A stretch of 33,087 bases of DNA from Candidatus Kapaibacterium sp. (lineage in GTDB: Bacteria; Bacteroidota; Ignavibacteria; Palsa-1295), in contig JADGPZ010000017.1 of assembly GCA_017882165.1 (NCBI GenBank), positions 1 through 33,087 of the forward strand, given 5' to 3'. A model generated the notes under the pieces. The model made no database searches, was not told the DNA's origin, and saw nothing but the letters and a program-made list of their open reading frames with translations. This document shows positions 1 through 33,087 of this stretch, piece after piece. The translations under genes were made by a program, and so were the position numbers. Each line of letters starts with the position of its first letter. Position 1 is the first letter of the stretch.

Positions 1-363
1 CTCACGCTCTGCCGCGCCGACATTACGTCCAAGAATCCAAAGCTTGTCAGCCGCTATCAGCGCAACTACGACGTCGTCTCGGAGAAGATGATCGAGGTCG
101 AGGAGAAGGACCAGATGCGGGCCTTCCAATCGCCGGTCCGAGGCGAGGAGATCATGGCCATCTGCGGCATCCCGCCATCACGAACGGTCGGTATCTTGAA
201 GACTGCGATTGAGGAGGCGATCATCGAAGGCGAAATCCCGAACGAGTATGAGGCCGCGAAGGAGTATCTACTTCGGATCAAGGATAAGATACTTGAGGAG
301 AACCCGCTCTCGGAGCGGGAGCGCAGCCGAAGCGAGCATCCGCGTTCTTCGGACAACTCGTAG
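1..363 (+). CDS. cca: CCA tRNA nucleotidyltransferase / poly(A) polymerase family, C-terminal end (5' cut by window)
   Basis: Reading frame 1 is open from the first base to the TAG at 361-363 and gives about 120 residues of a C-terminus. The text begins [13 protein letters not shown], then [25 protein letters not shown] and [14 protein letters not shown]. This order is typical of the tail of class II CCA-adding enzymes (HD-domain type) of the Bacteroidota/Ignavibacteria group, which add or repair the 3' CCA of tRNAs in the cytoplasm. The catalytic nucleotidyltransferase head and the HD motif lie upstream of the window and cannot be checked. An internal ATG at 88 is not the start, because homology-like sequence continues upstream of it. 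The last ~15 residues are Arg/Ser-rich and look like an unconserved tail. The tRNA gene in this window lacks an encoded CCA, so such an enzyme is needed. Family recognition is from memory of the sequence pattern. Confidence 0.8.
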
Positions 364-466
364 CTCTGACTCCTCCACGGGGTCCGACTAAACAAAACGT
401 TAACAATCTGACGTAATTCAATAACGAGACGGTTATCATCCCATAAAACCATTTACCGATTTTTGC

Positions 467-1900
467 ATGGCAATGTCACAACACCGTGGCCCGTGGATAA
501 AGCGGGCGGCCTATTCACTTATTCCACTGACTATCGTCATGCAACTCTCCAGCTTCGCATCGAGTGCGGGTCTTGCCGCGCTGATCCCTTTTGCCCTCTC
601 CATGCCGCTTACTGGCTGCAAGGACTCCACTTCCGCGACCACCGGCGACATCTCCAAAGTCGGTCACGTCATCGTGATTTACATGGAGAATCACAGCTTC
701 GACAATCTCTACGGGGAATTCCCCGGCGCGAACGGCATCGCGAACGCGACGGCATCGCAGTTCACTCAGATTGATACGGCAACCGGTAAGCCCTTCCCGA
801 CGCTTCCTTGGAACGACGCCTCGTTTTCGCCGCAGCCACAGCTTGCAAATTCGTTCTTCAATATTGACGCCCTTAAAGCGAACAGTCAGAAGACGGAAGA
901 CCTTGTCCACCGCTACTATCACGAGCAGGTCCAGATCGACGGTGGAAAGATGGATAAGTTCGCCGTCTATTCGACCGCGAAAGGACTTTCGATGGGCTAC
1001 TACCACACGGCACAGCTCCCGATGTATCCGGTCGTGCAGCAATACACGCTCTGCGACAATTTTTTTCACAGCGCCTTTGGCGGGTCGTTTCTGAATCACA
1101 TCTACATGATCGCTGCTGCGCCACCGACATTTCAGGGAGCGCCCTCCGGACTTGTTGCGAAGGGCATTCAATCGAATGGAAGTATTATCGATGGTGCCGT
1201 CAGCCCGGATGGCTATGGCATCAATACGCTGCAAACGGTCAACAAGCCGCACTATGCCACGCCAGCGGCCAACCTGTGTCCTGAGCAGACAATCCCCACA
1301 ATTGGCGACCGCATGGACGCAAAAGGTGTTTCCTGGGCATGGTATGCTGGCGGATGGAATGCCATGTTGGCAGGCATCGGCGATTCGAGTCTGTTCCAAT
1401 TTCATCATCAGCCGTTCAACTACTTCGCGAAGTACGGATCGGACACTTCATCACTGAAGAAATCACGTCTGAAAGACGAGACCGATTTCACCGCCGCGTT
1501 AGCGAGTGGTAATCTCCCGGCCGTCTCCTTCGTCAAGCCGTTTGGCATCAATAACGAGCATCCCGGATACGCGGATGTTCAGACTGGCGAGATGCACTTG
1601 GTCAGTCTCATCAATCAGATCAAAGCGAGTCCAGTTTGGAATGACTGCGTCGTTATCATCACCTACGATGAGCATGGCGGTTTCTGGGACCATGTGCCGC
1701 CGCCGGTGATTGATGTATGGGGCCCGGGCTTGCGCGTCCCTGGGATCATCATCTCGCCGTTTGCCAAAAAGGGGTATATCGATCATACGCAATACGAGAC
1801 GGTGAGCATCCTCTCCTTTATCGAGAAGCGATGGAGTCTCGCCCCGCTCGGCACTCGTGACGCCAAAGCCGACCCATTCTCGAACGCGCTGCAATTCTAA
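467..1900 (+). CDS. Phosphoesterase family protein (acid phosphatase / phospholipase C-like), probable lipoprotein
   Basis: The 477-residue product carries the PF04185 phosphoesterase signature: ENHSFDN at residues 74-80 and YDEHGGFWDHV at about 400-410. These are the metal- and phosphate-binding segments of the alkaline-phosphatase superfamily members that include AcpA acid phosphatases and bacterial phospholipases C. It probably hydrolyses phosphomonoesters or phospholipid head groups outside the cytoplasm. The N-terminus has a hydrophobic stretch ending in PLTGC (Cys51), a plausible lipobox. If translation starts at the ATG at 539 (Met25) instead, the signal peptide has a normal length of about 26 residues, so 539 may be the true start. 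No clear Shine-Dalgarno sequence marks either start. It stands alone, with a 103-bp gap upstream and a hairpin terminator downstream at 1927-1957. Substrate cannot be assigned from sequence. Confidence 0.85.
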   Translation: MAMSQHRGPWIKRAAYSLIPLTIVMQLSSFASSAGLAALIPFALSMPLTGCKDSTSATTGDISKVGHVIVIYMENHSFDNLYGEFPGANGIANATASQFTQIDTATGKPFPTLPWNDASFSPQPQLANSFFNIDALKANSQKTEDLVHRYYHEQVQIDGGKMDKFAVYSTAKGLSMGYYHTAQLPMYPVVQQYTLCDNFFHSAFGGSFLNHIYMIAAAPPTFQGAPSGLVAKGIQSNGSIIDGAVSPDGYGINTLQTVNKPHYATPAANLCPEQTIPTIGDRMDAKGVSWAWYAGGWNAMLAGIGDSSLFQFHHQPFNYFAKYGSDTSSLKKSRLKDETDFTAALASGNLPAVSFVKPFGINNEHPGYADVQTGEMHLVSLINQIKASPVWNDCVVIITYDEHGGFWDHVPPPVIDVWGPGLRVPGIIISPFAKKGYIDHTQYETVSILSFIEKRWSLAPLGTRDAKADPFSNALQF

Positions 1901-1926
1901 GTTTCTTCGCGCGCACCTTCACCCTT

Positions 1927-1957
1927 GCCCTCTCCTCGGACGGAGGAGAGGGCTTTT
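1927..1957 (+). terminator. Intrinsic terminator after the phosphoesterase gene
   Basis: An 11-bp perfect stem (GCCCTCTCCTC at 1927-1937 with GAGGAGAGGGC at 1943-1953), a 5-base loop and a short T run at 1954-1957 follow the stop codon by 26 bases. The T run is only four long. The last T is also the first base of the -7 box assigned to the marR promoter, so the two signals abut. Confidence 0.75.
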
Positions 1958-2001
1958 AACTTTGTGGTAATCCTTGTTGAAACAATAGCGTTTGTTGCAA
2001 C
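1957..2001 (+). promoter_or_regulatory. marR promoter (-7 box) with candidate MarR operators
   Basis: TAACTTTG at 1957-1964 matches the Bacteroidota -7 consensus TAnnTTTG exactly and predicts transcription from about 1970. No TTTG lies at the usual -33 distance. Directly downstream are TTGTTGAAACAA (1974-1985, an imperfect palindrome) and TTGTTGCAAC (1992-2001), sharing TTGTTGmAAC in direct orientation 18 bp apart. The second ends one base before the ATG at 2003. Binding here would block initiation, as expected for autorepression by a MarR protein. Promoter and operator roles are inferred from position and symmetry only. Confidence 0.5.
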
Positions 2002-2002
2002 T

Positions 2003-2485
2003 ATGGGTGAAATTCTCAAAAGTCGTCTTAGGATGTCCAAGTTCGAGTCGCCAGCGCAGGAGGCGTTGTTGGCGCTGATGGTCACGGCCAGCGAGCTACG
2101 TACGAACATGGACCGTGTCCTGTCAGAAGCCGGGCTTACGGGCGAGCAATACAACATTCTCCGCATTCTTCGCGGCGCCGGTGCTGAGGGTCATCCATCG
2201 GGCGAAATCAGTTGCCGGATGATTGATCGTTCGCCAGACGTGACACGCCGCATTGACGCGCTCGAAGCGCAGGGCTTGGTCGAGCGGGAGCGCTCGACCA
2301 AGGACCGCCGGGTTGTCCGGGTCCGCATCACCGAAAAGGGCCTGACCTCGATTGAAGCGGTCATGCCGAGCCTGCACGAGTTCGAGAGCCAGGTCACATC
2401 GAAGCTCAACGATGGCGACCTCGCCACCCTGGCAGGATTGTGCGAGAAGATTATCGCTGTGGACGGACAGCAGTCACAGTTATAG
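2003..2485 (+). CDS. MarR family transcriptional regulator
   Basis: The product is a 160-residue winged-helix regulator. The C-terminal half of the DNA-binding domain is plain: SPDVTRRIDALEAQGLVERE (recognition helix) followed by STKDRRVVRVRITEKG (wing), the hallmark of MarR proteins, where an R/D pair in the DRR motif contacts the minor groove. These proteins are dimers that repress one or a few genes and release DNA on binding a small aromatic ligand or on oxidation. The frame is open further upstream to 1925, but that stretch runs through the terminator hairpin and promoter, so ATG 2003 is preferred; ATG 2033, preceded by a weak AGG, is also possible (150 residues). Directly repeated TTGTTG sites next to the start suggest autoregulation. 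No adjacent enzyme gene on either strand points to the ligand. Confidence 0.88.
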   Translation: MGEILKSRLRMSKFESPAQEALLALMVTASELRTNMDRVLSEAGLTGEQYNILRILRGAGAEGHPSGEISCRMIDRSPDVTRRIDALEAQGLVERERSTKDRRVVRVRITEKGLTSIEAVMPSLHEFESQVTSKLNDGDLATLAGLCEKIIAVDGQQSQL

Positions 2486-2513
2486 TTCACCGGATGCGGT
2501 TACGGGAATGGTT

Positions 2514-2547
2514 TTTGTGCCACGGGCCGGAAAATGTTGTACTTTTG
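2514..2547 (+). promoter_or_regulatory. Bacteroidota-type promoter for the downstream lipoprotein gene
   Basis: TTTG at 2514-2517 and TACTTTTG at 2540-2547 are separated by 22 bases and match the -33 TTTG / -7 TAnnTTTG pattern of the Bacteroidota primary sigma factor. The predicted start of transcription is about 2553, leaving a short leader before the ATG at 2568. This is a pattern match, not proof. Confidence 0.5.
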
Positions 2548-2567
2548 TGAAGTAACATTTCTGCTGT

Positions 2568-3230
2568 ATGGTTAGAACCCGTCTCGCAATATTCCTGCTT
2601 GCTGTAGCCTTCGTTGGTTGCAGCCATTCTCCGACGTGTCCCAATCCGACTGCACCGATTGGGCCACTGACGATTAGCGGTCACTTGAAATTCAATTATC
2701 CGATTACGCTTCCGCCGGATGCGCAACTTATCTGCTACGCTCCGGATGCAAGCGGCGGTTCAAACTATGTCGTCGGCAATGCGATTTGGAATGACACGAT
2801 GTGGATCTTCGGTACTGGCACGATTGACCAATCCAACAATTCATTTACCATTACTCTCACGAAAGCGCCAAACACGATTTCTACGATTACTCAGACGATC
2901 TCGAATCAATGCCGTGCGTTGACAATGCGAGGTTTTGGATATGTGTTGCTCTCTCCGATTGCTCATTACAATACACCGGATTCGAGTCCGGTTATCGTCT
3001 ACGGGGCTGTGAACCACGCTGCTGTGTTTTACTCTGCTCGCTCGTATACGCCAACCAATTGGCTTGGCGCATTCTCCCAAGGATTAGCAATCGGGGAGGA
3101 ATTCGACACCATCAATGGCTCCGATAGTCTTCGCCCTATTTCGAACTCAGGCCTCGAACTCTTGATCGATACCGCTCGCTCGTCCTTCCAACTACCGCGA
3201 AATTGGCAGAGCCAAGACATTCTCAATTGA
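2568..3230 (+). CDS. Hypothetical lipoprotein
   Basis: The 220-residue product starts with MVRTRLAIFLLAVAFVGC, a short basic region, a hydrophobic core and a lipobox with Cys18, so it is most likely exported, lipidated and anchored in an envelope membrane. The mature part is Ser/Thr/Asn-rich and looks beta-structured (segments such as GPLTISGHLKFNY and MWIFGTGTIDQSNNSFTITL). No motif that I recognise is present, and no enzymatic function is suggested. Two Cys residues in the mature part (CYAPDA and QCRALT) could pair. It has its own candidate promoter and is convergent with typA, whose stop codon lies only 13 bases beyond its own. It is similar in style, but not clearly in sequence, to the small lipoprotein at 21782-22420. 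Confidence 0.7.
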   Translation: MVRTRLAIFLLAVAFVGCSHSPTCPNPTAPIGPLTISGHLKFNYPITLPPDAQLICYAPDASGGSNYVVGNAIWNDTMWIFGTGTIDQSNNSFTITLTKAPNTISTITQTISNQCRALTMRGFGYVLLSPIAHYNTPDSSPVIVYGAVNHAAVFYSARSYTPTNWLGAFSQGLAIGEEFDTINGSDSLRPISNSGLELLIDTARSSFQLPRNWQSQDILN

Positions 3231-3243
3231 ATGAGAACTGAAT

Positions 3244-5091
3244 CTACGCCGCTACCAACTGCTCCGAGCGCTTCTTCGTACGGTGACGCTCAGTCGCATC
3301 CAGGATCTTCTTCCGGAAGCGAGCTGACTCGGGCGTGATCTCCAGATACTCGTCGTCCGAGAGCCACTCGATCTGCTGTTCGAGTGACATCATGCGTGGC
3401 GTGTCGAGCTGAACCGCGCCATCGGAGCCGGAGGCGCGCATGTTCGTCAAGTGCTTCTTCTTCGTCACGTTGACGACCATGTCGTCTTCGCGGGAGTTCT
3501 CGCCAACGATCATGCCCTTGTAGCACTTTGTTCCCGGCGGAATAAAGAAGACGGAACGCTCCTGCAAGCCTTCCATCGCATACGGGGTGGCGTCGCCATC
3601 ATCGAGCGAAATCAGCGCGCCGCGAGTGCGGCCAGTGATCGGACCTTTGTACGACTCGTAATCGTAGAATACTTGATTGAGCAGCCCTGTTCCGCGCGTC
3701 ATTGTCAGGAATTCTCCGCGGAATCCAATCATGCCTCGGCTGGGCACGTGGTACTCGATGTTCGCATGACCGTTGAGCGTGTTCATGTTAATCATCTGGC
3801 CCTTGCGAATGCCAAGCGCCTCGATGACTCCGCCCACATACTCTTCCGGTACGTCGATCACCACATCCTCGATTGGCTCCATCGTGTCGCCATCGACGAT
3901 TTGCAGGATAACCTCCGGCTTCGAAACGGCAAACTCATAGCCTTCGCGGCGCATCGTCTCGATCATGATGGCCAGTTGCAACTCGCCGCGAGCGGCTACT
4001 TTGAACGTGTCCGGACCAAGCTCTTCAACACGAATGGAAATGTTCTTTCGCAGCTCGCGCATCAGGCGCTCGCGAATGTGGCGGCTCGTCACGAACTTGC
4101 CTTCGCGACCTGCGAGAGGCGAATCGTTGACGACGAAGTTCATTGAGATCGTCGGCTCATCAACGTTGATGATCGGCAGCGCCTCGGCGTGCTCGGGATC
4201 GGTGACAGTCTCGCCGATCTTCACGTCTTCGAGTCCGGCGATCTGTACGATCTCGCCAGCCGCAGCCGTGTCATTCTCGACTCGCTTCAGTCCCTCGAAC
4301 GTGTAGAGCTTGGAAATCTTCGCCTTCTCGATCGTGCCATCATGCCGGATGCGTGTGATCCAATCGCCCTCACGCACCGTGCCCCGGAAGATACGACCTA
4401 CGGCAAGCCGGCCAAGATAGTCCGACCAATCGACATTCGCGACCAGCATCTGGAACGGCCCGTTGATCTCGCCGGGAGGCGCGGGCACGCAGTCGATGAT
4501 CATGCGGAAGAGTGGCGCCAGATCGGTCATCTCCTCTTTGAGCGTCAGACCAGCAAGACCATTCTTGCCCACGGCATAGATGATCGGGAATTCCAACTGC
4601 TCGTAGCTCGCGCCGAGCGACATAAATAACTCGAACACTTCGTCCAACACTTCCTCGGGCCGCGCATCCTTGCGGTCGATCTTGTTGATGACCACGATGG
4701 GCTTCAGGTGCAGTTCGAGGCTCTTCTTGAGCACAAACTTCGTCTGCGGAAGGCAGCCTTCAGCGGCATCGACAAGCAGCAGCACGCCATCGACCATCTT
4801 CAGGATACGCTCGACCTCGCCGCCAAAATCCGCGTGACCAGGTGTGTCCACGATATTGATCTTCTTGCCACCCCAGTGGACCGAGGTGTTTTTGGCCATG
4901 ATCGTGATTCCCTTCTCGCGTTCGAGATCGTTCGAATCCATGACCCGGTCGGTCAGATGCTCGTTCGAGCGGAACGTGCCCGATTGACGCAGCATCATAT
5001 CGACGAGCGTCGTTTTGCCATGATCGACGTGTGCGATAATGGCGATGTTCCTTATATCATCTCTCGATGTAGCGTGTAGCTTCTCTGACAT
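3244..5091 (-). CDS. typA: Ribosome-associated translational GTPase TypA/BipA
   Basis: The 615-residue product has the full layout of TypA/BipA, a ribosome-binding GTPase of the EF-G family needed for growth at low temperature or under stress and for late large-subunit assembly. G1 is AHVDHGKTT (residues 20-28), G3 is DTPGHADFGGE (82-92) and G4 is NKID (136-139). The C-terminal half contains VPSRGMIGFRGEFLTMTRG and NVTKKKHLTNMRASGSD, characteristic of the BipA-specific C-terminal domain that separates this family from EF-G and LepA. The length is normal (about 605-615). The start MSEKLHATSRDDIRNIAIIAHV places the G domain correctly. It is a single gene, with no same-strand gene close by on either side. 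Nothing looks truncated or frameshifted. Confidence 0.97.
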   Translation of the reverse strand: MSEKLHATSRDDIRNIAIIAHVDHGKTTLVDMMLRQSGTFRSNEHLTDRVMDSNDLEREKGITIMAKNTSVHWGGKKINIVDTPGHADFGGEVERILKMVDGVLLLVDAAEGCLPQTKFVLKKSLELHLKPIVVINKIDRKDARPEEVLDEVFELFMSLGASYEQLEFPIIYAVGKNGLAGLTLKEEMTDLAPLFRMIIDCVPAPPGEINGPFQMLVANVDWSDYLGRLAVGRIFRGTVREGDWITRIRHDGTIEKAKISKLYTFEGLKRVENDTAAAGEIVQIAGLEDVKIGETVTDPEHAEALPIINVDEPTISMNFVVNDSPLAGREGKFVTSRHIRERLMRELRKNISIRVEELGPDTFKVAARGELQLAIMIETMRREGYEFAVSKPEVILQIVDGDTMEPIEDVVIDVPEEYVGGVIEALGIRKGQMINMNTLNGHANIEYHVPSRGMIGFRGEFLTMTRGTGLLNQVFYDYESYKGPITGRTRGALISLDDGDATPYAMEGLQERSVFFIPPGTKCYKGMIVGENSREDDMVVNVTKKKHLTNMRASGSDGAVQLDTPRMMSLEQQIEWLSDDEYLEITPESARFRKKILDATERHRTKKRSEQLVAA

Positions 5092-5320
5092 ACCCTAAAC
5101 TATTACTAAATAATAACTTACGCCCCTGACCCAAGAGACGTGATTTTGCCTGTCGTGATGTGTGTGCGCCTAACGGTTCGGGAGGGTGTATTGTTTCATT
5201 TCGCCTGCACACTGCCAATCCAGCTTGTTTTCGCCAATTGCCGAATAATTTTGATATTGAATTTATGTTCGGAGTTCATGAATAAACTTCCCTGAGACAC
5301 AGTTCCCACTTGGGAAGAAT

Positions 5321-5529
5321 AGGTGCCCATAAACCCACATACTATTAACGCCGGACGAGGTTCTTTGTTACATGAAATCACCTCCTCTCGAATGTGTGCG
5401 CGGAAGCACGCTACGGCGGCCTTCCGCGACCCTGCCTACCGGTTGACCGGGAAGCAGCGCTTCCCGGCCCACAACAAGAGTCCGGCACTCCGTTTTGCCC
5501 TCTGCCGCCGGGCACTCTCACACCCGGCG
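5321..5529. repeat. Cluster of palindromes, copy A of a dispersed intergenic repeat
   Basis: The 536-base gap between typA and the next gene (5092-5627) holds no convincing gene. It contains AGGTGCCCAT at 5321-5330 and three hairpins: an 8-bp stem CGCGGAAG/CTTCCGCG (5399-5406, 5421-5428), a 9-bp stem CCGGGAAGC/GCTTCCCGG with 3-base loop (5447-5455, 5459-5467) and a 7-bp stem CGCCGGG/CCCGGCG (5506-5512, 5523-5529). The same features, including GACCCTnCCT after a GGAAGC hairpin, recur at 21403-21611. A 102-codon open frame across this repeat is regarded as spurious. The elements resemble REP-type palindromes; no transposase is nearby. Confidence 0.6.
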
Positions 5530-5627
5530 CGCACTTTGAATAGCGCCATGCTTCCGAAGCAACTCATCGGACTCGCGCTCAAGGCCGTGCCGATCCGCGA
5601 TACTCAGACATCCACGCCACGATCGAA

Positions 5628-5963
5628 ATGAGCGACCCCATCTTCGATTGTCCGTTTCTCGGTGATGTTGTGCATCTCAGTTCCGAGCGTATCAATCATA
5701 TTCGTGACGGACACCCGGAGTTTGGAGCGATGGAGCAAGGGCTGATGATAGAGACCATCCGAAAGGCGCTCGAAGATCCCACGATTGTCATTCAATCTCG
5801 CAAAGACCCTGACGGGGTCGTCTTCGCAAAATGGGAACCGCTTATTTACGATGGGAAGTATGTGGTCGTTGCCGTCATTACTTCGCCCGAACGAAACTGG
5901 GTTATCACCGCTTTTATTGCTAGGGCAATACCCAAAGGAACAACATTGTGGACTCGCGACTAA
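5628..5963 (+). CDS. Small BECR-fold (PBECR-like) nuclease-like protein, possible toxin
   Basis: The 111-residue product contains an HI..GHPE segment (ERINHIRDGHPE, residues 20-31), a central DPTIVIQSRKDP, and YVVVAVITSPE followed by WVITAFIAR. This pattern is that of the BECR-fold domains (barnase-EndoU-colicin E5-RelE-like, e.g. the phage-derived PBECR families), many of which are RNases or toxin-like domains with conserved His residues and a late [T]A[YF] strand. The assignment is from pattern memory and not from a search. It overlaps the next gene, which encodes a DUF2283 protein, by 16 bases (5948-5963), so the two are almost certainly co-translated, as usual in toxin-antitoxin modules. 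The ATG at 5628 fits; no Shine-Dalgarno sequence is obvious. Activity, target and toxicity are unknown. Confidence 0.65.
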   Translation: MSDPIFDCPFLGDVVHLSSERINHIRDGHPEFGAMEQGLMIETIRKALEDPTIVIQSRKDPDGVVFAKWEPLIYDGKYVVVAVITSPERNWVITAFIARAIPKGTTLWTRD

Positions 5964-6181
5964 CATTTCACTACGACCGCATCGGCGACATTCTCTACAT
6001 CAACAAATGCGATCCTTACCTCGGTCAGGAATCGGAGATGTTGGAAGATGAAATCGTCGTTCGCCTGAACCCGACGACGAACGCCGTGGAAAATCTCGAA
6101 ATCCTCTTTTTCAGCAAGCGGATGGAGCAGACCAGCGATTGGAGCATCCCGGTTTTTGCCGACCTGCGCCTCGCCGCATAA
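5948..6181 (+). CDS. DUF2283 family protein, possible antitoxin partner
   Basis: The 77-residue product starts at GTG 5948 inside the end of the upstream gene. Its N-terminus, LTFHYDRIGDILYINK, followed by EIVVRLNPTTNAVENLEILFFSKR, matches the DUF2283 pattern (a short beta-rich protein with a YD..DILYI motif and an acidic, hydrophobic second half). DUF2283 genes are commonly next to small toxin-like genes such as DUF4258 or BECR-fold proteins, and are thought to be antitoxins; that is inference here. The 16-base overlap with the preceding gene supports coupled translation. The order, toxin first and antitoxin second, is the reverse of the most common type II layout but is known. The stop is 17 bases before the signal peptide of the next protein, so read-through transcription into that gene is likely. 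Confidence 0.75.
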   Translation: MDSRLTFHYDRIGDILYINKCDPYLGQESEMLEDEIVVRLNPTTNAVENLEILFFSKRMEQTSDWSIPVFADLRLAA

Positions 6182-6198
6182 ACCAATCGCATGGCATC

Positions 6199-8337
6199 AT
6201 GATCCCGAAGCGACTCATCGCATTCTCCCTCTTCGCCGCGCTGGCCTTCGCGCCCGCCGGTTCTCTGCGTGCGCAGTGGGTGCCGACGAATGGACCATTC
6301 GGAAGCTATGTAGACTGCGCCGCAATTTCGGGATCAAATCTATTCGTTGCGACCAACAATGGCATCTATCGTTCGACGAATAATGGTCAGACTTGGGCAG
6401 CATCGAACAACGGATTGCCGACTAACTCCTTCTGTAATGCTTATGCTCTCGCCGCGAGTGGTCCGAATATCTTTGTTTCACTCTATCCGGACGGCGTCTT
6501 CCGTTCAACGGACAACGGTTTGACCTGGGGGGATGCTAACAATGGCTTACCGCAGGATAACAGTCCGATAGCTCGATTTGCCGTCAGTGGCACTCATCTT
6601 TTTGCGACGACGGGACAGGGCATTTTTCGCACGACTGACAATGGCACAAGCTGGAAGGTAGTCATGATAAGTTTAACCGACACCGCCAACGGTGTAATTG
6701 CTGCGAATGGCTCGAATCTTTATGTGGGGACCAGTACTCCTTCCCACGTTTTTCATTCAACGGACGATGGCAATAGCTGGTCGGCGGAGAAAGGTGGATT
6801 GACAGGAAAAGAGATACAGGATTTCGCCTTCATGGAGGCCAATGTGTTTGCACTCGTGAATGTCGCATGGCCGAATCTTACCAGTATTTTAGTTTCCACC
6901 GATGCCGGAGCAAATTGGACAACAACCAATTCTGGAACGATCGATTCGACAATTTTTGCAATGGCAGTTATCGGATCGAATTTATTTGCTGAGGGAAGGA
7001 ATGGAGTTTTCCTTACGAACGATAATGGTGCTCATTGGTCGCGGCCGAACAATAGCGGCTGGCCGGGTATCCCACGCTCGTTGAGTTTCCCGCACCCACT
7101 TGTCGCGAACGAATCGCAGCTTTTTGCAGGGACTACTTTTGGAATGTACATTTCGTCCGATAGTGGTGGAAGTTGGATCGAATCGAATTCAGGCTTCCCG
7201 TATGCCCGCAATTTAAATAATCTTACGCAGATCGGCACGACACTTTTTGCCGGGACCTACGAACTTGGCGCGTACCGATCGAAAGACGATGGTGCATCGT
7301 GGAGGCAGTGCAATACAGGGTTAAATTTGGAATGGATTGACGTACTCGCTTTTGCAGCGATTGGTGCCGATATCTTTGCCGGGACTCAAGATGGCGTTTA
7401 TCATTCGTCCGATGATGGTATGAACTGGGAGCCGGATACGACCGGGTTGAATACCGGAATTACTTCCTTAGTCGTCATGGGCTCGAACCTCTTCGCTGGG
7501 TCGAATCGTGGTGTCCACCTTTCGACCGATCAGGGGAGAAGTTGGAACGGAGTCAATAATGGTTTGACAGACACCAACGTCTTTGCTATGGTGGTTGGCG
7601 GCTCCAATCTTTTTGTGAAAAGTTGGACTGGTCTCTTTCACTCGACCGACAGCGGGAAGACCTGGACAAGATTGAAAAATCTTCCCGATACTAATGTATC
7701 ATCGCTTGTGACGATTGGCACGAATCTCTTTCTGGGCACTTCAGATATATTTAATGCGGCTGGCATATTTCGCTCCACCGACAATGGCTTGAGTTGGACA
7801 GCAGCCAACAAGGGTCTGAATTTGCCGTATGCACTAGTCGGTGCCTTGACTGCGATTGGCACAAATCTCTTCGTAGCAACGCTGGACGGAGTGTACGTCT
7901 CGAATGATAGCGGTAACAATTGGATTCCTGTCAATACGGGTTTGTCGTCCAACTGCTTCGTCACTCTCTTCGCTGCGAATCAATCGTATATATTTGCAGG
8001 CGTCGCAGACAGTGGTGTTTGGCGTCGCCCGCTCTCGGAGCTGATCCCTCAAAACGCAGGGACGGAACTGCCCGCACTGAAGCACGAACTTCGCACCTAC
8101 CCCAATCCCTTCTCCCAATCCACAACAATCTCCTTCACACCGGAGACGAGCGGTCATGCGGAGGTCTCGGTTGTGAATCTGCTGGGCGTGGAGGTTGCGC
8201 GGATATTCTCGGGTGTGCTGGATGCTGGGGAGCATACCTTCACGTGGAATCCCGAAGGCTTATCCGATGAGATATACGAGTGCCTCGTCCGCATGAACGG
8301 CCGCGTGGAGGCGCTGCCGGTAATGCTATTGCGTTAA
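6199..8337 (+). CDS. Secreted Asp-box (BNR/YCF48-like) beta-propeller protein with T9SS sorting domain
   Basis: ATG 6199 gives a normal signal peptide (MIPKRLIAFSLFAALAFAPA, then cleavage near LRAQ) and a 712-residue product; the frame is open further upstream but that part overlaps the DUF2283 gene. The body holds 13 Asp-box repeats of the form [YF]xSTDxGxxW, about 40-50 residues apart, e.g. YRSTNNGQTW, FRSTDNGLTW, FHSTDDGNSW, FRSTDNGLSW. Asp-boxes sit on turns of beta-propeller blades, so two consecutive propellers are likely. From about residue 632 comes YPNPFSQSTTISF and LLGVEVARIFSG, a type A T9SS C-terminal sorting domain, so the protein should be secreted across the outer membrane and surface-attached or released. 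It lacks sialidase catalytic residues that I could recognise, so binding or structural use is more likely than glycosidase activity. Confidence 0.88.
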   Translation: MIPKRLIAFSLFAALAFAPAGSLRAQWVPTNGPFGSYVDCAAISGSNLFVATNNGIYRSTNNGQTWAASNNGLPTNSFCNAYALAASGPNIFVSLYPDGVFRSTDNGLTWGDANNGLPQDNSPIARFAVSGTHLFATTGQGIFRTTDNGTSWKVVMISLTDTANGVIAANGSNLYVGTSTPSHVFHSTDDGNSWSAEKGGLTGKEIQDFAFMEANVFALVNVAWPNLTSILVSTDAGANWTTTNSGTIDSTIFAMAVIGSNLFAEGRNGVFLTNDNGAHWSRPNNSGWPGIPRSLSFPHPLVANESQLFAGTTFGMYISSDSGGSWIESNSGFPYARNLNNLTQIGTTLFAGTYELGAYRSKDDGASWRQCNTGLNLEWIDVLAFAAIGADIFAGTQDGVYHSSDDGMNWEPDTTGLNTGITSLVVMGSNLFAGSNRGVHLSTDQGRSWNGVNNGLTDTNVFAMVVGGSNLFVKSWTGLFHSTDSGKTWTRLKNLPDTNVSSLVTIGTNLFLGTSDIFNAAGIFRSTDNGLSWTAANKGLNLPYALVGALTAIGTNLFVATLDGVYVSNDSGNNWIPVNTGLSSNCFVTLFAANQSYIFAGVADSGVWRRPLSELIPQNAGTELPALKHELRTYPNPFSQSTTISFTPETSGHAEVSVVNLLGVEVARIFSGVLDAGEHTFTWNPEGLSDEIYECLVRMNGRVEALPVMLLR

Positions 8338-8413
8338 GGCCGTATTGGAGTCTCTCATCCCCCGCTCGCCGGCGTTGGCAATGAAATAGCGCGGGCGGTG
8401 GTTTCAGTGTCCA

Positions 8414-9454
8414 ATGGCGAACGATCAAAAAGCAGGCTGGCGGAATTCGCAGCCGATCCAGCGAGATTCGATTACGGTGCAGCGTCTATACGACGCAATG
8501 CGTGACCACTTCCGCCTGACGCTCGTCGCGGGCGCCGATGGGTTGCCGAATCTCATCACAGAGAAGAACCTGCACCGTCCCGGTCTTGCGCTGGCCGGGT
8601 ATGTCGGGCTCTTCACTTACCACCGCATTCAGGTCTTCGGCAATACGGAGATCTTCTATCTCCGCAGCCTGAAGCTCGACGAGCGAATCAAGGTCTTCTC
8701 GACACTGGCGTCGTTCGCGATCCCATGCATCATTACGACGAACGGCAACACCATCGACCAAGAGCTTCTCGATATTTGCAACGAGCGGAAGATCCCGCTT
8801 TTCGAGACTCCGTTCGAGACCACGAAGGCGGTATTCCTGCTGAGCGATTATCTCGAAGATCAGTTCAATCCGCAGACGGTGATCCACGGCGCATTCGTCG
8901 ATGTCTATGGTGTCGGCGTCTTGTTTGTTGGCAAGAGCGGTATCGGGAAATCCGAGGTGGCACTGGATCTAATCGAGCGCGGCCACCGTCTGGTGGCGGA
9001 TGATGTCGTGATGGTGACGCAAAAAGGCGAGAACATCCTGATGGGCGCCGGTACCGATCTTGTCCGGCATTTCATGGAGATTCGCGGGCTGGGTCTCATC
9101 AATGTCCGCGAGATGTTCGGCATCCGCGCGATTCGGTTTCAGAAGCGCGTCGAAGTTGTCGTCGAGCTGGAAGAGTGGCGATCCGATGGCGAGTACACGC
9201 GAACCGGATTGGACGAGAAGACCGCTTCGATCTTGGGCGTCGAACTGTTGCACGTGAAGCTTCCGATTGTGACCGGCAAGAACATCACGGTCATCGCGGA
9301 GGTCATCGCGCTCAACTATCTGCTGAAGCACTACGGCTACGACGCCAGTAAGGAGTTCGCTGCAAAGCTTGAACAGGTACTCTTACAGAAGGGCAGCGAG
9401 CGTCTGGCAGGCGGAGACCGAGTCATCCCCTACTTCGAGCACGATTTTGAGTGA
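8414..9454 (+). CDS. hprK: HPr kinase/phosphorylase
   Basis: The 346-residue product has the HprK layout: an N-terminal regulatory domain (about 1-150), His158 in VIHGAFVDVYGVGVLF, the P-loop GKSGIGKS at 173-180, and the family signature MEIRGLGLINVREMFG at 221-236. HprK phosphorylates HPr on Ser46 with ATP or pyrophosphate and removes that phosphate again, linking carbon metabolism to uptake. Many Gram-negative bacteria carry hprK without a sugar-importing PTS and use it in a regulatory system; no ptsH or ptsI gene is visible in this window to decide. The start at ATG 8414 gives the usual family length (310-350). A strong terminator follows within 45 bases. The gene is not in an operon with the neighbouring T9SS gene, which ends 76 bases upstream, though read-through is possible. 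Confidence 0.95.
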   Translation: MANDQKAGWRNSQPIQRDSITVQRLYDAMRDHFRLTLVAGADGLPNLITEKNLHRPGLALAGYVGLFTYHRIQVFGNTEIFYLRSLKLDERIKVFSTLASFAIPCIITTNGNTIDQELLDICNERKIPLFETPFETTKAVFLLSDYLEDQFNPQTVIHGAFVDVYGVGVLFVGKSGIGKSEVALDLIERGHRLVADDVVMVTQKGENILMGAGTDLVRHFMEIRGLGLINVREMFGIRAIRFQKRVEVVVELEEWRSDGEYTRTGLDEKTASILGVELLHVKLPIVTGKNITVIAEVIALNYLLKHYGYDASKEFAAKLEQVLLQKGSERLAGGDRVIPYFEHDFE

Positions 9455-9494
9455 GCGGATTTTGCTTGCAGCGGTACACAAAAAGTATCCCAAC

Positions 9495-9522
9495 AAAAAA
9501 CCCCGCCGAAGCGGGGTTTTTT
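9495..9522. terminator. Bidirectional intrinsic terminator between hprK and the Omp28-like gene
   Basis: A run of six A (9495-9500), a 6-bp stem CCCCGC/GCGGGG (9501-9506, 9511-9516) with a CGAA tetraloop, and six T (9517-9522) form a symmetrical terminator. It can stop hprK transcription on the plus strand and the convergent minus-strand gene ending at 9545. Confidence 0.93.
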
Positions 9523-9544
9523 AATTCTAAGAATTGTCTTCAGA

Positions 9545-11623
9545 TTATCGGCTCACGGTCATCTTGCCTTCGGCCTTGACATCGCCCGCTGTCAGCGAGT
9601 AGATGTAGGTGCCATTTGCAAGGTGCGAAGCGTCGAACGGAACAGCGTACCGTCCTGCTTCCTGATTCTGCGCAACCAGCGTCGCCACTTCGCGGCCCAT
9701 CATGTCGCGGACGACAAGCGTCACATAGCGATGGTCGGGCAGCACATAACTGATCGTCGTTGATGCGGCGAGCGGATTCGGATAATTGCCCTGAAGCGTA
9801 ACGCCGCTTGGCGTGCTGGATGGATTCACAGCAGCGCTTCCATCGAAGTAGGCCATGATGCGATTAAGCAGCGTGACGCGATCCGCTTTTGCGACCGTAT
9901 CGACGCTGAACCCAAGCACCACGACTTTGCCGTTACCCAGTTCGGCACGGATGCCGATCGTGTCTCCCTTATTGCTTAAGAAAATAGGCATCGCTGCCGG
10001 ATCGCCCAAACCAAGTTTCGCATACTTTGCCAGACTTCCGGAAAGGGTCGTGTTAAACCCGTTCGAGATCGGATCACCGGCGATGCCGTTGATCGCGGTC
10101 CACTTGGTAGCACCAGCCAATTTGGGTTCAAGCCCAAGATTCGCCTCCATCGACGTGAGGAAGATATCGTTGCCTTGTTGGACATAGGCTTTGTAGTAAT
10201 CATCTTCGATGTTAGTAGCACTCAAGAGAAGTTTACCACCACCTTGAACATATGCACCGACAAAGGTCGTCATGTTATTGGCGTTGTTCAACTGTCCATC
10301 GAGGGGTCCAAGATTGTACAGAATGTGATCGAATTGGCCCCAGCTTAGTGCCAACTGATTGGCATCATATAGCGGTGCTTCCGGCATGGCATCAGCCTTG
10401 TAACCACTCGCAGTCAGATTCGAAGCAATATCGTTCGCCTGAGCGGTATTACCCGAAGCATCAACGACCAGATCCTTCGTGTCTGTGCCAAGTAAACCAG
10501 CTTGCCGAGCCGTGATTCCGACGCCGAACGCATCCATCACGTTGAGCAAGATATCAGCGTATCCAACAGCCGTCGCTCCAGCGGCGCCTGTCAGGCTCAA
10601 GGTCTTGGATCCCGACGGCGCCAGCGTGATTGTTCCATCAGGATCGAGACCAGTTGCCGTGAGATTCCAGCCTGCAGGAATCGCCCCTCCTATCGTAGCC
10701 TTAACCTTTACCGAAGTCGTTTTTGACAAGTTCGTCACCGTCCAATTCGGTGCGGAAGATTGGTCGATCGGGAATGTGAGGAAGTTCTGATCGTCGCCGG
10801 TAACAATAACATCCGGTACGGTCCATGCAGCCTGAAAGACTTCCTTTGTGCCGGCACTCTGGATAAACGCCACCGCCATCATCTGAGAGAGATTCCAAGT
10901 CGAACCAAGCTTCGCAGCGTAATGGTACGTCTTGTTGGTGCCCATCGCTAAAGAAAAAGCCGGATACCGCGCGGTTATGTTGATGGCACCCGTCGCGGCG
11001 AGACCGGGCACGACCTTACGGACGATGCTTGTGTAGAAAGGACGCTTATTCGTCCCGTGATATGGGTTATACTGCTCGGCAAAAACGACCGCGAGTCGAA
11101 GATCGGCGAGCGTGGGTACTGCGTCGATCGCATTTACCGTAACATCCGCAAGGATGCTGTCTGCCGTAATACTCTGAGTAATAGTCATTGTGTACGGTGA
11201 CATGAGTGCATTGACGGAGTCGGCGACAGTTTTCATGTCGGCTGCCGTATTGAAATCAGCTCCGGGATAAGGATTGGAGCCTCGACCACCACAAAAACGT
11301 ACGTACGGCACACTGTTCATGCCGTAATAAGTCTGGAGTCGCGGGTCAATGCCATTGGCCCCTTCGACGCTTTTGGTATAAAGATAGAATGGATCCGCGC
11401 CATCAGGCCAAGACACGTGATACTTCAAAACGCAAATGTTGCTCAAATCTGCGCTTTCAAATTCCTCCACCATCGGATCCGAAGCAGCGCATGGCCCGCA
11501 ACCGGTGTTGGTAAACTCCTCGAAGAGCACGCGGCGCGGATTGCTTCCCTGCGCTTGAACCATGCTGGACGCCGCGACCAGCACGAGAGCGCTTCCGATG
11601 AATAACAGTAGTAGTCGTTTCAT
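9545..11623 (-). CDS. Omp28-like secreted protein with thioredoxin-type CGPC motif and T9SS sorting domain
   Basis: The 692-residue product has a signal peptide (MKRLLLLFIGSALVLVAASS, cleavage near VQAQ), then VLFEEFTNTGCGPC, a thioredoxin-like redox motif with Cys42 and Cys45, as in the Omp28 family of Bacteroidota. The Omp28-like part extends to about residue 275 (VAFIQSAGTKEVFQAAW at 251-267). It is followed by an Ig-like segment, a region resembling the GATase-like domain used in surface proteins (LVVDASGNTAQ, VQGGGKLLLSA, VVVLGFSVDTV), and from about 607 a type A T9SS tail (NYPNPLAASTTISY, MMGREVATLV). It is expected outside the cell or on its surface. The last segments resemble the truncated protein at 31608-32930, a paralogue. 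A -7 box TATATTTG lies upstream at 11729-11736. Confidence 0.85.
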   Translation of the reverse strand: MKRLLLLFIGSALVLVAASSMVQAQGSNPRRVLFEEFTNTGCGPCAASDPMVEEFESADLSNICVLKYHVSWPDGADPFYLYTKSVEGANGIDPRLQTYYGMNSVPYVRFCGGRGSNPYPGADFNTAADMKTVADSVNALMSPYTMTITQSITADSILADVTVNAIDAVPTLADLRLAVVFAEQYNPYHGTNKRPFYTSIVRKVVPGLAATGAINITARYPAFSLAMGTNKTYHYAAKLGSTWNLSQMMAVAFIQSAGTKEVFQAAWTVPDVIVTGDDQNFLTFPIDQSSAPNWTVTNLSKTTSVKVKATIGGAIPAGWNLTATGLDPDGTITLAPSGSKTLSLTGAAGATAVGYADILLNVMDAFGVGITARQAGLLGTDTKDLVVDASGNTAQANDIASNLTASGYKADAMPEAPLYDANQLALSWGQFDHILYNLGPLDGQLNNANNMTTFVGAYVQGGGKLLLSATNIEDDYYKAYVQQGNDIFLTSMEANLGLEPKLAGATKWTAINGIAGDPISNGFNTTLSGSLAKYAKLGLGDPAAMPIFLSNKGDTIGIRAELGNGKVVVLGFSVDTVAKADRVTLLNRIMAYFDGSAAVNPSSTPSGVTLQGNYPNPLAASTTISYVLPDHRYVTLVVRDMMGREVATLVAQNQEAGRYAVPFDASHLANGTYIYSLTAGDVKAEGKMTVSR

Positions 11624-11712
11624 AGCTCGGTTTGTTTGGATTGACGCTTTAAAGACTAAATGCGAAACTTCTCACGCCGAGACATGGGTGACACCCCGAA
11701 TCCCGAATTGAG

Positions 11713-11736
11713 ACACTTTTCAAGTGTTCAAATATA
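11713..11736 (-). promoter_or_regulatory. Candidate promoter and palindrome upstream of the Omp28-like gene
   Basis: On the minus strand, TATATTTG (11736-11729) matches the -7 consensus TAnnTTTG exactly. A palindrome, ACACTT-ttc-AAGTGT on the plus strand (11713-11727), covers the predicted transcription start near 11722, a position suited to a repressor. I find no TTTG at -33 spacing. The leader to the ATG at 11623 would be about 100 bases. Confidence 0.35.
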
Positions 11737-11879
11737 CCACATTTTTCGTCGATTGGTTCGGGAATTGTTTTCTTTTGGGAGGAGGAGGTAGTACCCCGCA
11801 ACGCAACTCCCGGCCCATCCGTTAATAGACTCGTGATTCCATTGGAAACCTCCCGATCGCAGACCGAGGCCACGCGCGC

Positions 11880-12632
11880 ATGATTCTGACACCCGACGCA
11901 TTGGTGGGACACGGGCTGTTGAGCACGGATTTGCTCCTGCATCCGCAGAACGCAAAGCTCTTCGACGGTATCCTCACCTTCCTTCAGGGCGCGCTCGAAA
12001 ACTACGGCTACATCATCGTCTTTTCCGCGATCATGATCGAGAGTATGGGCGTGCCGTTCCCCGGTGAGACGATGCTGCTGATCGCATCGGCTTACGCTGC
12101 GTCTTCGGACTCGATCACGATCTTTGGCGTCATCGCTTGCGCCGCTGGCGGCGCGATCGTGGGTGATAGCCTCGGCTATTGGATCGGACGGGAAGGCGGC
12201 CGAAAGCTGATTCGTAAATACGGGAAATTTGTGGGTCTTACCGATAACCGCTATCAGCAAGCCCAAAACTACCTGAAGAAACACGGCGGCAAGGCAGTTT
12301 TTTTCGGACGATTCGTCTCGGTCGCGAGGACGTGGATCGCAGTACTCGTTGGAGCGCACCACTTCAACTATCCTCGGTTCCTTGTTTACAATGTTCTTGG
12401 TGGTATCGTCTGGGCGACACTTTACGGGATGATCGGCTATCTGTTCGGCACGAACTTACCGCTGGTCGAAAAGTGGGTAAGCCGGGCCGGGATTACGATC
12501 ACAGTGATTGCCGCCTCGGTTCTCTTGTATCTCTGGTACTTGCGAAAGAAGCGCAAGGCCGCGAAGGAACTGGCCGAGGCGAACGCCCGAGATGAAGCAG
12601 CGGTCGCGCCTGGCAACGAAGAGTCGTTATGA
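11880..12632 (+). CDS. DedA family membrane protein (SNARE-associated / VTT domain)
   Basis: The 250-residue product has the DedA/VTT-domain pattern: LENYGYIIVFSAIMIESMGVPFPGE (residues 39-63), the Gly-rich re-entrant part GGAIVGDSLGYWIGREGG, and GRFVSVARTWIAVLVGAHHF, the conserved GR...ART...G segment. DedA proteins sit in the inner membrane. Several have been shown to be needed for lipid-carrier (undecaprenyl phosphate) or phospholipid flipping and proton-motive-force balance. Four to five hydrophobic segments are visible, followed by a Lys/Ala-rich cytoplasmic tail. The start ATG 11880 is at the end of a 256-base gap after the divergent Omp28-like gene. The final bases overlap by 6 the 3' end of the convergent DUF354 gene. 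Substrate cannot be read from sequence. Confidence 0.9.
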   Translation: MILTPDALVGHGLLSTDLLLHPQNAKLFDGILTFLQGALENYGYIIVFSAIMIESMGVPFPGETMLLIASAYAASSDSITIFGVIACAAGGAIVGDSLGYWIGREGGRKLIRKYGKFVGLTDNRYQQAQNYLKKHGGKAVFFGRFVSVARTWIAVLVGAHHFNYPRFLVYNVLGGIVWATLYGMIGYLFGTNLPLVEKWVSRAGITITVIAASVLLYLWYLRKKRKAAKELAEANARDEAAVAPGNEESL

Positions 12633-13700
12633 TTTTGTCGAAGCCCCTTGATGTGCCAACCGGAGGATTGTCTCGACGATAATACTCCTTCCCTTCCGGG
12701 TGGTGCTCCCTCTTTCCCCAACAGCCACTCGTTTCTTTAGCAGCGGCACAATGTCTGAGGCGTGCTTAGCCTCTATCATTCGACCCTCGGAAATCAGCCA
12801 CCGATCAACCGATCCTTCCGGACCTTTGAAGATCGTAACAACTGGAACACCCAACGCCGCTGCTTCACGATTGACCGTTCCGCCACCGCCAATGACCAGA
12901 TCGGAGTTTGTTAGCAGATCGAGTCCGGATATGGCCTCGGTTAGAATCACAACATTATTGGCCGCTCGCCACTTCGCAGCCAATTCGGTGCGTTGCTGCT
13001 GGGTGCGTGGTACGATCACGATCTCAACATCAGATCGAGCAACGAGCAAGCGCATGATTTCATCAAAGAGCTGAAAGGACTCGTTACTTCGGTAGTGTGC
13101 CGATTGTGACGGTGGGCGCAACGTGACGATGATCTTAGAAAGATCAATATTATGTCCTCCCTCTTTTTCATGGATAAGGAAATCGAGCGTTGGCTTGAAC
13201 TCACTCGCATACACTTCCTCCTTGAGTCCGGGATATGTCCGGTGCTTCGCGCGTGGCAGCCCAAGTGCCGCGAGCGTCTCGAATGGAATGACTTCCGGCG
13301 TCATGACCCAAGTACTGAGGCGATTGAACAGCCGAACGGATGCGCCTTCGTAGTCGTAAAGCGTGAGCGAAGGAATGCGCAGGAGCTTCGCTGCCAGAAC
13401 GAGTCCTCGAGAACCGTGACCGACGGCGAGTGCCGGATGGTACTTCCGCACATGCCATGCAAGCTGGATTGCACGCCAGAGAATACCGGCCACTTTCGGG
13501 AGGGTCGCATTGCCATACGCGCGGCCGATGATCGTTGCATCGAGTCCGGAAGCCATAACCAGCTCTCGGGTTTGCGCAAAGTCGCGCGCTGTGATTACCA
13601 CATGGCAACCCGCGCGTTCGAGATCGCGGACGATCGGAAGAAAGAACGGCACGTGCGGCGTGTTCTCAAGGTCGATCCAGATTGTTGGAATGTCACTCAT
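12627..13700 (-). CDS. DUF354 family glycosyltransferase-like protein
   Basis: The 357-residue product matches the DUF354 pattern: PTIWIDLENTPHVPFFLPIV at the N-terminus, the GHGSRG turn in the first Rossmann half, LYDYEGA, and GGGGTVNREAAALGVPVV in the second half, which resembles the nucleotide-sugar binding region of UDP-GlcNAc 2-epimerase and GT-B transferases. A role in making or modifying a surface polysaccharide is the usual inference. ATG 13700 is chosen over the longer frame beginning at 13760 because the family starts at this point and because the ATG lies in ATGAGTGA, overlapping the stop of the upstream gene by 8 bases, typical of translational coupling. Donor and acceptor are not identifiable. 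The C-terminus overlaps the dedA-like gene by 6 bases, tail to tail. Confidence 0.85.
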   Translation of the reverse strand: MSDIPTIWIDLENTPHVPFFLPIVRDLERAGCHVVITARDFAQTRELVMASGLDATIIGRAYGNATLPKVAGILWRAIQLAWHVRKYHPALAVGHGSRGLVLAAKLLRIPSLTLYDYEGASVRLFNRLSTWVMTPEVIPFETLAALGLPRAKHRTYPGLKEEVYASEFKPTLDFLIHEKEGGHNIDLSKIIVTLRPPSQSAHYRSNESFQLFDEIMRLLVARSDVEIVIVPRTQQQRTELAAKWRAANNVVILTEAISGLDLLTNSDLVIGGGGTVNREAAALGVPVVTIFKGPEGSVDRWLISEGRMIEAKHASDIVPLLKKRVAVGERGSTTRKGRSIIVETILRLAHQGASTKS

Positions 13701-14814
13701 GCGCCAATACCTCGCATAATCCTCGGAACATCCACGCATTCGACCAGCGCATATATGCAATACGGTTCGTGAACAGCCGGTGTTGTTGATAATAAAAGAA
13801 TCCTCGCGTCGACAACATGTGCTCGCAGGACCATTGGGCGACTCCCCGAGCGGCGTGGTGATCGCCGAACGCCGTGAGCGTCACCATCGCCTGCCCCAAT
13901 GCATGTGCGTCGATCGGATAGCGACGATGTGGGAAATATCGAACAGCGTAGTCCGGCTCGATGAAGGTCTTGCGGTAATATTTAAATCCTCGCAGTGCCG
14001 AGTCGATCAGCGCGTGATCGCCGGTTGCTTCCGCGATTGCCTTGAGCGAGACGACAACAAATCCTGAATGAAACGAGTCGATCCATGATTGCGAAGCCTC
14101 GAGACCGTACTTCCACGATCCATCCGGCTGCTGTTGTTCCGCGACGAACTGAGCGGCCTGGTGGGCCAGCCCGATGTACTCGTCACGCCCAAGCAATGTG
14201 CCGGCTCGAGCAAGGAACTCCGCGCCCAGGAGCGACGCATTGAAGACAATCTGGGGATCACCTTCCGCATAACCAAAAGCAATCCCGCTCTTCTCCCGTC
14301 TTGGAATGCTCGTGACCATGTAATCCGCAGCGCGCATTATCGACTCTGTGGCGTCTGGCGTTCTCCCGAGTACCTGCCATTCAACGAGCGCCATACCCGC
14401 GAAGGCAGTCGTGACAATATTCGGCTTTTGTGGCGGCAGGAAGTGAGTACGTGACTGCCACGGGAATGGATACCCCCATCCGCCAGCCGGTTGTATGGAG
14501 CGGATGAGTCGTTCGGCCAACGCGGAGGAACCTTGCTGCCACTCAACGCTGACGCGCTCTTTGGCACACAGGAGACCCGTGAGGAATAGTGCAAGTGCTT
14601 TAGGATTCTCTGCTCGTGGCACTTTGAGGAGAGATCTCAGATCGAGCGGAGAGCGGCGTCCGAATTGAAGTGAAAGCAGCCGAACCGCCGGATTCCTCAC
14701 CTCTGCAAGAATCGGCGCGCTTAACAAATCATGCGGATCGTGTCCGGCAAAGCCGGATTCTCGAGCCCATTCGTATACCCCGGACGCCACTTCTGAAATT
14801 TCAGTCGCTCTCAT
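13693..14814 (-). CDS. Conserved hypothetical protein, alpha-helical toroid-like, coupled to DUF354 gene
   Basis: The 373-residue product (from ATG 14814; a TTG at 14832 would add six residues) is mostly helical. It has repeated motifs resembling those of (alpha/alpha)6 toroids: GGWGYPFPWQSRTH, then NIVTTAFAGMAL, PDGSWKYGLEASQSWIDSFHSGFVVVSL, and RWSNAWMFRGLCEVL. The order Trp/Tyr-rich loop, 'DSFHSGF', 'RW..AWM' is like that of polysaccharide-processing toroid proteins (D-glucuronyl epimerase or lyase type). I cannot name a family with certainty. Neighbouring DUF354 gene starts inside its stop codon, so the two very probably act in one pathway, most likely in the synthesis of a glycan. No signal peptide is seen, so it should be cytoplasmic. 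A glycosyl hydrolase or epimerase role is a guess. Confidence 0.65.
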   Translation of the reverse strand: MRATEISEVASGVYEWARESGFAGHDPHDLLSAPILAEVRNPAVRLLSLQFGRRSPLDLRSLLKVPRAENPKALALFLTGLLCAKERVSVEWQQGSSALAERLIRSIQPAGGWGYPFPWQSRTHFLPPQKPNIVTTAFAGMALVEWQVLGRTPDATESIMRAADYMVTSIPRREKSGIAFGYAEGDPQIVFNASLLGAEFLARAGTLLGRDEYIGLAHQAAQFVAEQQQPDGSWKYGLEASQSWIDSFHSGFVVVSLKAIAEATGDHALIDSALRGFKYYRKTFIEPDYAVRYFPHRRYPIDAHALGQAMVTLTAFGDHHAARGVAQWSCEHMLSTRGFFYYQQHRLFTNRIAYMRWSNAWMFRGLCEVLAHE

Positions 14815-14979
14815 TTCCACCAAAATACGCAATTTCCCGGCACTCCATTCCTAATCAGATGACACATTCTGATACTCCGCGGTCATTTTTGTAGTATATT
14901 GCAACCTTCGAAAGCAGGAAAATCGTTGGGAATGACCGGTAACCCGCGAATGTCGATCGCACATAGTATAAGAAATAAA

Positions 14980-17900
14980 ATGAAAGCATTTGTTACAGGA
15001 TTCTTATTGGTGTTCCTCACCGTATCGTCGCTCCATGGTCAGACGAAGTACCGGCGTGGCAATCCGACGACAGCCACCCCGCGATCAGAATTCTTCATTG
15101 TCGATTCGGACGACGACTCGCCACTGAAACCGACTTACCACTGGGTCGATACGTCATGGGTGCGTGGTCCCAAGTGGCCGTGGCATCAAGTCACCGGATT
15201 CTCAAACAACGACAACGCTTCCGTCTTCCTTCCCAAGACCTATGATTCGTCGGCGATCCTCTTCTTCATGACGATGGACACCGTGCTGCCGCCGCCCTCC
15301 AGTTATGTCGTGTCGACTCCCCTTGGTCCTGTCACCATCAATGTACCGGGTGGATCCATTTCTACCAACGGGACGATCTGCCTTTTGGGTAAGGACAGCT
15401 CGCCGGTCAACGTCCCGATGGATGATTTTACTGATATTGGCACCGACCTCGTCGCGCCGCTATGGTCCGATTGGGAGTTGCTCACCTCTGGCAGCAACCA
15501 AACCAAGATTTACGTTCGACCCGCCTTGGATACTTTCTATGTAGCGTATTACAATCTCGGGCTTAAAGGGACCAACGGTCAGGTGCGGGCGACATTCGAA
15601 GTCGCATTCAATCCTTTCGATAGCAGCATCACATTCGAATACAAGTCTTTCGACGGATCGTGGAATGGCGTGCCAGCCGCGTCGATCATCCAACGTGTCG
15701 CAACGATTGGCATGAGCAGTTCCGGCAGCTTGATGGGTGCCACTTACCTCCACAGAGGATACTACAACGCGACGAGCGCAAACCCTTCATACGCGCTCAA
15801 CCTTCACGCCGGACTCGCAGTGAGATTCGTACATTTACTCAAGGAAGCGTTTCTCATCTCCAGTATCGAGGCACCTCCGAAAGAACATTACGAATTGGGG
15901 GCGTCAGGCGCGACGTTCCAACCCTCCTGCAAGATCCTCAACTACGCAGACACGTCGGTTGAACTCTATTTGCGCACCACGATCACGAATGTCGCAACCG
16001 GTGCTGTCTGGGCTATTCGTAACGATAGCCTCTATGCTGCGCAACAGACGAACACAACTTACACCGGTCCACTGACATCTACCATCCCGTGCGGTAATTA
16101 CAAGATTACATTTGCATTTACGTATGCACTCGGTGCGAGTGATGCGTGGGCCGGCAACAATACTGCATCACGATACTTCTCTGTGCTCAATGGTGTGTCA
16201 TCGCCGTTCCGCGAGGAATTCGACAGCACGTTGATTTCACCATGCACCTGGACGAATGTGGGCGCCCAATCGATGGATGCCGCGAGCGTCATGACCGTTC
16301 CGTGCGCACCCATCAAGACAGGATCCGGGCCGCGTGCTGCTGTTCTCAATCGGCTCGATGCCAGCGGAAACTACTATCTGCAGATCAGCACCGGCGGTGA
16401 TACACTCATCTCCGCTCCAATTGATGTGAGCAAGGCCGGAAGTTCGGTCTACGTAAGCTTCCGTTATCAGCGAGGGCTTAGCACCGATAGCACGCAGGCT
16501 GGTATCCTGAGCCGACTTCGCTCCGGCCCAGAGATGGAGGTACATGGCGCCCAGGGCGGATTGCCGACACTCGGAGACTCGCTCGTTATCGAGGGACTTC
16601 TGAGTTCCGGCACCAAATGGAATCCGTCCGACGCCTCGTGGAAGGTACTCACGACGATCCCTGGTGGCTTCGACATCAAGCCCCAGGTCTTCATGTCAAA
16701 GCTCGACAACACGTTCCTGAGTGACCATTTCCGCCTTCGCATCCGAGTCAAAGCCTACAACTCCGCTTCTCCGGTCAACCTGCTCGAAGATGCCGATAAT
16801 TGGGTGATCGACGGGCTTCATGTCGAACCGATGGTTCTTGGCAAAACAGATCTTGAACCTATTGATGTCGATTTCGGCAATGGCAGCTTCACGCACATTC
16901 CGCGCGATCTTGCAGACAATCTTGTACCAAAGGTTCGCATCTTGAACCGTGGCGATGGTGTGCCTTTGGGTACAGGCATCATTCGCCTTGTGATCAAGGA
17001 CGCGTTCGGGCGATGGGTCTACGACAAAACACGCTTGTTCGATTTCAGCTACCCCCTTCGCGATTCCGTCTTCGTGATGCCGAACTGGGATCTGCATGGC
17101 ACACAGGGCGGCGTGCTGACCGCAATCGTGCAGCTCGAAGGACTCTACTTCGATAGCTACAACAAGAACGATACGAACATCTTCTACAAGACGATGTACA
17201 TCGACGATAGCTATGCGCTCGATGATGGCGGTATTGACACCGCGAGCACCAAGACGACCGGTCCTTCCGAATGGTACTACAAGTTCTCGCCGGTCAGCGA
17301 TGACACGCTTCGTGGGATCTCGATGTACTACACGGCTGGCGGTGCCACAACGAACTGGACGCTCACCATTACTGGTGGCGGACTCAACATCAACAAGAAC
17401 ATTACGAATACTCCAAGCAGCCCCGGGTGGGTTCGCACCACGTTCAGTACACCCGTCGCGCTTGCCAAAGACTCCAGCTACCTGTTGCACTTCCTCTGGA
17501 ACTACGGTCCCAAGACGATTGGCGGCGATGCATCGAAAGGACTCGCCTACTACACCGTCGTGGATTCCAGCGGGTCCAGCAGTCAGTTCGGTGTCCTGCA
17601 TCCTGAGGTACTCAGCAATTTCCTCTACCCGGGCGGCACACTCGCCTACACCATACCCTACAAGGCCGATGTCGATCAAGGCGGATTCCTGCTGCCGATG
17701 TTCCGCTTGATTTATAGCGGCGCTCAGAACTACCTGCCAGTCGAACTGGCGTCGCTCTCTGCAACTCGTGAGGCAAACGGCGCAGTCGCGATCCTCTGGA
17801 AGACCGCCAACGAGCTGAATGCCGCAGCCTTCGAGGTCGAGCGTGAAGGATCGAGTACACTCGCGGGCAGTGTCTCGGCCAAGAATGCGCCGAGCGGTGC

Positions 17901-18261
17901 AAACTATGCAATCGTTGACAAAACCGCACCCCAGGGCACCACGACCTACCAGCTCTTCGAGCGCGACTTAAATGGCGAGCGCCGCTCCCTGGGCCGCGTC
18001 ACTGTCGGACCAGTCGAGGACGTGAACGCTCTCTCGATTGTCGCCTATCCGAACCCAACTGGCAGCTCGATCACGATCGGCGCAAACCGCGCACTCGATG
18101 CTGTGGAACTGATCGATCAGCTCGGGCGCTCGGTCCGCCTCATTCAGCCGGCAGCGACCAGTGCCACACTCGATCTGACAACACTACAGAATGGAAGCTA
18201 CTTCCTTATTGGTGTTTCCGGTGGCGAGATCGTTCGGACGAAAATCTCGGTAATGCATTAG
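14980..18261 (+). CDS. Large secreted T9SS protein of unknown function
   Basis: ATG 14980 gives a clean signal peptide (MKAFVTGFLLVFLTVSSLHG, cleavage before Q/TKYR) and a 1093-residue product; the frame upstream of it is not signal-like. Segments that can be distinguished are a beta-rich first part with a Nidogen-like look (ICLLGKDSS, DIGTDLVAPLWSDWELL, VAFNPFDSSITFEYKSFDG); a segment with FREEFDSTLISPCTW and SVYVSFRYQRG resembling choice-of-anchor/MAM-like domains; a second such region with LSDHFRLRIRVKAY; a fibronectin-like segment LPVELASLSATREANG...WKTANELN, frequent just before T9SS tails; and the tail itself from about residue 1022 (YPNPTGSSITI, DQLGRSVRLI). It is expected to be secreted or surface-bound. 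No catalytic motif is recognised. A hairpin terminator follows. Confidence 0.8.
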   Translation: MKAFVTGFLLVFLTVSSLHGQTKYRRGNPTTATPRSEFFIVDSDDDSPLKPTYHWVDTSWVRGPKWPWHQVTGFSNNDNASVFLPKTYDSSAILFFMTMDTVLPPPSSYVVSTPLGPVTINVPGGSISTNGTICLLGKDSSPVNVPMDDFTDIGTDLVAPLWSDWELLTSGSNQTKIYVRPALDTFYVAYYNLGLKGTNGQVRATFEVAFNPFDSSITFEYKSFDGSWNGVPAASIIQRVATIGMSSSGSLMGATYLHRGYYNATSANPSYALNLHAGLAVRFVHLLKEAFLISSIEAPPKEHYELGASGATFQPSCKILNYADTSVELYLRTTITNVATGAVWAIRNDSLYAAQQTNTTYTGPLTSTIPCGNYKITFAFTYALGASDAWAGNNTASRYFSVLNGVSSPFREEFDSTLISPCTWTNVGAQSMDAASVMTVPCAPIKTGSGPRAAVLNRLDASGNYYLQISTGGDTLISAPIDVSKAGSSVYVSFRYQRGLSTDSTQAGILSRLRSGPEMEVHGAQGGLPTLGDSLVIEGLLSSGTKWNPSDASWKVLTTIPGGFDIKPQVFMSKLDNTFLSDHFRLRIRVKAYNSASPVNLLEDADNWVIDGLHVEPMVLGKTDLEPIDVDFGNGSFTHIPRDLADNLVPKVRILNRGDGVPLGTGIIRLVIKDAFGRWVYDKTRLFDFSYPLRDSVFVMPNWDLHGTQGGVLTAIVQLEGLYFDSYNKNDTNIFYKTMYIDDSYALDDGGIDTASTKTTGPSEWYYKFSPVSDDTLRGISMYYTAGGATTNWTLTITGGGLNINKNITNTPSSPGWVRTTFSTPVALAKDSSYLLHFLWNYGPKTIGGDASKGLAYYTVVDSSGSSSQFGVLHPEVLSNFLYPGGTLAYTIPYKADVDQGGFLLPMFRLIYSGAQNYLPVELASLSATREANGAVAILWKTANELNAAAFEVEREGSSTLAGSVSAKNAPSGANYAIVDKTAPQGTTTYQLFERDLNGERRSLGRVTVGPVEDVNALSIVAYPNPTGSSITIGANRALDAVELIDQLGRSVRLIQPAATSATLDLTTLQNGSYFLIGVSGGEIVRTKISVMH

Positions 18262-18282
18262 GACCCGAGTTCCCGGTTTTCC

Positions 18283-18315
18283 AAATCCCCGCCACAACAG
18301 ACGGGGATTTTTTTT
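18283..18315 (+). terminator. Intrinsic terminator after the large T9SS gene
   Basis: A 9-bp stem AAATCCCCG/CGGGGATTT (18283-18291, 18302-18310) with a 10-base loop runs into a T tract ending at 18315. It sits between the plus-strand T9SS gene and the convergent tRNA gene, one base from the tRNA's 3' end. Confidence 0.85.
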
Positions 18316-18316
18316 G

Positions 18317-18388
18317 TAGCGCGTACGGGAATCGAACCCGTGTACCCGCCTTGAGAGGGCGGTATCCTAGCCGCTAGATGAACGCGCC
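18317..18388 (-). tRNA. tRNA-Glu (anticodon CTC)
   Basis: The minus-strand cloverleaf is complete: acceptor GGCGCGT with ACGCGCT, D-arm ATCTAGCGGCTAGGAT, anticodon arm CCGCC-CTCTCAA-GGCGG giving anticodon CTC, and T-arm ACGGG-TTCGATT-CCCGT. It reads GAG codons. The first acceptor pair is G1.U72, a wobble, and the discriminator is A. The 3' CCA is not encoded (the genome reads CAA), so it must be added by the CCA enzyme. The boundaries are read by eye. Confidence 0.93.
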
Positions 18389-18483
18389 AAACTACCTTCA
18401 AACATCTACCGCTTGTGAAGCGGGTCACATTACAAGCAACAGCCCCGCTGGGTTCCTTCGAGGCCGACAACGAGCGCCAGCCC

Positions 18484-20091
18484 TCAGAATGGCAGTGCCT
18501 CTGGGGTTGCCTCGCCATCGTTCTCGCGCATCAGCCGCGCGATCTCCGCCCGGACAATCTGATCCAACTCGTCGAACGTCGTCTTGCCAGCCAGAGGAGG
18601 AAACTCCGTCTCATATTGCCGAAGCTTCGAGGGATCGAGACGCAGGGTAATCAGCACCTCGACCGCCGCCTCATCCGTATTGCCCTGACGGAAGAACAGC
18701 TTCGCTCGTCCGAGATGCGCTTCCGGGAAGGCCGGCTCGAATGCAATCGCCGTCTCGTAGGCGTTCATCGCCTCGCCGAAGCGCCGCGTCTCGACGAGCG
18801 TCTCTGCATAATCGAACCACGCCTCGAAGTCCTTCGGCGCCAGTTCGAGGACCATCCGGTACGCAAGGATCGCCTCTTCATGACGCCCAAGATTGAACAG
18901 CGCGTCGGCCTTCGCGTACCACAGTTCCGAATATTTGTTGTTGATCGAAAGCGCCGAGTCGTAGTCCTCGAGCGCCTTCACATGCTGGTCCAGCGCGTCG
19001 TAGCACGAGCCGCGACCAAAGAAACTCTCGGCGTGCTTCGGATCGTACTTCAACGCCTGCGAGAAGCAGCGGATCGCGTCGCGCCACCGGCGTTGCTCTT
19101 CGTAGGCATTGGCCAAATTGTGCCAGGCGTTGACATCCTCCGCGTCATACTTCAGGCACTCCTTGTACGACTCGATCGCATCGTTCAGCTTGCTGATGTT
19201 CGCGAAGGCATTCCCAAGATTGTACCACGCAGAAGCAAAATCGTCTTTGATCGCCAGCGCCATCTCGTAGCTCTCGATCGCCTTGTGATACATCCCCATC
19301 TGGTTGAGGATGATCCCGTGATTGTACCAGCCGTTGTGATTGAACGGATCGAGATCGAGGTGGCTCTCGTAGGCCTGGACCGACTTCTCATAGTCGCCCG
19401 TCGAGTCGTAGCAGAAGCCAAGCTCATACCAAGCGTCCTTCGCAAGATCCTTCGTATCCTTCAGATATAGGAAAATCGCGATGGCTTCCGCGAATCGCTC
19501 GGCCTTCTCGAAGCAAATGCCTTTGTTGAAGAGCGCCTCGTCGTTCGTCGGATCGGTTGAAAGTGTCCGGTCGAAGATTTCCAGCGCTTCGCGCGTGCGG
19601 CCGATCGCATCGAGCGCGATACCGTAGTTGATCAGCAACTCGTTGTCGGTCGGGTTCAGCGCCAGCGCGTGCTCGTAGCTCGCAATGGCCTGATCGAACT
19701 TGCCGTGGTGCGCTTCGAGCATCCCCCGCCGGTGCCAGCCATCGCCATTGAATGGCGCGCGCTCCGTAAGCAGCAGCACGAAGTCCAGCGCCTCATCGAA
19801 CTTCTCGTTCTCGACGCAGTAGTCTACCAACTCTTCCAGAATATCGGGATGGAGGAATTGCCGGGTGGGACGTTCAGCCGATTCGCTCACGTCATCATCG
19901 TGACCGGCATCGCTCGAAAGCTTGCGCCGCTTCTCTTCGCGATAACGCTTCAGCTCTTCCTCGAAATATTTTCGACGGCGCTCAGCGGCCGACGATGCTT
20001 CCTCGCGCGATCCCGCGTTGCCGCTCGAATCGCCTTGGAAATCGTCCTCGCCCTCATATGGGAAGCCTTCGAAATCGTCGAACATGCTCAT
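18484..20091 (-). CDS. Tetratricopeptide repeat (TPR) protein
   Basis: The 535-residue product has an acidic, low-complexity start (MSMFDDFEGFPYEGEDDFQ) and a basic Glu/Arg-rich helix (residues about 35-60). From about residue 85 comes a long row of TPR motifs at 34-residue spacing, such as WYNHGIILNQMGMYHKAIES, WYNLGNAFANISKLNDAIES, WHNLANAYEEQRRWRDAIRC and WYAKADALFNLGRHEEAILA; I count roughly eleven. TPRs form a superhelix that binds other proteins. Nothing indicates an enzymatic domain, signal peptide or membrane segment, so it is probably a cytoplasmic scaffold. The partner is unknown. A sigma70-like promoter candidate lies at 20159-20187. It is a single gene, with a tRNA gene downstream on the same strand. 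Confidence 0.85.
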   Translation of the reverse strand: MSMFDDFEGFPYEGEDDFQGDSSGNAGSREEASSAAERRRKYFEEELKRYREEKRRKLSSDAGHDDDVSESAERPTRQFLHPDILEELVDYCVENEKFDEALDFVLLLTERAPFNGDGWHRRGMLEAHHGKFDQAIASYEHALALNPTDNELLINYGIALDAIGRTREALEIFDRTLSTDPTNDEALFNKGICFEKAERFAEAIAIFLYLKDTKDLAKDAWYELGFCYDSTGDYEKSVQAYESHLDLDPFNHNGWYNHGIILNQMGMYHKAIESYEMALAIKDDFASAWYNLGNAFANISKLNDAIESYKECLKYDAEDVNAWHNLANAYEEQRRWRDAIRCFSQALKYDPKHAESFFGRGSCYDALDQHVKALEDYDSALSINNKYSELWYAKADALFNLGRHEEAILAYRMVLELAPKDFEAWFDYAETLVETRRFGEAMNAYETAIAFEPAFPEAHLGRAKLFFRQGNTDEAAVEVLITLRLDPSKLRQYETEFPPLAGKTTFDELDQIVRAEIARLMRENDGEATPEALPF

Positions 20092-20158
20092 CTGTCTGTT
20101 TCAGCAAACCTCTCTCATGAGCAACACAGGCATGGCCGGAATGCTCCCGGCTCCCGAT

Positions 20159-20187
20159 ATTATACACCCAAAATTGCCCTGAACCAA
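20159..20187 (-). promoter_or_regulatory. Sigma70-like promoter candidate for the TPR gene
   Basis: On the minus strand, TTGGTT (20187-20182), a 17-base spacer and TATAAT (20164-20159) resemble a standard sigma70 promoter with a perfect -10 box. Transcription would begin near 20152, about 60 bases before the ATG at 20091. Bacteroidota-type sigma factors prefer TAnnTTTG, so this match may be fortuitous. Confidence 0.35.
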
Positions 20188-20277
20188 GCCCTCTTTCCGG
20201 AATGTGGATAACTCACAGCGCCCTGTCTTCCTGCAACCCATTGTCCTATCGCTCCGTAGTGCCTCATTCTCACTTAC

Positions 20278-20379
20278 GTCATCCTGAACGGAGCGGAGCG
20301 GAGTGAAGGATCGCTCGCACGAAGTCCAATGGCTTCCCTCCGGCGATTCTTCGCTCCACTTCGTTGCGCTCAGGATGAC
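20278..20379. repeat. 102-bp imperfect inverted repeat (GTCATCCTGA type)
   Basis: GTCATCCTGAACG at 20278-20290 is mirrored by GCGCTCAGGATGAC at 20366-20379, and further inside, GAGCGGAGTGAAG pairs with CTTCGCTCCACTTCG-like sequence. The whole can fold into one long imperfect hairpin. It fills most of the 308-base gap (20092-20399) between the TPR gene and the next minus-strand gene. I recognise the ends GTCATCCTGA/TCAGGATGAC as those of palindromic repeats common in environmental bacterial genomes. No gene is inside. Confidence 0.7.
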
Positions 20380-20399
20380 ACCGTTGGGGCACATTTGCT

Positions 20400-21374
20400 T
20401 CATGGCCGCCACATCGTCCGCTCCGGCGGCCGTGCAGCCGGCTGGTTGATCGGCCACTCCGGAGGATTCGGGTTCTCCGGCGACAGCGTCCCCTCCCACG
20501 CATACCGGATTTGCCTTCCTTCCTCGTCATAAGGCCCATCGTACGACTTCGGCTCGTCGTCTTCCTCATCCCAAGGACAAGTCGTTTCTTCCGGCAACTG
20601 ATTAGTATATATTATTTTGTTGTCTGTTTTTGTTTGGAGTTCATGAACTGGCAGCGTGCCTTTCGCTTTCGGTGCGATGGTTTTCGGCTCTTCCAGTCTG
20701 GAAACGGTTAATGCGGTCAGCGTCAGCAGACCGATCGGACCGCGCAGCGGGATACCGGCACTCATCAGAGGGTGAGTCTCTTGCGTGAAGACAATGGTCG
20801 TCAGAGGGACGTTGCTCACCCAATCGTTGATGCACATCCCGATCGACCGCTTGTCGTAGTAGTACATTCCCGAGAACTCGAATGAGTTCAGGATCAGAAC
20901 GTCGATCTTCGAGTCATAGTGATACTCCTGCTTAGGAGTATCCCATTTTGACGAGTAGAGCATCTGCCGTACCATCCCCGCGCACTCACTCCACATTCCC
21001 ATCTTGCAGTCGAGAATATGAAAGTTCTTCGTCTCCGGCCGCTGCTCCGATTTGTCAAGCTCTGATTGCAGGCTCTCCCGTAGCAGCCCAATCCCCGCAT
21101 AGCTATTGACGTAAAGCACCCGCAGACCGCTCGCCGCAAGGTCGAGACCGATACGCAACGATGTTCGGACGTTCCGCCTCACATCCCGCGAGGAGACGAC
21201 ATTGATCCCGTTCTGCGCGATCTGGATCAGCTCTTCGTTCTCCGGATCCGGACGACCGTCCGGCAACAGATTCCGCGACTTCCAAATAATCTTGTTATCC
21301 GGTACCTGGACATCCTCCGAAAAGATCGAGTCCAGCGTGAATTCCCGGTATGCGCCCTTGATGTATTCGTTCAT
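20400..21374 (-). CDS. RecA/KaiC-like protein without an intact P-loop, function unknown
   Basis: The 324-residue product (ATG 21374; the longer frame to 21446 reads through a repeat and is rejected) has the look of a RecA-type core: DVRRNVRTSLRIGLDLAASG then LRVLYVNSYAGIG (strand that follows helix 1), VDVLILNSFEFSGMYYYDK (a Walker B-like hydrophobic strand), PLTTIVFTQETHP and LTLTALTVSRLEEP, as in DnaB/KaiC/RadA proteins. Where the P-loop GxxxxGK[ST] should be, the sequence reads NVVSSRDVRRNVRTS, so ATP binding is doubtful. The C-terminus (residues 255-324) is Pro/acidic-rich and disordered-looking (CPWDEEDDEP, PNPPEWPINQP). No known family is named. The gene stands alone between two repeat-filled gaps. 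The RecA-like reading is inference from pattern. Confidence 0.6.
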   Translation of the reverse strand: MNEYIKGAYREFTLDSIFSEDVQVPDNKIIWKSRNLLPDGRPDPENEELIQIAQNGINVVSSRDVRRNVRTSLRIGLDLAASGLRVLYVNSYAGIGLLRESLQSELDKSEQRPETKNFHILDCKMGMWSECAGMVRQMLYSSKWDTPKQEYHYDSKIDVLILNSFEFSGMYYYDKRSIGMCINDWVSNVPLTTIVFTQETHPLMSAGIPLRGPIGLLTLTALTVSRLEEPKTIAPKAKGTLPVHELQTKTDNKIIYTNQLPEETTCPWDEEDDEPKSYDGPYDEEGRQIRYAWEGTLSPENPNPPEWPINQPAARPPERTMWRP

Positions 21375-21402
21375 AATTTCGCCCTTTGTTTCTTTAAGCC
21401 AC

Positions 21403-21611
21403 AGGTGCCCATTAACACCCCATATATAAGACACCCGAAAGAACAAATAGTTACAACAAAACGTGTATAAAAATAGAATTCCTTGCGAAATGGGTGCCTT
21501 TTGCCATTTTCAGCCCCGGCAGGGGCAACACCAACCCGATGCCGCCGGGAAGGAGGCCCTTCCCGGCACACGTGACACATGCCTGTGTGCGGGGAAGCGC
21601 CTGCTTCCCCG
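21403..21611. repeat. Cluster of palindromes, copy B of a dispersed intergenic repeat
   Basis: AGGTGCCCATTAAC at 21403-21416 is followed by three hairpins: GCCCC/GGGGC (21513-21517, 21522-21526), a 10-bp stem GCCGGGAAGG/CCTTCCCGGC with 4-base loop (21544-21553, 21558-21567) and a 9-bp stem CGGGGAAGC/GCTTCCCCG with 4-base loop (21590-21598, 21603-21611). TGTGTGC precedes and ACCCTCCCT follows the last one. The order and sequences parallel the cluster at 5321-5529. It fills most of the gap 21375-21781, where I see no gene; the open frames crossing it are spurious. Confidence 0.6.
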
Positions 21612-21781
21612 ACCCTCCCTGCAGGGGAAACTCCATTCCACATCATAACTCACGGGCCAAGCACCTGTCTCAAATCAGTGGTACTCATCTGCGCCTCCTC
21701 GGCATGGTGACCCTGCTTGACTTCCCGCTGCTATTCAACCTGACCGGGGCATCTTCAGGCGTTGACCTCCGTTCGAACGTC

Positions 21782-22420
21782 ATGCGCAATCGTCTCAATA
21801 TAGGGCCATTCATTGTAATCGTCATCATCACGGCACTTGGATGTTCGAGCAGCTATCACCGGATGTCCATCGGTGACTCCCTTGTCGTGGTAACAACTAT
21901 TGGAAACAGAACGGATACGGGCAGCATCGTAGTAACTTCCTCACAATTGTGGGAAGAAGGCAGACGGAAAGTGATTTCTACTCGGGCCCGAGGCACTACT
22001 GCGCTTATCAATGGTCCCATTTGCTATGAGTCGAACGGGAACATCGAGTTTTATCAGTCTGAATTCAGGGGCACTTCGAACGGTCGTAATTTGGTCTTCC
22101 CTGCAAAATGGGTTCGCTACCCTATCGTGACTAAGAACTCGTTTATTACTAACTTCGAAAGTGTTCCTGATTCTCTCGGTAGTTTTGTGCTGCGTGATAC
22201 TGCGATGTATCTCGGTGAGGATACCGTCACGATAGATTCAATTCTGTACTCAGTCGTTAAGATCATGGATTCCGGCGATGCTTCGGGGGGACCTAGTGGA
22301 CTAATACATGTTGCCACTCTTTATTGGTACGCACCGGCAATTGGCTACTTCGTTCGCCAGAAGTTTCTGAGTGGCGTATTGCCACTGGATGCGCGTGTTA
22401 CAAAGGTGCTTCGACACTGA
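21782..22420 (+). CDS. Hypothetical lipoprotein
   Basis: ATG 21782 gives MRNRLNIGPFIVIVIITALGC, a lipoprotein signal peptide with the lipid-modified Cys at residue 21, and a 212-residue product. The frame is open about 290 bases further upstream, but that part runs through palindromic repeats and has no coding character. The mature region is rich in beta-type segments (DSLVVVTTIGNRTDTGSIVV, FVLRDTAMYLGEDTVTIDS, IHVATLYWYAPAIGYFVRQ). The final portion WYAPAIGYFVRQ resembles the 'yapgvGlV' tail of small secreted DUF proteins of this phylum, but I cannot place it. It is likely attached to an envelope membrane. No neighbours suggest a function, since both flanks are intergenic repeats or unrelated genes. 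Confidence 0.68.
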   Translation: MRNRLNIGPFIVIVIITALGCSSSYHRMSIGDSLVVVTTIGNRTDTGSIVVTSSQLWEEGRRKVISTRARGTTALINGPICYESNGNIEFYQSEFRGTSNGRNLVFPAKWVRYPIVTKNSFITNFESVPDSLGSFVLRDTAMYLGEDTVTIDSILYSVVKIMDSGDASGGPSGLIHVATLYWYAPAIGYFVRQKFLSGVLPLDARVTKVLRH

Positions 22421-22659
22421 ACTTCTTCATTTGCCACCTTCACCGCTCCTTTGAATAGCGGGCCGTTCCTCACCCCCGCCGCTTCTTTTCCCGCTCGGCG
22501 TTCTCCGCGATGCGCGCCTTGACCAGTGGATATGGAAACCGTGTAGCTCGTCGTTGGTTCATTTTCGTCGGGCACGAGACTGGTTTTCTGTCTGCTTCGG
22601 CCTGCCGCACTCAGGCGGGGATAATTTCGTTAGGCACGTCGCTCAAATATCTCACCACC

Positions 22660-23520
22660 ATGGCCTGGTTTACCCGATCGAAGCAGAACATCGAAACCCG
22701 CGACAAGCCGGGCGAAGGCGGTGCCGCGCGCGATACGATGCCGGATGGCGTCTGGGCGAAGTGTTCCGAGTGCAAGGAGATCCTCTATCAGAAGATGATC
22801 GAGGAAAACCTCTTCACCTGCCCGAAGTGCGACAAGCACTTCCGCATCGGCAGCGAAGAGTACTTCAAAATCCTACTGGATGCGGGCATGGAGGAGGAAA
22901 TCGCGGCGAATCTGCTTCCCGCCGATCCGCTGAACTTCAAGGACTCCAAGGCCTACACGGCCCGCGTCATCGATGCCCACCGCAAGACCCACCTGAACGA
23001 GGCGATGCGCGTCGCCATCGGCACGATCGAGTCAAGGCCGGTCGTGCTCGGCGTGATGGACTTCTCCTATATCGGCGGCTCGATGGGGTCTGTCGTCGGC
23101 GAGAAATTTTCACGAGCAATCGACCGCGCCATCGCCGACCGCCGGCCCTACATCATGATCTCCAGTTCCGGCGGCGCGAGGATGCAGGAAGCGGCGATCT
23201 CACTCATGCAGCTTGCTAAGACGAGCTCCAAACTGGCCCAACTCGCCGCAGCACGTATCCCATACATTTCGATCCTGACTGACCCGACAACGGGCGGTGT
23301 CACAGCCAGCTTCGCGATGCTCGGCGATGTGAATATCGCTGAGCCGAAAGCACTGATCGCTTTCGCGGGTCCGCGGGTCGTCGAACAGACCATCCGCAAG
23401 AAGCTCCCTCCCGGATTCCAACGCTCGGAATTCGTTCAGGAGCATGGGTTTATAGATCTTATCTCACACCGTAAAGAGCTTAAAGCAACGGTGGCGCGGG
23501 TGCTCAATCACCTGGCCTAA
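22660..23520 (+). CDS. accD: Acetyl-CoA carboxylase carboxyltransferase subunit beta
   Basis: The 286-residue product begins with MAWFTRSKQN and then a C4 zinc finger, CSEC (Cys35, Cys38) and CPKC (Cys54, Cys57), which identifies AccD. The crotonase-fold carboxyltransferase body follows: MDFSYIGGSMGSVVGEK, MISSSGGARMQEAAISLMQ and LTDPTTGGVTASFAMLGD. With AccA, it moves the carboxyl group from biotin to acetyl-CoA to make malonyl-CoA, the first committed step of fatty acid synthesis. ATG 22660 is used, because the frame further upstream (to 22510) has no conserved sequence. accA is not in this window. It heads a tightly packed plus-strand run with arginase, panC and panD; the next ATG is 31 bases after its stop. 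Confidence 0.96.
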   Translation: MAWFTRSKQNIETRDKPGEGGAARDTMPDGVWAKCSECKEILYQKMIEENLFTCPKCDKHFRIGSEEYFKILLDAGMEEEIAANLLPADPLNFKDSKAYTARVIDAHRKTHLNEAMRVAIGTIESRPVVLGVMDFSYIGGSMGSVVGEKFSRAIDRAIADRRPYIMISSSGGARMQEAAISLMQLAKTSSKLAQLAAARIPYISILTDPTTGGVTASFAMLGDVNIAEPKALIAFAGPRVVEQTIRKKLPPGFQRSEFVQEHGFIDLISHRKELKATVARVLNHLA

Positions 23521-23551
23521 CTTGAGCCAATCAACCGCTTCCTCCGCTCCT

Positions 23552-24472
23552 ATGAGCAGCACAACGCACACCGTCCGTATCATCGGCTTCCCCATGGATT
23601 TGGGTGCCGGCCGACGCGGCGTGGATATGGGACCATCCGCGCTCCGAATTGCCGGCGTGAACCAGAAACTCCGCGAGCTGGGATACCATGTACACGACGC
23701 CGGTGATATTGAGATTCAGACGGCGGAGGTTCAGGAGATCGAGGACGTCAAGCTTCCCTACCTTCCTGAAATTGCGCGCGCTTGCACCGCCCTTGCCAAA
23801 GAAGTTGAGGACGCACTGAATTTAGGTGAGTTTCCTCTGGTGCTCGGCGGCGATCACTCCATGGCAATCGGCACCATCGCCGGGCTTGCCGCGCACTGCC
23901 GCAAGAGTGGGAAGCGGCTCGGCGTAATCTGGATTGATGCCCATTCGGATATCAATGTGCCAGGCACTTCCCCAAGCGGCAACATCCACGGGATGCCTGT
24001 CGCAGTCTCCCTTGGCATGGGCGCACCCGAGCTGACCGGCATTGGCGGAGACTACCCGAAGCTGGATGCCAAAGAGCTGGTCTATATTGGACTCCGCTCC
24101 ATTGATCCCGGCGAGCGCGACCTGATCCACAAATTGGGCATCGAAGCCTACACCATGGCCGATCTGGATAAGGGCGGCGTCCACCAAATCGTGACGAAAG
24201 CGATCGCCATGCTGCGCGATCGGGCCGATCATATCCACGTCAGCTTCGATCTCGATTCGGTCGATCCAAGTGTTGCCTCCGGCGTGGGCACGCCGATACC
24301 GGGCGGTCTCACCTACCGGGAGGCACATCTGATTATGGAAGCTATTGCCGACACCGGCGTGATGTCCTCGATGGAAGTGGCTGAGGTGAATCCGATTCTC
24401 GACGTTCGCAATGCGAGCGCGGAGTTTGCGGTCGGTCTCATCGCAAGCAGCATGGGAAAGCGCATATTATGA
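23552..24472 (+). CDS. rocF: Arginase (ureohydrolase family)
   Basis: The 306-residue product has all ligands of the two-manganese centre: GGDH with His102, DAHSD with Asp129, His131 and Asp133, and SFDLDSVDP with Asp233 and Asp235; Glu278 is the conserved acid. NIHGMPVAVSLG and the MDLGAGRRGVDMGPSALR start are those of true arginases rather than agmatinases. It hydrolyses arginine to ornithine and urea, probably as a cytoplasmic trimer or hexamer. ATG 23552 is preferred; the frame is open to TTG at 23522, next to the accD stop. Its last four bases overlap the panC start (ATGA, 24469-24472), so it is translationally coupled to the pantothenate genes. No urease is in view, so the urea may simply be released. 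Confidence 0.94.
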   Translation: MSSTTHTVRIIGFPMDLGAGRRGVDMGPSALRIAGVNQKLRELGYHVHDAGDIEIQTAEVQEIEDVKLPYLPEIARACTALAKEVEDALNLGEFPLVLGGDHSMAIGTIAGLAAHCRKSGKRLGVIWIDAHSDINVPGTSPSGNIHGMPVAVSLGMGAPELTGIGGDYPKLDAKELVYIGLRSIDPGERDLIHKLGIEAYTMADLDKGGVHQIVTKAIAMLRDRADHIHVSFDLDSVDPSVASGVGTPIPGGLTYREAHLIMEAIADTGVMSSMEVAEVNPILDVRNASAEFAVGLIASSMGKRIL

Positions 24473-25329
24473 GGACAATCGAAACCGTCGCCGAGCTTCG
24501 AAGCGCGCTTGGCCTCGCGCGAAGTCAAGGGAAGCAGATTGGCTTCGTTCCCACGATGGGTGCGTTGCACGAAGGCCATCTTTCGCTTGTCCGGCTTTCG
24601 AAGCAGCAGACCGACGTGACCGTCGTCAGCATTTTTGTCAATCCAACGCAGTTCGGCCCGAACGAGGATTTTTCAAAGTATCCGAGAACGCTGGATTCGG
24701 ATGAGAGCCTTCTTATCAACGCCAATGTCGATTTCTTGTTCCTGCCGGATGCAACAGAGATTTATCCCGAGGGGCATTCAACTTCCATCAAGGTCGGGCT
24801 GATCGGAAGGACGTTTGAGGGAGCGATCCGCCCGGGACATTTCGATGGTGTTGCGACTGTCGTCGCGGGTCTTTTCAACATCGTTCAACCCGATCTTGCG
24901 TTCTTCGGGCAGAAGGACGCACAGCAAGTCGCCGTGATCCGAAAGATGGTCAGAGACTTGCATGTTCCGGTTGAGATCGTTGTCGGACCGACTTCGCGTG
25001 AATCGGATGGGCTGGCGCTCAGCTCGCGCAATCGGTATCTCAGCCACAACGATCGAAAAGAAGCTGTCGCTCTGTGGAAAACGCTCGAAGCGACCTCGGA
25101 GACATTGCGCGCGGCCAAAGAGATCAGCGCTGCCGTTCGCAACGGGATGACAACCTTCGAAAAACACGCGCCGCAAGGCAGACTGGACTACATCGCTTTG
25201 GTTGATTCAGAAACATTTCAGCCGATTGACTCGTTTGAATCTATTGACTTGCAAAGTTACCCACCAACCCTTGTGATTGCCGCAAGAATTGGCGAAACAC
25301 GACTTATTGACAACATCATAGTCGAATAG
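24469..25329 (+). CDS. panC: Pantoate--beta-alanine ligase (pantothenate synthetase)
   Basis: The 286-residue product has VPTMGALHEGHLSLVR (PTMG at 28-31, the nucleotide-binding HxGH at 34-37), IFVNPTQFGPNEDFSKYPR, and GPTSRESDGLALSSRNRYLS, the conserved late motif. It condenses pantoate with beta-alanine using ATP to give pantothenate, the coenzyme A precursor. The length is standard. The start overlaps the arginase stop as ATGA, and panD begins 9 bases after its stop. Putting panC and panD together supplies both the ligase and its beta-alanine. panB and panE are not in this window. Confidence 0.97.
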   Translation: MRTIETVAELRSALGLARSQGKQIGFVPTMGALHEGHLSLVRLSKQQTDVTVVSIFVNPTQFGPNEDFSKYPRTLDSDESLLINANVDFLFLPDATEIYPEGHSTSIKVGLIGRTFEGAIRPGHFDGVATVVAGLFNIVQPDLAFFGQKDAQQVAVIRKMVRDLHVPVEIVVGPTSRESDGLALSSRNRYLSHNDRKEAVALWKTLEATSETLRAAKEISAAVRNGMTTFEKHAPQGRLDYIALVDSETFQPIDSFESIDLQSYPPTLVIAARIGETRLIDNIIVE

Positions 25330-25338
25330 GACAGCACA

Positions 25339-25728
25339 ATGAAGCGTATCATGTTCAAATCGAAGGTCCACCGTGCGACGGTCACGCAGGCGGAGCTTTA
25401 TTATGAAGGTTCGCTCACGCTCGACAGCGAGTTGATGCGTGCTGCCGATATGCTGCCATACGAGAAGATTACGATCGTCAACAACAATAATGGCGAGCGC
25501 TTCGAGACGTACCTCATCGAAGGTCCGGCGCGCTCGGGCGTTGTTTGCCTGAATGGAGCCGCTGCCCGGCGCGGTGCGATTGGCGATGAGATCATCATCA
25601 TCTCCTACGGTGAGTACGAAGATTCTCCTGAGCTTCGGTTCCATCATCCGACCGTTGTACAAGTCGATAAGTCCAACAAAATCAAGAAGATAACGAACGG
25701 CATTGAAGCTTTTACGATGGTGAATTGA
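25339..25728 (+). CDS. panD: Aspartate 1-decarboxylase proenzyme
   Basis: The 129-residue product has the self-cleavage site YYEGSLTLD: Gly24-Ser25, where Ser25 becomes the pyruvoyl group of the alpha chain. Conserved downstream features include LPYEKITIVNNNNGERFETYLI and GAAARRGAIGDEIIIISYG. It decarboxylates aspartate to beta-alanine, which panC, encoded 9 bases upstream, joins to pantoate. The length (about 115-140 in the family) and start fit. It is a cytoplasmic tetramer in known cases, maturing by spontaneous or PanZ-assisted cleavage; no panZ is seen. Confidence 0.96.
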   Translation: MKRIMFKSKVHRATVTQAELYYEGSLTLDSELMRAADMLPYEKITIVNNNNGERFETYLIEGPARSGVVCLNGAAARRGAIGDEIIIISYGEYEDSPELRFHHPTVVQVDKSNKIKKITNGIEAFTMVN

Positions 25729-25735
25729 TTCGCGG

Positions 25736-26572
25736 ATGATCGATCATCCTGTTGCCACGCCTGCTCCTGTGATTTCTGGTTTGCCCGACTCCCCTGCCAA
25801 GCTCCTTGCTGCCAAGCATCTTGCCATTGTCGTGATGGCCGCAGGTCAGGGTAAGCGGATGCAAGATCCTGCAAAGCCGAAAGTTCTCTATGAGATCGCC
25901 AGCTTGCCGTTGATCGGCCATGTGTTACGCCTTTGCGCGTCACTCCGCGCACAGGTTACGGTTTGCATTATTGGCTACGGCCGCGAACAAGTTTCGGCTT
26001 ACGTTGCCGATAGTTGTCCGCTCGTTAAATTTGCAGTCCAGTCCGAGCAACTCGGCACCGGCCATGCCGTCATGCAAGCCGAGGAGCAACTCGCTGGTTT
26101 CGAGGGTGATGTCCTGATCCTTTCCGGTGACGTGCCACTCCTAAGCGCTAAGAGCGTGAATGCTCTTCTCGCAATGCATCGGGAGAAGCAAGCCAAGGCA
26201 ACGGTGCTTGCCGTCCGGATGGACGACCCCACCGGGTACGGACGCATCGTGCGAAACGACGCCGGTGACCTTGACCGCATCGTCGAGCATAAAGATGCGA
26301 GCGACGAGGAGCGCCAAATCTGCGAGATCAATAGTGGAATCTACGTCTTCGATGCTCGCGCACTACGCGAAGTACTCCCCCATATCGGTCGCAAGAATGC
26401 TCAGGGCGAGTACTACTTAACGGATGCCTTCCAGCTTCTCAAAGAGAAGTATGGCGTTGGGAGTCTTGCCGTCATGGTGACGAATGATCCGGTCGAGGTC
26501 AGCGGTGTGAACACGAAGCAGCAACTTGAAGCGTTAGAGGCGGAGTATCTACGCCGAAGAAGCCAACCCTAA
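25736..26572 (+). CDS. GlmU-type uridylyltransferase domain protein (lacks acetyltransferase domain)
   Basis: The 278-residue product has a GT-A nucleotidyltransferase fold with MAAGQGKRM (34-42), KPKVLYEIASLPLIGHVL, QSEQLGTGHAV, SGDVPLL, RMDDPTGYGRIVRNDAG, VEHKDASDEE, ICEINSGIYVF and NAQGEYYLTDAF. These are the motifs of the N-terminal N-acetylglucosamine-1-phosphate uridylyltransferase domain of GlmU, which makes UDP-GlcNAc. The protein ends about where the left-handed beta-helix acetyltransferase domain would begin, so only half of GlmU is encoded. Either a separate acetyltransferase completes the pathway, as in archaea and some Bacteroidota, or this is a different sugar-1-phosphate nucleotidyltransferase. 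It starts 7 bases after panD. The first ~28 residues are poorly conserved, and a start a little further in is possible. Confidence 0.88.
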   Translation: MIDHPVATPAPVISGLPDSPAKLLAAKHLAIVVMAAGQGKRMQDPAKPKVLYEIASLPLIGHVLRLCASLRAQVTVCIIGYGREQVSAYVADSCPLVKFAVQSEQLGTGHAVMQAEEQLAGFEGDVLILSGDVPLLSAKSVNALLAMHREKQAKATVLAVRMDDPTGYGRIVRNDAGDLDRIVEHKDASDEERQICEINSGIYVFDARALREVLPHIGRKNAQGEYYLTDAFQLLKEKYGVGSLAVMVTNDPVEVSGVNTKQQLEALEAEYLRRRSQP

Positions 26573-26579
26573 TATCACG

Positions 26580-27308
26580 ATGACCATCACATCTGAATCA
26601 ATCATCCTCAAGTCTGGCGGGCCAAGCGTGGTCGCTGGCTGCGACATGGGCGCCTTTGTTGCGCGACCGGAAACAGGCCGGGCGCCTGGACTCATCGTGT
26701 TCCAGGAGGCCTTCGGCGTGAACGATCACATTAAGGATGTCACGAGGCGCTTTGCGCAGCAGGGCTATCTTGCCATTGCGCCGGAGCTGTTTCATCGCAC
26801 CGCACCGATGGGATTCACCGGCGACTACGCCGATTTTCCCTCCATCGCCCCGCACTTCCAGGCCATCACGCCCGAAGCCATTGCCGAGGATGTTCACGCG
26901 GCATACGACTGGCTCCTGAAGGATGCGCAATGCGACACCGAACACATCGGCTCGATCGGATTCTGTATGGGAGGCCGGGTCTCATTCATCGCGAACGCGG
27001 AGCTTCCACTCAAGGCGGCCGTATCATTCTATGGCGGCGGTATCGCTCAGGGCTTGCTCCATCGTGTGCCCGATCAGCATGGCCCGATGCTCTTCTTCTG
27101 GGGTGGATTGGATCAACACATCACACCGGAACACCGTAGCGCTGTCACCACCGCGATGACGGAGGCGGGAAAGCCTTTCATCAACGTGGAGGTTTCAGAT
27201 GCGAACCATGCGTTCTTCTGCGACGCGCGCCCGGCTTACAATGCCAATGCCGCGCGCCATGCCTGGGCACTTACGCTCTCGTTTCTTGCGACACACTTGA
27301 AGCAATAA
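26580..27308 (+). CDS. Dienelactone hydrolase family protein
   Basis: The 242-residue product is an alpha/beta-hydrolase of the dienelactone hydrolase (carboxymethylenebutenolidase-like) family. The nucleophile is Cys129 in SIGFCMGGRV; the acid is probably Asp178 in FFWGGLDQHI, and His210 in SDANHAFFCD completes the triad. The N-terminal GLIVFQEAFGVNDHIKD and GYLAIAPELFHR are family hallmarks. The founding member opens dienelactones in chloro-aromatic breakdown; family members in organisms without that pathway act on other esters, so the substrate is unknown. No secretion signal is seen. The gene follows the GlmU-like gene by 7 bases and ends the operon. Its 3' end overlaps the convergent heptosyltransferase gene by 38 bases. 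Confidence 0.9.
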   Translation: MTITSESIILKSGGPSVVAGCDMGAFVARPETGRAPGLIVFQEAFGVNDHIKDVTRRFAQQGYLAIAPELFHRTAPMGFTGDYADFPSIAPHFQAITPEAIAEDVHAAYDWLLKDAQCDTEHIGSIGFCMGGRVSFIANAELPLKAAVSFYGGGIAQGLLHRVPDQHGPMLFFWGGLDQHITPEHRSAVTTAMTEAGKPFINVEVSDANHAFFCDARPAYNANAARHAWALTLSFLATHLKQ

Positions 27309-28284
27309 TCCCAATCGACTCGAGCACACGCTGCGGCGTGATCTCCTTCATGCAACGAAAGTGCTTCTCTGGACAGTGATCCGAACCGATCGCGGTGCAT
27401 GGCCGGCAATTAAGGCCCTCGACTTCTAACACAACAGATTTGGGATGCATCGCGGGCGCTGCTCGCGGCGCGAAGCCGAACTGCCGAACAGTCGGCCCGA
27501 ATAAAGCAACGACTGGGGTGCCCACCGCCGAAGCCAGGTGCATAAGCCCCGAATCGTTCGTAATGACAATCTCGCAGTTCGCGAGCGACCGGGCAACGAG
27601 CGCCAAATCTGGTTCACCTATAACTGACGTATAGCCCGAAGGCAGCACCGAACAGATTTCGTCGATCAGCCCTCGCTCCGCCTCGGAGCCAAAAAACACA
27701 ACCTCCCAGCCCCGTTCGATCAGAGTCTTTGCAACCTCTCGGAAGTACTCAGCCGGCCAGCGCTTATTCCAATGGCGCGCACCCGGTGCAATTGCGATCT
27801 TTTTCGAATCGTTGCTCGGAAGCACCGCGAGATGAGGTGCACTCCCATTATCGGATATGCCAAGTGATTTCGCCGTTTCAAAGTAGCGTCCGATAATGTC
27901 TGGCGCACGCTTCAGCATGTCGATCTTGAAGCGCACCAGCAACCATCGCCGGAACGTCCGCTTGTTGATGACCGAAACCTGCCGCCCCAGCCCCCGCCGA
28001 AGAATGCGTGTGCGCGGCACATTGTGCAGGTCAAGAACGTAGTCATACTGCTCTGGCCGCAACTCGCGTCGAAGTCCACGCAGTCCGCTAAGTCCACTCC
28101 GTCTGTCGAAAATATGAACTCTCGTCAGTCCTGACATAACTGGCACCAGAGATTCATACTCCGCTGCCACCACCATGTCAATCCGGCACTCAGGGTACCG
28201 CTCCCGCAACGCCGCGATGAGCGGCGTCGTCAGAACGACGTCGCCCAGCGAGCTGAGACGCAGAATCAGAATGGAAGGCGTCAT
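27271..28284 (-). CDS. Glycosyltransferase family 9 (ADP-heptose:LPS heptosyltransferase)
   Basis: The 337-residue product starts ILILRLSSLGDVVLTTPLIA, the GT9 signature, and has APGARHWNKRWPAEYF with the LPS heptosyltransferase turn, and ITNDSGLMHLASAVGTPVVALFGPT near the C-terminal donor-binding site. It transfers ADP-heptose to the inner core of lipopolysaccharide at the inner face of the cytoplasmic membrane, or a related sugar in a related acceptor. Which of WaaC, WaaF or WaaQ it equals cannot be told from sequence alone. ATG 28284 fits the family start. It stands alone on the minus strand, its 3' end overlapping the dienelactone hydrolase gene, and it is divergent from the AAA+ gene starting at 28371. 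A second GT9 gene is not in the window. Confidence 0.92.
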   Translation of the reverse strand: MTPSILILRLSSLGDVVLTTPLIAALRERYPECRIDMVVAAEYESLVPVMSGLTRVHIFDRRSGLSGLRGLRRELRPEQYDYVLDLHNVPRTRILRRGLGRQVSVINKRTFRRWLLVRFKIDMLKRAPDIIGRYFETAKSLGISDNGSAPHLAVLPSNDSKKIAIAPGARHWNKRWPAEYFREVAKTLIERGWEVVFFGSEAERGLIDEICSVLPSGYTSVIGEPDLALVARSLANCEIVITNDSGLMHLASAVGTPVVALFGPTVRQFGFAPRAAPAMHPKSVVLEVEGLNCRPCTAIGSDHCPEKHFRCMKEITPQRVLESIGIIASSVSQETRA

Positions 28285-28370
28285 CGTGGGCGATGGCGAA
28301 TGGATGGAATTCGTTGGTTCGATCGTAATGTTGAAGTTCAGTCGCTATATTTACTCAACACAATTTCAGG

Positions 28371-29930
28371 ATGAATAAACCCTCCACTCTCGGTACGCTC
28401 CGTGCCTCCGGCTACGAAGTCCTCCCGGTCAAGGAAGAACTGCGCCGCAACCTGATCGATAAGCTGCGGCGGCGCGAACGCCTATTCCCAGGCATTCTGG
28501 GCTATGAGGATACGGTTTTGCCGCAACTCGTCAATGCGATCCTCGCGCGGCACGACGTGATCTTGCTTGGACTGCGCGGGCAGGCCAAGACTCGCATCGC
28601 GCGACTGCTGATTGACTTGCTGGATGAGTGGACTCCAATCGTCAAAGGGAGCGAGATCAACGATAATCCGTACCACCCTCTCTCCTACTACGCAGTGCAA
28701 CTCGTCCGCGAGATGGGCGATGAAACGCCGATCGAATGGCTGCACCGTTCGGAGCGATACGGCGAGAAGCTCGCCACGCCGGACGTGACGATTGCCGACA
28801 TGATCGGCGACATCGACCCGCTGAAGGCCGCGCATCAACGTTTGCACTATTCGCACGAGGGCGCGATCCACTTTGGAATTATTCCTCGCACCAATCGTGG
28901 CATCTTCACGATTAATGAGCTACCCGATCTTCAGCCGCGCATACAGGTTGGGCTGTTCAATCTGCTCGAAGAGCGGGACATCCAGATTCGCGGCTTTAAC
29001 ATCCGCATTCCACTCGACGTGATGATGGTCTTTACCGCGAACCCGGAAGACTACACCAATCGCGGCAACATCATCACGCCGCTCAAGGATCGCATCGCCT
29101 CGCAGATCATGACGCACTATCCGCTCTCGATGGAGACTGCGATTGCCATCACCGAGCAGGAGGCGTGGACCGCGCGCATTGGCGAGGAAGGCGTCGCGAT
29201 CCCGCGCTATTTCAAGGAGATCATCGAGCAGATTGCGTTCGAAGCCCGGAAGTCGGAGTTTATCGACCAGAAGTCGGGCGTCTCAGCTCGGCTTTCGACA
29301 AGCGCGATGGAGACGCTCATTTCGAACGCCGAACGGCGCTCGATTATGAATGGGGACACGATTATCTTACCACGCATTACCGATCTTGCTTTTGTCACCG
29401 CTGGTGTGACCGGCAAAGTCGAGCTTGTATTCGAAGGTGAGCAGGAAGGTATGGCGAAGGTTGCTCGCGCGCTCGTCGGCAAAGCGGTTAAGGAGATTTT
29501 CAAAAAGTATTTCCCCGATCCCCTGGCCCGCGAACGTTCAAAGCCAAAACAAGAACGGTACGCTCAACAGCAAGCACAATCCGCTCCGAAGAAAGAGAGC
29601 GAGTACGAGCCCGTGCTCCGATGGTTCGCCGAAGGCAACATCACGAATCTCTCGGATACGATGAAGTTCGACGACTACTTCCGGGAGCTTTCTCGCGTCC
29701 CTCGTCTCCGCGAACTGACCGTCCAGCACATGAAGATCGCCGAAGCGAATCGCTTTGAGCTTGCCAGCGCGATGGAGTTTGTTCTGGATGGCCTGCACCA
29801 GCACTCGAAGCTTGCCAAGGAGGAGGAGTTTGGCCGTCCGGAAGTGACCTATCGCGACATGATCGGCTCGATATTCACCCGCCCCACGTCTTCCGAGGAA
29901 GAGGACGAAGAGGAAGCACTCCGATTCTGA
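28371..29930 (+). CDS. MoxR/magnesium-chelatase-I-like AAA+ ATPase
   Basis: The 519-residue product has a Walker A of the form GLRGQAKT (67-74; the chelatase/MoxR type), a Walker B-like FTINELPDL (179-187), sensor segment VFTANPED (220-227) and an Arg finger in LKDRI (241). This resembles the AAA+ subunit of the ChlI/BchI and MoxR lineages, whose members usually work with a VWA-domain partner to remodel proteins or insert metals. No such partner gene, and no tetrapyrrole gene, is adjacent; the next gene is maf. The C-terminal ~160 residues, from the Lys/Gln-rich KPKQERYAQQQAQ linker on, look like an added helical module and lack homologues I recognise. The TATATTTA at 28346-28353 is a near match to the -7 box. 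Function unknown beyond ATPase. Confidence 0.85.
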   Translation: MNKPSTLGTLRASGYEVLPVKEELRRNLIDKLRRRERLFPGILGYEDTVLPQLVNAILARHDVILLGLRGQAKTRIARLLIDLLDEWTPIVKGSEINDNPYHPLSYYAVQLVREMGDETPIEWLHRSERYGEKLATPDVTIADMIGDIDPLKAAHQRLHYSHEGAIHFGIIPRTNRGIFTINELPDLQPRIQVGLFNLLEERDIQIRGFNIRIPLDVMMVFTANPEDYTNRGNIITPLKDRIASQIMTHYPLSMETAIAITEQEAWTARIGEEGVAIPRYFKEIIEQIAFEARKSEFIDQKSGVSARLSTSAMETLISNAERRSIMNGDTIILPRITDLAFVTAGVTGKVELVFEGEQEGMAKVARALVGKAVKEIFKKYFPDPLARERSKPKQERYAQQQAQSAPKKESEYEPVLRWFAEGNITNLSDTMKFDDYFRELSRVPRLRELTVQHMKIAEANRFELASAMEFVLDGLHQHSKLAKEEEFGRPEVTYRDMIGSIFTRPTSSEEEDEEEALRF

Positions 29931-29948
29931 ATCGTATCTTTGTGCTAC

Positions 29949-30569
29949 ATGGATCGCACACGATCACCACGCACATTGATTCTTGCCTCGCAATCGCCCC
30001 GCCGAGCCGCGCTCGTGCGTTTGCTGGGCATTCGTGACATTCAGATTCAGCCGGCGGATCTCGTCGAAGCGTTCGATCCTGAGCGGATTGCCTCGGAAAA
30101 TGTCCGGTTGCTTGCGCTCCACAAGGCGCGCCATGTTGCTGAACAGTCGGATAAACCCTGTGTCATCCTCGGGGCCGATACGACCGTCGTGCTGGACGGG
30201 ACCGTCCTCAACAAGCCTGTTGATGCCGAGGACGCCGTGCGGATGCTTCAGATGTTGAGCGGGCAGACCCATACGGTTTATACCGGCGTCGCACTGGTGG
30301 ACGCTCACACGAAGCGCGAAGAGTCATTTACTGAGTCAACCGATGTCACGTTTCGTCCGCTGTCGGACCAAGAGATTCGCTCCTACGTCGCGTCTGGCTC
30401 GCCGATGGACAAGGCCGGTGCATACGGCATCCAGGAAGACTTTGGAGCTGTCTTCGTGCGACACATCGACGGCGATTACTACAACGTCGTCGGATTGCCG
30501 CTATGCCGGCTGTATGTGGCGCTGAAGCAATTCGCTCCCGATCTGTTCGTAGCCGAACACTTCGTATGA
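29949..30569 (+). CDS. maf: Maf-like nucleoside triphosphate pyrophosphatase
   Basis: The 206-residue product has LILASQSPRRAALVRLLG at the N-terminus, VILGADTTVVLDGTVLNKPVD in the centre and PMDKAGAYGIQEDFG near the C-terminus, all Maf family motifs. These enzymes hydrolyse dTTP, UTP, CTP or modified nucleotides to monophosphates, a house-cleaning role; some members also slow septation. ATG 29949 is used; the TTG at 29940 is a weaker alternative. TATCTTTG at 29936-29943 matches the -7 box but sits too close to the start to be its promoter. The stop (TGA) overlaps the ATG of the next gene as ATGA at 30566-30569. Confidence 0.93.
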   Translation: MDRTRSPRTLILASQSPRRAALVRLLGIRDIQIQPADLVEAFDPERIASENVRLLALHKARHVAEQSDKPCVILGADTTVVLDGTVLNKPVDAEDAVRMLQMLSGQTHTVYTGVALVDAHTKREESFTESTDVTFRPLSDQEIRSYVASGSPMDKAGAYGIQEDFGAVFVRHIDGDYYNVVGLPLCRLYVALKQFAPDLFVAEHFV

Positions 30570-31435
30570 GAACCGCTCGCACAACCAGAGAAACGTGGCT
30601 TCTCCTCTCACCTTGGGTTCTGACCCTTCTGGTGTTCTGGGCCTACCCACTTTTCTACGCGCTTTATCTCTCGCTCACAAAGTATTACACCCTGACCAAT
30701 CGGATGGTCTGGATCGGGCTTGACAATTATGCAAAGCTCCTGCACGATCCACTCTTCTGGCAGGCGCTGTGGAACACGGCGGTCTTCGTCATCGGGACGA
30801 TCCCGTTCACGATGTTCTTCGCGCTCTTTTTCGCAGCGTTGCTGGTCCGCGTCGAGCGTCTCCAACACTTGTATCGCTCGGTGTTTTTTCTGCCGAGCAT
30901 TACCTCGCTGGTTGTGATTGCGCTCATCTTCACGAACCTCTATTCTTCCGGCGGGTACATTAATACACTCTTGAAAATGTCCGGTATTCACGGACCCGAT
31001 CGCGGCTGGCTGCTGGAGCCACCTCTGGCACTGCCGGCCATCATGGTAATGGACATTTGGATTTCGATCGGCTACTACGCTGTCCTGTTCCTCGCCGCGA
31101 TGCAAGGAGTCTCGCAGGATTACTACGAGGTCGCCGAACTCGAAGGGACATCCAAGTGGAAGCAGTTCTTCACTGTCACGCTTCCGCTAATCAAGCCCAC
31201 GCTACTTTTCGCGCTCGTGCTGAATACGATCAAGAGCTTTCAGGTCTTCACTGAGATTTATGTCATGACACGCGGCGGCCCACTTGGCAAGACCACGACG
31301 CTCGTCTATCAGGTCTATTCCAATGCCTTCGAATCGGCAGACACGATGGGCTACGCATGCGCCGTGGCATACGTGCTGTTCGCGATTATCGCTGTGTTCT
31401 CGGTAATGGAAAGCAAGGTACTAAAAACCACCTGA
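30566..31435 (+). CDS. Sugar ABC transporter permease (MalF/UgpA type)
   Basis: The 289-residue product begins MRTARTTRETWLLLSPWVLT, a binding-protein-dependent transport permease N-terminus, with about six membrane segments. The EAA loop reads EVAELEGTSKWKQFFTVTLP, where it contacts the ATPase, and PLIKPTLLFALVLNTIKSFQ follows. This is the COG1175 (MalF-like) half of a carbohydrate importer. The partner permease (MalG type), binding protein and ATPase are not in the window. Translation start overlaps the maf stop as ATGA, so the two are co-translated. The last base of its stop codon is the first base of the inverted-arm repeat at 31435-31599. Downstream is a convergent gene, so the rest of the transporter must lie elsewhere. 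Confidence 0.92.
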   Translation: MRTARTTRETWLLLSPWVLTLLVFWAYPLFYALYLSLTKYYTLTNRMVWIGLDNYAKLLHDPLFWQALWNTAVFVIGTIPFTMFFALFFAALLVRVERLQHLYRSVFFLPSITSLVVIALIFTNLYSSGGYINTLLKMSGIHGPDRGWLLEPPLALPAIMVMDIWISIGYYAVLFLAAMQGVSQDYYEVAELEGTSKWKQFFTVTLPLIKPTLLFALVLNTIKSFQVFTEIYVMTRGGPLGKTTTLVYQVYSNAFESADTMGYACAVAYVLFAIIAVFSVMESKVLKTT

Positions 31436-31599
31436 CCACGATTACGCAGATGATGCGGATTCTCAGGATTGAGTTTTTAAGTTGCGTCTGAGTGTCCAAG
31501 CTGAATGTTCGAATTGAGTATGAGTTCTCAGGTCGAGTATTCAAGTTGAGTATATTATTTGTCAATCCTGAGAATCCGCATCATCCGCGTAATCGTGGT
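31435..31599. repeat. 165-bp element with 38-bp near-perfect terminal inverted repeats
   Basis: The left arm (31435-31472) and the reverse complement of the right arm (31562-31599) differ at one base of 38. The arm contains GATTACGCA, GATGATGCG, GATTCTCAG and GATT in a row, a 9-base periodicity. The inner ~89 bases carry degenerate direct repeats related to TTCAAGTTGAGTAT (for instance at the right end and, with changes, at three other places). The element fills the 172-base convergent gap exactly, touching the ABC permease stop and ending 8 bases before the next stop. It may be a MITE-like element or a large terminator-type hairpin. No gene is inside. Confidence 0.85.
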
Positions 31600-31607
31600 T
31601 CTGGCCC

Positions 31608-32930
31608 CTATTCGATCGTGAGTGGGCGCATGGCCGAGCCTTCTGACGTGTGAATGACACAGAAGTATGTGCCACGAGTCAGATGGCTCGCATCAAAAGA
31701 AGCTGTGTGGTCTCCGATCGACTCAAATCCATCGACGAGCGTCGCGACTTCAGCGCCACGCGCATCGACGATACTGATCCGCACTGTTTCCGAGCGAGAC
31801 AGAGAGTACGGAATCGTTGTCGAAGATGTGAACGGGTTGGGGTAGCTATTGCCAATTGCGAGCGCATTCGATTGCGCGGATGCCACACCGGCCTGAACGC
31901 CGAACCAATTGAGCGCGGCGGTCGTGATTGCCTGACGCGTGTTCGCGGCAAGATTCTGCAAACCAAATGCGAGATACACCAATTTTGCATTGCCATCGTC
32001 CCACCGTATTCCCGCAACCTGCGCTGTCCCGGCACCATAGTAGAATATCGGGATGGCCCCATTCGTGGCAGTAATCTGGTCCGGTTGATTCTGCGCGTCC
32101 ACTCTGGCGGCATTGATATTCACTGTCGGTGCCGCAAACGTATTGCTCACGACATCACCGGAAACTCCATGCACCGTGAATGGTCCCGCGCTATCCTTGA
32201 CGTATGTCGCATGCAGCACAGAAGCAAGCCAGGTCGGGTCCTGATCCGCCGGTGTCGAACTCGGATCGGCGAGCCCATACGCGATCTCACCGCCATGAAC
32301 AAGAAGATGCCCCCCACTCTGCAAGTAAGAGGCAACCGCCGCCTTATTCGCGCCGGTAACGATCCATTTGTTGGCCTCGATAATAATTGTGGGAAACTGT
32401 GCCGCGGACCACGCCGCTGCCGATGCTGCCTCAACGTCCGTGAGCGGTACATAACGGAGCTTCATCGCTGTCAACGTTTTGAGCGGCGTGACCGAGCTTG
32501 CCGAGTCGCCGCTGACATCGACGAAAGCGATCTTCGTACTTGGCGAGATGAATTTTACAACGTAGTTCGTCGTGACGGTATCGCCTCGTCCAGTTATCGT
32601 GGAAACGGCGAGGATGCCAGATGTGTAGGCGCTTGTTCCTGGGGTGATCGAAAGCTGAATGTCGCCAAATTGTGTGTTCACGACAGGAATCGAAGTCGCT
32701 CCCGGCCCGGTCAGTGTCACGCCCCAATCATTGCCAACGATCGACTTGTAGGAAGCTGTAAAGGTCAGGTCTTCGCCGGTGGTGTTATGAACTTGAACGT
32801 CGAGAGTACCGCTCGTGCCAGGAATAACTTGCACGGGCGCCTCTCCTGCTTTTGCTGCGACAGAGAATGTTTGGAGCGTCGATGCCGCCTGCAAAACTTC
32901 CTTTGACTGGTCGCTTTGGACGAAGGCGAC
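31608..32930 (-). CDS. Omp28-like T9SS protein, C-terminal portion only (N-terminal part lost at a junction)
   Basis: About 440 residues remain, from VAFVQSDQSKEVLQAA (which lines up with residues 251-266 of the paralogue at 9545-11623, VAFIQSAGTKEVFQAA) to the stop. Behind it come an Ig-like part (GTLDVQVHNTTGEDLTF), a GATase-like segment (KIAFVDVSGDSASS, YLQSGGHLLVHGG, LVYLAFGLQNLA) and a T9SS sorting tail (NSYPNPFTSSTTIPYSLSRS, ARGAEVATLVDG). It would be exported and surface-bound if complete. Upstream of about 32930 the frame continues without a stop, but the sequence is that of a TRAP permease of another composition, so this is not the native N-terminus; signal peptide and CGPC-containing domain are missing. 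Treat the apparent start at 33011 as an artefact. Confidence 0.8.
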   Translation of the reverse strand, partial: VAFVQSDQSKEVLQAASTLQTFSVAAKAGEAPVQVIPGTSGTLDVQVHNTTGEDLTFTASYKSIVGNDWGVTLTGPGATSIPVVNTQFGDIQLSITPGTSAYTSGILAVSTITGRGDTVTTNYVVKFISPSTKIAFVDVSGDSASSVTPLKTLTAMKLRYVPLTDVEAASAAAWSAAQFPTIIIEANKWIVTGANKAAVASYLQSGGHLLVHGGEIAYGLADPSSTPADQDPTWLASVLHATYVKDSAGPFTVHGVSGDVVSNTFAAPTVNINAARVDAQNQPDQITATNGAIPIFYYGAGTAQVAGIRWDDGNAKLVYLAFGLQNLAANTRQAITTAALNWFGVQAGVASAQSNALAIGNSYPNPFTSSTTIPYSLSRSETVRISIVDARGAEVATLVDGFESIGDHTASFDASHLTRGTYFCVIHTSEGSAMRPLTIE

Positions 32931-33086
32931 TTCGTACATCTTCTTCACGTACTGCCAGCCGCCGACCGCGACGATGAGCGCATAGGCGATGCACAGCGCC
33001 GCCGCGAGCATGGCGACCGCGCGCGCCGGCCCCGGGCGCAGCAGCTTGACCGCGGCGTCGATGCCGATGTGCGCGCCGACCCTGAC
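32931..33086 (-). CDS. dctQ: TRAP transporter small permease (DctQ-like) fragment, foreign to the rest of the window
   Basis: The frame, read on the minus strand from the window edge, gives VRVGAHIGIDAAVKLL, RPGPARAVAMLAAA, LCIAYALIVAVGGW and QYVKKMYE, about 52 residues. The RxGAHIGID motif, basic segment, membrane helix and GxWQYVxKxYE turn are typical of the DctQ (TRAP-T small subunit) family, which brings in C4-dicarboxylates or sialic acid-type substrates using sodium gradients. It is cut at the 5' side by the window edge and at the 3' side at about 32930. GC is about 73 % (32941-33087) against about 53 % in the preceding 60 bases. The likely donor is a high-GC proteobacterium; contig chimerism is the simplest explanation. 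Confidence 0.8.
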
Positions 33087-33087
33087 G

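Follow-up and report, generated by a model that had tools for sequence, protein, structure and literature searches.

A dctQ–omp28 fusion frame at a contig end of a draft genome is very probably an assembly artefact

Does an open reading frame that joins part of a TRAP transporter permease to a secreted surface protein represent a real gene? The window analysed here spans all 33,087 bases of C209, one of the 249 contigs that make up a 3.46-Mb draft genome (G000; 97.2% complete, 0.06% contamination), and carries such a frame at its right end, position 33087 being the end of both window and contig. As the first-pass annotation had described, the frame stays free of stops across the join; it extends on the minus strand from 33086 to 31608 and encodes 492 aa (...GGWQYVKKMYEVAFVQSDQSKEV...). 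A T9SS sorting domain (PF18962 Por_Secre_tail, E 1.6e-9; TIGR04183, E 8.7e-10) forms its C-terminus, and in a profile search its residues 1–52 match the Pfam family DctQ (PF04290) with an E-value of 4.3e-7, above the cut-off.

What is the permease part? Positions 32949–33087 (minus strand) appear to hold a foreign tail, an internal fragment of a Burkholderiales-like gene for the TRAP transporter small permease DctQ. The annotation's naming of DctQ thus stood, but not its placing of the piece at the N-terminus, since the match, of about 52 residues, spans positions 43–89 of the 132 in the profile, that is, its middle. Unlike a full DctQ, the piece breaks off before any DctP or DctM neighbours; a complete DctQ domain in a TRAP gene neighbourhood was not found, the profile being only partly covered where the contig stops at 33087. 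Composition sets the tail apart as well. The GC step that had drawn attention to the join was reproduced, with 0.533 at 32881–32940 versus 0.735 at 32941–33087; the body has a GC content of 0.55, and the highest value of any 147-bp stretch within 1–32930 is not above 0.687. At third codon positions, GC reaches 0.98 in the tail versus 0.60 in the remainder of the fused frame.

The two sides also differ in their relatives, along the taxonomic split that had been predicted: the tail points to Burkholderiales, whose DctQ proteins are the nearest, and the body to the window's own genus (67% identity to the genome G001). The closest relative of the tail, in a Polaromonas MAG, shares 71% aa identity, and with this as its best match the scan of genome contigs returned no near-identical source. 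Searching plasmids with the tail DNA gave no match. G000 has no DctQ match besides the tail, and none was found in any other genome of the family in a comparison of 13 family genomes, as against matches in 5 of 14 control genomes. In total, the foreign stretch would comprise about 140–160 bases (~142).

The remainder of the frame, positions 31608–32930 on the minus strand, constitutes the C-terminal ~440 residues of a native, predicted T9SS-secreted Omp28-like protein. It resembles the intact paralogue of 692 aa at 9545–11623 (minus strand), which the first-pass annotation had already matched to this part and which served us as a comparison sequence (28% identity to the fused frame over residues 232–682). 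An orthologue is intact in four of the six same-genus genomes, in open frames of 668–702 codons, with identities to the native part of 67% in G001 (G001:C3:280713-282038), 59% in G002, 50% in G006 and 45% in G004. A homologous fusion, sought in these same-genus genomes because its existence would have spoken against a misassembly, was not encountered, all four carrying the gene intact without DctQ. When the fused frame was searched in full, alignments to the orthologues began only at residue 47–49 (G001, G004, G006) or 42 (G002); residues 1–41, which are all tail, have no match in any of the four.

Where, then, is the beginning of the native gene? We located its N-terminal third at the left end of another contig of the same genome, C105 (L024), where it reads on the minus strand from a start codon at 890. 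Aligned with residues 1–194 of the G001 orthologue, this part shows 64% identity, and it scored 26.2 bits against the Omp28 domain PF11551 (E 7.9e-6), which is under the family cut-off of 34.9 bits. In G001, a single stretch reads MoxR, Maf, ABC permease, C part and N part of Omp28, PepA and TPR; in G000, the block from MoxR to the C part lies on C209 and that from the N part through PepA to TPR on C105, with the Omp28–PepA–TPR side being conserved also in G002 and G004. This conserved gene order makes the right end of C209 and the left end of C105 neighbours across a small gap of ~100 bp, 102 bp of G001 lying between the aligned parts. The two ends share no direct overlap beyond 11 bases and the native gap is therefore unbridged.

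The left end of C105 carries a tail of its own. Its first ~330 bases encode, on the opposite strand, a TnpA transposase (HTH_Tnp_1, E 2.5e-13), which we take to be IS66-type. Its best matches are Rhizobiales plasmid transposases (~72% nt identity over 163 bases), and at the protein level the best relative covers 98% of the piece with ~54% aa identity. The TnpA at this end (L024:1-330) is thus of alphaproteobacterial type, giving a second apparently chimeric end that faces the right end of C209. With DctQ closest to Burkholderiales and TnpA closest to Rhizobiales plasmid transposases, the two tails look as if they derived from different organisms.

At both joins, a short word can be read as either parent. 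On C209, relatives of the native gene read ..EKMYEVAF.. and DctQ relatives ..YVKKMYDVGI..; DctQ homology extends to residue 52 (..YVKKMY[DE]V), and the two homologies coincide over ~18 bases at 32931–32948 (minus strand). The join, earlier put near 32930, is accordingly close by, but better described as the range of about 32931–32948 in which both parents are readable. On C105, native ..FMNPMRTMMP.. stands on one strand and TnpA ..EIEINGIIVRIG on the other, with homology to the native gene reaching base 309 and that to TnpA reaching base 330, hence an overlap of ~22 bases (309–330). Together with ~20 nt at the right end of a further contig, C6, the either-parent ranges come to ~18 nt (C209), ~22 nt (C105) and ~20 nt; the lengths were estimated by comparison with relatives of either parent, as no search returned the exact parents (the best matches share 71% aa for DctQ and ~54% aa for TnpA). 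A given 20-mer is expected to match by chance about 0.002 times per 1e9 distinct bases. At any one site, a chance word of 20 bases would be rare, yet a deep metagenome assembly has so many dead ends that such words become plausible.

How widespread are such ends in this genome? Among 62 usable contig ends of G000 that we surveyed, at least three appear chimeric (C209 right, C105 left and C6 right), plus one candidate (C12 left). At the right end of C6 (L100), the last ~320 bases encode an S8 subtilase (PF00082, E 8.2e-12) that runs head-on into an IgGFc-binding gene, and the closest same-genome and same-genus relatives of the latter stop aligning near residue 233–235 of 251; with an overlap of ~20 bases at this join, the end proved to be a third apparent chimera. 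The left end of C12 (L080:1-~200) has a C-terminal piece of GFO_IDH_MocA in frame with an unrelated frame and a GC change from 0.66 to 0.47. For the frame on its native side, no relative was found in the genus, and we treat this end as a candidate only. In a composition test, which set contig ends against interior pseudo-ends under a third-order Markov model, four ends exceeded the 99th percentile (C6 right and the left ends of C105, C104 and C203) and C209 right lay just at it. On reading, C104 left resembled an ordinary respiratory iron-sulfur gene region and C203 left (L109:3-899) showed a long frame with an AAA_25 ATPase, and neither was retained as a chimera; because these two were flagged yet read otherwise, composition alone is not specific. 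The GC-rich C203 left end with its AAA_25 frame could be a mobile element.

What could have produced the fusion? We consider it very probable that it is an assembly artefact, a foreign fragment joined to a broken contig end, the reading that the first-pass annotation had favoured and that is now supported by intact orthologues, the split halves of the gene with their synteny, the absence of DctQ from the family and the short common words of ~18–22 nt at three ends. The Omp28-like gene would have been broken by a short gap, probably one in coverage, leaving its N-terminal third on C105 and its C-terminal two thirds on C209. At each dead end, the assembler may then have continued into an unrelated organism via a word of ~20 bases shared by chance, adding foreign tails of ~140–330 bases, that on C209 being the middle of the Burkholderiales-like dctQ gene. 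A short-read assembler of the de Bruijn or iterative-k kind might make such joins in its small-k step where coverage is low. While sequence comparison demonstrates that the gene is split, that the contigs are adjacent, that their foreign tails differ and that both parents overlap at each join, three joins with the same ~20-base signature would fit a small-k graph join best. A chimeric sequencing template followed by the assembler, from a library ligation or as a PCR chimera, would be an artefact as well and would likewise join unrelated organisms at low-coverage contig ends. Ligation, however, needs no shared word, yet one of this length stands at each of the three joins tested; a chimera from template switching in PCR could have such a word. 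On balance, we regard a chimeric template as unlikely.

Could the fusion instead be biology? That the same native gene is flanked by both tails, one of them a transposase gene, recalls a real mobile element, with IS66 on one side and a dctQ-bearing cargo on the other, that inserted into the Omp28-like gene and at whose borders the assembly broke; such an insertion might in principle account for a pair of joins within a single gene. Neither border, however, is an element end: one join falls midway along dctQ and the other close to the C-terminal end of tnpA, and over ~20 bases at each the native gene can be read as well. Borders with a target duplication were not seen at the C209 and C105 joins; rather, the native sequence lacks ~100 bp, whereas transposition would duplicate a few bases. 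Moreover, the same overlap pattern recurs at an unrelated end, C6 right, and DctQ was found nowhere else in the genome and nowhere in the rest of the family. The borders, the loss in place of a duplication and the recurrence at C6 right render an insertion very improbable, and equally so the existence of the proteobacterial element with IS66 and TRAP-transporter cargo that it would call for. We give even less credence to a genuine in-frame fusion gene, born of illegitimate recombination with the DNA of a beta-proteobacterium. The frame is indeed open across the join, but an in-frame reading is to be expected where both parents share codons over a word of ~18 bases. Relatives lack the fusion, a tail of ~142 bases that stops at the contig end bears no sign of a working gene, and above all the gene's own N-terminal part exists on C105, in the right syntenic place.

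An assembly misjoin would have precedents. Chimeric scaffolds composed of two organisms have been described as rare in metagenome-assembled genomes and are recognised by read support (paired reads), coverage or phylogenetic profile (Chen et al. 2020, PMC7111523). The present case resembles them in the differing phylogenetic profiles on either side of the join and differs from such rare scaffolds in that short tails at contig ends are concerned, three among the 62 ends surveyed, with a fourth as candidate. The terminal contamination screen FCS-GX ignores prokaryote-in-prokaryote chimeras below 10 kb (PMC10898089), and because of this limit tails of 140–330 bases would go unreported. The locus offers no new biology; it is an example of a data-quality problem and matters only as a warning, in that this genome, at 97% completeness and 0.06% contamination, still has apparently foreign tails at three or more of its contig ends, so small that at least one common contamination screen passes over them. 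Such tails can form open frames with native genes and could be annotated as fusion proteins or taken for horizontal transfer.

Two further contig features of this genome were noted in passing. The first 2,500 bases of C108 (L128) read as N, being either withheld or masked. The left ends of C6 (L074:1-549) and C191 (L107:1-549) are 95.6% identical over their first 549 bases, where the terminal part of a T9SS sorting-domain-like protein is encoded; this likeness may reflect either a recent duplication or a strain variant at which assembly came to a halt.
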